Assembly (NCBI GenBank): GCA_028873845.1
Contig: JAPPNO010000044.1
Coordinates: 1 to 55,651 of the forward strand
Direction of reading: 5' to 3'
Source: Gemmatimonadota bacterium
GTDB lineage: Bacteria; Gemmatimonadota; Gemmatimonadetes; Longimicrobiales; Gaopeijiaceae
Length of the DNA: 55,651 nt
Shown in pieces: positions 1 through 55,651 of this stretch. A program made the translations under genes and the position numbers. Every line of letters starts with the position of its first letter. The stretch's first letter is position 1. The notes beneath the pieces are model-generated. The model ran no database searches. It worked only from the letters and a program-made list of their open reading frames with translations, and was not told where the DNA came from.

Positions 1-18
1 TGCTATTCCCCCTTCGTC

Positions 19-81
19 GCGCCTTGCCAGCCCGGCGCCTCGCCACTCTCGGTGCTCGGGCGGCCTTGTCCACGGACTGCC
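19..81 (+). repeat. dispersed repeat copy R1, upstream of uvrB
   Basis: A 63-bp stretch that aligns without gaps to 9019-9081 (about 47 of 63 bases identical by eye). Its last 36 bases (46-81) match the reverse complement of 27059-27094 at about 32 of 36 positions. The most conserved core is TTGTCCACGGACTGCC (66-81). It lies just before the uvrB start and is open in the uvrB frame from a TTG at 24, but the conserved UvrB sequence begins at the ATG at 117. I read it as untranslated intergenic DNA. Confidence 0.7.
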
Positions 82-116
82 GGATGCGTGGGCTAGATCC
101 CGCGGGGGGGCCGCCG

Positions 117-2102
<1,986 letters not shown>

Positions 2103-2138
2103 GGGGGTGGTGAGCGTGGGGGGGCTGCGGGTGGCGGC

Positions 2139-2600
2139 GTGAGGGTGAGGGAAGAGGAGCTGGTTGCGTGGGGGCGCCGCGTGGGTGCCGGGGTGGACGT
2201 GCCGGTGTTCATCGGGCTGAGGGGGCCGCTCGGGGCGGGGAAGTCGGTGTTCGCGAGGGCGGTGGCGCGGGGAGCGGGGGTGGAGGGGGCGCTGCCGTCG
2301 CCGACCTTCAACGTCGTCTTCCGGTATGGGTTGCCGGGTGGAGGCGCCGTGATCCACGCGGACCTGTTTCGGCTGCGCTCGGAGGCGGAGCTCGCGGGGA
2401 TCGGGTGGGAGGACCTGGTGGACGACGGGGGGGCGATCGTGCTGGTGGAGTGGTGTGAGCGGGCGGGGGATGCGCTGCCGCGTGACCGGTGGGAGATCGG
2501 GCTGGCGTTTGTGCCGGGTGAGGGGGGGGTGCGGGCGGTCGAGATTGCGCGGGTCGGGGAGCCGGTGGCGTTGCCGCGTCCGAGGGTGGAGGCGGGGTGA
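2139..2600 (+). CDS. tsaE: tRNA t6A biosynthesis ATPase TsaE
   Basis: P-loop ATPase that with TsaB and TsaD makes N6-threonylcarbamoyladenosine at position 37 of ANN-decoding tRNAs. The 153-residue protein has the Walker A motif GPLGAGKS (29-36) and the family SPTF motif (54-57), followed by the HxDLFRL segment. GTG at 2139 is the first in-frame start after the uvrB stop. The end overlaps the tsaB start by 4 bp (GTGA), so the two are probably translationally coupled. TsaD, the catalytic partner, is not in this window. Confidence 0.95.
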   Translation: MRVREEELVAWGRRVGAGVDVPVFIGLRGPLGAGKSVFARAVARGAGVEGALPSPTFNVVFRYGLPGGGAVIHADLFRLRSEAELAGIGWEDLVDDGGAIVLVEWCERAGDALPRDRWEIGLAFVPGEGGVRAVEIARVGEPVALPRPRVEAG

Positions 2601-3364
2601 GGATGGGGGGTGGGCGCCGGCCCGCGGGATGGGTTCTCGGGATCGAGACGTCGTGGCGGGTGGGCTCGGTGGCGCTGGCCGCGGGTGGGGTGGTGGCGGG
2701 GCGGCGCTTTCTCACGACCCCTTCCGCGCACGCGTCGGGGCTGATCCCGGCGGTCGAGGAGGTGATGGGGGAGGCGGGGATCGGCGTTGGGGATCTTGCC
2801 GGTGTGGTCGTGGGGGCCGGGCCGGGCTCCTTTACGGGCGTCCGCATCGGCGGATCCGCGGCGAAGGGGCTGGCGGCGAGTCTGGCGATTCCGCTCTATG
2901 CCACTTCGAGCCTGCGGGCCGCGTCCTTCGCGCTGGAGGCGCTGGGTCCGGATGTCATCCTGCCTCCCGAGATGTGCGACCGCGACGGACCGCCCGGCTG
3001 GCGCAACCCGCCATCGCCCCTGACAGGCGATCGGCGCGAACTGCGGCACGTGCTCCTGGACGCGCGCGGCGGCAGGGTCTACGGCGCCGCCTACGATGTG
3101 GGCGCCGGCGGGCCGGTGGAGGTCGCTGCGCCGCACGCGGGAACGATCCTGGATGTGATCAACGCGCGTCCCCCCCTGCATACGGTCTTCATGGGGGATG
3201 GCGCCGTCGCGCACGCCGCCCTGATTCGGGCCGCCGGCTACACCGTCCGATCCTTCCCCGCCGGGATCCCCGTCGCGGACGCCGTCGTGCAATGCTGCTC
3301 GTGGCGCCCGGTCGACACGGCCGCCTGGGAGCCCCGGTACGTCCGGGAGTGGCGCCCGGGATGA
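2597..3364 (+). CDS. tsaB: tRNA t6A biosynthesis protein TsaB
   Basis: ASKHA-fold, protease-like scaffold that pairs with TsaD in t6A synthesis. The 255-residue protein has the N-terminal LGIETS strand (14-19), the HASGLIPAVEEV segment, the VGAGPGSFTGVRIG loop and the later LDARGGRVYGAAYD motif, all typical of TsaB. GTG at 2597 overlaps tsaE by 4 bp; an ATG two codons later (2603) is an equally possible start. The cluster tsaE-tsaB-rimI is a common bacterial arrangement. Confidence 0.93.
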   Translation: MRMGGGRRPAGWVLGIETSWRVGSVALAAGGVVAGRRFLTTPSAHASGLIPAVEEVMGEAGIGVGDLAGVVVGAGPGSFTGVRIGGSAAKGLAASLAIPLYATSSLRAASFALEALGPDVILPPEMCDRDGPPGWRNPPSPLTGDRRELRHVLLDARGGRVYGAAYDVGAGGPVEVAAPHAGTILDVINARPPLHTVFMGDGAVAHAALIRAAGYTVRSFPAGIPVADAVVQCCSWRPVDTAAWEPRYVREWRPG

Positions 3365-3825
3365 CGCCCCCCCTCACGTTGCGGCGCGCGGCGCCCGGTG
3401 ATCTGCCCGCGATCGCGTCCATCGAGGCCTCCAGCTTTCACCGTCCCTGGCGCACGGAGACCTTTGCCTACCTCCTCCAGCGGCCGGACGCGGATGTGCT
3501 CGTGGCGTCGCTCGGCGGGACGGTTGTCGGTTACGCGGTGCTGACCGCCCAGGCGGGTGAAGCCGAACTGGCCAACCTGGCCGTGGATCCCGGTCACCGC
3601 CGGCGGGGAATCGCCTCGGCGCTGCTGCGGGAGTGCCTGAAGATCCTGAAGGACAGGGGGGCCCGCCGGGTCCTTCTCGCGGTCCGCGCCTCGAACCGGA
3701 TGGCGGCTACCCTGTACGGCGCCTTCGGCTTCCGGGAGATCGGCCGTCATCCCGGCTACTACGGGGACCCTGCCGAGGATGCCGTCGTCTTCGGACTGGA
3801 AGTGGGGTCGCACGGGTCCGGGTGA
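3361..3825 (+). CDS. rimI: ribosomal protein S18 alanine N-acetyltransferase (RimI)
   Basis: GNAT-fold acetyltransferase expected to acetylate the N-terminal alanine of ribosomal protein S18 with acetyl-CoA. The 154-residue protein shows the acetyl-CoA pyrophosphate-binding loop HRRRGIASALL and the C-terminal YGAFGFREIGRHPGYY segment characteristic of RimI. The ATG overlaps the tsaB stop by 4 bp (ATGA). Its substrate is inferred from family and from tsaB linkage; a different GNAT substrate cannot be excluded. Confidence 0.88.
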   Translation: MTPPLTLRRAAPGDLPAIASIEASSFHRPWRTETFAYLLQRPDADVLVASLGGTVVGYAVLTAQAGEAELANLAVDPGHRRRGIASALLRECLKILKDRGARRVLLAVRASNRMAATLYGAFGFREIGRHPGYYGDPAEDAVVFGLEVGSHGSG

Positions 3826-3932
3826 GCCCGGGTGTCCATAGGAGCCGGGGCCGGGTGTCGCGCCCCAATGAATGTCCGGGGCCGGGACTTCATGTTTTAG
3901 CCCGAGCGGCTACCTTTCGAATCGAGGCTTCA

Positions 3933-3954
3933 GCAGTCCGTGGCCCGGACTGCC
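3933..3954. repeat. short hairpin copy R4 of the dispersed repeat core
   Basis: GCAGTCC (3933-3939) and GGACTGC (3947-3953) form a perfect 7-bp inverted repeat with a 7-base loop. The left side reads GCAGTCCGTGG, identical to the tip of the repeat arms at 27060-27070 and to the reverse complement of 71-81. It sits 20 bp before the epimerase start in a 148-bp intergenic region (3826-3973) with no other gene. Confidence 0.55.
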
Positions 3955-3973
3955 ACCCAACCCTGCGGAGAAC

Positions 3974-4945
3974 ATGCCCCACGAGAGCAGGAAGATCCTG
4001 GTCACCGGCGGTGCCGGTTTCATAGGGAGCCATGTCGCCGAAGCACACCTCGACCGGGGCGACCGGGTCTGGATCGTCGACGACCTCTCCTCCGGGCGGC
4101 TCGATAACGTTCCCGCGGGCGCCGAGTTCCACCGGCTGGACATCGCCGACGCCCGCACGGGCGACCTCATCCGCCGCGTCGGCTTCGACGTCATCAACCA
4201 CCACGCCGCACAGATCGACGTGCGGGTCTCGGTGGCCGACCCGATCCTGGATGCCCGCGTCAATGTGACGGGCCTCCTCAACATCCTCGAGGCGGCACGC
4301 CACGGCGCCGCCGGGCGCATCGTGTTCGTCTCCAGCGGGGGCGTCGTCTACGGCGAGCCCGACGAAATCCCGACCCCGGAAACGGCGCCCGGTGAACCCC
4401 TGTCTCCCTACGGCGTCACCAAGCTCGCGGGCGAACAGTACCTCAACTACTACCGGGAAGTGCACGGCCTGGACTACGTGGCGCTGCGCTACGGCAACGT
4501 GTACGGCCCCCGCCAGGACCCGCACGGCGAGGCGGGCGTGGTGGCGGTTTTCTCGCGGCGCCTTCTCCGCGGCGAACCCCTGACGATCTACGGCGACGGC
4601 GAGCAGACGCGCGACTACGTCCACGTGAGCGACGTGGTACGCGCCAACCTGATGGCCGCGGGCATGGTTCTCTGCGCCGATGCGGGGCTGGACGCGCGCG
4701 CCTACAACGTGGGCACGGGCATCGAGACATCGGTGAACGATCTTGCCGGCATCCTGGAAGAAGGGGTCGGCATCCACACCGCCCGCGTCTTCGAGGACGC
4801 CCGTCCCGGTGAACTGCGCCGCAGCGCCCTCTCCATCGCCAGAATCCGTGAACGAGGCTGGTCCCCCGCGGTGGGCCTGCGCGAAGGCCTGGCCGCAACC
4901 TTCGAACACATCGCCTCCCGCGCGGAGGCGGTCACGGTCGCATGA
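3974..4945 (+). CDS. NAD-dependent epimerase/dehydratase, UDP-glucose 4-epimerase-like
   Basis: Extended short-chain dehydrogenase acting on nucleotide sugars. The 323-residue protein has the NAD-binding motif TGGAGFIGSH (11-20), the SSGGVVYGE strand with Ser120/Ser121, and the Y-x3-K pair in SPYGVTK (Tyr146, Lys150). The YGNVYGPRQDP and RDYVHVSDVV motifs match GalE/WbpP-type epimerases; the exact sugar is not readable from sequence. ATG 3974 is preceded by GCGGAG; an upstream GTG would add 34 unconserved residues covering repeat R4. It overlaps tolQ by 4 bp, so the epimerase leads the Tol operon. Confidence 0.9.
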   Translation: MPHESRKILVTGGAGFIGSHVAEAHLDRGDRVWIVDDLSSGRLDNVPAGAEFHRLDIADARTGDLIRRVGFDVINHHAAQIDVRVSVADPILDARVNVTGLLNILEAARHGAAGRIVFVSSGGVVYGEPDEIPTPETAPGEPLSPYGVTKLAGEQYLNYYREVHGLDYVALRYGNVYGPRQDPHGEAGVVAVFSRRLLRGEPLTIYGDGEQTRDYVHVSDVVRANLMAAGMVLCADAGLDARAYNVGTGIETSVNDLAGILEEGVGIHTARVFEDARPGELRRSALSIARIRERGWSPAVGLREGLAATFEHIASRAEAVTVA

Positions 4946-5652
4946 ACGAACTCATCCCCCAAACCCGGCCGATGCGGAACACCCTGGACATGATCCTGGA
5001 GGCCAGCGCGGCGACCCAGGTGGTTCTCGCCGTGCTGGTTCTATTCTCGGTCCTCTCCGTCTGGGTGATCATCTCGAAAGTGCGGCACTTCCGGACCGTC
5101 CGGCAGGAGGGGGACCGGTTCCTGGGCCGGATGGAGGAGGCCGGCAACCTGACCGAGGCCTCCGAGGCGCTGATCGGGCTCCCCGAATCGCCCTATACGC
5201 GCCTCTTCCGCAGCGGCCTCTCCTTCTTCGCCGAGCTCAGCCCCGGGGCGCTGTTCGGTTCGAGCCAGGCCAGCGGACTGTCGCTGACCCAGCTGGAGGC
5301 GCTCCGGCTGGTGATGGACAAGGTCGAGGCCGAGGAGATCGACGAACTCGCGCACGGCCTCAACTGGCTTGCGATCATCGGGTCGGTATCGCCGCTGCTC
5401 GGGCTGATGGGCACGGTCATCGGCATCATGAACACCTTCCTCGGCATCACGGCCGCAAGGTCCACCAACATCAGCGCGGTGGCGCCCGGAGTGGCCGAGG
5501 CGCTCATCACCACGGTGACCGGCCTGGCCGTGGCCATCCCGTCGGTCATCGCGTACAACCACTTCGTCTCGCGCCTGAACCTGGTGCGGGGCGAATTCGA
5601 GGGGTTCGCGAGCGAGTTCATCGGCACGCTGGCCAAGGAGCGGCACGTCTGA
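4942..5652 (+). CDS. tolQ: Tol-Pal proton channel subunit TolQ (MotA/TolQ/ExbB family)
   Basis: Inner-membrane channel subunit that, with TolR, harvests the proton gradient to drive the Tol-Pal system during outer-membrane constriction. The 236-residue protein has three predicted membrane segments: about 22-44, a central one including LAIIGSVSPLLGLMGTVIG, and a third including TTVTGLAVAIPSVIAYN. The polar residues of the second and third helices are those of the family. The presence of tolB and pal downstream favours TolQ over ExbB. Confidence 0.93.
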   Translation: MNELIPQTRPMRNTLDMILEASAATQVVLAVLVLFSVLSVWVIISKVRHFRTVRQEGDRFLGRMEEAGNLTEASEALIGLPESPYTRLFRSGLSFFAELSPGALFGSSQASGLSLTQLEALRLVMDKVEAEEIDELAHGLNWLAIIGSVSPLLGLMGTVIGIMNTFLGITAARSTNISAVAPGVAEALITTVTGLAVAIPSVIAYNHFVSRLNLVRGEFEGFASEFIGTLAKERHV

Positions 5653-5683
5653 TGCGGCGCCGGACGGCGATGGAGGGGCGTCC

Positions 5684-6097
5684 ATGAAGCGGCGTGACCG
5701 GCAGCGCGCCGGGCTTCCCGTCCGCGCCGAGATCAACGTCACCAGCCTGGTCGATGTCGCGTTCACGCTCCTGATCATCTTCATCATCACCGCGCCGGTG
5801 CTGCAGGGAGGGGTCGAGGTGAACGTGCCGCGGGGGCCGGTCGAGGTCATCGAGGCGACGGACGAGATGATCATCGTGGTCGTCGACTCCGTGGGGTCCT
5901 TCCATATCGGCGATGCGCCCGTGTCGGACGAGGTGTTCGACGTCACCCTCCAGGAGCTGATCGAGGAGCGCAACGCGGATGTGGTCTACCTCAAGGGTGA
6001 CGCCGCGGCGCTCTACTCCCGCATCGGCCGGGCGCTCGCGGGCATCGGCGACCGCGAGGTGCGCACCGCCCTCATCTTCCAGGAGTTCATGCGATGA
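5684..6097 (+). CDS. tolR: Tol-Pal proton channel subunit TolR (ExbD/TolR family)
   Basis: Single-pass inner-membrane partner of TolQ. The 137-residue protein has a short cytoplasmic tail, one membrane helix (about 19-38) carrying the essential proton-path aspartate in LVDVAFTLL (Asp24), and a periplasmic domain of about 95 residues. ATG 5684 is preceded by GGAGGGG. The end overlaps the next gene by 4 bp (ATGA). Confidence 0.93.
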   Translation: MKRRDRQRAGLPVRAEINVTSLVDVAFTLLIIFIITAPVLQGGVEVNVPRGPVEVIEATDEMIIVVVDSVGSFHIGDAPVSDEVFDVTLQELIEERNADVVYLKGDAAALYSRIGRALAGIGDREVRTALIFQEFMR

Positions 6098-6837
6098 CCC
6101 CGATCGTGTCGAGCGGCGAAGGAACGGAGCGCGTGAGAAGGGTGCCGCTTGGACGGGGCGCGCTGGGGGTGTCGCTCGGAATACACCTGACCGCGCTCGT
6201 GCTGGTCTTCTGGGTGGCTCCGGCGCTCGAACCTCCCGTGATCCCGTACGAGGTCGTGTTCGTCGACATGGTCGCGATGGCTCCCGAGCGCCCCGACGAG
6301 CTGGTCGTCGAAACGCCCGAGGATCCGCCGCCCACCCCGCAGGAGGAGGCGCCGGTGGCGGAACCCGATCCCGAACCCGAACCCGAGCCGGATACCACGG
6401 AGACGCCGCCCGTCCTCGAGGAGACGCCGCCCGCCGAGCCGGAGCGGCCTGCCGAAACAGAGACACCGGACGAAGGCGAAGACGAGGTGACCGTGCAGAT
6501 CGAGGCGATCAGGCGGGACTACCCGGACTACTACCAGAACATCATCAACTGGATCAGGCGCTGCTTCCGCTGGGAGGGTTCGGGCCGGCTCGAGGTGGTC
6601 ATGACCTTCCGGATTCTTCGTGACGGGAGCGTGCCGGATTTCGACGTGGCCCGGTCGTCCGGCGACCTCGCCTTCGACGGCGCGGCCATGGGGGCGATCG
6701 AGTGTGCCGGCAGGGCGGGCCGCCTGGGTCCGCTGCCCGAGGACTACCCGTTCGACTTCCTTCCCGTCAACTACACGATCACGTCGAGGATCGGCTCGGG
6801 GGAACCGGAGGTCCGGCCGATGGAGGGTGTGAAGTGA
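6094..6837 (+). CDS. TolA/TonB-like energy-transducing protein
   Basis: Periplasm-spanning link between TolQR and the outer membrane. The 247-residue protein has an N-terminal anchor (about 24-42), a Pro/Glu/Thr-rich spacer (about 57-140, including PEPEPEPEP), and a C-terminal domain (about 145-235) with the VVMTFRILRDGSVPDF and GAIECAG segments of TonB/TolA C-termini. The spacer is acidic and proline-rich as in TonB rather than alanine/lysine-rich as in enterobacterial TolA. Position between tolR and tolB indicates it serves as TolA. Confidence 0.87.
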   Translation: MTPIVSSGEGTERVRRVPLGRGALGVSLGIHLTALVLVFWVAPALEPPVIPYEVVFVDMVAMAPERPDELVVETPEDPPPTPQEEAPVAEPDPEPEPEPDTTETPPVLEETPPAEPERPAETETPDEGEDEVTVQIEAIRRDYPDYYQNIINWIRRCFRWEGSGRLEVVMTFRILRDGSVPDFDVARSSGDLAFDGAAMGAIECAGRAGRLGPLPEDYPFDFLPVNYTITSRIGSGEPEVRPMEGVK

Positions 6838-8270
6838 AGCGTCAACTCCAGAGCGGATCGCGCATGGCTCGAACGTTGAAACGTCGTTGCCCGCGGGTTG
6901 CGGGCATGTTCCTGCTGCTCCTGCCCGGCTTCGGCGGACCCGAAGCGGCCGCGGGCCAGGAGACCGAGGCCATCCCCGGCGTCATGCTGCACGACGTCAT
7001 CGTGGACCCGTACGTCCCTCCCATCGCCATCCGGCCGTTCACCGTGTTCGCGGAGGACGCCGGCCTCGCCCGCGAGATCGAGGGGATCATGGCCCGGGAC
7101 CTGGACTTCAGCGACCGCTTCCGCGTGCGGGACTCGCTTCCCGCCGAGTTCGCCGGCGAGGGCGTGCAGTACGCCCTCTGGGAGCAGTTCGCCGTGGACT
7201 GGCTCGTCACGGGAACCATCGAGCCCGCCGCCGCGGGCGAAGGCCTCAGTTTCGCGGTCGAGGTCCACGACATCGTCTTCGCCAGCCTCAAGGGGAAGGC
7301 CACCTTCCCGCTCCCCCCGCGGGACCACCCCGACTTCCGGCTGGCAGTGCACAGCGTGTCGGATGCCGTGGTCGAGTGGGTGACGGGCGACCGGGGCGTG
7401 GCCGCGACCCGCATCATCTTCCGCATGCGCGCCTTCGGCCGAACCACTGGCAGGGAGATCTACATGGTCGACTTCGACGGCGAGAACCTGCGGCGGCTGA
7501 CCTGGGACGATGCCATCGCCACGTCGCCCGTGTGGTCGCCGGACGGAAAGCGAATCGCGTACGGATCGTTCAAGGCGGAGCTGCCGCGCATCTACGAACT
7601 GAATCTGGAGGACGGCCAGGACAGACTCCTGGTGCCGGAAGGGCATGGCCAGCACGACATGCCCTCCTATCATCCCGACGGGCATTCCATCGTCTTCACG
7701 ATCATCGGACCGGAGCCCGATGGCCTCTTCAGCTACAACATCCGGGACGGATGCTGCCTGACGCATCTGGGCGGCGGCCGCTACAACGATGTCCAGCCGG
7801 TCCATTCCCCGGATGGCGCGCGCCTGATCTTCGTGTCCAACCGCCTGGGCAGCGCGACGCCGCAGGTCTACACGCAGCCCGCGGGAGGCGGCGAAGCCGA
7901 ACTCCTGTCGCCGTTCCGGTACGGCGAGGGCGGCTACTTCACCGATCCGGACTGGTCGCCCTGCGGCGACAAGGCGACGTTCGCCGGCGGCATCGGGGGC
8001 AGGAGACAGGCGAACCGCTACCATATCCTGGTGGCGGAAATCGATGGCGCCGGCAACCGCATCCTTCAGCTTACCCAGGAAGGGAACAACGAGGACCCCA
8101 GCTGGGCTCCCGACTGCCGCCACATCGTCTTCCAGGGGGCGCGCAGCTACGGGTCGGGTGTGTTCGTCGTCGACACGGTGACGGGCCGCACCCGCATTCT
8201 GGTGCCGAATGTCGAGGCGGAGGATCCGGATTGGTCCCCCGTGCTGGCCGTAGACGGGGTGATCCGGTGA
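6834..8270 (+). CDS. tolB: Tol-Pal periplasmic beta-propeller protein TolB
   Basis: Soluble periplasmic protein that binds Pal and relays Tol activity. The 478-residue protein has a signal peptide (basic residues, then GMFLLLLPGFGG), an N-terminal TolB domain, and PD40 beta-propeller repeats with the SPDGKRIAYGS and SPDGARLIFVSNR signatures. GTG 6834 overlaps the preceding gene by 4 bp and has GGAGG seven bases upstream, which decides this start over the ATG at 6864 (a shorter, more typical signal peptide). Several cysteines occur in the propeller (for example DGCCLTH and WSPCGD). Confidence 0.95.
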   Translation: MKRQLQSGSRMARTLKRRCPRVAGMFLLLLPGFGGPEAAAGQETEAIPGVMLHDVIVDPYVPPIAIRPFTVFAEDAGLAREIEGIMARDLDFSDRFRVRDSLPAEFAGEGVQYALWEQFAVDWLVTGTIEPAAAGEGLSFAVEVHDIVFASLKGKATFPLPPRDHPDFRLAVHSVSDAVVEWVTGDRGVAATRIIFRMRAFGRTTGREIYMVDFDGENLRRLTWDDAIATSPVWSPDGKRIAYGSFKAELPRIYELNLEDGQDRLLVPEGHGQHDMPSYHPDGHSIVFTIIGPEPDGLFSYNIRDGCCLTHLGGGRYNDVQPVHSPDGARLIFVSNRLGSATPQVYTQPAGGGEAELLSPFRYGEGGYFTDPDWSPCGDKATFAGGIGGRRQANRYHILVAEIDGAGNRILQLTQEGNNEDPSWAPDCRHIVFQGARSYGSGVFVVDTVTGRTRILVPNVEAEDPDWSPVLAVDGVIR

Positions 8271-8283
8271 CGGTAACGGTGAC

Positions 8284-8313
8284 TTTACCGGCATCTCCGA
8301 TTTCGCCTATATT
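8284..8313 (+). promoter_or_regulatory. candidate promoter for pal-cpoB
   Basis: TTTACC (8284-8289) and TATATT (8308-8313) are separated by 18 bp, 64 bp before the pal ATG. TATATT is an AT-rich hexamer that stands out in this GC-rich DNA. It would let pal be transcribed separately from tolB. No experimental support. Confidence 0.4.
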
Positions 8314-8376
8314 CTGATTGTGTCGAGTCCGGGCTCCTCAGCCGCTAACGCGTACCTCCATTCACCGGGAGAAGGG

Positions 8377-8976
8377 ATGTTCAACCCACGGTTGGTCCTT
8401 GCCGCCTTCGCCACTGTCGTCCTCGCCGCCGCCTGCCGTCCGGAACCCCCGCCGGCGGTCACTCCCCAACCCACCGGTCCAACGCCCGAAGAAATCGCAG
8501 CGCAGCAGAGAGCCGACTCGATTGCCCGGGCGCAGGCTGAGGCGGACGCCAGGCGCAGAGCCGAGGACGAAGCCAGGCGCGCCGCGGAGCGAAGAGAGCG
8601 GGAGGCCCGCGAAATGCTCGAGGAGATCGTCTACTTCGACTACGACGAATCCACACTCACCGCCGAAACCACCGAGAAGCTTCGCGCCAAGCTGGGGGTT
8701 CTCCGCAGCTGCTCCGGCGTTCACCTCCGTATGGAAGGCCATGCCGACGAGCGCGGAACCTCGGAGTACAACATGGCGCTGGGAAGCGAGCGCGCGCTGT
8801 CGGTCTCCGAGTTCTTCACCGGCTTCGGACTGTCGGGCGTCCGCTTCACCACCATTTCCTTCGGCGAGGAATCGCCCGTCGCGCAGGGATCGAATGAAGC
8901 GGCGTGGGCGCGCAACCGGCGGGTTGAATTCATCATCACGGCCGGGGGCGGCGACCTCGGCGGCTGCCTGGGCTGA
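8377..8976 (+). CDS. pal: peptidoglycan-associated lipoprotein Pal
   Basis: Outer-membrane lipoprotein that binds peptidoglycan and TolB. The 199-residue protein has a lipoprotein signal with lipobox LAAAC (acylated Cys20), a charged Ala/Arg/Glu coiled-coil-like linker (about 50-85), and a C-terminal OmpA-like domain with YFDYDESTLT, the GHADERGTSEYN diaminopimelate-binding signature and RNRRVEF. ATG 8377 is preceded by GAGAAGGG; a GTG at 8320 would precede an implausible 19-residue extension. Confidence 0.95.
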   Translation: MFNPRLVLAAFATVVLAAACRPEPPPAVTPQPTGPTPEEIAAQQRADSIARAQAEADARRRAEDEARRAAERREREAREMLEEIVYFDYDESTLTAETTEKLRAKLGVLRSCSGVHLRMEGHADERGTSEYNMALGSERALSVSEFFTGFGLSGVRFTTISFGEESPVAQGSNEAAWARNRRVEFIITAGGGDLGGCLG

Positions 8977-8995
8977 CAAGCCTGCCGGCGAGCCG

Positions 8996-9865
8996 GTGAG
9001 ACGCGCAGTCCCGCCAAGGCGCCTTGCCGGCCCGGCGCGTTCCCGCTTCCGGTGCTCGCCGGGACTGACCCGCGGACTGCTCGTCCTGCTCGTGCCCCTC
9101 TGGGGTTGCGCGACCCGGGGAGACCTCGAGGACCTTCGGGGGGAGGTGCTCGCCCTGTCGGCCCGGCAGGACTCGGCCTTCGCGGCGCTGCAGCGATCGG
9201 TCGACGAGCGCTACCGTGCGGTGATGGATTCGGTGCGCGCTCTGTCGGAGCAGGTTTTCAGGGTACGTGGTGACGCGAGCGGTGGTCTGCGCGACATCCG
9301 GAGCGACCTGGATGGCGTCCAGGAACTCGCCGGCATGAACCAGCGCACATTGAGTCAACTTGCCGAAAAGATGGACCGCGAGGTGCGGCAGCTGGAGGAT
9401 CGGATGGCGCGGTTGGCCGCAGAGGAGGACTCGACCATCGCCGATGGCGAACCCCGGGATCCGGACCCCGCCGAGTCAACCGGCATCGCGGAGGAAGAGC
9501 AGGCACTGTTCGACGTTGCGGCGAACAGCGCGGAACGCGGCCTGTACACGACCGCCTTTCGGGGCTTCACGCAATTCCTCGACCAGTACCCGCGCAGTGA
9601 ACTGGCTCCGGCCGCCCTCCTCCACCGGGGTGAGGTCCTGACCCACCAGGGGAGGCTGGAGGACGCGATCGGGGACTACCTCGATATCCCGACGATGTTC
9701 CCGACCTCGGACCGGATACCCGCGGCCCTGTACCGGGCCGGAGTGCTCTGCATCGAGCTGGAGGACTACGACCGGGCCCGCGAATACCTTGAGCGTCTGG
9801 TCAACACCTACCCGGAAGACCCATTCGCCGAGCAGGCGCGGGAAAAGCTCGACGAGATCCCCTGA
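8996..9865 (+). CDS. cpoB: cell-division coordinator CpoB (YbgF-like) TPR lipoprotein
   Basis: Periplasmic partner of the Tol system that coordinates peptidoglycan synthesis with outer-membrane constriction. After the start come a hydrophobic segment and lipobox LWGC, so this copy looks lipidated. Then follows a coiled coil (EDLRGEVLALSARQDSAF onward) and C-terminal TPR repeats (FDVAANSAERGLYTTAFRGF, then two more). GTG 8996 is the only canonical in-frame start that includes the signal. It gives an arginine-rich 23-residue leader encoded by repeat R2. A CTG at 9065 would give the compact signal LTRGLLVLLVPLWGC. Confidence 0.88.
   Translation: MRRAVPPRRLAGPARSRFRCSPGLTRGLLVLLVPLWGCATRGDLEDLRGEVLALSARQDSAFAALQRSVDERYRAVMDSVRALSEQVFRVRGDASGGLRDIRSDLDGVQELAGMNQRTLSQLAEKMDREVRQLEDRMARLAAEEDSTIADGEPRDPDPAESTGIAEEEQALFDVAANSAERGLYTTAFRGFTQFLDQYPRSELAPAALLHRGEVLTHQGRLEDAIGDYLDIPTMFPTSDRIPAALYRAGVLCIELEDYDRAREYLERLVNTYPEDPFAEQAREKLDEIP
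9019..9081 (+). repeat. dispersed repeat copy R2, at the cpoB 5-prime end
   Basis: 63 bp aligning without gaps to 19-81. Conserved blocks are GCGCCTTGCC, CCCGGCGC, GGTGCTCG and CGGACTGC, in the same order and spacing. It overlaps the first codons of cpoB if the GTG start is used. Unlike R1 it lacks the exact TTGTCCAC core. Confidence 0.65.
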
Positions 9866-9901
9866 CGGGATTCCCGGTGCTGCCTCCGGAGCCGCCTGGC
9901 C

Positions 9902-10432
9902 ATGCTCTGCCCCGTCTGTAGTTCCGGCTCGGTCAAGGTCGTGGATTCCCGCGCGGCCCGGGGCGGGCGGGCGATTCGCCGCCGTCGCGAATGTCTCGAC
10001 TGCACGCGGCGTTTCACCACGTACGAGCACGTCGAGCAACGACCCCTGCAGGTCGTGAAGCAGGACGGCAGCGCCGAGGACTTTCAGCGCGACAAGCTGG
10101 CGGCGAGCATCGCGGTCGCGTGTACGAAGCGGCCGGTCGCGCCCGGCGACATCGAGGCGCTGGTGGACGGGATCGAGGATGCGGTGTCGGGATCGGCCCG
10201 CGTCGAGGTCACGGCGGCCAGGATCGGCGAGGAGGTCATGGAGGGACTGAAGCCGCTGGACCGGGTGGCCTATATCCGCTATGCGTCGGTGTACCGGAAC
10301 TTCCAGGACATCGACGAGTTTCAGGAGGCCGTGGACGAGCTGATCATCCGGGAGCAGCGGGAGGGACGGCGGCGCTTCCAGGGCGAACTCCCACTGCCGC
10401 TGGGCGACAACCGGAGCGGTGAGGACCGGTGA
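9902..10432 (+). CDS. nrdR: transcriptional repressor NrdR
   Basis: ATP/dATP-sensing repressor of ribonucleotide reductase genes. The 176-residue protein has the N-terminal zinc ribbon CPVC (Cys3, Cys6) and CLDC (Cys31, Cys34) with the RRRRECLDCTRRFTTYE signature, then an ATP-cone domain (about 49-139). The C-terminal tail beyond about residue 150 is a short polar extension. It overlaps tatC by 4 bp. No nrd genes are in the window, so targets lie elsewhere. Confidence 0.96.
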   Translation: MLCPVCSSGSVKVVDSRAARGGRAIRRRRECLDCTRRFTTYEHVEQRPLQVVKQDGSAEDFQRDKLAASIAVACTKRPVAPGDIEALVDGIEDAVSGSARVEVTAARIGEEVMEGLKPLDRVAYIRYASVYRNFQDIDEFQEAVDELIIREQREGRRRFQGELPLPLGDNRSGEDR

Positions 10433-11397
10433 AGAGGCTTCGTGACGGCCTGCTGGCCCGGGTGAAGGACAATCCGAAGGCCGAGATGCCCTTCCTGGAC
10501 CACCTCGAGGAGATGCGCTGGCGGATCCTGTGGAGTCTGCTCGCGCTGGTCCTGGGGTTCGCGGCGGGGTTCTTCCTCGTCATCTACTTCGACGCGATGG
10601 GGATCCTGCTCGCTCCGGGCCGGGGAGTCCTGGGAGAAGACTGGCTTCCCCAGGCGCTGGCTCCCAACGAGAATTTCTTCTTCGCGTTGAAGGTCGCCAT
10701 CGTGATCAGCATCGTCCTGGCATCACCCACCCTGGCCTACCAGGCGTGGCAGTTTCTTTCGCCGGCTCTCGAGAAACGCGAGAAGCGCGCGATCGTGCCC
10801 TCCCTCTACCTGGGGCTCGTCCTCTTCACGGCGGGCGTGGCGATGGCGTACTTCATCGTCCTGCCGTTCTACCTGGGCTTCATGGTCGATTTCGGGAGCG
10901 ACTACATGACTCAGGACTGGACGGCCAACCATTATTTCAGCGAAGTCATCAAACTGTTGCTGGCGATAGGGTTCATCTTTGAACTGCCCGTGGTGATTCT
11001 GGTCCTGAGCGTGCTGGGTATCGTCACCCCCCGCTTCCTCAGAACCAAGCGGCGGCACGCGATCGTGGCGAGCACGATCCTGGCCGCCCTGATTTCACCC
11101 GGCGACGCGATTACCCTGACAATATTCATGGTGGCTCCGATCTTCCTGCTCTACGAGTTCAGCATTGTGCTTTCGGTGCTGGTGTGGCGGAAACGCGACG
11201 CGCGTGACCGCCAGGCGGAGAGTGCGGCCGCTCCGGACGAAGCGACCGCGCCCGAGGACGCCGCCGCTCCGGAAGACACCGTCGCGGCCCCCACTCCCTA
11301 CGACCACGGCGACCCCGCGCGGCAGGGAGGAGCGGGCGAGCCGGCCTCCCCCGGTCCGGATGCGCCCGAACCCCCGGACGCGGACGGTGAGGAGTAG
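10429..11397 (+). CDS. tatC: Sec-independent protein translocase TatC
   Basis: Multi-spanning receptor of the twin-arginine translocase. The 322-residue protein begins near the conserved MPFLDHLEEMRWRI motif, has six predicted membrane segments, and carries the family FELPVVILVLSVLGIVT and ISPGDAITL regions. GTG 10429 overlaps nrdR by 4 bp. The last 60 or so residues form an Ala/Pro/Asp/Glu-rich cytoplasmic tail that is not part of the TatC fold. The pore component TatA is about 7 kb away at 18625. Confidence 0.95.
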   Translation: MKRLRDGLLARVKDNPKAEMPFLDHLEEMRWRILWSLLALVLGFAAGFFLVIYFDAMGILLAPGRGVLGEDWLPQALAPNENFFFALKVAIVISIVLASPTLAYQAWQFLSPALEKREKRAIVPSLYLGLVLFTAGVAMAYFIVLPFYLGFMVDFGSDYMTQDWTANHYFSEVIKLLLAIGFIFELPVVILVLSVLGIVTPRFLRTKRRHAIVASTILAALISPGDAITLTIFMVAPIFLLYEFSIVLSVLVWRKRDARDRQAESAAAPDEATAPEDAAAPEDTVAAPTPYDHGDPARQGGAGEPASPGPDAPEPPDADGEE

Positions 11398-11404
11398 CGG
11401 GCGG

Positions 11405-14400
11405 ATGGCGAGCCGGCCAACCTTCTCCGCGATGCGCACGAGCAGCCGAAAACCGGCGGCGAAGCCCGGCGCACGCATGGCAGGACGGTCGCGCACCTGG
11501 ATCCTCGCCGCCGTGGCGGGAACGATCGCGCTCGTCGCGGCCGCGGGGGCGCCCGCGCCGTCGTCCGCGCAGGAACTGCCCGATTCCCTGCAGGAGGTCG
11601 TCAGGAAGCGCCTGGAACTTCTCACCCGTGCGCTCGGCGATTCCACCGGCCTGCTGCCCGACTCGCTGCTGCCGGACCAGGAAATGGGGGAAATGACCGA
11701 AATGGTCGAGGACTCCACGCTCATGGAACTGCTGGGCCTCGCCGGCTACAACCTGGTCCGGTACCGGTCCGACGACGCCGTCTTCGAGACCGGATCGAAG
11801 ATCCTCACGCTGTTGAGCTCGAGCGAGGGCGGCACGGTCATGAACCGCGAAGGCATGGAGTTGTCCGGCGACACGCTGGTTTTCGACGACAACACGGGAC
11901 GCCTGGTGTCCTTCGGCAGCCAGGCCACCTTCACGCCCGACGAGGGCAACCCGGTCCTCACGCGCCAGATCATCTTCGACCTCAACGAACGCCGGGGCAC
12001 CGCCCTGGATGCCCAGACCTCGGCGCAGGTCAGCGCCGGGAACTGGAACGTGCGGGGCGACTGTCCCTGGGTCGACGGCGACGTCTCCTACTGCCACCGG
12101 ATGATGTTCACGAGCTGCGATAGAGAGGAGCCTCACTACCACTTCCAGGCGGGCCAGATGAAGATGTACCCGGGCGGCACGATGGTCGCGCGCAACGTGG
12201 TGCTCTATTTCGCCGACGTGGGGGTGTTCTGGCTCCCGTTCATCGCCCAGAGCACCGCGACCGAGCGGCGGTCGGGCCTCCTCCCGCTTCAGTTCTCGGT
12301 CAACGACATCGTGCGCACGTCGGGGGGGTACGCGCGGCGGATCTCCAACATCGGGTACTACTGGGCGATCAACGAATACGCCGACGCCCAGGTGGCGCTG
12401 GACTGGTGGAGCGGGAACTACACGGGCATCAACGGTGTGCTGCGCTACGAATGGATGCGGCAGTTTCTGAACGGCGGCGTGAACTTCCGCCAGTTCTGGC
12501 GCGTCGAGGGGGGCTCCGAGCTGGCCATCAACACCCAGCACCGGTGGCAGATGTCTGAGCGGACCGACCTGAGCGCGTCGTTCGCCTACGCGTCCAGCAG
12601 CGACTTCGTGCGCCGCAACTCCTTCGATCCTCGCGAAATCACCCAGTCGATCGACTCCGAGGGAGGGTTTCGACGGCGTTTCGACTGGGGCAGACTGTCG
12701 GTGAACGCCGACCGCAGGCAGTTCCTCTCCGACGACCGTGTCGAGATGACCTTCCCCAGGGCCAGCCTCTCCCTCTCGACCATCACCCTGTTCAGCGCCC
12801 CGCCCAACCGGGCTCGATTCTACAACAACATGACGTGGTCGGCCTCCGGCAGTCTGGCGCGGTCGCTGCGCGATCTCCCCGCGCAGAACCCCGATTCCGC
12901 CTTCAGCTTCAGATCCGCGGACACCGAGGCCTGGCGGGGCAACCTTTCGACCAGCCTCTCGCTGGGTGCCCTGTCCGTCTCGCAGAGCGTCGCCCTGAAC
13001 CGCAACACCACCCGCGACCTGCCGCTGGACTTCTTCGAACCCGACACGGCTGTCGGCGTCGGGGTGGGAAGCGTGGGAGACCTGAACCGGCCGTCGTTCT
13101 TTCCGGGCGCGGCCCAGGACGCGATGGACTTCACGGCCGAGGAACTCACCTGGTCGACCGGCGTCAACTACCAGGTTACGCTCGTGGGCTCCACCTCGCT
13201 CACTCCGAACCTGGCCATTTCGGGCCGGTCGATCCGCTCCGACACCGCGACGGTTGGCGGGGGCGGGTTCATCGCCGCGCCGCGCCGGCTCTCCTTCGGC
13301 GCGTCGCTCAAGGCGGACCTCTACGGGTTCTACAACGGCGACCGGTTCCGGCACAAGTGGTCCCCGACCTTCGACTACGCCTACTCGCCGGAGACCAATC
13401 CGAGCGAACTCCAGCGGGCGACCTTCGGGGACCGGGCCATCCAGCCCCGCAACGAGATCCGCTTCGGGATGACACAGACCTTCGAGCGGAAGGTGGGGGA
13501 CCCGGACGCCGACTCCGCCTCGGCCGAGGCCGCCGAGTCACGGGAGCGCGGCCGCTCCGAGGGCCCGCGCCGCCTTCCCAGAGCGCAGAAGGTGACCGTC
13601 CTGGCGGTGCGCACCAGCGCCCTGACCTACGACTTCGTGCAGGCCGGCGAGCAGGGTCACTTCACCCGCGGCTTCGCCGACAACCTGCGGGTTTCGAATC
13701 AGATCAGCTCCGACTACATGCGGGGACTTTCGTTCTCGGTGGAACACGACATCTTCGACGACGCGGGGGCCGGCGGCGAGGGCGGCGCGCGTGGCTTCGC
13801 GCCTTTCATGTCCAGTGCGAACCTCTCCTTCTCGGTGAGCAACGAGTCCACGGTCTTCCGCTGGCTCCGGCGGCTGACGGGCCGGGAGGAGGACACCACC
13901 TCCACCGCCGGTTCAACCCCGGCCGAGGAAGAGGAGGAAACGGAGGAAGAGGCCGTGGACCCAACGGGCCTGGAGACGGAGGATCTGGGGACATCTTCGG
14001 TCCTGCCCCGCTCCGACGATCGTCGAGACACGCGGCGAAGCAGCCGGAGCAACCGGAGGGGCGGCGTGGGCGAGTGGTCTGCGTCCTTCAACTATTCCCT
14101 GGCCCGCAACCGTGGGGTGGACATGGCCGGCAACCAGATGGTGCAGGCGAACGTGCGTTTCAAGCCCACGGAGCTGTGGTCGGTGGACTGGCGAACCTCG
14201 TACGACGTGGTGGCCGGTGCCTTCAACGACCACGTGGTCCGCCTCACCCGCCAGATGCATCGCTGGGAAGCCGAGTTCGCCTTTCAGCAGACGGCCACCG
14301 GCAACTGGACCTTCCTGTTCGAGGTGGCGCTGACGGACAACCGGGACCTGCACTTCGACTACGAGCAGCGTACCGGAGGGGACCAGGGCAGGCAGCGGCA

Positions 14401-14419
14401 ACGGGGAGGACGCTTCTGA
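11405..14419 (+). CDS. LPS-assembly outer-membrane protein, LptD-like
   Basis: Predicted to insert lipopolysaccharide into the outer leaflet. After a signal peptide ending near SSAQE come an OstA-like periplasmic domain and a large beta-barrel. Diagnostic segments include FTSCDREEPHYHF, DVGVFWLPFIAQS, RRSGLLPLQFS and RRISNIGYYWAINEY. Cysteines at CPWVDGDVSYC and FTSC could form the disulfides known in LptD. Between two late barrel strands lies a disordered Glu-rich then Arg/Ser-rich loop (about 13890-14065). ATG 11405 is 8 bp after tatC; ATG 11477 gives a more compact signal peptide and is a fair alternative. Confidence 0.87.
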   Translation: MASRPTFSAMRTSSRKPAAKPGARMAGRSRTWILAAVAGTIALVAAAGAPAPSSAQELPDSLQEVVRKRLELLTRALGDSTGLLPDSLLPDQEMGEMTEMVEDSTLMELLGLAGYNLVRYRSDDAVFETGSKILTLLSSSEGGTVMNREGMELSGDTLVFDDNTGRLVSFGSQATFTPDEGNPVLTRQIIFDLNERRGTALDAQTSAQVSAGNWNVRGDCPWVDGDVSYCHRMMFTSCDREEPHYHFQAGQMKMYPGGTMVARNVVLYFADVGVFWLPFIAQSTATERRSGLLPLQFSVNDIVRTSGGYARRISNIGYYWAINEYADAQVALDWWSGNYTGINGVLRYEWMRQFLNGGVNFRQFWRVEGGSELAINTQHRWQMSERTDLSASFAYASSSDFVRRNSFDPREITQSIDSEGGFRRRFDWGRLSVNADRRQFLSDDRVEMTFPRASLSLSTITLFSAPPNRARFYNNMTWSASGSLARSLRDLPAQNPDSAFSFRSADTEAWRGNLSTSLSLGALSVSQSVALNRNTTRDLPLDFFEPDTAVGVGVGSVGDLNRPSFFPGAAQDAMDFTAEELTWSTGVNYQVTLVGSTSLTPNLAISGRSIRSDTATVGGGGFIAAPRRLSFGASLKADLYGFYNGDRFRHKWSPTFDYAYSPETNPSELQRATFGDRAIQPRNEIRFGMTQTFERKVGDPDADSASAEAAESRERGRSEGPRRLPRAQKVTVLAVRTSALTYDFVQAGEQGHFTRGFADNLRVSNQISSDYMRGLSFSVEHDIFDDAGAGGEGGARGFAPFMSSANLSFSVSNESTVFRWLRRLTGREEDTTSTAGSTPAEEEEETEEEAVDPTGLETEDLGTSSVLPRSDDRRDTRRSSRSNRRGGVGEWSASFNYSLARNRGVDMAGNQMVQANVRFKPTELWSVDWRTSYDVVAGAFNDHVVRLTRQMHRWEAEFAFQQTATGNWTFLFEVALTDNRDLHFDYEQRTGGDQGRQRQRGGRF

Positions 14420-14421
14420 GC

Positions 14422-14468
14422 GGTCCCGGCGGCCCGCGCGACGGGTCCGCGCATTCCCCGGCGGGACC
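14422..14468 (+). terminator. nested hairpin after the lptD-like gene
   Basis: GGTCCCG (14422-14428) pairs with CGGGACC (14462-14468), and inside it GCGCG (14436-14440) pairs with CGCGC (14448-14452). It starts 3 bp after the stop codon. There is no T-run, so intrinsic termination would be weak; it may simply protect the 3-prime end. Confidence 0.35.
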
Positions 14469-14602
14469 GGCCGGCCGACGGGTCCGCTGCGGCTCCGTGG
14501 AATGATCCCATGTGGCGGCGGGAGTGTTGGGCGGCGGTGGCGCCGAGTGTCCGGACCGGGGTAACCGGCCGTCCCCGGGCGAGGACACGATGAGGCTGCA
14601 CC

Positions 14603-14631
14603 TTCGATGCCAAGTGCTTTTCTGACATAAT
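14603..14631 (+). promoter_or_regulatory. candidate extended -10 promoter before the FN3 lipoprotein gene
   Basis: TGACATAAT (14623-14631) is a good extended -10 element. The hexamer 17 bp upstream, TTCGAT (14603-14608), is a weak -35 match. It lies in the only AT-rich patch of the intergenic region. Start of transcription would be near 14638. Confidence 0.4.
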
Positions 14632-14790
14632 CTTACGATCGTGGTACGGAAAATGCTGGAAGGATGGGCGGCGGCCACCGCGATCGATCAGCGGGTTCCC
14701 GGTTTGCGAGCGGCGGGTTGCACCGGTGGTCCGGGCGCGTGTTGAAGACACGGCTGCCAGTCCTTTTCCATTGAACAAAGCGAGGCGAAG

Positions 14791-15921
14791 ATGCGATATC
14801 GGCGATTGGTTCCGGCGGTGCTGGTACTGAGTGTGGGAGGATGCGAAGGTGCGTTCGTGGTGCAGGGGGGCGCGCCCGCTCCGCCCGAAAACCTCGAGGG
14901 GGGCTACTACGCCCGCGGCGTGGACCTGTACTGGCAATTGGGTTCCGGATGGGACGGCGAGGCCTTCCGCGTCTACGGACGACGGACCACCGATGCCGAC
15001 TATTTCTTCATCGCGGAGGTGACCAGTTGCGCCGAGGGCGAATGCGTCTACCGCGACATCAACGTGAGCCCCGACCGCACCTACGAGTACTACGTGGCCG
15101 CCGCGGACCCGGAGACGGGCGAGGAGAGCGCCAGTGACTGGTCCGTCGAGGTCTTCGTGCCGTTCCCCGTTCCTCCACCGGTCCCGGACGGCGTCGAGGC
15201 CGTCGCGCTGGACAACGCCGTGTACCTCCGCTGGAGCGAGAACTCGGCCGCGGATGAGGAGTTCGCCGCATGGCGGGTCTACTACTCCGGCGGCGACGGC
15301 GACCAGTACCTGGGCGACACCGATTCACCGGGGTTCATCGACCTGCTGGCTGAAAACGGGAGTACCGCGACCTACTATGTCACCTCCATCGACCACCATG
15401 GCCACGAGAGCGACGCGAGCGGGTTCGTCGAGAGTACGCCGCGACCCGACTACACGAGCGAGATCATGTACCCCTATCAGTCGAAACCGGAGGCCTCCGG
15501 ATTTCGCTTCCGGGAGACGGATGCCGTGGAAGCGGTCATGGACGGGGACGATCCCGACCGCCACTTCAGTATCGAGGTCGACTCCGACGGGCTGTGGTTC
15601 GTGGCCGGGCCGGGAGCCTACATCCATCCCACCCGCCGAGCCACCTCGGCGCTGAAGTGCGGACCCGGGGCGGATCCGGACTGCACGTCGTGGGAAGAGG
15701 CGCCGACATCGGGGTACGGCTCCTCGGACGTTCGCCTGGAGGGCGGTTACACCTACATGTTCCATGTTCCGGGTGACGACGGCGAGATGCGGTACGGCGC
15801 CGTGCGAACCTCACACTCCGGCGGCTGCCAGGAGGGCTACATCATCATCTTCGACTGGGCATACCAGACGCAGGCGGGCAATCCCCAGCTGTCGCTCGCG
15901 GGCGGATCGGAGGGCCTGTAG
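14791..15921 (+). CDS. fibronectin type III-like lipoprotein of unknown function
   Basis: A 376-residue predicted surface or periplasmic lipoprotein. The signal MRYRRLVPAVLVLSVGGC has the lipobox VGGC (Cys18). Two FN3-like beta-sandwich repeats follow (about 32-125 and 128-222), each with the PPENLEGGYYARGVDLYW or VPDGVEAVALDNAVYLRW type opening and an internal YYV strand. The last 150 residues form a domain I do not recognise, with possible disulfides at CGPGADPDC. The ATG is preceded by GCGAGGCGAAG. Partners are unknown. Confidence 0.75.
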   Translation: MRYRRLVPAVLVLSVGGCEGAFVVQGGAPAPPENLEGGYYARGVDLYWQLGSGWDGEAFRVYGRRTTDADYFFIAEVTSCAEGECVYRDINVSPDRTYEYYVAAADPETGEESASDWSVEVFVPFPVPPPVPDGVEAVALDNAVYLRWSENSAADEEFAAWRVYYSGGDGDQYLGDTDSPGFIDLLAENGSTATYYVTSIDHHGHESDASGFVESTPRPDYTSEIMYPYQSKPEASGFRFRETDAVEAVMDGDDPDRHFSIEVDSDGLWFVAGPGAYIHPTRRATSALKCGPGADPDCTSWEEAPTSGYGSSDVRLEGGYTYMFHVPGDDGEMRYGAVRTSHSGGCQEGYIIIFDWAYQTQAGNPQLSLAGGSEGL

Positions 15922-15950
15922 AGGCACCTGCGGCGGGCGGCGCCGCGCCG

Positions 15951-16877
15951 CTGGTCGAGGCCGTTCCGAACTTCAGCGAAGGCCGGGACGCGGGCTTCGT
16001 CTCCGCGGTTGCCGGGGCGTTCGCCCGGACGGGGTGCGAGGTGCTGCACACCACCCGGGATCCCGATCACAACCGATGCGTGGTGACCGTCATCGGCGGC
16101 CCCGATCAGGTGGAGGACGGGGCGGTGGCGGCCGCCCGCATCGCCCTGGAGCGGATCGACATGCGCGTCCACCGGGGCGTGCATCCGCGGGTGGGCGCGC
16201 TGGATGTGCTGCCCTTCGTGCCCCTGCGTGCCATGGAGATGTCCCGGGCGGTCGCGCTGGCTCGCCGCGCGGCCGCGCGGATCGGCCGCCTGGGGATTCC
16301 CGCCTACTACTACGGCTGCGCCTCCGAACCCGCCGGCCGGACCCTGGCCTCCATCCGGCGGGGCGGCTTCGAGGCGCTCGTGCCGAGGGCCGCGGCGGGC
16401 CGTGCGGAGGCCGATGTCGCCGGGCTGGCTAGGGACGGGACAGCCGCGCACCGCTTTGCGCATCCCACGGCCGGGGCGGCGTGTGTCGGCGCGAGAAGGG
16501 TGCTCCTGGCGTGGAATGTGGACATCGAGGGAGTTGCCCTCGTGAACGTCAGGCGGATCGCGGCAACCATCCGCGAGGCGGACGGGGGATTCCGGGGACT
16601 CCGGGCCATGGCGGTGTTCCTCGCGGAGCAGAGCCGTACACAGGTGTCCATGAACCTTGAGACGCCGGAGACGACGGATCCGATGGAGGTGTTCGAGGCG
16701 ATCGAGCGCGATGTGACGCGCCGGGGTGGACGCGTGGTCGGCACCGAGGTCATCGGACTGGTGCCCGACTCCGTTACGGACACGGTGGCCCGGACAATGG
16801 GCATTCGGGACTGGTCGCGGGACCGGATCCTGGGTCGCCGGGTTGACGCGTGGGTGGCGGCCGGCGGCGGGAGGTAG
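15951..16877 (+). CDS. glutamate formimidoyltransferase (FtcD N-terminal type), non-canonical start
   Basis: Transfers the formimino group of N-formimino-glutamate to tetrahydrofolate, the last step of one histidine-degradation route; the cyclodeaminase domain of the bifunctional enzyme is absent. The family opening LVEAVPNFSEGRD is encoded from 15951, and the signature HRGVHPRVGALDVLPFVPL follows. The first ATG/GTG/TTG in this frame is GTG 16041, which would remove the first 30 conserved residues. I therefore place the start at the CTG at 15951, the first codon of the conserved block; an ATC at 15906 is another near-cognate possibility. No other hut genes are nearby. Confidence 0.82.
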   Translation: MVEAVPNFSEGRDAGFVSAVAGAFARTGCEVLHTTRDPDHNRCVVTVIGGPDQVEDGAVAAARIALERIDMRVHRGVHPRVGALDVLPFVPLRAMEMSRAVALARRAAARIGRLGIPAYYYGCASEPAGRTLASIRRGGFEALVPRAAAGRAEADVAGLARDGTAAHRFAHPTAGAACVGARRVLLAWNVDIEGVALVNVRRIAATIREADGGFRGLRAMAVFLAEQSRTQVSMNLETPETTDPMEVFEAIERDVTRRGGRVVGTEVIGLVPDSVTDTVARTMGIRDWSRDRILGRRVDAWVAAGGGR

Positions 16878-16992
16878 CGGGGGAATCCAACGCCCGTGGC
16901 GGCCGTCCCGGCGGCCGGCTCCTGCCCGAATGTGGCCTTTCCGCCTCCGGATGCTAGATTTCCTCCGGCAAAACGTCCCCCCGATCCCGCAC

Positions 16993-17997
16993 ATGACGAA
17001 GACAACCACGGCTCCCCGGAGGGCCACCCAAGGCCTCCCCGGGATACAGGCACCGGTGAGAGACCGGCTCGAACTCATGCTTGACGAGCTGCGCGGGATC
17101 GCGGTGTCGGATTTCTCGATGATCGAGGAGGTCAACGACTACCTCCTCAATGTCCCCGGCAAGCTCTTTCGGCCCACGCTGCTGCTGCTCGCCAGCGACG
17201 TGGGCGAGGAATCCTCCGAGGAGGCCGTGACCCTTGCGGCCGTCGTCGAGCTGGTCCACATGGCGACGCTCGTGCACGACGACGCCGTGGACCATTCGGT
17301 GCTGCGGCGCGGGATGCCGACGGTGAATTCAATGTGGACGCACCAGATCGCCATCATCATGGGCGACTATCTGTACAGCCGCGCCGTGACCGAATTGGCG
17401 AGGATCGGCGATCTGGACGCGATGAGGGTTCTGGCATCGGCCGCCAACACGATGAGCGTGGGCGAGATGCGGCAGCTGCTCTCCTACGACGACATCTCGT
17501 TCTCCGAATCCGAGTACTACCGTCTCATCGCGGCCAAGACCGCGTCGCTCATTTCGGCGGCCTGCGAGATGGGGGCGCTGGCGGGAGTTCCGGCGAACCG
17601 CGTCGCGCTCAGGCGCTTCGGGCACTTCCTCGGCATGGCGTTCCAGATCGCCGACGACATGCTCGACTACGCGGGCAGCGAGGACGTCACCGGCAAGCCG
17701 GCCGGCCTGGATCTACGCGAACGGAAGGTTACGCTGCCTCTTGTGGGTGCACTCCGGGAGATGTCCCCGGCCGAAGTCGACCAGGTTCGGCACCTCTTCA
17801 CGCTCGTCGAGCCGGGCGACGACGAGATCCACGGCGCAATCGAGCTGGTCCGCCGCAACGGCGGACTCCAATACGCGAGGACGAAGGCCAGGGAATACGC
17901 GGATTCGGCGCTGGCCGAGCTTGCCCGCCTGACGCCGGGACCGGCGCTCGACGCCCTCGCCGAGTCCGTCGTCTACGTGGTCGACCGTTCGAGGTAG
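16993..17997 (+). CDS. long-chain polyprenyl diphosphate synthase
   Basis: Trans-isoprenyl chain elongase, probably making the side chain of menaquinone or ubiquinone. The 334-residue protein has both aspartate-rich motifs: DDAVD (96-100) and DDMLD (221-225). The residue five before the first motif is Ala91, in ELVHMATLVHDD; a small residue here is associated with long (about C35-C45) products. GKLFRPTLLLL is the IPP-binding region. ATG 16993 has no clear Shine-Dalgarno; an ATG at 16951 is an alternative. Confidence 0.92.
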   Translation: MTKTTTAPRRATQGLPGIQAPVRDRLELMLDELRGIAVSDFSMIEEVNDYLLNVPGKLFRPTLLLLASDVGEESSEEAVTLAAVVELVHMATLVHDDAVDHSVLRRGMPTVNSMWTHQIAIIMGDYLYSRAVTELARIGDLDAMRVLASAANTMSVGEMRQLLSYDDISFSESEYYRLIAAKTASLISAACEMGALAGVPANRVALRRFGHFLGMAFQIADDMLDYAGSEDVTGKPAGLDLRERKVTLPLVGALREMSPAEVDQVRHLFTLVEPGDDEIHGAIELVRRNGGLQYARTKAREYADSALAELARLTPGPALDALAESVVYVVDRSR

Positions 17998-18002
17998 AAG
18001 CG

Positions 18003-18275
18003 ATGGAGTCCAACTATCGGCGGAACATCACGCGAGGGCTGTGGACCCTGGTATGCGGACTGATTCTGGGCGGGCTTCTCACCCTTCTGGTCGAGATGCT
18101 CCCCGGGAGCGCGGCGCGTTCGTTCCTGACCGCCTCCGTCAGGGCATCGTTCGGTCCCTTCTCCGTCGATCTCGTCGCCGTGGCATTCACCATCGGTCCG
18201 GTGTCCTTCGTGCTGAACGTGCTCACGCTGGTGGGAATCGCCATCGTGGCGTTCGTGGTGCGGTCCTGGCTGTAG
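18003..18275 (+). CDS. small DUF4321-like membrane protein
   Basis: A 90-residue protein with two hydrophobic segments (about 13-34 and 65-86) separated by a short region containing SFGPFSVDLVAVAFTIGP. This two-helix layout resembles the DUF4321 family, which has no known function. GAGGTAGAAG lies just upstream of the ATG, 5 bp after the polyprenyl synthase stop, so it is likely co-transcribed. Homology is from recollection of the family pattern only. Confidence 0.65.
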   Translation: MESNYRRNITRGLWTLVCGLILGGLLTLLVEMLPGSAARSFLTASVRASFGPFSVDLVAVAFTIGPVSFVLNVLTLVGIAIVAFVVRSWL

Positions 18276-18326
18276 ACGCCCTCTCCCGGGTGGGCTGACC
18301 GTCGACGCCCGGCGGACTGCTCCGTG

Positions 18327-18485
18327 CCCGCACGCGTCCGAACGCCATGCCCGCGGACGCCGCTTGCAACACCCCCGTGCCCGCACACGCCCGAACGCCC
18401 TGCCCGTGGACGCCGCTTGCAACACCCCCGGGCCCGCACGCGTCCGAACGCCATGCCCGCGGACGCCGCCCGAATGCCCCCGGGC
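18327..18485. repeat. three tandem 53-bp repeats
   Basis: Units start at 18327, 18380 and 18433, each with CCCGCAC. Units 1 and 2 agree at about 48 of 53 positions; units 1 and 3 share their first 37 bases exactly, after which unit 3 decays. The period is not a multiple of three, arguing against coding. The preceding 25 bases look like a truncated earlier unit. Confidence 0.9.
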
Positions 18486-18517
18486 CTGCGCGCGCCCCCC
18501 GGGACCCCCCGTTTTCG

Positions 18518-18546
18518 TTGGCGAGAGGTTCGGAAACGGTTAGGTT
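18518..18546 (+). promoter_or_regulatory. candidate tatA promoter
   Basis: TTGGCG (18518-18523) and TAGGTT (18541-18546) are separated by exactly 17 bp, 79 bp before the tatA ATG. The segment is less GC-rich than its surroundings. It immediately follows the tandem repeats. Confidence 0.45.
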
Positions 18547-18568
18547 GTTGATCCAACCGGTCCCGGGC

Positions 18569-18595
18569 GGTTCCGAAGAGCGTTTCTCCGGAACC
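18569..18595 (+). other. hairpin in the tatA leader
   Basis: GGTTCCG (18569-18575) pairs with CGGAACC (18589-18595) around a 13-base loop. It ends 13 bases before the AAGGAGG ribosome-binding site. It could influence message stability or initiation; no known regulatory RNA class is recognised. Confidence 0.4.
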
Positions 18596-18624
18596 CTCCC
18601 GGACACAAGGAGGTCGCGGATATC

Positions 18625-18879
18625 ATGCCTTTCAATCTCGGTATCCTGGAGATGGTCGTCATCTTCCTCGTCGTGCTGCTCCTCTTCGGGGCCAAGCGGC
18701 TCCCCGAGATCGGCACTTCGCTGGGGAAGGGGATCCGGGAATTCAAGTCTTCCGTCCGGGAGATCGAAACCTCGGTCCGGAAGGAGGCGGAGTTGCAGCC
18801 GCCCCGGGAAGACGCATCGGCGGGCCAGGCCTCCGAAGCGGGGGAAAAGGCAGCGCCTCGCCGGCTCACCCCGGGCTGA
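18625..18879 (+). CDS. tatA: Sec-independent protein translocase TatA/TatE
   Basis: Pore-forming Tat subunit. The 84-residue protein has the N-terminal helix MPFNLGILEMVVIFLVVLLLF interrupted by the FGAKRLPEIGTSLGKGIREF hinge and amphipathic helix, followed by a charged tail. Phe-Gly at the hinge and the conserved Pro are present. A strong AAGGAGG lies 11 bp upstream. No tatB was seen in the window; some bacteria use TatA alone with TatC. Confidence 0.95.
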   Translation: MPFNLGILEMVVIFLVVLLLFGAKRLPEIGTSLGKGIREFKSSVREIETSVRKEAELQPPREDASAGQASEAGEKAAPRRLTPG

Positions 18880-18912
18880 ACCCGGGGAGCCCCGCTGCCG
18901 GCTGGTCGGCAG
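18869..18912. terminator. two hairpins between convergent tatA and ppiD-like genes
   Basis: CCCCGGG (18869-18875) and CCCGGGG (18881-18887) form a perfect 7-bp stem with a 5-base loop that contains the tatA stop codon. A second stem, CTGCCG (18895-18900) with CGGCAG (18907-18912), follows. The genes converge here, so the structures could act on both strands. There is no T-tract. Confidence 0.45.
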
Positions 18913-18975
18913 GTGGCCGATAGCCGGGCGGTCCGGTAGTGCGGCCGGGTTCGCCGCCCGTCCGGGTCCGCCGGG

Positions 18976-20814
18976 TCAGAAGATTCCGGGCATCTGAATC
19001 CGGTTTGCGTCCTCGGGCGGGTTGAGCACCTCGTCACGCCGGTCGACGATATCGGCATCCGCCCGCAGTGCCTCGATCCACTCCGTGAGCCTCTGTTCAC
19101 GGATCGCGGCCAGCAGCTGCAAGCGCTGAATGTCGATCTGGCCTGCCCATTCCAGGCTGTCGGCGGCCTCCGAGCCGGTGCGTTCGATCACGAAGACGTT
19201 CTGGTTTGCCTGAACGGCGTCCGAGACCTCGCCGATCTCCAGTCCGAAGGCGGTTCCCACGGCCGCGTTGTACTGTCCCAGCCCCGACACGAACCCGGTC
19301 CGGGTGAAGGGGCCCGCGTCGCGCAATTCAAGCCCCAGCTCCCGCGCGACTCCGGCAAAGGGACGGCCGCCATGGACCTGTTCGGCCAGATCCCGAGCCT
19401 CGTCCATCGCCACCCCGACCTTCTTCAGCGTGCCGATCTCGGCCCGGATGGCCGTCTCGGCCTCCTCCTGTGTGAGGTAGTGCGACTCGTCCACCGAGAT
19501 CAGCTCCATGGCATAGAATGCCACGCGGTTCTCATACACCAGGCTCACCTCGCCCGGCTCCGTCAACGGATCGAAGGCCCACTCACCGCCGTCCGCCACG
19601 TCTCCCGCCACCGGCACGAACGCATAGTTCTCGAGGAATTCGACGGTGTCCGCCTCGAGTCCCAGCTCGATGGCCGCCTCGGTGAGTGCCATGGATTCCC
19701 CCAGTTCCTCCAGGGAGTCGGCCATGGTGTAGAGTTCGATCTCGGAGTCCTCGGAGCGCTCGAACGGCAGCAGGATGTGCCGGGCCTGGGCCGAATCGCG
19801 CGCCCAGCGCTGCGAAACCTCGACCAGGTGAACGCCGAAGCTGGTGCGCACCGGCTCGGCGACCCGGTTGAGGCGCGCCGCGAACACCACGGAATCGAAG
19901 GCGGGCACCATCCTGTCCTTGACGAAGACTCCCAGGTCTCCGCCTTCGGACGCGGTGGTCTCGTCCGACGATTCGGTCCGCGCCACCTCGGCGAAATCCG
20001 CTCCGTCGAGGATCTCCTGCCGGAGCTCTTCGGCTCTGGCGAGGACGGCCGCGGTGTCCGCCGGGGTGGGTGTCTTGGAGATGGCCACCGTGATGACGCG
20101 TGCGGTCGCGGGGACGAAGTAGTCCTCCCGGTTCTCATCGTAGTAGTCGCGGACCTCGTCGTCCGTGATCTCGAACTGCTCGTCGGATACCCGCACCAGC
20201 GGGTCGAAGGCGACGAATCGCACGGTGGCCGTCTCGTTCTGGGTCCTGTACGTGGTCCAGAGGTCGTTCTCGGAGATATAGAGACCCGATCCCACCTGCC
20301 GCAGCAGCTTGGCGCGCGGGATGACCGTCCGGTAGTAGCCCTCCAGCTCCCTCAGCTGGTCGGTGGTGAGCGCCGAGAGGTACCGCTGGTACTTGGTGAG
20401 GTCGAACTGGCCGTCCGTATGAAGCTCGGGGTTGCTCATCAGCAGCGGCGGCGGGCTGAAACGCGCCGCAGTCAGAATCTCCTCGTCGGTGACGACGATC
20501 CCTCGCCGATCGAGCTCCTGCTCGATCAGGATGTTGTCGACCATCTCGTCCCAGGCCTGGTCCTCCAGCTGCGAGTTCTGGGCGCCGGTGATCGGTTCCT
20601 CCTGGATCTCGGCCGTCTGGTTGTAGAGATTCTGGTAGGTGCGGAAGTAGTCGTCGTACAGGACCGGTGTGCCGTTGACCCGCCCGATCTCACCCAGGGA
20701 TCCCGTCGACTGGCCCGTAATGTCCATCCCCCATTCGAAGAACATGAGCCCCCCGAAGGCGATCGCCACGAGGATCATGATCCACTTCGTGCTCTTGCGC
20801 AGTTGCTGCATCAT
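18976..20814 (-). CDS. membrane-anchored periplasmic peptidyl-prolyl isomerase (PpiD/SurA-type)
   Basis: Parvulin-type folding factor for exported proteins. The 612-residue protein has a short cytoplasmic start, one membrane anchor (about 11-28), a SurA_N-like helical region (about 40-235), a rotamase domain (about 235-345, ending GVHLVEVSQRW) and a more diverged second rotamase-like region. The single N-terminal anchor, not a cleavable signal, points to PpiD. AAGGAGGAAA lies upstream of tandem ATGs, either of which could start. It is one of only two minus-strand genes in the window and is divergent from aroQ. Confidence 0.85.
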   Translation of the reverse strand: MMQQLRKSTKWIMILVAIAFGGLMFFEWGMDITGQSTGSLGEIGRVNGTPVLYDDYFRTYQNLYNQTAEIQEEPITGAQNSQLEDQAWDEMVDNILIEQELDRRGIVVTDEEILTAARFSPPPLLMSNPELHTDGQFDLTKYQRYLSALTTDQLRELEGYYRTVIPRAKLLRQVGSGLYISENDLWTTYRTQNETATVRFVAFDPLVRVSDEQFEITDDEVRDYYDENREDYFVPATARVITVAISKTPTPADTAAVLARAEELRQEILDGADFAEVARTESSDETTASEGGDLGVFVKDRMVPAFDSVVFAARLNRVAEPVRTSFGVHLVEVSQRWARDSAQARHILLPFERSEDSEIELYTMADSLEELGESMALTEAAIELGLEADTVEFLENYAFVPVAGDVADGGEWAFDPLTEPGEVSLVYENRVAFYAMELISVDESHYLTQEEAETAIRAEIGTLKKVGVAMDEARDLAEQVHGGRPFAGVARELGLELRDAGPFTRTGFVSGLGQYNAAVGTAFGLEIGEVSDAVQANQNVFVIERTGSEAADSLEWAGQIDIQRLQLLAAIREQRLTEWIEALRADADIVDRRDEVLNPPEDANRIQMPGIF

Positions 20815-20974
20815 CGCTGGTGTTTCCTCCTTGTCACGGAAGCTGACTGCCCGCTAACCTACCGCGAACAGCGGTTTCAAGGAACAGGGGCGCGGCCGCG
20901 GGGGGCACGGCGCCGGCCTCCCGGAAATCCGCCGGCCCCATGCAGCCGAACCACCTCTCCGGAAAGGACCGATC

Positions 20975-21427
20975 GTGAGAATCGCCGTTGTCCACGGCCC
21001 CAACCTGAACCTGCTCGGAGTGCGCGAACCCGAGGTCTACGGTTCCGCGACGCTGAACGAGGTGGACGGGGCGCTGGAGCGCCTCGCCGGCGAACTCGGC
21101 ATCGAGGTGGAGTGCCTTCAGTCCAACTGCGAAGGCCGTATCCTGGATTTCCTTGCCGATGTGCGCGAGCGGGCGGATGGGGTGGTGATCAATCCGGCCG
21201 GGCTGGGTCACACTTCGGTGGCACTCCTCGACGGGCTTCTGGCGATTTCCCGGCCCTTCGTGGAGGTGCACCTCAGCAACCCGGCGGCCCGCGAATCGTT
21301 CCGCCACCGCTCGCTCCTCACGCCGGCCGCGGTGGGGGTGGTCGCCGGTTTCGGGGTTGACAGCTATCTTTCGGGGCTTCGCTGCCTGCACAACCATCTG
21401 TGCCGGCACCGGGTCCCGGGAGCGTAA
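20975..21427 (+). CDS. aroQ: type II 3-dehydroquinate dehydratase
   Basis: Dehydrates 3-dehydroquinate to 3-dehydroshikimate in the shikimate pathway. The 150-residue protein has the family motifs GPNLNLLGVREPEVYG (catalytic Tyr22), QSNCEG, NPAGLGHTSVALLD and EVHLSNPAARESFRH. Length is normal for the small dodecameric enzyme. GTG 20975 follows GGAAAGGACC. It opens the long plus-strand run; no other shikimate gene is here. Confidence 0.96.
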   Translation: MRIAVVHGPNLNLLGVREPEVYGSATLNEVDGALERLAGELGIEVECLQSNCEGRILDFLADVRERADGVVINPAGLGHTSVALLDGLLAISRPFVEVHLSNPAARESFRHRSLLTPAAVGVVAGFGVDSYLSGLRCLHNHLCRHRVPGA

Positions 21428-21499
21428 CCGCGCCACCGGCCCCTGCGCCGGGGATACCCGGGCCCGCCACTGCTCCAAGAGGAGATCCATCGCAAGCCA

Positions 21500-22066
21500 A
21501 TGGCCAGCACCGCCGACTTCCGAAACGGAATGGTCCTGGAAATAGACGGGGCGCTGTGGACCATCACGTATTTTCAGCACGTCAAGCCCGGCAAGGGCGG
21601 CGCCTTCGTGCGCACCAAGCTCAAGAACGTCCTTTCGGGCGCGGTTGTGGACCGCACCTACCGCGCCGGGGAGCGGGTGACGAGCGTGAGGCTGGAGCGG
21701 CGCCCCGTCGACTTTTCGTATACCGACGGCGACCTGTTCTATTTCATGGACCAGGAGACCTACGACCTCATCCCCATCAGCGGCGACATGCTCGGAAAGG
21801 GCCAGTTGAGGTACCTCAAGGAGAACATGGAGTGTGAAGGACTGGTTCACGACGGCACCGTGATCAGCGTCGAGCTGCCCGCCTTCGTCGAGCTGGAGGT
21901 CACCGAGACGGACCCCGGCTTCAAGGGCGACACCGCCCAGGGAGCGACCAAGCCGGCCACGCTGGAGACCGGCGCGGTCGTGAATGTGCCCCTCTTCATC
22001 GAAACCGGCGACGTGCTGAAGATCGACCGCCGCGAGGACAAATACCTGACCCGGGTGAGTGGATGA
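21500..22066 (+). CDS. efp: translation elongation factor P
   Basis: Relieves ribosome stalling at polyproline. The 188-residue protein has three beta-domains and the modification loop PGKGGAF with lysine at position 32, so modification at lysine is expected, though no modification enzyme (EpmA/EpmB) lies here. The MASTADFRNGMVLEIDG opening and the terminal [19 protein letters not shown] are family-typical. AGAGGAGA is 14 bp upstream of ATG 21500, a long spacing. It overlaps accB by 4 bp. Confidence 0.97.
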   Translation: MASTADFRNGMVLEIDGALWTITYFQHVKPGKGGAFVRTKLKNVLSGAVVDRTYRAGERVTSVRLERRPVDFSYTDGDLFYFMDQETYDLIPISGDMLGKGQLRYLKENMECEGLVHDGTVISVELPAFVELEVTETDPGFKGDTAQGATKPATLETGAVVNVPLFIETGDVLKIDRREDKYLTRVSG

Positions 22067-22542
22067 TCGATATCGATTTTGTGGAGTCCCTGATCCGGAT
22101 GCTGGACGAGTCCTCCCTCGACAACCTGGAGATCAGGCGGGGAGGCACGCGCATCCGGCTTTCCAAGTCCGCGGGCGGCAACGCGGCCGCCTCCATATCG
22201 CCGGCCAACAACGCCGCGCCCGATGCCGCGCCGGCCGTTGCCGCGGCACCACCGCTGGAGGAACAGGCGCCGTCTCCGCCGGCCGGGCCCACCTCCGCCG
22301 ACCTGGTGGAGGTCACCTCGCCCATGGTGGGGACCTTCTACCGGGCTCCCTCGCCCGAGGCGGCTCCGTACGTCGAGGCGGGGAGCACGGTGGCGGCGGG
22401 CGACGTGCTCTGCGTCATCGAGGCCATGAAGCTCATGAACGAGCTCGAGTGCGAGGCTGCCGGCCGGATCGTCGAGATCTGCGTCGACAACGCGGAACCG
22501 GTCGACTTCGGCCAGGTGCTCTTCCGGGTCGACCCCGCGTAA
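22063..22542 (+). CDS. accB: biotin carboxyl carrier protein of acetyl-CoA carboxylase
   Basis: Carries carboxybiotin between biotin carboxylase and carboxyltransferase for malonyl-CoA synthesis. The 159-residue protein has an N-terminal helical domain (1-35), an Ala/Pro-rich linker (about 40-78) and a biotinyl domain with EAMKLMNE, biotinylated at Lys123. The [21 protein letters not shown] strand and the thumb loop are present. The ATG overlaps efp by 4 bp; efp-accB-accC is a widespread order. Confidence 0.97.
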
Positions 22543-22564
22543 GACAGCCGTCCTGCCAGAGCCC

Positions 22565-23917
22565 GTGTTCTCCAAACTCCTGATCGCGAACCGGGGCGAG
22601 ATCGCGCTCAGGATCGTGCGCGCCTGCCGGGAGCTGGACATCGCCACAGTGGCCGTGTACTCGGAGGCCGACCAGGAGTCGCTGCACGTGCGCTTCGCCG
22701 ACGAGGCCGTGTGCATCGGGACGGCGCAGGCGGCGGACTCGTACCTGAAGGTCTCGCGCATCGTGGCCGCCGCCGAGATCACGGGGGCGGAGGCCGTTCA
22801 CCCCGGCTACGGGTTCCTGGCCGAGAACGCCGAGTTCGCGGAGATCTGCGAGCGCTCGGATCTGGTCTTCGTGGGGCCGACCCCGGACCAGATCCGCACC
22901 ATGGGCGACAAGGCGGTGGCACGGGAGACGATGCGCGCGGCGGGGGTGCCGCTGGTTCCCGGTTCGGACGGTATCGTGGACGACGAGGAGGAGGCGCTGG
23001 AGCGGGCCCGCGAGATCGGGTTCCCGGTCATGATCAAGGCGACGGCGGGGGGCGGGGGTAAGGGGATGCGCATCGCCGACGACGAGGGGTCGTTCCGGCG
23101 GCACTTCACGGCGGCGCGGACCGAGGCGGGGGCGGCCTTCGCGGAGGCCGGCGTGTACCTGGAGAGGTGCCTGATCCGGCCCCGGCACATCGAGTTCCAG
23201 GTCTTCGGCGACCGGCATGGCCGGGTGGTGCACGTGGGCGAGCGCGACTGTTCGATCCAGCGCCGCCACCAGAAGCTCGTCGAGGAGGCGCCTTCGCCCG
23301 GGCTGTCCGCGGAGCTTCGCGAGAGGATGGGCGAGGCGGCGGTCGCGGCGGCGCGCGCCATCGACTACGTCGGTTCCGGCACGGTGGAGTTCCTGCTCGA
23401 CCCCTCGGGCGAGTTCTACTTCATCGAGATGAACACGCGCATCCAGGTCGAGCACACGGTCACCGAGGTGGTCACCGGGCTGGACCTCGTCAAGGAGCAG
23501 ATCCGGGTCGCGGCGGGCGAGCCTCTGTCGTTCCCGCCGGGTCCCCACGCGCCGCGCGGCCACGCCATCGAGTTCCGCATCAACGCGGAGGATCCGTCGC
23601 GCGGCTTCGCGCCCGCCCCGGGGACGATCACCACCTTTCACCAGCCCGGCGGTCCCGGCGTGCGCGTGGACACCCACGTCTACTCGGGGTACCGGGTCCC
23701 GCCCTACTACGACTCGCTGATCGCCAAGCTGATCGTCTGGGGGAACACGCGGGAGGAGGCGGTGGTGCGTGGCCGCGAGGCACTGGAGTCGTTCGTCGTC
23801 GAGGGGATCCCGACCACCATCGGCTACCTGTCGCGGATCACGCGCGACGCCCACTTCCGCGCCGGCGAGGTGGATACCGGGTTCGTGAAACGTTTCACAA
23901 GCGGCCCGGAGGCCTGA
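22565..23917 (+). CDS. accC: biotin carboxylase subunit of acetyl-CoA carboxylase
   Basis: ATP-grasp enzyme that carboxylates biotin on AccB with bicarbonate. The 450-residue protein begins [19 protein letters not shown], has the ATP-binding loop GGGGKGMRI, the catalytic [14 protein letters not shown] segment and the C-terminal biotin carboxylase domain ([15 protein letters not shown]). GTG 22565 starts 22 bp after accB. The carboxyltransferase subunits are not in the window. Confidence 0.97.
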
Positions 23918-23927
23918 GGCGGCCCGC

Positions 23928-24656
23928 ATGAGGGTCGATGTCCATTTCACGCCGGACGAGGTTCGCGCGGACGACCTGGCCGGCGCCACGGCGGTGGTCA
24001 TCGACGTGGTGCGCGCCACTTCCTGCATCGTCGAGGCGATCGCGAACGGGGCCCGGGCCGTGCATCCGGCCGTCTCGGTCGAGGAGGCGGCCGCGCTGCG
24101 GGCCACCCTGAACGGCCGTGGCCGGCGGCCTCTGCTGTGCGGCGAGCGCGGCGGTCTGCGCATCGAGGGCTTCGATCTGGGCAACTCCCCGGCCGAGTTC
24201 ACGGAGGCGGCCGTGGGCGGCCGTAGCCTGGTGATGACCACCACGAACGGCACGCGTGCGTTCGCGGCCGCCAGCCGGGCCGGGCGCGTGCTGGCGGCCT
24301 CGTTCCTCAACCGGAGCGCGGTGGCCGGCGCGGTGCGGGAGGACGACGCGGTCGCGATCGTATGCGCGGGCAAGGAGGGCCGGTTCTCGCTGGACGACGC
24401 GGTGTGCGCGGGACACATCGTGCGTGCGCTGCTGGACCGGCCGGGTACCCGGGTTGCGCTTGCCGACGGCGCCGCGGCGGTGCGCGACCTGGCCGCCGTG
24501 CACGACATCTCGGCCGGGATGCTTGCGGGCACGGCCGCGGGCCGGGCGCTGGTGGATGTGGGGCTCGGCGCCGACCTGGCCCTGTGCGCAAGGGCCGACA
24601 GGCATCAGATTGTACCCATGATGAAAGATCGCGTGATCACGGCCCCGCGAGGATAG
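23928..24656 (+). CDS. 2-phosphosulfolactate phosphatase family protein (ComB-like)
   Basis: Mg-dependent HAD-unrelated phosphatase; archaeal ComB removes phosphate from 2-phosphosulfolactate on the way to coenzyme M. The 242-residue protein has the family signatures VVIDVVRATSCIVEAIANGA, CGERGGLRIEGFDLGNSP and TTTNGTRA. No ComA, ComC or other sulfolactate gene is here, so the true substrate in this bacterium is uncertain. It lies 10 bp after accC and 6 bp before ftsK. Confidence 0.87.
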   Translation: MRVDVHFTPDEVRADDLAGATAVVIDVVRATSCIVEAIANGARAVHPAVSVEEAAALRATLNGRGRRPLLCGERGGLRIEGFDLGNSPAEFTEAAVGGRSLVMTTTNGTRAFAAASRAGRVLAASFLNRSAVAGAVREDDAVAIVCAGKEGRFSLDDAVCAGHIVRALLDRPGTRVALADGAAAVRDLAAVHDISAGMLAGTAAGRALVDVGLGADLALCARADRHQIVPMMKDRVITAPRG

Positions 24657-24662
24657 CAGCCC

Positions 24663-27044
24663 GTGGCAGCCCCGCGCGGTGGACGAAGGGCGGCGAAGGG
24701 AGCGGCGTCCCGGAAGCGCGCCGCGGCGAAGAAACGCCCACGAGGGCCGAAGAAGCCGGCGGCGCAGCGAATGCGCCAGCGCCGGGTGCTGGCAGCCGCG
24801 ACGGCCGTGCTGGCCTTTCTGGTTGCGGCGGCACTCTTCCCGTTGCAGTGGCTGGGCTTCTTCCCGGAGGGCAACCCGGTGGGCAGCGCGGGTGACGCCG
24901 TGAATGTCCGGCTCCTGGCGGCATTCGGGATCGGGGTTGCCGCGGTTCCGCCGGCGATTCTGGCCGCGGCCGCCTCGGTGGGCGGGTGGTGGGCGCCCGC
25001 GCGCCGGAAGAGCCTGTGGATCGTGGCCGGGGCACTCCTCGTGCTGCTTCCCGTTTCGGCCTTTCTGGCAGGGGCGGGAGACACGGCCAGCGGCTTTGTC
25101 GGGACGTTCCTCGGTACGCCGTTGCGCGGTACGGCCGGGTGGCTGGGCGGCTGGGTGGCCGTGGGTGTGGCGGCGGCGGCGGCCTGGGCGGCGGCCTTCA
25201 CCTTCAACCCGCTGGCCGCGCCGGGCAGGGCGGCCGCGAGGGTGTTGCGCGGTGCGGGGCTGGGGATTCGCGCGACGGGGGTGGCGGCGCGGCGGTGGGG
25301 TGGAGTGCGGCTGGAGCGGCGGGCGGCGAAGCGAAAGGCCGGGCTGGACCGGGCCGCCGCCGAACAAACCCCTGAAACGGCCGATCCAGCGACCACCGTA
25401 CCCGTTACGGATTCCGTCACGCCGGACACGGACCCGGCCCTCTCCCCCCAACCCCTCAACCCCGACATCCCCTCCACCCCCGACCTCCTCCCCGAGGACC
25501 ACCTCCCGCCCCCCGACTACCCGCTTCCCGCGCTGGAGCTCCTGCGCGCCCCCCAGCGCGGCAGCCGCCTGGGCATGGAGCGCGAGCTGGACCGCCTGGG
25601 CGAGGTGCTCGTCGACACGCTCATGACCTTCAAGATCAGCGGCGAGATTTCGGGACGCACCACCGGCCCCGCGGTCACCCGCTACGAGGTGGTCCCGGCG
25701 GCGGGCGTGAAGGTCAACCGCATCGCGAACCTGGACGCGGACCTCGCTCTGGCCATGAAGGCGCGGAGCGTGCGCATCGTCGCCCCGATCCCCGGCAAGG
25801 GCGCCGTGGGCGTCGAGATTCCGAACCCGCGCACCGAGATCGTCCGCCTGCGCGAGATCCTGGAGGCGCCCCTCTTCGCACGGTCGCGCGGCCTGCTACC
25901 CCTCGCGCTCGGCAAGGACCTGACCGGCAGGCCCTTCGTCGCCGACCTGACGAAGATGCCCCACGCGCTCATCGCCGGCGCCACGGGTTCGGGCAAGTCC
26001 GTGTGCCTGAACACGATCATCACCAGTCTCGTGTACCGGCACGCGCCCGACCGTCTCCGCCTCCTCCTCATCGATCCGAAGATGGTGGAGCTCTCCGCGT
26101 ACGCCGACCTTCCCCACCTGCGCCACCCCGTGGTGACCGACCCCAGGGACGCCGCCGTGGTCCTCAAGTGGGCGGTCATGGAGATGGAGCGCCGGTACGG
26201 CCTGCTGAGCGCGAACGGCGTGCGGTCCGTGCAGGAGTTCAACGAGCGCCTGGAGCAGGGGAAGGAGATGAAGCTGGCCACGCCCGACGGTCCCGAGGAG
26301 GACGGGGACCGCTGGCGCTACAAGGAGGGGCCGCTTCCCTGGATCGTGGTGGTCGTGGACGAGCTGGCCGATCTGATGATGACGGTGCAGGCCGAGGTGG
26401 AGAAACCGCTCACGCAACTGGCGCAGAAGGCGCGCGCCATCGGCATCCATCTGCTTGTGGCGACCCAGCGTCCCAGTGTTAATGTGATTACTGGACTGAT
26501 CAAAGCCAACTTCCCGTGCCGCATAGCGTTCCGCGTCGCATCGAAGACCGATTCACGCACCATTCTGGACCAGAACGGCGCCGATTCGCTCCTCGGTTCG
26601 GGGGACATGCTCTTCCTCCCGCCGGGCCACAGCGAACCCGTGCGCATGCAGGGAGCCTTCATCTCCACCGACGAGACGGAGGCCCTGATGGGGTGGTACC
26701 GGGAGCAGGCCGGCACGCTGGAGGCGCTCAAGGCCAGGGTGAGGAGCGACGAGGGCGACATCCTGGAGGTCGTGAAGGCAATGGAGGGTGAGGACGGAGA
26801 CGGCGGCGACGGCGTCATCCGGGGCGACTGGGACCCGCTATTCCGCCAGGCCGCGGAGGCGTGCATTCACCAGAAGGCCGGATCCACGTCTCTGCTGCAG
26901 CGGCGGCTGCGGATCGGGTACGGCCGGGCCGCGCGGATCGTGGACCAGCTGCACGATGCGGGGGTGCTGGGTCCTCCGGATGGGTCGAAGCCCAGGGAGG
27001 TGCTCGTCATGATGGCGGAGCTGGACGAGATATGTCCGGTGTGA
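24663..27044 (+). CDS. ftsK: DNA translocase FtsK/SpoIIIE
   Basis: Septal dsDNA pump that clears chromosome termini and activates dimer resolution. The 793-residue protein has a basic Ala/Lys start, four predicted membrane segments (about 42-180), a Pro/Thr-rich linker (about 232-285), the alpha/beta motor with Walker A GATGSGKS (439-446) and the VDELADLMM Walker B, and a winged-helix gamma domain near 720-785. The linker is short for FtsK. GTG 24663 is the start. Confidence 0.95.
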   Translation: MAAPRGGRRAAKGAASRKRAAAKKRPRGPKKPAAQRMRQRRVLAAATAVLAFLVAAALFPLQWLGFFPEGNPVGSAGDAVNVRLLAAFGIGVAAVPPAILAAAASVGGWWAPARRKSLWIVAGALLVLLPVSAFLAGAGDTASGFVGTFLGTPLRGTAGWLGGWVAVGVAAAAAWAAAFTFNPLAAPGRAAARVLRGAGLGIRATGVAARRWGGVRLERRAAKRKAGLDRAAAEQTPETADPATTVPVTDSVTPDTDPALSPQPLNPDIPSTPDLLPEDHLPPPDYPLPALELLRAPQRGSRLGMERELDRLGEVLVDTLMTFKISGEISGRTTGPAVTRYEVVPAAGVKVNRIANLDADLALAMKARSVRIVAPIPGKGAVGVEIPNPRTEIVRLREILEAPLFARSRGLLPLALGKDLTGRPFVADLTKMPHALIAGATGSGKSVCLNTIITSLVYRHAPDRLRLLLIDPKMVELSAYADLPHLRHPVVTDPRDAAVVLKWAVMEMERRYGLLSANGVRSVQEFNERLEQGKEMKLATPDGPEEDGDRWRYKEGPLPWIVVVVDELADLMMTVQAEVEKPLTQLAQKARAIGIHLLVATQRPSVNVITGLIKANFPCRIAFRVASKTDSRTILDQNGADSLLGSGDMLFLPPGHSEPVRMQGAFISTDETEALMGWYREQAGTLEALKARVRSDEGDILEVVKAMEGEDGDGGDGVIRGDWDPLFRQAAEACIHQKAGSTSLLQRRLRIGYGRAARIVDQLHDAGVLGPPDGSKPREVLVMMAELDEICPV

Positions 27045-27058
27045 CGGCGTGGGCCGCC

Positions 27059-27121
27059 GGCAGTCCGTGGATAAGGCCCCGCGAGCCCCGAGAGCCGGGG
27101 GGATTTTGTCCACGGGCTGCC
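27059..27121. repeat. dispersed repeat copy R3, large imperfect palindrome between ftsK and lolA
   Basis: GGCAGTCCGTGGATAAGGCC at 27059-27078 pairs with the reverse complement of the right arm, which ends TTTTGTCCACGGGCTGCC at 27121. Arms are about 22 bp with few mismatches and a roughly 18-base G/C-rich loop. The first 36 bases match the reverse complement of R1 (46-81) at about 32 of 36 positions. It sits right after the ftsK stop. Confidence 0.75.
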
Positions 27122-27157
27122 AGAAACCGGCGCGCCGAGAGCGGATGGCCGGCGCCA

Positions 27158-27907
27158 TTGCGCCCGCGAGATCGCCCTCGCCATCGCGGAATCGTCACCT
27201 TCGTCGCGGCCGCGTGGCTGGTCGTGCCCGGTCCCGCCGTGGCCCAGGAGACCGCTGCGGCCCTGCGGGCCATGGAAAGCGCCGCCGACCGGTACCGCGA
27301 GGTCAGCGCCATGTGCGCGGATTTCGAGCAGGTGATCGACGTGCGCCTCGCGCGGCGAACGATCGAGAGCGAGGGCCGCGTCTGCCAGCAGCGCCCCAAC
27401 CTCTTCTCCATGCGGTTCACCGATCCGCCGGGCGACATGGTCATCTCGGACGGCACGCACTTCTGGGTCTACTACCCAAGCATCGACGAGGAGCAGGTCA
27501 TGCGCCATCCGGCGGCGGAGACCCCGGGGCGCCACGACTTCTTCCGCGAGTTCCTGGAGGATCCGGCGGGCAAGTACACGGCTGGGGACGGGGGGACCGA
27601 GCTGGTGAACGGCCGGGATTGCCGCGTCGTGTCCCTGACGCCGCGCGCGGGGGCGTCCTACCGGCGCGCGCGCCTCTGGCTGGACACGCGGAATCACCTC
27701 ATCCGGCGGCTGGAACTGCACGAGGAGAGCGGCAACGTGCGGACGGTGACGCTGAGCAACGTGGACCTCTCGCCGGTGCCGGACCCCGGTCTCTTCACCT
27801 TCGAAGTGCCCGAGGGAGCGCGGGTCAGGGGGGCGCCGCCGGACGCCGGCGAGCCACCGGGAACCCCGGAATCGCCGGCACGACCGGTCCCCCCGGCCTC
27901 CCCATGA
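27158..27907 (+). CDS. lolA: outer-membrane lipoprotein carrier protein LolA
   Basis: Periplasmic chaperone that ferries lipoproteins to the outer membrane. From a TTG at 27158 the 249-residue product has a clean signal peptide (basic RPRDRPRHRG, then IVTFVAAAWLVVPGPAVAQE). The LolA fold follows, with SAMCADFEQVIDVRLARRT, PNLFSMRFTDPPGDMVISDG and WVYYPS. A GTG at 27041, overlapping ftsK by 4 bp, would add 39 residues encoded by repeat R3, so I prefer the TTG with the repeat left intergenic. The C-terminal Pro/Gly tail is unusual. LolB was not seen. Confidence 0.85.
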   Translation: MRPRDRPRHRGIVTFVAAAWLVVPGPAVAQETAAALRAMESAADRYREVSAMCADFEQVIDVRLARRTIESEGRVCQQRPNLFSMRFTDPPGDMVISDGTHFWVYYPSIDEEQVMRHPAAETPGRHDFFREFLEDPAGKYTAGDGGTELVNGRDCRVVSLTPRAGASYRRARLWLDTRNHLIRRLELHEESGNVRTVTLSNVDLSPVPDPGLFTFEVPEGARVRGAPPDAGEPPGTPESPARPVPPASP

Positions 27908-29355
27908 GACTCCGCACCCGCGAGCTGCCGGTCTTCCCGGTGGCGGCCGGCCCGGTGCGGCCCGGCGTCGATCCCGGCGTACGCGCGGTCGATCCCCGCT
28001 CCTTCGACATCGGCCCCGAGGACGGGCCGCGCCTGGGTCTCGTCACCCTGGGGTGCGACAAGAACACGGTCGACTCGGAGCACATGATGGCCGCCCTGGC
28101 CGCGGCCGGCGCGCGCGTCACCAGCGACGTGGAGAACGCGGACGTGGTGGTGGTGAACACCTGCGGCTTCATCGACGCGGCCAAGGAGCAGTCCATCGAC
28201 ACGATCCTCAACGCCTGCGCGCTGAAGGAGCGCGGCCGGGTGAAGGCGGTGGCCGCCGTGGGGTGCATGGTGCAGCGCTACCGCGACGACCTGGAACGGG
28301 AGATCCCGGAGGTGGACCTCTTCCTGGGCATCGCCGAGATGTCGCGCCTGGTGCCGGAGCTCCGGGCGCGCGGGCACATCCCCGACGGCTTCGTACACAA
28401 CATGGAGCGCCCGCTGCGGATCCTGGCCACGGAGACGCCCCACGTCTCCTTCCTCAAGATCAGCGAGGGGTGCGACCACCGCTGCGCCTTCTGCGCCATC
28501 CCGCACATGCGGGGCCTCCACCGCTCGGCCGACCTGGACAGCCTGGTGGCCGAGGCCCGCGGGCTGGGGGAGCAGGGGGTGCGCGAACTCAACATCGTCT
28601 CGCAGGACACCACCTGGTACGGCCGCGACCTCTGGCGCCACGACCGCTCCGCCCCGCTGCTGCAGGACCTCCTGGAGGCGCTGCTCGACGGGACCGGGGT
28701 CGAATGGTACCGGCTGCTCTACATGTACCCGTCGGGGATCACCCCCGCGCTGGTCTCGCTGCTCGCGCGGGAGCCCCGGCTGCTGCCGTACCTGGACATG
28801 CCCCTGCAGCACGGCAGCGACCGCGTGCTCGCCCGCATGCGCCGGCCGGAGCGGCAGCGGACGGTGCGCGAACGGGTGCGCCGGCTGCGCGCCGAGATCG
28901 AGGACCTGACGCTGCGCACCACCGTCATCGTGGGCTTCCCCGGCGAGACCGACGGGGACGTCCGCATCATGCTGGATTTTCTCGAGGAGATCCGTTTCGA
29001 CCGTCTGGGGGCTTTCGCGTACTCGATCGAAGAGGGGACGGCCGCGGCGGAGATGCCCGGCCAGGTGCCGGACGAAGTGAAGGCGGAACGGCTGGAGATG
29101 GTGATGGAGCGGCAGCGCGAGATCTCGTGGGAATCCAACCAGGCGTGGGTGGGGCGCCGCGCCGAGGTGCTGGTGGACTCGCTGAATCCGGGCGAAAACG
29201 GGCACGATGCGGTGGGCCGCACCGGAGGCCAGGCCCCCGAGGTGGACGGGCGGACGTACCTGACCGGTGCCGCTTCGGTTCGCCCGGGTGATATCGTTGA
29301 AGTGGAGATTGTGGACGCCGGCGACTACGACCTGACAGGGAGGCCGACAGCATGA
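27904..29355 (+). CDS. rimO: ribosomal protein S12 methylthiotransferase RimO
   Basis: Radical-SAM enzyme that methylthiolates S12 aspartate. The 483-residue protein has the UPF0004 domain with three cluster cysteines (LGCDKNTVDSEH, VNTCGFID, VGCMVQRY), the radical-SAM motif CDHRCAFC and a C-terminal TRAM domain. About 40 residues precede the usual family start; the ATG at 27904 overlaps lolA by 4 bp (ATGA), while a GTG near 27955 would shorten the extension. DKNTVDSE rather than MiaB-type features supports RimO. Confidence 0.95.
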   Translation: MRLRTRELPVFPVAAGPVRPGVDPGVRAVDPRSFDIGPEDGPRLGLVTLGCDKNTVDSEHMMAALAAAGARVTSDVENADVVVVNTCGFIDAAKEQSIDTILNACALKERGRVKAVAAVGCMVQRYRDDLEREIPEVDLFLGIAEMSRLVPELRARGHIPDGFVHNMERPLRILATETPHVSFLKISEGCDHRCAFCAIPHMRGLHRSADLDSLVAEARGLGEQGVRELNIVSQDTTWYGRDLWRHDRSAPLLQDLLEALLDGTGVEWYRLLYMYPSGITPALVSLLAREPRLLPYLDMPLQHGSDRVLARMRRPERQRTVRERVRRLRAEIEDLTLRTTVIVGFPGETDGDVRIMLDFLEEIRFDRLGAFAYSIEEGTAAAEMPGQVPDEVKAERLEMVMERQREISWESNQAWVGRRAEVLVDSLNPGENGHDAVGRTGGQAPEVDGRTYLTGAASVRPGDIVEVEIVDAGDYDLTGRPTA

Positions 29356-30377
29356 AGGAGGGCGACCGCGGCAAGGTGCGCATCGGGGTGATCGGCACGG
29401 GTGCGATCTGCCAGCTCATGCACCTCCCGATCCTCTCCGAGCGGCGCGACGTGGAGGTGGCGGCGGTCGCCGACCTGGACGACCTGAAGGCGCAGAGCGT
29501 CGCCCGCCGCTTCGGGGTGGGCAGGGTGCTCGACGACGACGCGCTGGTGGCCGACGACGAGATCCAGGGGGTGGTGATCAGCGCTCCCAGCTTCGTGCAC
29601 GAGAGCCTGGCCAGAGCGTGTCTGAAGGCAGGAAAACACTCGCTCGTGGAGCGTCCCCTGGCGCTGTCGGCGGGTGGCGTGCGGTGGATCATGAAGGCCG
29701 CCGGGGAGGCGGGACGGGGCGTGATCCTGGGAATGGCGCACCGGTATCAGCCGAATGTGCGCGCGCTCCGGTCGGCGATCGCCGATGGGGTGCTGGGGAA
29801 GGTCGGTTCGGTTCGGGTGACGTGGCTCAACCGTGCGGTGCGCCGTCCGCGCGGGGGGTGGCGGCGGCGGGCGCTGGAGTCGGGGGGCGGAGCGCTGATG
29901 GATCTGGGAGTACCCGCGCTCGACCTGGCGCTGTGGACCATGGGATACCCGGAGGTGGCGCGCGTCTCGGCGATGACCCCGGGAGACGGCTTCGACGTCG
30001 AGGAGGAGGCGCATCTGTACGCGGTCACGCGGGACGGTGTCGCGGTCTCGCTCGCGGCGAGCTGGCGTCTTCACGGCCCTGACGACCGCCACCAGCTCGA
30101 AGTGCTCGGGTCGGAGGGATCGGCGGTGCTGCTGCCGTTGTCGATCCACCGCGAAGTGGCGGGGCGCACCGTCGACGCAACACCCCGCTACCCCACCCCG
30201 CGCGGCGGCGAGACCCTGTTCACCAATGGATTCCGGCGGCTTCTGGACCACTTCGTGGCGGTCGTGGCGGGACGGGTGGAGGCGCCTCCACCGGCCGAGC
30301 AGGCCGCGCTGATGGATCTCGTCGAGGCCGCCTACGAATCGGCGCGAAAGGGCCGCGAGGTCGAACTGGCGACCTGA
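29352..30377 (+). CDS. Gfo/Idh/MocA-family oxidoreductase-like protein with altered active site
   Basis: The 341-residue protein has the Rossmann motif GVIGTGAIC (12-20) and the C-terminal alpha/beta domain of the family. Two signatures deviate: the usual EKP reads ERP (Glu100-Arg101-Pro102), and the DxGxHxxD motif reads DLGVPALD (184-191), replacing the expected histidine by Pro188. NAD(P) binding seems retained, but catalysis by the usual mechanism is doubtful. It overlaps rimO by 4 bp and lnt by 1 bp. Substrate unknown. Confidence 0.85.
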   Translation: MKEGDRGKVRIGVIGTGAICQLMHLPILSERRDVEVAAVADLDDLKAQSVARRFGVGRVLDDDALVADDEIQGVVISAPSFVHESLARACLKAGKHSLVERPLALSAGGVRWIMKAAGEAGRGVILGMAHRYQPNVRALRSAIADGVLGKVGSVRVTWLNRAVRRPRGGWRRRALESGGGALMDLGVPALDLALWTMGYPEVARVSAMTPGDGFDVEEEAHLYAVTRDGVAVSLAASWRLHGPDDRHQLEVLGSEGSAVLLPLSIHREVAGRTVDATPRYPTPRGGETLFTNGFRRLLDHFVAVVAGRVEAPPPAEQAALMDLVEAAYESARKGREVELAT

Positions 30378-31954
30378 TGGCGACCGGCCGGCCGCGTGGA
30401 GGGGGTGGGGTCCTCCTGGCGGTCGCCTCGGGTGTGGCGATCGGCGCGACCTTCTCTCCTTTCGGGGGTCCGGTCCTGCCATTCCTGGCCTTCGCGCCGC
30501 TGGCGATGGCGCTCGCGCCCGGCCGGTCCGGCTCCGCGCCCGCCGGCCCCGCCGCCCCGTTCGTGCACGGGTTCCTGGCGGCCGCCACCGCTCACGCGAT
30601 CGGCCTGTACTGGATGGTGCCGGCCCTGGCCTGGAGGACACGGCTGGCGGTGCCGGTCTATCTGCTCGTCGTGGCCATGCTCGGGGTACTGGGGGGTGCG
30701 GCCTGTGCGGGTGCACTGGCGCTCCACCGCCGGAGGAGGTGGCCGCTGCCGGTGGCCCTGGCGGCCTGCTGGACGGGGTTCGAGTGGGCGGCCACGCACG
30801 TGCCGGGCGTGTCGTATGCGTGGCTGAACGCGGGGGGTTCGCTGGGGTGGCATCCGTCGGCGGCCGCGGGGGTCGAGGTGCTGGGCGCGCGCTTCCTCAC
30901 GTTCTGGACGGTGGCGGTGGGGGGTGGCGTGGGGGTGATCGGGCTGAGGCTCGGCAAGGCCGGCGCCACCGCGCTGGTGCGTCCGGCGGTCCTGTTGTCG
31001 GTTGTGGCCGGGGTGCCCCTGGTGGCGGGTCAGCTGCGCCAGCGGACGTTCGAGGGAGGCGACGTGGCCGCGACGGTGGCGGCGGTGCAGGCGGGGCACG
31101 GCGGGGGCGGCGCGGAGGGGGCGGCCGCGCTGGAACGGTGGCTCGAACCCCTTCGCGAACTGCGGGTGGCGCGTCCCTTCGATGTGGCCGTCTTCCCGGA
31201 GCGCTTCCTGGCCGCCCCTCTCGGCGACCGGGAGGACGGCACGGCCCTGCCCATGACGCTGCGGGTCGCGGACTTCGCCGGGGCGCTCGGTGCGGCCACG
31301 CTGGTGGGGGCGCTCGACATCGAGCCCGCGGAGAACGGTCGCGACACCGTCTGGTACAATGCGGCCTTCGTTCAGCCGGCGGGCGGCGCGCTCTCTCGGG
31401 CGTACCGCAAGGACCGCCTGGTACCCGGCCTGGAAAACACGGCGGTCCCGGAGGGCGCATTCGGGCTCACCAGCCGCGGGTACGGGCGGGGCCGGGACCC
31501 GCGACCGCTTCCCCTGGGCGGCGGAGCGGTAGGCGCGATGGTGTGTTACGACTCGGCATACGGCCCGACGGCGCGGGCCCTGGTGCGCCGCGGTGCCGAG
31601 TGGCTGGCCGTGCTGTCCAACGACGACTGGCTGGATCCGGACAAGCCCTTCCGCGCCACGTGGGCGTACTGGCAGCACGCGACGCATGCGCGGCTGCGGG
31701 CGATGGAGAACCGGGTCTCGGTGGTCCAGGTGGCCGCGACCGGGCACACCTTTGCCGTATCGCCCGGGGGCCGGGCATCCGCCTCCGCGCTGGAGGCCGG
31801 GGAAGAGGGCATCGCGGTCCTGCCGGTGCGGCGCCGGGGCGCCCAGACCCTGTACACCCGGCTGGGAGACGTGTTGGGACTGGCCTGTTTCGCGGTGTTC
31901 GCGCTGGGTGTGGTGGTGGACCAGGCGCGCGGCACACGGGGGCGGCATTCCTGA
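30377..31954 (+). CDS. lnt: apolipoprotein N-acyltransferase Lnt
   Basis: Adds the third acyl chain to lipoproteins in the inner membrane. The 525-residue protein has about six N-terminal membrane segments and a periplasmic nitrilase-like domain with the catalytic triad visible as FPERF (Glu275), YRKDRLVPG (Lys345) and MVCYDS (Cys390), then a final membrane helix (about 495-515). It fits with LolA upstream and the lipoproteins of the Tol region. The start overlaps the preceding stop by 1 bp. Confidence 0.93.
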   Translation: MATGRPRGGGGVLLAVASGVAIGATFSPFGGPVLPFLAFAPLAMALAPGRSGSAPAGPAAPFVHGFLAAATAHAIGLYWMVPALAWRTRLAVPVYLLVVAMLGVLGGAACAGALALHRRRRWPLPVALAACWTGFEWAATHVPGVSYAWLNAGGSLGWHPSAAAGVEVLGARFLTFWTVAVGGGVGVIGLRLGKAGATALVRPAVLLSVVAGVPLVAGQLRQRTFEGGDVAATVAAVQAGHGGGGAEGAAALERWLEPLRELRVARPFDVAVFPERFLAAPLGDREDGTALPMTLRVADFAGALGAATLVGALDIEPAENGRDTVWYNAAFVQPAGGALSRAYRKDRLVPGLENTAVPEGAFGLTSRGYGRGRDPRPLPLGGGAVGAMVCYDSAYGPTARALVRRGAEWLAVLSNDDWLDPDKPFRATWAYWQHATHARLRAMENRVSVVQVAATGHTFAVSPGGRASASALEAGEEGIAVLPVRRRGAQTLYTRLGDVLGLACFAVFALGVVVDQARGTRGRHS

Positions 31955-32032
31955 CCGGGACCGGCAGGCTCTATCTTCAGAGTCGGCTTCGATCCGGCTC
32001 GGCCGAGGCCCTTCCCCCTTCCACCCGGGACC

Positions 32033-33129
<1,097 letters not shown>

Positions 33130-33130
<1 letters not shown>

Positions 33131-34014
33131 TGGCCGCACGGGCAACCGCGCCGGAGCAGCGCGTGTGGACGGTCATGGACGTTATCCGCGCCAGCGGCGA
33201 ATACCTCGACGGAAAGGGGCTGGAACACGGCCGCCTCGACGCCGAACACCTGCTCGCGCACGTTCTCGGACTGGGTCGCCTTCACCTCTACCTCGATTTC
33301 GACCGCCCGCTCACCCCGGCTGAACGGGGGCGCTTCAAACCTCTGCTCCGGCGCAGGGCCGCCCGCGAACCGCTTCAGTACATCCTCGGCACCGCCCCGT
33401 TTCGCGACCTCGTCCTCAATGTCGACCGCAGGGTCGCCATCCCCCGCCCGGAGACCGAGTACCTGATCGACGTCCTCCTCCGCGCCGCCGGCGAGGACCG
33501 GGTGTTCGCATCCGCGCTGGACGTGGGGACCGGGTCCGGAGCCATCGCGCTGGCGCTGGCCGCGGAAGGGCTGGCCCGTTCGGTGACCGCGACGGACCTT
33601 TCGGCTCCCGCCCTCGCCGCGGCGAGGAACAACGCTGCCGCGGCTGGTGTCACGACGATCGACTTCGTGAAGGGGCCCCTGCTGGAGCCCGTGGCCGGGC
33701 GGACCTTCGACCTGGTGCTGTCCAATCCGCCCTATCTGAGCGAGAAGGAATGGCGGAGCGCACAGCCCGAGGTGAGGATGTGGGAACCCCGCATGGCCAT
33801 GGTGGGCGGTGCGGACGGGCTGGAGGTGGTACGGGGGCTGGTGTGTGGTCTGGGCGCCGTTCTGCGCCCCGGGGGATGGGTGGGGCTGGAGCTGGGAAAC
33901 TCGCAGGCGGAAGCGGTCGTACGCGTGCTGGAGGCGTTGCCCGGCATGGGTTCCGTACGTGCTCATGACGACCTGACCGGCCGACCGCGCTATGTTGTTG
34001 CACGAAAGCACTGA
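33130..34014 (+). CDS. prmC: release factor glutamine methyltransferase PrmC
   Basis: SAM-dependent N5-methylation of the GGQ glutamine of release factors. The 294-residue protein has the N-terminal helical domain, SAM-binding motif DVGTGSG (131-137) and the catalytic NPPY (199-202). Directly follows prfA in the standard prfA-prmC pair. Confidence 0.96.
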
Positions 34015-34055
34015 GGGATCACGGGCATACCAGGTAGTCTGACGGGAGCGAAACG

Positions 34056-34415
34056 ATGGCGGAGATTCACGAGATGGCGGAGTCGCTGGGCCGGGCCCTG
34101 GGGCGGACTGCGGAGTACCGTATGCTGGCCAGCGCAATCGAGAGCGCCGACAACGACCGCGACATGGTGGCTCTGACGAACGAGGTGCAGGGGCTGCAGG
34201 AGGTGCTGCGGGCGGCGGCGCAGAAGGGCGACGAGCTTCCGGCGGCCGAGATGGAACAGCTGGAGGCCGCCATGGGGAAGCTGCAGGCCTCTTCGGTCTA
34301 CCAGAGCGTGGTGGCCGCGCAGGCCAACTTCGACCGGATCATGCACCGGGTGGACGCCTCCATCCAGGAGGGAATACGCAAGGGCGCGGCCTCCCCCATC
34401 ATCCTGGCCACATGA
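34056..34415 (+). CDS. YlbF/YmcA-family small helical protein
   Basis: A 119-residue, all-helical protein resembling the Com_YlbF family (YlbF, YmcA, YheA). In Bacillus, YlbF and YmcA act with YaaT in RNA maturation and developmental control. The motif EMEQLEAAMGKLQASSVYQ and the surrounding amphipathic helices fit. GGAGCGAAACG precedes the ATG; the end overlaps the next gene by 4 bp. The role in a diderm is not known to me. Confidence 0.75.
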   Translation: MAEIHEMAESLGRALGRTAEYRMLASAIESADNDRDMVALTNEVQGLQEVLRAAAQKGDELPAAEMEQLEAAMGKLQASSVYQSVVAAQANFDRIMHRVDASIQEGIRKGAASPIILAT

Positions 34416-35116
34416 GCGCCACCGTGTCCGAGAGCCGCGCCACCCCCGCACCACCCCGCCCCCGGAAATCGATCTCCAGCCTGCGCGAGCCGGTCCAGCG
34501 CGTCATCGGACCCGTCACCCGGTGGCTCATCCGGCGCCGGGTCCACCCGAACGCGATCACGGTGCTGGGATTCGTCGTGACCGTGGTCGGCGCGGTGATG
34601 TTCTCGCAGGACCATGTGCACATCGGGGGAATCCTGATTCTGCTGGGCGGCCTCCTCGACGTCTTCGACGGCAGCGTGGCCAGGGAGTCGGGACTGGCTT
34701 CCAAGTTCGGCGCCTTCTTCGACGCGACCCTCGACCGCATCTCCGAGATCGCGATGTATATCGGACTCATGACGCTCTACAACGCCTACCAGCTCGAGTT
34801 CGTCGACATCTGGATGATCTACATCATCACGCTGGCGCTCGGCGGTTCGCTCATGGTGAGCTACACGCGGGCCAAGGCCGAGTCCCTGGGGTTCGACTGT
34901 TCCGTGGGGCTCATGGAGCGCGGCGAGCGCATCCTCGTGCTGGGCCTCGGCGCGGCCATCTTCGGCCTGGCCTGGGACGGCATGGTTCTGAGTTCGATCA
35001 TCGTGATCGTGGCGCTGCTGACCAACGCCACGGCCATACAGCGCATGTTCTGGGTCTACAGGCGCGGCACCGGCGTACCTCTCGACGATGGCGGCGACGC
35101 CGCCGGAAAGGCATAG
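34412..35116 (+). CDS. CDP-alcohol phosphatidyltransferase, probable phosphatidylinositol-phosphate synthase
   Basis: Integral membrane enzyme that joins CDP-diacylglycerol to an alcohol. The 234-residue protein has the full catalytic pattern D-x2-DG-x2-AR-x8-G-x3-D-x3-D: Asp83, Asp86, Gly87, Ala90, Arg91, Gly100, Asp104, Asp108. About six hydrophobic segments are present. The next gene encodes inositol-phosphate synthase 6 bp downstream, so the alcohol is most likely inositol 1-phosphate (as in mycobacterial PgsA1). Phosphatidylglycerophosphate synthase is the main alternative. Confidence 0.85.
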   Translation: MSATVSESRATPAPPRPRKSISSLREPVQRVIGPVTRWLIRRRVHPNAITVLGFVVTVVGAVMFSQDHVHIGGILILLGGLLDVFDGSVARESGLASKFGAFFDATLDRISEIAMYIGLMTLYNAYQLEFVDIWMIYIITLALGGSLMVSYTRAKAESLGFDCSVGLMERGERILVLGLGAAIFGLAWDGMVLSSIIVIVALLTNATAIQRMFWVYRRGTGVPLDDGGDAAGKA

Positions 35117-35122
35117 ATCTTC

Positions 35123-36439
<1,317 letters not shown>

Positions 36440-36530
36440 CGGGCGGGGCCGGGAGTCCGGGGACGAGTCCATGCGAGCACCCGATCGGCGGCGGAAGGGA
36501 CGTGTCCGCCGGCCCACCGGAAGCGATTCC

Positions 36531-37178
36531 GTGAGCCGGGGCAGGTTCATTGTCGTCGAAGGGGCCGAGGGAGTCGGGAAGTCGACCCAGGTGGGGCGGC
36601 TGGCCGCGTTCCTCGAGCGGGCCGGGCTGCCGGTCGTGTGCGGCCGGGAGCCGGGCCAGACCAGCGTCGGCGAAGGCATCCGGGAGCTGCTCCTTCACGG
36701 GAACCGCTCGACGCTGCCGCCCCACACCGAACTGCACCTCATTCTGGCGGCACGGGCGGCGTACGTCGCCGAAATCGTCGAACCCGCCCTCGCGGCGGGG
36801 AAATGGGTCGTTTCCGACCGGTTCGACCTGAGCACGTTCGCGTACCAGGGCTACGGCACCGGGATCGACGCCGGGCGGATTGCCGCGATGAACCATGACG
36901 TAACGTCAGGGTTGACGCCCGACCTGTACCTGGTTCTGGACCTGTCCGTGGAGGAGGGCATGGCCCGCCGGGCGGGCGAAGACCGGGACTGGGACCGGTT
37001 CGAGTCGGCGGGACTCGCCTTTCTTCGCAGGGTGAGACGCGGGTATGTTGAGTTGACACGGTCCCGGGAGAACGCGGTTCTGGTGCCCGCGGCCGGCGCA
37101 CCCGGGGAGGTCGAGGAGCGCATCCGGCGCGAGGTCGTCGGAGCGTTCCCCGAAACATTCGGCGGCGAGAGGGTTTAG
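36531..37178 (+). CDS. tmk: thymidylate kinase
   Basis: Phosphorylates dTMP to dTDP. From GTG 36531 the 215-residue protein opens SRGRFIVVEGAEGVGKST, with the P-loop GAEGVGKS, followed by the DRFDLSTFAYQGYG nucleotide-binding loop and a LID region. GGAAG is 8 bp upstream. An ATG at 36471 would add a basic 20-residue leader outside the family consensus. Confidence 0.94.
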   Translation: MSRGRFIVVEGAEGVGKSTQVGRLAAFLERAGLPVVCGREPGQTSVGEGIRELLLHGNRSTLPPHTELHLILAARAAYVAEIVEPALAAGKWVVSDRFDLSTFAYQGYGTGIDAGRIAAMNHDVTSGLTPDLYLVLDLSVEEGMARRAGEDRDWDRFESAGLAFLRRVRRGYVELTRSRENAVLVPAAGAPGEVEERIRREVVGAFPETFGGERV

Positions 37179-37226
37179 CAAGACAGTGGGGCTGCCGCGG
37201 TCCACGCCAACGGCGACGGAGATTCC

Positions 37227-38891
37227 ATGAGCAAGGGGAAAGCAGTGGCGGTTCCCGCGGTGATCGCCGTGCTGGCGGTCGCGAGCGGGGGCTGGTTCCT
37301 TCAGCGGGACATCGGCCTGGGTGCCAACCTCTACGTGCAGACGAGGCTGCTGGAAGAGGTGGTGAACCGGATCGAGGACCATTTCGTGGACGAGATCGAC
37401 GTGGAGGAGCTATACGACGACGCCCTCGAGTCCGTGGTCCTGTCTCTGGGCGACCCCAACTCCGCACTGTTGCAGGCGCCGGACTGGGAAGACATGCAGA
37501 TCCGGACGCGGGGCGAGTACGGTGGCGTCGGACTCGAAGTCGTCCAGCGGGACAGTTTCGTGACCGTCGTGGCCCCGGTGCCGGGTACGCCGGGGTCGCG
37601 GGCGGGGCTTCGGCCGGGGGACCGGATCGTCGAGGTCGAAGGCGAGTCCGTCGTGGGGCGGAGCACCGACCAGGTGGCGCAGATACTGAGGGGCGAACCC
37701 GGGACGAGCGTGCGGATGGGCGTGCGGCGCCATGGGGTGGAGCGTGTGATCCCGTACGAACTCACCCGCGAGGTGATCCAACTGAGCGCGGTTCCCTTCG
37801 CGGTGCTGCTCGATGGCGGGGTGGGGTACGTTCCGGTCGAGATCTTCAACGGGACGACCACCCTGGAGGTCAGGGCCGCGGTCGACTCGCTGGTGGGCGA
37901 AGGCATGGAGTCGCTCATTCTCGACCTGCGCCGCAACCGCGGCGGACTCCTCATGGAAGGGGTCGGTCTGTCCGACATGTTCCTGGACGCGGGCTCATCC
38001 ATCGTCGAAGTGCGTGGACGCAACTCGCCGATCGAGCACTATCGCGCCGGGGTCGACCAGGAATACCCCGGGATGCCGGTGGTCGTGCTGGTGGGCTACG
38101 GAAGCGCGTCGGCCTCCGAAATCGTCGCCGGGGCGCTGCAGGACCATGACAGGGCCCTTCTGATCGGTGCGCCGACCTTCGGCAAGGGTTCCGTCCAATC
38201 CCTCTTCCCGGTCTCGGGGGGCCACGTGCTCAAGCTGACCACCGCGCGCTGGTTCACACCGTCGGGCCGCTCCATCCAGAAGGATCCGCCGGTGGCCGCG
38301 CTGCGCACCGAGTACGATGGAGTCATAACCTTCTCGGGAAGTCTGGTCCAGTACCCCGATCTGACGGACCGGCCCCGATTTGCCTCGGCCGGGGGACGGG
38401 TGTTGCACGGCGGAGGGGGCATCGTTCCCGATCTTTGGATTCTCCCGGACACGCTCACCGCGGAAGAGGACGAGGCGGTTCGGAAGCTGTTCGGGTTTGG
38501 CGGCCACTACGTGCAGGCGAGGCAGAGCTGGGCCGTGCGCTATCTGCAGGAACATCCGGCGCTGGAGCCCGGATTCGTGATCACGGATGCCGATCTCGCC
38601 TACTTCCACGCGTTGCTGGCCGAGCGCGACGTTGAGATGACGCTCGGGGAGCTGCTCCAGGCCCGCCGCACCGTGGAGTACGACCTGGGCAGCGAGGTCG
38701 CGCTGCAGGCGTGGGAGGACCGTGGGCGGTTCGAGCGCAACGCCGCCCTCGATACCCAGCTGCGGAAGGCGCACGAGCTCCTGCTCGCGGCGCGGAGCCC
38801 GCAGGATCTCTTCGGGCTGGCCGGCGATCCGGCCGGCGGTCCGGCGCGACTGGGCGAAGGGGGCGGCGGACGGGGTCCTTCCCCGCGCTGA
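37227..38891 (+). CDS. carboxy-terminal processing protease, S41 family (CtpA-like)
   Basis: Periplasmic PDZ protease that trims exported or envelope proteins. The 554-residue protein has an N-terminal membrane anchor (about 8-25), a PDZ domain (about 95-170, GGVGLEV to PGD), and the Ser-Lys dyad in GSASASEIVAGAL (Ser295) and PTFGKGSVQS (Lys320), at the expected spacing of 25. A C-terminal helical extension of about 140 residues is longer than in short Ctp enzymes. GGAGATTCC precedes the ATG. Confidence 0.93.
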   Translation: MSKGKAVAVPAVIAVLAVASGGWFLQRDIGLGANLYVQTRLLEEVVNRIEDHFVDEIDVEELYDDALESVVLSLGDPNSALLQAPDWEDMQIRTRGEYGGVGLEVVQRDSFVTVVAPVPGTPGSRAGLRPGDRIVEVEGESVVGRSTDQVAQILRGEPGTSVRMGVRRHGVERVIPYELTREVIQLSAVPFAVLLDGGVGYVPVEIFNGTTTLEVRAAVDSLVGEGMESLILDLRRNRGGLLMEGVGLSDMFLDAGSSIVEVRGRNSPIEHYRAGVDQEYPGMPVVVLVGYGSASASEIVAGALQDHDRALLIGAPTFGKGSVQSLFPVSGGHVLKLTTARWFTPSGRSIQKDPPVAALRTEYDGVITFSGSLVQYPDLTDRPRFASAGGRVLHGGGGIVPDLWILPDTLTAEEDEAVRKLFGFGGHYVQARQSWAVRYLQEHPALEPGFVITDADLAYFHALLAERDVEMTLGELLQARRTVEYDLGSEVALQAWEDRGRFERNAALDTQLRKAHELLLAARSPQDLFGLAGDPAGGPARLGEGGGGRGPSPR

Positions 38892-39017
38892 GCGGTCCCC
38901 CGCAAGTGTTCCCGTTTCGCCATGGCGGCGCCCGCCGGGGTCCCCCACCATGCGAATCCGGGGGGCTGATCGTGGCGCCGAGGGCCCACCGGGGCGGCCG
39001 GTAGCCGCGGCGCGGCC

Positions 39018-40031
39018 ATGTCTCGCATGGAGCCCGGCAGACCGGCCCTGGAGGTGCGGTTCACCCGCGGGCGCGTCGTCGAGTCGAGACATCGGGTCCA
39101 CGCCGTGGTCGCCGATGGGTCCGGAGAACCCGTCGGCAGCTGGGGCGACGGAGGGTGGATCACCGTACTCCGGTCTGTGGCGAAGCCCTTTCAGGCTCTG
39201 CCGCTGGTAGCCGACGGCGCCGCACACCGCTTTGGCCTCTCGGAGGAGGAGATCGCTCTTTGCTGTGGTTCGCACAATTCGGAGGAAGTCCACATGGAAG
39301 CGGCAGCGTCCATCCTCGCGAAGGCGGGCGTTCCCGCGACGCTTCTCGTCTGTGGGGCGCACGCCCCGCTTCTGGCCGCCCGGCGCGACGAGCTGTCGGC
39401 CGCGGGCACCCCGTGGACGCCCCTGATGTGCAACTGTTCGGGCAAGCACGCCGGCATGCTCGCACTCGCGGCCTTCCACGGCTGGCCGCTGCGGGGGTAC
39501 GAGGGGGCGGACCATCCCCTGCAGCGCCGGATGGGCCGCGAACTGGCGAGCTGGACCGGGGCGGCGCCCGCCGAGATGGTCTGGGAGACAGACGGGTGCG
39601 GTGTCCCGACCTTCGCGATACCGCTGTCAGGTCTGGCCCGCGGCGTGGCCCACCTGGCCGTGGCCGCCCGGAGCGATGGCCCTCCGCGCCGGATCGTGGA
39701 GGCCATGACGCGACACCCGTTCATGGTGGCGGGCACAGGGCGGCTGTGCACACGGCTCATGGAGGAGGAAGGCGGCCGGGTCTTCGCCAAGGTGGGCGCG
39801 GAGGGCGTCTACGTCGCCGGCGACCCGGAGCGGGGACTGGGCGTGGCGCTCAAGGTGGAGGACGGGGCCTGGCGTGCCGCCCCGCCCGCGCTGATGGCGG
39901 TGCTGGACCGGGCCGGTATCCTGTCGGCCGGGGCGAGGGAGGCGTTGGGCGACTTCGCCGAGCCGAGTCTCCGCAACACGCTGGGCGACGAAGTGGGCCG
40001 GGTGTCGGTGGAGGAGTCGCGGTGTTCATAG
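39018..40031 (+). CDS. Rhizobium etli ReAV-type (class 3) L-asparaginase
   Basis: Hydrolyses L-asparagine to aspartate and ammonia; unrelated to the E. coli AnsA/AnsB fold. The 337-residue protein shows Ser53/Lys56 (LRSVAKPFQA), Ser85 (CCGSHNS), Cys140/Lys143 (CNCSGKHAGM) and Cys194 (TDGCGVPTFA). Each is five residues downstream of the catalytic and metal-binding positions I recall for R. etli ReAV (S48, K51, S80, C135, K138, C189). The end overlaps obg by 10 bp. Confidence 0.9.
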   Translation: MSRMEPGRPALEVRFTRGRVVESRHRVHAVVADGSGEPVGSWGDGGWITVLRSVAKPFQALPLVADGAAHRFGLSEEEIALCCGSHNSEEVHMEAAASILAKAGVPATLLVCGAHAPLLAARRDELSAAGTPWTPLMCNCSGKHAGMLALAAFHGWPLRGYEGADHPLQRRMGRELASWTGAAPAEMVWETDGCGVPTFAIPLSGLARGVAHLAVAARSDGPPRRIVEAMTRHPFMVAGTGRLCTRLMEEEGGRVFAKVGAEGVYVAGDPERGLGVALKVEDGAWRAAPPALMAVLDRAGILSAGAREALGDFAEPSLRNTLGDEVGRVSVEESRCS

Positions 40032-41035
40032 ACTCTGTGCGCATCGAGGTGGAGGGCGGGCGGGGCGGCTCGGGGGCGGAGGCGTTCCGCCGCGAGAAGG
40101 GGGTGCCGCGCGGCGGTCCCGCGGGGGGAGACGGGGGGAAGGGGGGCGACGTGATCCTGGTGGCCGACGCCGGGCTGACCACCCTCAGCGACTACCGGTA
40201 CAGGCGGCACCACCGGGCGGAGCGCGGGCGGCACGGCGAGGGTTCGAACCGGACCGGCCGCGGTGGCCGCGATCTGGAGTTGCGGGTGCCGCCTGGCACG
40301 ATTGCGGTGGATGACGGCAGTGGCGCAGTGCTGGGTGAGCTGCTGGCCGCGGAGGACCGGCTGGTGGTGGCGCGGGGTGGGCGGGGAGGCAGGGGGAACG
40401 CACGCTTCGCGTCGGCGACGCACCAGGCGCCGCGCCGCTGGGAGCCGGGGGAAGAGGGACAGCACAGGCTGGTGCGACTCGAACTCAAGCTCATCGCCGA
40501 TATCGGGCTGGTGGGGGAGCCCAACGCAGGCAAGTCCACGCTGCTGGCCCGCGTCAGCCGGGCGCGCCCGAAAATCGCGGACTACCCCTTCACGACGCTT
40601 GTGCCGAACCTGGGCGTTGTGGAGTTGCCCGACTTCCGCTCCTTCGTGATGGCCGACATCCCCGGGATCATCGAGGGGGCGCACGACGGAAAGGGCCTCG
40701 GACACCGCTTCCTGCGCCACATCGAAAGAACCCGGGCCCTGGCGATCCTGCTTCCGGTGGACGACGAAGACCCGGCGGCGGTGCTGGCCGGCCTGCGCGA
40801 CGAGCTGGCGCAGTACTCCGCGCGGCTGGCCGAACTGCCGTTCGCCGTGGTCTTCTCCAAGATGGACCTGCACCCTCCGGAGGCCGGCGACCCGGCGGTG
40901 GAGGCGCCCGCGGCGTGGGGGACCTACCATGTCAGCGCGGTCACGGGCCACGGGTTGGCCGCCCTCCTCGAGGGCTGCTGGCGGCAGTTGCAGGCGGCGC
41001 GGAAGGCCGAAGAAAGCGCAGGGGACGATTGGTAG
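40022..41035 (+). CDS. obg: Obg GTPase (ObgE/CgtA)
   Basis: Ribosome-assembly and stress GTPase. The 337-residue protein has the glycine-rich Obg domain (1-155; GGRGGSGAEAFRREKGVPRGGP), G1 GEPNAGKS (165-172), G3 DIPG and a G4 reading SKMD instead of NKxD. It ends soon after the G domain, lacking the acidic C-terminal tail of E. coli ObgE. GTG 40022 overlaps the asparaginase gene. Confidence 0.96.
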   Translation: MFIDSVRIEVEGGRGGSGAEAFRREKGVPRGGPAGGDGGKGGDVILVADAGLTTLSDYRYRRHHRAERGRHGEGSNRTGRGGRDLELRVPPGTIAVDDGSGAVLGELLAAEDRLVVARGGRGGRGNARFASATHQAPRRWEPGEEGQHRLVRLELKLIADIGLVGEPNAGKSTLLARVSRARPKIADYPFTTLVPNLGVVELPDFRSFVMADIPGIIEGAHDGKGLGHRFLRHIERTRALAILLPVDDEDPAAVLAGLRDELAQYSARLAELPFAVVFSKMDLHPPEAGDPAVEAPAAWGTYHVSAVTGHGLAALLEGCWRQLQAARKAEESAGDDW

Positions 41036-42159
41036 CGCCGGGTTCTTTCGCCGGCCGGAACCGGCGTGAGCGGGGTGTTGACCCGAAGACCGCGGCGGAG
41101 GCGGCGGCCGCCCTGACCCTGCGCGGCCTGCCCGGCGTGGGCCCCGTGCGCTTCGCCCAACTGGTCGATCGCTTTGGCAGCGCCCATGCGGCGCTGGGAG
41201 CAAGCCGCGCCGACTTCGACGAGGTGGCGGGACGCAGGGCCGGAGCGAAGCGCCGGCGCGGGGAACCCGCCCGTTCTGCCGTGCAGTTGGTCGAGCGGTG
41301 CGCCGACGGGGGAATCGCGCCGCTGGTATACGGCACCACCGGGTATCCGCCCGCGCTGAGAGACCTGAACGCACCGCCGTCCATACTCTACGCGCTGGGG
41401 AGGACGGACTTGCTGCGGGACCCGGGCGTCGCGGTCGTCGGGTCGCGGCGGGCGACCGCATACGGCCGCCGCATCGCGCGACAGCTGGGAGCGAGCCTGG
41501 CCGCACAGGGGCGTTGCGTCGTGTCCGGAATGGCCATGGGTGTCGACGCGGCCGCCCATCGCGGTGCGCTTCCCGGGCCCACGGCCGCGGTGCTGGGGTC
41601 GGGGGTGGATGTGGTGTCGCCGCCCCGCAACGCGGCGCTCCACCGCGAGATCCGCGAGAACGGCGTCGTCGTTTCGGAGTACGCCCCCGGGGTGCCGGCC
41701 GAGCCGCACCATTTCCCGGTACGCAACCGCATCATCGCGGCCCTCGCCAGCGACGTCGTGATCGTGGAAGCGTCGCAGCGAAGCGGTGCGCTCATCACGG
41801 CGGGGCATGCCCTCGACCTGGGGCGCGAGGTGCACGCCGTGCCGGGCCCGATCGACCGTCCCACCAGCGAGGGCACGAACCGCCTCATCGCGGACGGCGC
41901 GGGCGTGATCGTCGACGCGGGCCTGCGCGACACCGCCGAGTGCGGTACGCGGCAGCCGGCCGAACCGGAGCTGCGCGAACTCCTGGCCGCGATGCCGCCC
42001 GCGCCGGTCACCGTCGAGGAGGCCGCGCTGGCCGCCGGCCGCCCGGTTGAGGAGGTGGCGACCTCGCTGACCGTGCTCGAGGTCCGCGGCTACCTGACCC
42101 CGACGCGCGATGGGCGGGTGATGAAGACGCCGGGCGGGCACGGGGCGGCCGTATGGTGA
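41029..42159 (+). CDS. dprA: DNA-processing protein DprA
   Basis: Loads RecA on incoming single-stranded DNA in transformation. From TTG 41029 the 376-residue protein has an N-terminal helix-hairpin region (LRGLPGVGPVRFAQL), the Rossmann-like domain with VAVVGSRRATAYGRRIA, VSGMAMGVDAAAHRGAL and FPVRNRIIAALAS, and a C-terminal winged helix. No ATG or GTG precedes the conserved region after obg, so TTG is the likely start; it overlaps obg by 7 bp. Confidence 0.93.
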   Translation: MVAPGSFAGRNRRERGVDPKTAAEAAAALTLRGLPGVGPVRFAQLVDRFGSAHAALGASRADFDEVAGRRAGAKRRRGEPARSAVQLVERCADGGIAPLVYGTTGYPPALRDLNAPPSILYALGRTDLLRDPGVAVVGSRRATAYGRRIARQLGASLAAQGRCVVSGMAMGVDAAAHRGALPGPTAAVLGSGVDVVSPPRNAALHREIRENGVVVSEYAPGVPAEPHHFPVRNRIIAALASDVVIVEASQRSGALITAGHALDLGREVHAVPGPIDRPTSEGTNRLIADGAGVIVDAGLRDTAECGTRQPAEPELRELLAAMPPAPVTVEEAALAAGRPVEEVATSLTVLEVRGYLTPTRDGRVMKTPGGHGAAVW

Positions 42160-43400
42160 CCCGGTCCCCCCCATCCCGCCGGATCACCAACGTGTATGTT
42201 CACGCTCCCTTCTGCGCGCGCCGCTGCTGCTACTGCGACTTCGCGGTCGAGGTGGACCGCAGTCCGGCCGGCTCGCGCTGGCTCGCGGCGATCGGCGCGG
42301 AGCTGGACACGCTGCGCGCGTCGGGCGAAGCGCCGCTGGCTCCGTCGCTCGACACGCTCTACGTGGGGGGTGGCACACCCTCGCTGCTGGAGCCCCGCTT
42401 CATCGCCGGGCTGGCCGGAGTGATCGGACCGGGCCGGGTGGAGAATCCCGAACTGGAGTGGACGGTCGAGGCGAACCCCGAGTCCTTCAGCGAACGCGCG
42501 GCGGAGGTGTGGGCGGGCGGGGGAGTGAACCGGATCTCGTTCGGCGTGCAGAGCTTCGACCCCGGCGCGCTCAACTGGATGGGACGTCTGCACTGCGCCG
42601 CCGACGCCCGGGCGGCCGTGCAACGGGCACGCGCGGCCGGGGTGGCCAACCTGTCGGTTGATCTCATCTTCGGGTTGCCGGACAACGTTTCCCGCTCGTG
42701 GGAGGACGATGTGATGCGGGCGCTCGAGCTGGCGGTGCCGCACATCTCGCTGTACGGCCTTACGGTGGAGAAAGGAACCCCGCTGCACCGCGCCGTGGGC
42801 GAGGGCCGGGCCCCGATGCCCGCCGACGAACGCTACCGGGAGGAATACCTGTACGCGGCCGAGACGCTGACCCGGGCCGGGTACCGCCACTACGAGGTTT
42901 CGAACTTCGCGTTTCCCGGTTTCGCCTCGCGTCACAACCGTGCCTGCTGGAAAGGCGAGCCGTACCTGGGTCTGGGCAACGGCGCCCACAGCTATCACGC
43001 GGGCCGGCGCTGGTGGAACGAGCGTGACTGGGCCGTGTACGCCGAGGGGATCACGAAATCGGGACGGGCCCGGGCTGGTGACGAGGTGCCGAGCGCGGAG
43101 CAGTCCCGGCTCGAGGCCCTCTGGCTGCGCCTGCGGACGGCGGAGGGGCTGAACGATGACCGCCTGAGTGCCGCGGCCCGGCCGGTCTTCCGCCGCTGGG
43201 AGGTGGCAGGCTGGGCCCGCCGCTCCGCCGGACGAACCAGCCTGACGCCTCGCGGCTGGCTCCTTCTGGACGAACTGACCGTCGAACTGGAAACAGCCCT
43301 TGGAGACCCCGGCACGCGACACCGCGGTTCACGCGGCGGTTCGGTTTCTGCGGGCGATTTTGCCGCGCGTGCGCGGCTGCCCGTCCACGGGGGTGCTTGA
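42153..43400 (+). CDS. hemW: radical SAM heme chaperone HemW
   Basis: Heme-binding radical-SAM protein, related to oxygen-independent coproporphyrinogen oxidase. The 415-residue protein has the cluster motif CARRCCYC (Cys21, Cys25, Cys28; Cys26 extra), TLYVGGGTPSLL, RISFGVQSF and LYGLTVEKGTPL. Lack of the extra N-terminal region of true HemN supports HemW. The last 30 or so residues (after GDPGTRH) look like a read-through tail. The ATG overlaps dprA by 7 bp. Confidence 0.93.
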   Translation: MVTRSPPSRRITNVYVHAPFCARRCCYCDFAVEVDRSPAGSRWLAAIGAELDTLRASGEAPLAPSLDTLYVGGGTPSLLEPRFIAGLAGVIGPGRVENPELEWTVEANPESFSERAAEVWAGGGVNRISFGVQSFDPGALNWMGRLHCAADARAAVQRARAAGVANLSVDLIFGLPDNVSRSWEDDVMRALELAVPHISLYGLTVEKGTPLHRAVGEGRAPMPADERYREEYLYAAETLTRAGYRHYEVSNFAFPGFASRHNRACWKGEPYLGLGNGAHSYHAGRRWWNERDWAVYAEGITKSGRARAGDEVPSAEQSRLEALWLRLRTAEGLNDDRLSAAARPVFRRWEVAGWARRSAGRTSLTPRGWLLLDELTVELETALGDPGTRHRGSRGGSVSAGDFAARARLPVHGGA

Positions 43401-43478
43401 CGCGATGGCGTGGATTGGGATTTTCAACGAGTGGCGGACCGCGGCACGGGGAAGCGGTCGTGCCCGTAACGGCGAGAC

Positions 43479-44543
43479 ATGGTGATGGCTTTGCGACAGC
43501 GCACAAAGGGCAGTCCCCTCACCGGGCGCGAGCGCGGCGTGCTCGAAGCGGTCGTGCGCACCTACGTGGAGACGGCCGAGCCCGCCGGCAGCCGCACCCT
43601 GGCCAGGAGGTACAACTTCGGCGTATCGGCGGCCACGATCCGCAACACCATGGCGGATCTGGAGGACGAAGGCTACCTGTCGCATCCCCACACCTCCGCC
43701 GGCCGGGTTCCCACCGATTTGGCCTACCGCTTCTTCGTGGACAAGGTGGTCAAGCCCGAATCGCTGTCCCAGGTGGAGAAATCGCTGATCGAACAGGAGC
43801 TCTCGTCGGGCGATTCCACGTTGGAGCGCATTCTCCGCAGCGCCACGCGCGCGCTGGGCATACTGGTCAACGAGCTGGGCGTCGGTTCCGTGCCGCGGCT
43901 CGACACGGCCTGCCTGGAGAAGATCGACCTGATCCGGGTGTCGTCCAGCAAGGTGCTCATGGTCGTCACCGTGCGGAGCGGAATGGTGCGCACCGTCTAT
44001 GTCGACCTTCCGGGCGACGTCCCCGTCGACGTGCTGAACGGGCTGCAGCGCGTGCTCAACGAGCGCCTTGCCGGCCTGACCTTCGCCGAGATCCGGCGGT
44101 CCTTCGGGGAGCGTTTGCGTGACGCCGTGGAGGACCCCGCCGCCCGTGACATCCTCAACATCTTCGTGGAGTCGAGCGAAGAGTTCTTCGGATCCGGCCC
44201 GGCGCCGCGGGACAGGGTGGTGCTCGGCCGGACCTCGGCGATCGCCGGGCAGCCCGAGTTCGCGAGCAGTGAGCGGCTGAAGGACCTGATCGCGCTGACC
44301 GAACAGAAGGAGCTGCTCGCCAGGGTGCTGGGGAAACGCGTCGCGGGGGGTGGCCCGTATGTTACCATAGGTGGGGAACATGCACCGGAACTCGCCGGGT
44401 TCACGCTCGTCACCTCCGGATACCGGCTCGGCGGGCTCCGCGGCGTCGTGGGCGTCATCGGTCCGACGCGGATGCCCTATGAGAAGGTGATCGCGATCGT
44501 GGACTACACCTCCTCGCTCGTTACGAGCATGCTGGAGCCCTGA
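43479..44543 (+). CDS. hrcA: heat-inducible transcription repressor HrcA
   Basis: Represses chaperone operons by binding CIRCE elements. The 354-residue protein has an N-terminal winged helix (SAATIRNTMADLEDEGYLSHPHTSAGRVPT), a GAF-like core and the C-terminal YRLGGLRGVVGVIGPTRMPYEKV segment. ATG 43479 or, two codons on, 43485. I saw no CIRCE inverted repeat in the 80 bp upstream, so self-regulation through that element is not apparent. dnaJ follows by 22 bp. Confidence 0.95.
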   Translation: MVMALRQRTKGSPLTGRERGVLEAVVRTYVETAEPAGSRTLARRYNFGVSAATIRNTMADLEDEGYLSHPHTSAGRVPTDLAYRFFVDKVVKPESLSQVEKSLIEQELSSGDSTLERILRSATRALGILVNELGVGSVPRLDTACLEKIDLIRVSSSKVLMVVTVRSGMVRTVYVDLPGDVPVDVLNGLQRVLNERLAGLTFAEIRRSFGERLRDAVEDPAARDILNIFVESSEEFFGSGPAPRDRVVLGRTSAIAGQPEFASSERLKDLIALTEQKELLARVLGKRVAGGGPYVTIGGEHAPELAGFTLVTSGYRLGGLRGVVGVIGPTRMPYEKVIAIVDYTSSLVTSMLEP

Positions 44544-44565
44544 CCGGGCCCCGATGAGACGATAG

Positions 44566-45708
44566 ATGGCCGACTACTATGAACTGCTCTGCGTTGCGCG
44601 CGACGCGGGCCAGGAAGACATCAAGAAGGCGTACCGCAAGGTTGCGCTCGAACACCATCCGGATCGAAACGACGGGTCCCGCGAGTCCGAGGAACGCTTC
44701 AAGGAGGTGACGGAAGCGTACGAGGTCCTGAGGGACCCGGCCAAGCGGGCCCGGTACGACCGCTACGGCAAGGAGGGGTTGCGGGGCCAGGGCGGTTTCG
44801 GGGGCGGTTTCGATTTTTCCGACGCGCTGGAGGTCTTCATGCGCGACTTCGGCGGGTTCGGGGGATTCGAGAGCCTGTTCGGGGGCCGGCGTGGGAGCAA
44901 TCGGCCCATGCGCGGCAAGTCGTTGCGCCTCAAGCTGCCCCTCACGCTGCGGGATGTCCGCGCGGGCGTGTCGAGGAAGGTTCGGGTGGCGGTGCTCGAG
45001 ACCTGCGATTCCTGCGGCGGAACCGGCGTGAAGGACGGGGCCCGCCCGTTGCCCTGCGCGACCTGTCAGGGGTCCGGGGAAGAGCGTCGTGTCGAACGCT
45101 CCGTCTTCGGGCAGTTCGTAAGCGTGGCGCCCTGCCGCAGCTGTCGCGGAGAGGGCACCCTCATCACCGACCAGTGCCAGGGGTGCCACGGCGAGGGCCG
45201 CGCGCGGGTCGACCGGCAGATCCAGGTGAACGTTCCGGCGGGCGTGTCGTCGGAGAACTACATCACGCTGCGCGGAGAGGGCAACGTGGGTCCCCGCGGC
45301 GGTCCCCGCGGCGATATCATCGTACTGCTCGAAGTGGCCGCGGACGACCGCTTCACGCGGGACGGCATCGACCTGATTGCCGAGCTTCCGGTCACCTTCA
45401 GCCAGGCCGCGCTGGGAGCCGACCTTTCCGTCCCGACGGTGGACGGGGGCACCACCGAGGTCGAGGTCCCGGCGGGCGTACAGAGCGGGGACGTCATCCG
45501 GGTGCGGGGCGAGGGTCTGCCCGAACTCAACGGACGCCGCAACGGCGACCTCCTCGTGCGCGTCGCCGTGTGGGTGCCGGATCGGCTCGACTCGGAGCAG
45601 GCGCGGCTCATTCGCAAGCTGCGCGAGGTCGAGGATCCCGCTCCCGGGAAGATCGACCGGGAGAGACAGAGAGGTTTCTGGTCCAGGGTCAGAGAGGCGC
45701 TGGGGTAG
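44566..45708 (+). CDS. dnaJ: molecular chaperone DnaJ
   Basis: Hsp40 co-chaperone that stimulates DnaK. The 380-residue protein has a J domain with HPD (31-33), a Gly/Phe-rich region, four zinc-finger repeats ([32 protein letters not shown]) and C-terminal substrate domains ending in a basic helix. All eight zinc cysteines are present, so this is a type I DnaJ rather than CbpA. dnaK and grpE are not in the window. Confidence 0.96.
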
Positions 45709-45751
45709 CGGGTCCGGGGCCGGCCGGGGTCCGCCGGCAGCCCACTGGCCG

Positions 45752-46144
45752 CTACGGACCTGCCAGGCGGCGCGCCTCCTCGGCCCCGATCACCCACCGG
45801 CACACCTGAACCCGCGATTCCGGGTCGATATCGAGGGCCAGCGCGGACAGGCTGTGCCACAGGGATGCCGTCAGAATGGAACTGTCGGGTGCATCGCTCG
45901 CAGCCGTCAGGACGACCCAGCTTTCAACCGGCACGGGATCCCGGCCGTCGTCGAGCGTGTCCAACGCCACTTCGAAGAGCCGCAGGCGGTTGCCGGATTG
46001 TTCGACCAGCCGCCGCAGCTTGTCCGCATTCAACGCAATGACCGGGCGGCGGCGGAGCAACTCGGCCGCGAGTTCGCGTGCCGGCAGTACGCCCGGTCCG
46101 TGCCGGCGCAGGATGTCCACCACGCACTCCGTCAACTGTGTCAA
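45752..46144 (-). CDS. hypothetical protein, possible N-terminal winged helix
   Basis: A 130-residue minus-strand protein. The start TTG (46144-46142) has GAGGA five to six bases upstream on its strand. Residues 1-60 look like a winged-helix fold (LTECVVDILRRHGPGVLPARELAAELLRR then LRRLVEQ); the rest is mixed alpha/beta with SWVVLTAASD. No family is recognised. It faces dnaJ tail to tail. The competing plus-strand frames here lack start signals, so I favour this one. Confidence 0.55.
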   Translation of the reverse strand: MTQLTECVVDILRRHGPGVLPARELAAELLRRRPVIALNADKLRRLVEQSGNRLRLFEVALDTLDDGRDPVPVESWVVLTAASDAPDSSILTASLWHSLSALALDIDPESRVQVCRWVIGAEEARRLAGP

Positions 46145-46364
46145 TGAATCCTCGGCTGGTCCGTGTGGTGAAAGGTGGGTACAACTCTACCCGCCCACCG
46201 CGGCGGCGGATATGGTTGGATGGGACATACTCGCTGATGCGGGCACGGGGGCGGTGATGCCACGTTGATCCGCGCCGGCCGCCGATTGGCCATATTCATC
46301 TTGACACGACGGAACATTGGCTGCCCGTGACGGGCCCGCGGCAGCCGCGACGCACGGAGGACAG

Positions 46365-46808
46365 GTGAAGGCTTCGCTCAAGGAGACGCTGCGGTCGGAC
46401 CTCAACGAATCCAGGCGGGAGAGGGACCGGGAGCGCACCCTGGTCCTGTCCACCGCACTGGCCGAGATCCGCAACCGGGAGATCGAGACGGGTGCGGATC
46501 TGGATGATGAAGGCGTCCGCGCCGTGTTGGCGCGGGCGGTCAAACAGCGCGTGGACGCGGCCGCCCAGATGAGGGAGGGAGGCCGTCCCGAACTCGCCGC
46601 GAGGGAAGAGGATCAGGCGAAGATGCTGCGCGCCTACCTTCGCGCCGAACTCGATGCGGAACGGGTGCGCGAGATCGTGCGGGAACTCATCGCCGGCGGC
46701 GCTGCTCACATGGGAGCCGTTATGTCCGGGCTGATGCCCGAGATTCGTGGACGCTTCGATGGCAAGGCCGCCTCGGCGATCGCCCGGGAGGAGCTGGCCA
46801 ACCGGTGA
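46365..46808 (+). CDS. GatB/YqeY domain-containing protein
   Basis: A 147-residue helical protein of the YqeY family, related to the tail domain of amidotransferase GatB; its role, probably tRNA-linked, is unproven. It opens KASLKETLRSDLNESRRERD and contains REEDQAKMLRAYL and the GAVMSGLMPEIRGRFDGKAAS tail. GTG 46365 follows GGAGGACA, deciding it over an earlier start at 46317. It begins a cluster with mutS2. Confidence 0.9.
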   Translation: MKASLKETLRSDLNESRRERDRERTLVLSTALAEIRNREIETGADLDDEGVRAVLARAVKQRVDAAAQMREGGRPELAAREEDQAKMLRAYLRAELDAERVREIVRELIAGGAAHMGAVMSGLMPEIRGRFDGKAASAIAREELANR

Positions 46809-46822
46809 GGGGCGGGTAGAAG

Positions 46823-49201
46823 GTGTCCGGGTGCGCCCTCCGGGTCCTCGACTTCGGGAAGGTGCTGGAGTCCGTCGCGGCCCTTGCGGCGACCCGGGGA
46901 GGAAGGGAGGCGGTGCTGGCCCTGCGGCCGTCGCCCGAGCCCGGTATCGTGCGTGACCGGCTTGCAGCGGTGGACGAGACGCGGCGGTTCCTTTCGGCTC
47001 GTGACGACTGGGTGTTCCCGAGCGTTCCGGAGGCCGGCGTCGCGATCGGCCGCCTGGGCGTGGACGGGTCCCTTCTGGCGCCGGAGGAGTTGGCCAGGCT
47101 GGGCGGCCTGCTGCGGGCTGGCGCCGCGCTCCGGGATCGGCTGGGTGGCGGGGCCGGAGAGCTGCCGACGTTGCGGGCGCTGGAGAAGCGCCTGCTCGCC
47201 GTGCCGGAGCTGGAGACCGCGATCCGCCGCACCGTCGATCCGGATGGTGCCGTCCTGGACACCGCGAGCAGGGAGCTGGCCCGCATTCGTGGCCAGCTGG
47301 CCGGTGCGCACAACCGGGTCGTGGCCCACCTGGAGAAGTTGCTGGAAGGGTTGACGGAACCGCACCGGGTCGCGGGAGCGTCCGTCACCATTCGCGAGGG
47401 GCGCTACGTGATCCCGCTGCGCCGGGAGGGTCGCCGCTCGGTGGGCGGGTACGTACACGACGAGTCGTCCTCCGGAGCGACCCTCTTCGTCGAACCGCCG
47501 TCGGCCATCGAGATGATGAACGGGGTGCGAGCGCTCGAGCGGGCCGAGGCGCGGGAGATCCGGCGGGTGTTGCGCGAACTGAGCGATCGCTGCCGTCCGT
47601 TCGCCGAAGCCATGGGCGACTCCCTGGCGGCGCTGACCGAGATGGACAGCCGGGTCGCGCTGTCCCGCGCGGCGGACAGCTGGGACGGAAGCCTTCCCGA
47701 AATCGGCGAGGGGCCGCTCTGCATTCGGAGCGGGCGCCACCCGCTGCTGGTGGCCGCGGGGTCCGGGGCGGTGCCCTTCGATCTCGACCTCGCCGCCGAC
47801 GAGGGCGTGGTGGTCGTGACCGGTCCGAACACCGGCGGCAAGACCGTCTTCCTGAGGTCGGTCGGGCTGGTGTCGGCGCTGGCCCAGTCGGGGGTGATTC
47901 CGCCGGTGGGACCCGGGACGCGATTGCCGGTCTTCGATACCTTCCTGGCCGAATCGGGCGACGGACAGTCCCTGGCCGACAGCCTGTCGACCTTTTCCGC
48001 CCACCTGCGTGGCCTGGGCACGATTCTGCAGGAGGCGGGTCCCCGGTCCCTTGTCCTCATCGACGAACCCGGCGCGGGCACCGATCCCGGGGAAGGCGAG
48101 GCCCTGGCGCGCGCCCTCGTGGAGACGCTCGCCGAACGGGGGTGCACCGCCGTGGTCACCTCGCACCTGGGCGGACTCAAGCGCCTTGCCGCGCCCGGGA
48201 ACCGCATCGTGAACGCCTCGCTGAACTTCGACGGCGAACGCCTGCGGCCCACCTACCGTTTCAGCAAGGGTCGTCCGGGACGCAGCTACGGCCTCGCGAT
48301 CGCGCGCGGCCTGGGCTTCCCGGACGAAGTGCTGGACCGGGCCGACGGCTACCGCGATACGGCCGACGCGCGAATGGACGACCTGCTGGAGACCCTTGAA
48401 CGCAAGGAAAGCCGGGTCTCGCGGATGCTGGCGGAGCTGGAGGCCGAGAAGGAACGGGCGGCTGCGCTGCGCTCGGAGATGGAGGCGCGCGAGGAGGGAC
48501 TGCGCCGTGCCGAGCGCGAGTCGGCCTCGAAAGCCCGGTCCGAGGCTCGCCGCATGCTCCTGCGCGCCCGCGCGAAGGTCGATGAGGCGATCACCGGTCT
48601 CGAGGAACGGGTGCGCGAGGGGGCCGAGCTTCGCGAAGCCTCCCGCAAGGCGCGCCGAATGGTGGAGGACGCCGTTCGGTCGCTGGAGGAGCCGGCCCCT
48701 CCTCGACCGTACGGGAGTCGGGCGCCCGGTCCGGTCGTGAAGCCGGGCGTGAAGGTTCGCATGGTGGACTCGGGTGCCCGTGGAACGGTGGTGGCCCTGG
48801 ACGGGGAGCGCGCGGTCGTGAATGTGGGGGGCGTGAGGCTGCGGGTGGGGTGGGAGTGGCTGGCCCCGGACGGCGACGGTGAGGATGAACCCCGGCAGGG
48901 AGCCGACACGCACGCCGGCGCGGGCCGCTCGGCGGGGTGGACCGCCCCCGACATCGAGCCGGCCACCGAGGTCGACCTGCGCGGACAGCGCGCCGACGAG
49001 GCGGAGGTCGCCCTCGCCCGCGCGCTGGACGCGGCCACCGTGGCCGACCTGCGCGAACTGAGGGTCATTCACGGCAAGGGGACGGGAACTCTGCGCGAAC
49101 GGGTGGCCGTGGTGCTCGGGCGCGACGCGCGCGTGGAGCGGTTCCGCGCCGGCAAGCCCGGCGAAGGCGGATTCGGGGTGACCGTGGCGAGGATCCGGTA
49201 G
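46823..49201 (+). CDS. mutS2: endonuclease MutS2
   Basis: MutS paralogue lacking mismatch-recognition domains; linked to suppression of recombination or rescue of collided ribosomes. The 792-residue protein has the core and clamp region, the ATPase with Walker A GPNTGGKT (334-341) and DEPGAGTDPGEG Walker B, a long coiled coil (about 515-620), a KOW-like patch and a C-terminal Smr domain (VDLRGQRADEAE, VIHGKGTGTLRE). The Smr HGKGTG nuclease motif is intact. GTG start. Confidence 0.95.
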   Translation: MSGCALRVLDFGKVLESVAALAATRGGREAVLALRPSPEPGIVRDRLAAVDETRRFLSARDDWVFPSVPEAGVAIGRLGVDGSLLAPEELARLGGLLRAGAALRDRLGGGAGELPTLRALEKRLLAVPELETAIRRTVDPDGAVLDTASRELARIRGQLAGAHNRVVAHLEKLLEGLTEPHRVAGASVTIREGRYVIPLRREGRRSVGGYVHDESSSGATLFVEPPSAIEMMNGVRALERAEAREIRRVLRELSDRCRPFAEAMGDSLAALTEMDSRVALSRAADSWDGSLPEIGEGPLCIRSGRHPLLVAAGSGAVPFDLDLAADEGVVVVTGPNTGGKTVFLRSVGLVSALAQSGVIPPVGPGTRLPVFDTFLAESGDGQSLADSLSTFSAHLRGLGTILQEAGPRSLVLIDEPGAGTDPGEGEALARALVETLAERGCTAVVTSHLGGLKRLAAPGNRIVNASLNFDGERLRPTYRFSKGRPGRSYGLAIARGLGFPDEVLDRADGYRDTADARMDDLLETLERKESRVSRMLAELEAEKERAAALRSEMEAREEGLRRAERESASKARSEARRMLLRARAKVDEAITGLEERVREGAELREASRKARRMVEDAVRSLEEPAPPRPYGSRAPGPVVKPGVKVRMVDSGARGTVVALDGERAVVNVGGVRLRVGWEWLAPDGDGEDEPRQGADTHAGAGRSAGWTAPDIEPATEVDLRGQRADEAEVALARALDAATVADLRELRVIHGKGTGTLRERVAVVLGRDARVERFRAGKPGEGGFGVTVARIR

Positions 49202-49217
49202 TGCCGGGGACACCGGG

Positions 49218-51032
49218 ATGATACCGGACGACGTGGTCGAAGAGGTTCGCGCCCGGGCCGACATCGTCGGGGTCATCGGCGAATTCGTCCAGCTCAAGAA
49301 GGCGGGCAGGGAGTTCCGGGGGCTCAGCCCGTTCAAGAAGGAGAAAACGCCCTCCTTCTACGTGATTCCGGCCAAGGCGTTCTTCCACGACTTCTCGTCG
49401 GGGGAATCGGGCGACGTCTTCTCCTTCCTCATGAAGCACCAGGGGATGAGCTTCGTCGACGCGGTCAAGTACGTGGGGGCGCGCAGCGGGGTGGATGTGC
49501 GCGAGGTCAGGAAGGGGCGGGGCGGGGACGATCCCTGGCGTCCCTACCACGAGGCGTCCGCGCAAGCCGATTCCTTCTTCCGGGAACGGCTGTGGGAGTG
49601 GGAGGGCGGGGAGGCCGCCCGGCGCTACCTCGAGGGCCGCGGAATCGACCGGGAGGCGGGCGAGCGCTTCGGACTCGGGTACGCGCCCGACGAGTGGGGC
49701 GCCTTCCGCGAGGCAGCGGCGGTCCACGGACTGGACGAGGGCATCCTCCTCGAGCTGGGACTCCTGAAGAAGAGCGAGAAGGGGGGCGATCCCTACGACG
49801 CCTTCCGCAACCGCGTCGTTTTCCCGATCGAATCGGTCACCGGACGCGTGCTGGCCTTCGGCGGCCGGCTCCTGGGCAGGGAGGGCAAGGGGGCGCCCAA
49901 GTACCTCAATTCGCCCGAGAGCCCGATCTTCCACAAGGGCGAGGTCCTGTATGGCCTGAGCTGGGCCCGCAACCACATACGCCGCGACGCATCGGTGATG
50001 GTGGTCGAGGGCTTCATGGACGTGGTTTCGCTGGCGGCGGTGGGCATCCGCAATGTCGTGGCGCCGCTGGGAACGTCGCTGACCGAATCGCACGCCCGGC
50101 TGTTGAAGCGGTACACGACCCAGGTACGGCTCCTGTTCGACAGCGATCCCGCCGGACTGCGCGCCACCTTTCGCGCAGCCGACACGCTGCTGGGGCAGGG
50201 ACTGCACGCGTCGGTCGTCACCCTTCCCGACGGCGAGGATCCCGATTCGGTGGCGCGCTCGGGCGGGGCCGACGCCGTGCGCGGGTTTGTGGCCCAGGCC
50301 GTCGACGTGCTGGACCGCAAGATCGCCATCCTGGAGGAGCGCGGCTACTTCGACTCGATCGAGAAGACGCGCCGCGCCCTGGATCGCCTGTTGCCGACGC
50401 TCCGGGCGGCGCGGGACGCCCGGTTGCGCGACATCTACGTGACGCGGGTGGCGGAGCGGACCGGAGTGCGGCGCGAGACGCTTGCGCAGGAGCTGTCGAC
50501 GGCTCCGGCACGCGCCGCCCGAGTGGGCAAAGCGCCGGTGCGAAGGCGCCCCGCTCCCCGGTTTCGCGGGCTCGGGGCGGAGCGAACCCTGCTGCTCCTG
50601 CTGATCAGTCACCGTGAATGGGTCGAGAAATCGGCGGAACGCGTCGGCCCTTCGGATTTGGAGGATGGCGCGAACCGTGTGATCTTCGAGGCGTTGATCG
50701 CCGATCCGGATCTCGTGGCGCTGCCGGAGGGGACGAGGCCCGAAGCCGTCGATCGCTTCGAGGAACTCAACGCCGATCCGGAGACGCTTGCTGATCCGGC
50801 CCGGGTGTTCGACGATACGGTGGCGAAAATCGAGGGCAACCGGATCAGCCGGCGACTCGACGCGATCGAAGCGGAAATCCGCGGTTCCGGAACCGGGGAA
50901 CAGCACAGATTGATCAGGGATAAGGAAGAATTGATGAAGGAAATACAGGCCTTGCCCGTCGACTGGCGCAGATCCGGCAAGGCGTTGTCAAACCTGGGAA
51001 GAACTCGACAGGGGGGAAGAGAAAGACAGTGA
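49218..51032 (+). CDS. dnaG: DNA primase DnaG with degenerate zinc-binding domain
   Basis: Makes RNA primers at the replication fork. The 604-residue protein has an N-terminal CHC2-like domain, a TOPRIM core (VVEGFMDVVSL and LLFDSDPAGLRA with acidic metal ligands) and a C-terminal helicase-interaction region. The zinc ligands are all replaced: Ser37 and Lys40 for Cys and His in GLSPFKKEKTPSF, and Asp58 and Ser61 for the two Cys in FHDFSSGESGD, while the surrounding consensus is kept. It overlaps cdsZ by 4 bp. Confidence 0.94.
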   Translation: MIPDDVVEEVRARADIVGVIGEFVQLKKAGREFRGLSPFKKEKTPSFYVIPAKAFFHDFSSGESGDVFSFLMKHQGMSFVDAVKYVGARSGVDVREVRKGRGGDDPWRPYHEASAQADSFFRERLWEWEGGEAARRYLEGRGIDREAGERFGLGYAPDEWGAFREAAAVHGLDEGILLELGLLKKSEKGGDPYDAFRNRVVFPIESVTGRVLAFGGRLLGREGKGAPKYLNSPESPIFHKGEVLYGLSWARNHIRRDASVMVVEGFMDVVSLAAVGIRNVVAPLGTSLTESHARLLKRYTTQVRLLFDSDPAGLRATFRAADTLLGQGLHASVVTLPDGEDPDSVARSGGADAVRGFVAQAVDVLDRKIAILEERGYFDSIEKTRRALDRLLPTLRAARDARLRDIYVTRVAERTGVRRETLAQELSTAPARAARVGKAPVRRRPAPRFRGLGAERTLLLLLISHREWVEKSAERVGPSDLEDGANRVIFEALIADPDLVALPEGTRPEAVDRFEELNADPETLADPARVFDDTVAKIEGNRISRRLDAIEAEIRGSGTGEQHRLIRDKEELMKEIQALPVDWRRSGKALSNLGRTRQGGRERQ

Positions 51033-51799
51033 CGCTCGACAATGGCCCGATCTCCAGCCGGTTGATGGAGCTCCAGACCATGGACAGGAGGATCCGGGAG
51101 ACCCGGGACCGAATCGATTCCTACGATCCGTTGCTGGAGAAGGTGGAAGCACCCGCCCTTCGTCTGGCCGAGGATGTCGGCGTGACCGAAAACCGGGTGC
51201 GGGACCTGCGGCTCGAGGAGCGGCGGCTGCGGCTCGCGGCCGAGGAGAAGCGTGCCCGCGTACACCGGCTGGAGGACCGGCTGAATCTGGTGAGGACCGT
51301 TCGCGAGGAGGCGGCCGTGCAGGCGGAACTGGGGCTGTTGCGGCGGGCCCTGGACCAGGAGGAACAGGAGGTCGTGAACCTGCTGGACCAGATCTCCAGG
51401 TTCGAGGAACGCCTTGAGAACCAGCGGTCGGAGATGGAGGAGGCGCGCTCTGCAGTCGGCCCCCGCCGGGACGAACTGCTGGCCGAGCGGGAGCTGGCAC
51501 TGGCCGAGGCCGCGTCGCTGGAGGCGCGGCGCGAGGAGTTCGCGGCCGCGATCGACCCGAGGTACCTGCGCGCATACGACCATCTGGCGCAGGGAGGACG
51601 CCGGGTGGCGGTCGCCCCGATGACCGAGGACGGCGCGTGCGGCGCGTGCTTTTCGGTGATTCCGCTGCAGTTGCAGAACGAGGTCCGCACCCGCGCACCG
51701 CTGATCCGGTGCGAGGCGTGCGGCGTCATCGTGACCGCTCCGGCGGCGGCCCCCGAGCCGGAGTCGCCGTCGCTCCGCGGGGCCGACGTCCCCGCGTGA
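51029..51799 (+). CDS. coiled-coil C4-type zinc ribbon protein (CdsZ-like)
   Basis: A 256-residue protein with a long N-terminal coiled coil (about 5-185) and a C-terminal zinc ribbon CGAC / CEAC. The architecture matches the CdsZ/YbgI-neighbour zinc-ribbon family, of uncertain function in most bacteria. The C-terminal tail is Ala/Pro-rich. GTG 51029 overlaps dnaG by 4 bp, suggesting coupling. No enzymatic motif. Confidence 0.8.
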   Translation: MTLDNGPISSRLMELQTMDRRIRETRDRIDSYDPLLEKVEAPALRLAEDVGVTENRVRDLRLEERRLRLAAEEKRARVHRLEDRLNLVRTVREEAAVQAELGLLRRALDQEEQEVVNLLDQISRFEERLENQRSEMEEARSAVGPRRDELLAERELALAEAASLEARREEFAAAIDPRYLRAYDHLAQGGRRVAVAPMTEDGACGACFSVIPLQLQNEVRTRAPLIRCEACGVIVTAPAAAPEPESPSLRGADVPA

Positions 51800-51821
51800 C
51801 GCACACCCGAACCGCCGCCGG

Positions 51822-53570
51822 GTGAATTCGGGGACCGCGGGCAGCGGCGCCGCATTCGCCGCGCGGCCCGTCTGGAAGCTCCGCCCTCCCCCCGACCCCG
51901 GCGCGGTCCGCGCCCTGGAGCGCGACCTCAGGCTGCCCCCGGCGCTGTGCCGGCTGCTGGCGGTACGGGGGCGCGCCTCGCCCGAGGCTGCCAGGTCCTT
52001 TCTGCGTCCCCTGCTCACATCGCTGCACGATCCGGCCCTTCTCCGGGGCGCCGCCGCGGCCGCGCGCAGGATCGCCCGGGCCATCGACGGCGACGAGATG
52101 GTGGTCGTTCACGGCGACTACGACGTGGACGGCATCTCCGGGTCGGTGCTCTTCACCCATTGGATCCGGGCGCTCGGCGGGAAGGCCGAGCCGATCGTCC
52201 CGGACAGGTTCCGGCACGGCTACGACCTGTCCCGTCACGGGGTCGAGCGCGCCGCCGCCAGGGGAGCCTCCGTGCTGGTCACGGTGGATTGCGGCATCGG
52301 CGCGGCGGAACCCGTGCGGCTTGCCGCGGACAGGGGGATGGACGTCGTCGTCACCGATCATCACGCGCCCGGCCCGGCCCTCCCGGACGCGCTGGCGATC
52401 GTCAACCCGAACCACCCGGCGTGCTCCTACCCCAACAAGGACCTGTGCGGGGCGGGGGTCGCCTTCAAGGTCGGCCAGCTGGTCGCTCGCAACCTGGGAC
52501 GGCCCGCAGACGAAGCCTGGGACTACCTCGACCTGGTGGCCGTGGCGACGATAGCCGACCTGATGAGGCTGCAGGGCGAGAACCGCATCCTGGTGCGTTA
52601 CGGGCTGCGGGTGCTGTCGCGCACGGGGCGGTGTGGTCTGGCCGCGCTGAAGACGATCGCCGGCCTGACTCCGGGCGAGCCCGTGGAAGCGGACGCGGTG
52701 GCATTCCGGATCGGCCCGCGCATCAACGCGGCGGGACGGGTGGGTGATGCGGGGGAAGCGCTCCGGCTGCTGCTCACCGAGAGTCCCGGCGAGGCGGGCG
52801 GTCTGGCGGAGGTGCTGGAGCGGAACAACAGGGAGCGCCGTGAGCTGGAACGCCGGACCGCGGAGGAGGCTCTCGCCGCGATCAGGGGAACCTATGACCC
52901 GGTGCGGGACCGGGCGGTCGTAATCGCGGGAGAAGGGTGGCACCCGGGGGTGATCGGGATCGTGGCGTCGCGGGTGGTGGAGCGCATCCACCGGCCGACG
53001 GTGGTCATCGCACTGGACGGGGAGAAGGGGCGGGCGAGCGCGCGGTCGATTCCGCCGTTCGACCTCCACGGCGCCGTTTCGGCGTGCGCGGAGCACCTGG
53101 AGCGCTTCGGAGGCCATCACCAGGCGGCCGGAATGGACATCCGCCCCGACCGCATCGCGGCCTTCCGGGAGGCGTTCCAGGCCGTCGCCCGTGAGCGCCT
53201 GGGAAGTGCGGAGCCGCGGCCGGTGCTGCACGTGGACTCGGAGATCGGCCTCGACGAAGTCGACCTCGAACTGAGCCGCTACACTCGCTATGCGGGCCCG
53301 TTCGGGCGGGGCAACCGCGAACCCGTCTTCGTGGCGCGGCGCGTCCGCTTCGACCGTCCTCCCAGAGTGCTCAAGGGTGCGCACCTCAAGTTCCGCATGA
53401 TCCGAAACGGCACCGGGTTGGGCGCAATCGGCTTCCGCCTGGCGGAACGTGTGCCGCTCGAGACGATTGCCGGCCGCCCGGTGGACGTGGCCTTCACGCT
53501 CCTGGAGAATACCTTCAGAGGCGTGACCACGGTCGAGGCCAGGGTTGTGGACATTCGCCCGTCCGAATGA
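51822..53570 (+). CDS. recJ: single-stranded-DNA-specific exonuclease RecJ
   Basis: 5-prime to 3-prime ssDNA exonuclease in recombination and repair. The 582-residue protein has the DHH-phosphoesterase motifs HGDYDVDGISGS, VTVDCGIG, DHH (TDHHAPG) and RINAAGR, then the DHHA1 region with GRGNREPVF and an OB-like tail. GTG 51822; 22 bp after cdsZ. Confidence 0.95.
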   Translation: MNSGTAGSGAAFAARPVWKLRPPPDPGAVRALERDLRLPPALCRLLAVRGRASPEAARSFLRPLLTSLHDPALLRGAAAAARRIARAIDGDEMVVVHGDYDVDGISGSVLFTHWIRALGGKAEPIVPDRFRHGYDLSRHGVERAAARGASVLVTVDCGIGAAEPVRLAADRGMDVVVTDHHAPGPALPDALAIVNPNHPACSYPNKDLCGAGVAFKVGQLVARNLGRPADEAWDYLDLVAVATIADLMRLQGENRILVRYGLRVLSRTGRCGLAALKTIAGLTPGEPVEADAVAFRIGPRINAAGRVGDAGEALRLLLTESPGEAGGLAEVLERNNRERRELERRTAEEALAAIRGTYDPVRDRAVVIAGEGWHPGVIGIVASRVVERIHRPTVVIALDGEKGRASARSIPPFDLHGAVSACAEHLERFGGHHQAAGMDIRPDRIAAFREAFQAVARERLGSAEPRPVLHVDSEIGLDEVDLELSRYTRYAGPFGRGNREPVFVARRVRFDRPPRVLKGAHLKFRMIRNGTGLGAIGFRLAERVPLETIAGRPVDVAFTLLENTFRGVTTVEARVVDIRPSE

Positions 53571-53632
53571 TCCCGGCCCGGTGACGCGTTGCAGAGCGAC
53601 CCCGATCCGACCCGACAAGCGCGGAGGAGTAC

Positions 53633-54205
53633 TTGCGAATCATTGCGGGCAGGTGGAAGAGCCGCAGACTGGCTCCGGTACGCGGGCGGGGCGTGCGTCC
53701 CACGACCCACCGCGTGCGCGAGGCATGGATGTCGATCCTGGGCCAGCGGATCGGGGGCGCCGCCGTCGCCGACCTCTTTGCGGGATCGGGGGCGCTCGGG
53801 CTCGAGGCGTTGAGCCGGGGTGCGGCGCACGTCACCTTCGTCGAACGGAGCCGCCGTGCGATCGGAGTGCTGCAGCGCAACATCCGGTCCCTGGACGCGG
53901 ACGGTGTCACCACCGTGGTTCACGGTGACGCCCTCGCCCACCTGCGCAGGCTCGATCCGGCCCGCTGCGATCTCGCCCTGGCCGATCCCCCCTACGGAAG
54001 AGGCCATGCCCACCGCCTCCTCACCCTCTACGCGCGCCGGCCCTTCGCCCGCGAACTGTGGGTCGAGCACCGGGCCGGCGAGCCGCTGCCCCCGGATGTC
54101 CCCGTGCGGCAGCGCCGGTACGGCGATACCGTGCTGACTGCGATTGCGCTTCCACCCGTGGCGGACCGGCGCGCAACCGGCCCCCGGAAGGAGATGGACC
54201 CATGA
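53633..54205 (+). CDS. rsmD: 16S rRNA (guanine966-N2)-methyltransferase RsmD
   Basis: Methylates G966 of 16S rRNA. The 190-residue protein opens RIIAGRWKSRRL, has the SAM motif DLFAGSGALG (47-56) and catalytic DPPY (118-121). TTG 53633 is supported by GCGGAGGAG a few bases upstream. It is coupled to coaD by a 4-bp overlap; rsmD-coaD is a common pair. Confidence 0.94.
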   Translation: MRIIAGRWKSRRLAPVRGRGVRPTTHRVREAWMSILGQRIGGAAVADLFAGSGALGLEALSRGAAHVTFVERSRRAIGVLQRNIRSLDADGVTTVVHGDALAHLRRLDPARCDLALADPPYGRGHAHRLLTLYARRPFARELWVEHRAGEPLPPDVPVRQRRYGDTVLTAIALPPVADRRATGPRKEMDP

Positions 54206-54759
54206 AGAAATGCGATTTCCGGCAATCCGGGCGGGATGCGTCCGGAGAGGAGGCGCAGGCCTCGAAAACCCAGCGTCCCATCGTCGCGGTGTATCCCGGG
54301 TCCTTCGATCCGGTCACCCTGGGCCACGAGGATGTGGTCCGCCGAACCCTGCGCTTCTGCGACCGCCTGGTGGTCGGCGTCGCCGAGACCGCCACGCAGG
54401 CGAAGGGGAGTCTGTTCCCCGTCCAGGAACGGCTGGAGATGATGCGGGAGGTCTTCGCGGGCGAGTCCCGTGTCGATTGCGTCTCCTTCTCGGGGCTTCT
54501 GGTCGACTTCGCCCGCGACGAGGGTGCGCGTTTCATCATCCGGGGGCTCAGAGCGGTGTCGGACTTCGACTACGAGTTCCAGATGGCGCAGATGAACCGT
54601 GAACTGTGGGACGAGGTGGAGACGATCTTCCTCACCCCCGAGGTGCACTACTCCTTCCTCTCCGCCACTCTGGTCAGGGAGGTGGCGGCCCTGGGGGGCG
54701 ACGTCAGCACCTTTGTGTCGCCGGTCGTGCTGGAACGGTTGCAGCGGCACTATTCGTGA
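54202..54759 (+). CDS. coaD: phosphopantetheine adenylyltransferase
   Basis: Fourth step of coenzyme A synthesis: ATP plus 4-phosphopantetheine to dephospho-CoA. The 185-residue protein has the nucleotidyltransferase T-x2-H motif in YPGSFDPVTLGHEDVV (Thr39, His42) and the FIIRGLRAVSDFDYE and SFLSATLVREVA signatures. An N-terminal extension of about 26 residues precedes the usual start. The ATG overlaps rsmD by 4 bp. Confidence 0.95.
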   Translation: MKKCDFRQSGRDASGEEAQASKTQRPIVAVYPGSFDPVTLGHEDVVRRTLRFCDRLVVGVAETATQAKGSLFPVQERLEMMREVFAGESRVDCVSFSGLLVDFARDEGARFIIRGLRAVSDFDYEFQMAQMNRELWDEVETIFLTPEVHYSFLSATLVREVAALGGDVSTFVSPVVLERLQRHYS

Positions 54760-55601
54760 GGTTCACCGAGCGGGTGGAGGCCCGGGCGCGTAGCCTCGGG
54801 CGCAGCGTCGCCTTCCCCGAGGGGGACGATCCCCGCGTGGCCGAGGCGGTGGCCGTGCTTCGCCGCCGCGAAGTGGTCCGCCCGGTGGTCGTGGGTGGGG
54901 GGAGCGACGCTCTGCAGCGAGCGGTCGGAATGCTCACCGGCGGGGCCGTCGACGGCGTTGTCGCGGGTGCGGTGCATGCGAGTGCCGATGTGGTGCGGGC
55001 GGGGCTGAAGGGGGTCGGACTGAGGCCGGGGGTGCGTACGCTGTCCTCCTCGTTCTTCATGGAGGTGGGCGACTTCAGGGGCCGGGGATCCGAGGTGCTG
55101 AGCTTCACCGATGCGGCCGTGGTCCCCAATCCCGGCCCGCGGGCCCTCGTCGAGATTGCGGGTGAGGCGGTGCGTCTCCGCCGGCGGGTGGTCGGTGACG
55201 AGCCGTGCGTCGCCTTCCTGTCGTATTCGACACGAGGGAGCGCGGGGGGACGCGCGGTCGAACGGGTCCGCCGGGCCGCCGAGCGCTTCCGCGAATCCTT
55301 CCCGGAGGTGCCCGCGGACGGCGAACTCCAGGCGGACGCCGCGCTGATCCCGTCGGTTGCGCGCGGCAAGGCGCCGGGATCCGCTTCCGCGGGACGGGCC
55401 AACATCCTGGTCTTCCCGTCCCTGGACGCCGGCAATATCGCGTACAAGCTGGTGGAGAGACTGGCCGGGGCGACGGCGCTCGGTCCCATACTCCAGGGAC
55501 TGAAGTTCCCGCTGAACGACCTGTCGCGGGGAGCATCGGCGCGGGACATTGTGCACGTGGCCGCGATCACCGCGCTGATGGCCGGCCGGGACGACTCCTA
55601 G
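54756..55601 (+). CDS. phosphate acetyl/butyryltransferase family protein, internally shortened
   Basis: Resembles phosphotransacetylase (acetyl phosphate plus CoA to acetyl-CoA). The 281-residue protein has SVAFPEGDDPRVAEAV, VDGVVAGAVHAS and a well-conserved C-terminus: ELQADAALIPSVARGK, LDAGNIAYKLVERLAG and NDLSRGAS. Only 18 or so residues separate the N-terminal VVVGG strand from DGVVAGA, where full-length enzymes of about 325-335 residues have many more, so some 50 middle residues are missing. GTG 54756 overlaps coaD by 4 bp. Activity is uncertain. Confidence 0.85.
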   Translation: MRFTERVEARARSLGRSVAFPEGDDPRVAEAVAVLRRREVVRPVVVGGGSDALQRAVGMLTGGAVDGVVAGAVHASADVVRAGLKGVGLRPGVRTLSSSFFMEVGDFRGRGSEVLSFTDAAVVPNPGPRALVEIAGEAVRLRRRVVGDEPCVAFLSYSTRGSAGGRAVERVRRAAERFRESFPEVPADGELQADAALIPSVARGKAPGSASAGRANILVFPSLDAGNIAYKLVERLAGATALGPILQGLKFPLNDLSRGASARDIVHVAAITALMAGRDDS

Positions 55602-55620
55602 CAGGCCGTGGAAGAAGTGG
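55601..55620 (+). repeat. possible degenerate repeat core at the window end
   Basis: GCAGGCCGTGGAAGAAG resembles the repeat arm tip GCAGTCCGTGGATAAG with one substitution and one insertion. It begins at the last base of the stop codon of the preceding gene. The window ends 31 bp later, so neither extent nor a second arm can be judged. Confidence 0.3.
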
Positions 55621-55651
55621 TCTGCCGGGAAGCCGGTTGTAGGAGCGGCGA

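Follow-up and report, generated by a model that had tools for sequence, protein, structure and literature searches.

A DnaG primase with all four zinc ligands of its N-terminal domain replaced, and ligandless counterparts in other bacterial groups

The window analyzed here, a 55,651-nucleotide stretch of a contig from a Gemmatimonadota bacterium, carries a single dnaG gene on the forward strand (49218..51032), which encodes a DNA primase of 604 residues that contains no cysteine. It is preceded by mutS2 (46823..49201, forward strand), whose product has the MutS_V and Smr domains in Pfam, and directly followed by a gene for a C4-type zinc ribbon protein (PF02591/DUF164 in Pfam; 51029..51799, forward strand) that retains all four of its cysteines in both CxxC pairs. 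The dnaG frame scores 400.4 bits against the DnaG model TIGR01391, above the curated cut-off of 283.6, and its Pfam domains are Zn_ribbon_DnaG, DNAG_N, Toprim and DnaB_bind, the last three standing in the expected order. The catalytic core (DNAG_N and Toprim) and the DnaB-binding match cover residues 120-419 (49575..50474, forward strand; Pfam), and E264, D308 and D310 of this protein, which we take to be the acidic residues of the Toprim domain (Glu and DxD), are invariant across 50 aligned rows. Residues 1-95 (49218..49502, forward strand) make up a zinc-ribbon-like domain with replaced ligands, delimited by a PF01807 match (94.6 bits over residues 3-95; cut-off 24.9) and an AlphaFold2 model. 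To judge from its sequence, the protein is an ordinary replicative DnaG whose CHC2 domain is a ligandless variant.

A sequence-only reading of this DNA had reported that the Cys, His, Cys and Cys of the CHC2 finger are replaced by Ser37, Lys40, Asp58 and Ser61 and that the flanking EKTPSF and GD residues are kept, and both observations, with their coordinates, are correct. The codons are AGC at 49326, AAG at 49335, GAC at 49389 and TCG at 49398. The first knuckle reads S37-P-F-K40 for C-P-F-H (49326..49337, forward strand) and the second D58-F-S60-S61 for C-F-G-C (49389..49400, forward strand), the glycine before the last ligand having also become serine (S60, 49395). EKTPSF is retained, as is GESGD after the second knuckle, and the only histidines among the first 105 residues are His57 and His74. 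A profile alignment of the window domain and 70 ligandless relatives against the solved zinc domain 1d0q has no gaps. Compared with the known zinc domain of bacterial DnaG (PF01807; 1D0Q from B. stearothermophilus and 2AU3 from Aquifex), the window domain has the same length and predicted fold, the common EKTPSF / GD frame and 52% identity to 1d0q_A in a structural alignment, whereas the known domain has four zinc ligands and that of the window has none. Titles and abstract openings of the open-licence literature yielded no report of a ligandless DnaG, although we do not claim that the form is unpublished.

The residues S, K, D and S occupy the ligand positions in all 22 genomes of the window genus (g1) that were read (19 of 19 from a first set plus L156, L158 and L167, with G394 left out), which excludes a sequencing error. 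That the gene is an assembly error or a pseudogene, or that a zinc-bearing primase is hidden elsewhere, could be argued from the state of the window genome, which is in 137 contigs and 96.5% complete, but two of the 22 genomes with identical residues are single contigs (G001, G046), the 604-residue frame is intact, and exactly one dnaG above the curated cut-off was found in each of nine ligandless genomes checked (six of g1 and one from each sister genus; G398 is only 77% complete). In one genome, G086, an additional match of 29.1 bits falls below the dnaG cut-off and covers the Toprim part only. The window genome itself has one PF01807 match and one dnaG-family match above cut-off, and a second zinc-bearing dnaG, one of two findings that the sequence-only reading had named as fatal to its proposal, was searched for in this 96.5% complete assembly and not found. 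We therefore give an artefact or a concealed second primase a negligible chance.

The survey of DnaG across the phylum that had been suggested covered 298 genomes, and the Asp58 form was matched in 20 of them (18 of 18 g1 genomes, one of g17 and one of g27) by a pattern that is blind to ligandless forms without Asp58. Within the family, the CHC2 domain (PF01807) was present in 87 of 96 genomes. Seventy family loci were read, in sets of 30 and 40; 66 have CHCC, three have SKDS (g17, g27 and g142), and one has CHCA, the last being a second copy of 290 residues in G255. Among these 70 there was no dnaG with only some of its ligands exchanged. Other families of the same order keep all four ligands in five f2 and six f3 genomes, one f2 genome having given no match in the domain search. 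The loss of the ligands most likely dates to the ancestor of four related genera (g1, g17, g27 and g142).

We refer to proteins with S37, D58 (or C58), S60 and S/T/A61 as the ligandless SPF..DFS[S/T]G form, a grouping coined here to which the window DnaG belongs. A pattern scan of named genomes returned at least 119 stretches, and among the matches listed Asp58 occurs in 119 of 119 and Ser37 in 118 of 119. The scan gives names and not frequencies, and at positions 37 and 58 its pattern could not match Cys, Gly, Arg, Trp or AGY-encoded Ser; since it permitted many other residues, the constancy of Ser37 and Asp58 is informative. By title, the matches listed belong mostly to Alphaproteobacteria (many of them Bradyrhizobium) and Bacteroidota; two each come from Gammaproteobacteria (Nevskia and Polycyclovorans) and Chloroflexota (L103, L119). 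Also listed are MAGs of Calditrichota and of Clostridia, one each, and one MAG that carries the label Sebaldella. Of the listed stretches, at least five are not the main dnaG (L065, L075, L101, L117, L144). When 28 such genomes were searched whole, the ligandless domain was the sole PF01807 match in 20 and one of several in eight, and among the extra copies read a full-length CHCC DnaG was found only in the Clostridia and Alistipes MAGs. There, ligandless CHC2 proteins of 334-335 residues (L065, L075), perhaps mobile, accompany the CHCC dnaG. In a Flavobacterium and a Winogradskyella genome the DnaG itself, whose frame has roughly 660 residues, is ligandless, and each genome encodes a further ligandless protein with the CHC2 domain in a frame of roughly 1070 residues (L117, L144; also L268, L269).

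Zinc and ligandless forms both live in Alphaproteobacteria, since the domain was found in 184 of 190 genomes there and the 30 best-scoring loci, when read, were all CHCC. The 30 best-scoring Bacteroidota loci were likewise all CHCC, and 112 of 296 Bacteroidota genomes matched a pattern for Phe-Ser/Thr-type residues at positions 59-61. By a count made by eye on stretches that do not reach residue 37, these 112 comprise 41 with Asp58, 69 with Cys58 and no His40, and two of zinc type with Ser60, so that a ligandless-type DnaG occurs in about one-third of the sampled Bacteroidota genomes, many keeping one Cys. The two of zinc type (G947:C1:513484-513557 and G939:C1:33183-33256) keep His40, Cys58 and Cys61 with Ser at 60 (CFSCG), indicating that Ser can replace Gly60 in a protein that retains zinc ligands. 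Among 36 low-scoring Bacteroidota loci, 12 are CHCC, 13 are ligandless with Asp58 (two of these keep His40) and 11 are ligandless with Cys58, all 24 ligandless loci having Ser37. The eleven Cys58 DnaG (CFS[S/T]G; L384, L385, L387, L390, L391, L393, L400-L403 and L408), which have exchanged the other three ligands, possibly represent an intermediate state. In Chloroflexota, 20 low-scoring loci comprise 18 CHCC and two ligandless, and the 30 best-scoring are CHCC. The form also extends to viral contigs, where 80 of 157 relatives were kept (L417-L496); all have Asp58 or Cys58, and Ser37 is present in 80 of 80, a residue that one of the two patterns used required. Proviruses may be among these contigs. 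Ligandless forms vary at position 57 (His, Phe or Lys), and position 40 is constantly Lys in the window clade and varied elsewhere.

The distribution raises the question of whether the ligandless form spread between lineages or arose in each. The window string SPF..E.TPSF..HDFSSG nearly equals that of Alphaproteobacteria, as would be expected had an alphaproteobacterium or a different ligandless lineage donated the gene or its N-terminal domain, but both parts of the protein nest within the window's own phylum. On a tree of the core (residues 108-425, 93 rows, quick method), the nine ligandless rows from the own phylum group together (support 99) within a clade of 40 rows of that phylum (99), three ligandless Chloroflexota rows (100) fall inside Chloroflexota, and the ligandless rows of Alphaproteobacteria and of Bacteroidota are each found among zinc-bearing rows of the same group; two gammaproteobacterial rows adjoin the Alphaproteobacteria and the Calditrichota row adjoins the Bacteroidota, neither having zinc-bearing kin in the set. 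This tree requires at least 10 changes of zinc/ligandless state. A tree of the N-terminal domain with columns 37, 40, 58, 60 and 61 masked, which has 100 columns only, places the same nine rows together (100/97) within 39 own-phylum rows (99/98) and requires eight changes of state; L229, an own-phylum row with zinc ligands, falls with Chloroflexota instead. In AU tests, whose groups were picked after the trees had been seen, a single clade of own-phylum and alphaproteobacterial ligandless rows was rejected (p 0.0004), as was one with Bacteroidota (p 0.0072), weakly one with Chloroflexota (p 0.0285), and one of all 36 ligandless rows (p 1e-50). Horizontal transfer and a swap of the N-terminal domain are rejected by both trees and these tests, and we consider acquisition from a ligandless donor very improbable. 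We also set aside gene conversion of a short tract across the knuckles, since the sequence between and beyond them (V-P-A-K, ESGDVF) is mostly of the own type, which also speaks against transfer at large.

When ligandless rows were compared with zinc rows in four groups (own phylum, Alphaproteobacteria, Bacteroidota and Chloroflexota; enrichment at least 0.4), only 37, 58, 60 and 61 of the 604 positions gained the same residue in all four, the own phylum counting as distinct on the strength of the trees. The shared exchange turns Cys37 into Ser, Cys58 into Asp, Gly60 into Ser and Cys61 into Ser/Thr, with the His position free. The sequence-only reading had suggested convergence with Alphaproteobacteria, and the core tree, the N-domain tree and the AU test (p 0.0004) agree with it. 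Convergent evolution of the ligandless domain, by exchange of side chains in place and without transfer, is thus supported by the sequence comparisons. The ligandless DnaG of Alphaproteobacteria, Bacteroidota and Chloroflexota share the replacements at 37, 58, 60 and 61 with the window protein and are separate from its clade on both trees; they differ from it in position 40, where other residues replace the constant Lys, and many in Bacteroidota in keeping Cys58. One CHCC Bacteroidota DnaG (L414) lies in a ligandless clade on both trees, so that repeated loss or regain of zinc ligands must be allowed for.

Loss of all four ligands might suggest that the domain is a degenerate relic without a role and that the primase works without a recognition finger. 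The N-terminal domain is, however, under strong purifying selection, stronger than that on the core, with a median dN/dS among 16 genomes of the genus of 0.068 (120 pairs) versus 0.135 in the core (105 pairs, 15 of 120 having been dropped for position-by-position identity below 70%, presumably owing to a gap), values that are rough because about half of the synonymous sites differ. The replacing residues are constant within the clade and identical in other groups, and the predicted fold is intact. A template-free AlphaFold2 model from the window sequence and 70 ligandless relatives has pLDDT block means of 95-97 across residues 11-80, and Foldseek returned 1d0q_A as its top hit (rmsd 0.9 Å, TM 0.84/0.87), followed by 2au3. 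The structure prediction that the sequence-only reading had called for therefore retains the zinc-ribbon fold, 0.9 Å from 1d0q_A. AlphaFold2 tends to return the family fold with or without metal, and such a prediction cannot show the absence of metal. We regard a relic as most improbable, and the window DnaG probably folds and works without zinc, as its sequence and the model suggest.

In a zinc ribbon the two knuckles are pinned by the metal, and Asp can cap turns. We infer that the window domain holds no metal and that both knuckles are kept where zinc would place them, most likely by a network of hydrogen bonds and turn caps made by Ser37, Asp58, Ser60 and Ser61. Asp58 would accept hydrogen bonds from the turn at 59-61 and from Ser37, pinning the knuckles metal-free, and the ribbon would thereby keep its fold and its job, which we presume is to sample the single-stranded template and contact the polymerase domain. 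Position 40 would lie outside any shared network, since the residue there differs between lineages. The sequence-only reading had suggested a metal-free primer-recognition domain; "primer-recognition" was loosely chosen, because the N-terminal domain of known DnaG recognizes template sequence (PMC6163395). The same solution would have arisen separately in the other groups. We infer further that the change of Cys58 to Asp may have come last, Cys58 still being present in some Bacteroidota and viral proteins, although on both trees L390, a row with Cys58, clusters with Asp58 rows. The selective cause may have been independence of the zinc supply or escape from the oxidation of thiols.

The main competitor to a metal-free network is continued binding of a divalent metal by Asp58, Glu42 and their neighbours, though not of zinc by Cys/His. 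In principle E42 and D58, together with acidic residues close by, could coordinate another divalent ion, and E42 and D58 are invariant in the 71-row ligandless alignment, where E42 was required by the underlying search pattern and D58 was not. Nevertheless, the Asp is absent from the Cys58 forms of Bacteroidota, position 57 varies (His, Phe or Lys), and E42 is common in zinc forms too, and we judge metal binding of this kind to be unlikely. As for zinc bound through other residues, the second finding that the sequence-only reading had named as fatal, the window protein has no Cys to offer, and His at position 57 is not constant among ligandless forms. Our favoured reading, to which we attach good though far from full confidence, is a working, zinc-independent template-recognition domain that would be held by a Ser/Asp network and that evolved convergently.

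A related exchange has been described outside primases. In Flavobacteria, the DUF164/FlgZ protein (PF02591) is described with SXXS-X20-DXXS in place of its two CXXC pairs (PMC3372290), with Ser in the first knuckle and Asp then Ser in the second, an exchange of the DnaG kind. DUF164 is a zinc-ribbon family different from that of DnaG, and the window's own member keeps its cysteines; the flavobacterial case speaks for a physical solution of general use rather than one peculiar to primase. We put forward tentatively, as a proposal slightly more apt to fail than to hold, that a recurrent code demetallates zinc ribbons (first-knuckle Cys to Ser, C-x-G-C to D-x-S-S/T), that it was reached separately in the DnaG of at least four groups, occurs in primases of viral contigs and has a counterpart in DUF164, and that lineages thereby uncouple the start of replication from zinc and from thiol oxidation. 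If this is true, the same four exchanges would make a zinc protein metal-free. Whole lineages, including about one-third of the sampled Bacteroidota genomes, lack most or all of the DnaG zinc ligands, which bears on drugs or stresses that act through the zinc site of DnaG, and natural zinc and zinc-free sister enzymes would make the role of that site directly testable. That the organism has lost its zinc ribbons more widely is unsupported in the window, where DnaJ keeps its four CxxCxGxG motifs and the DUF164 protein its four Cys.
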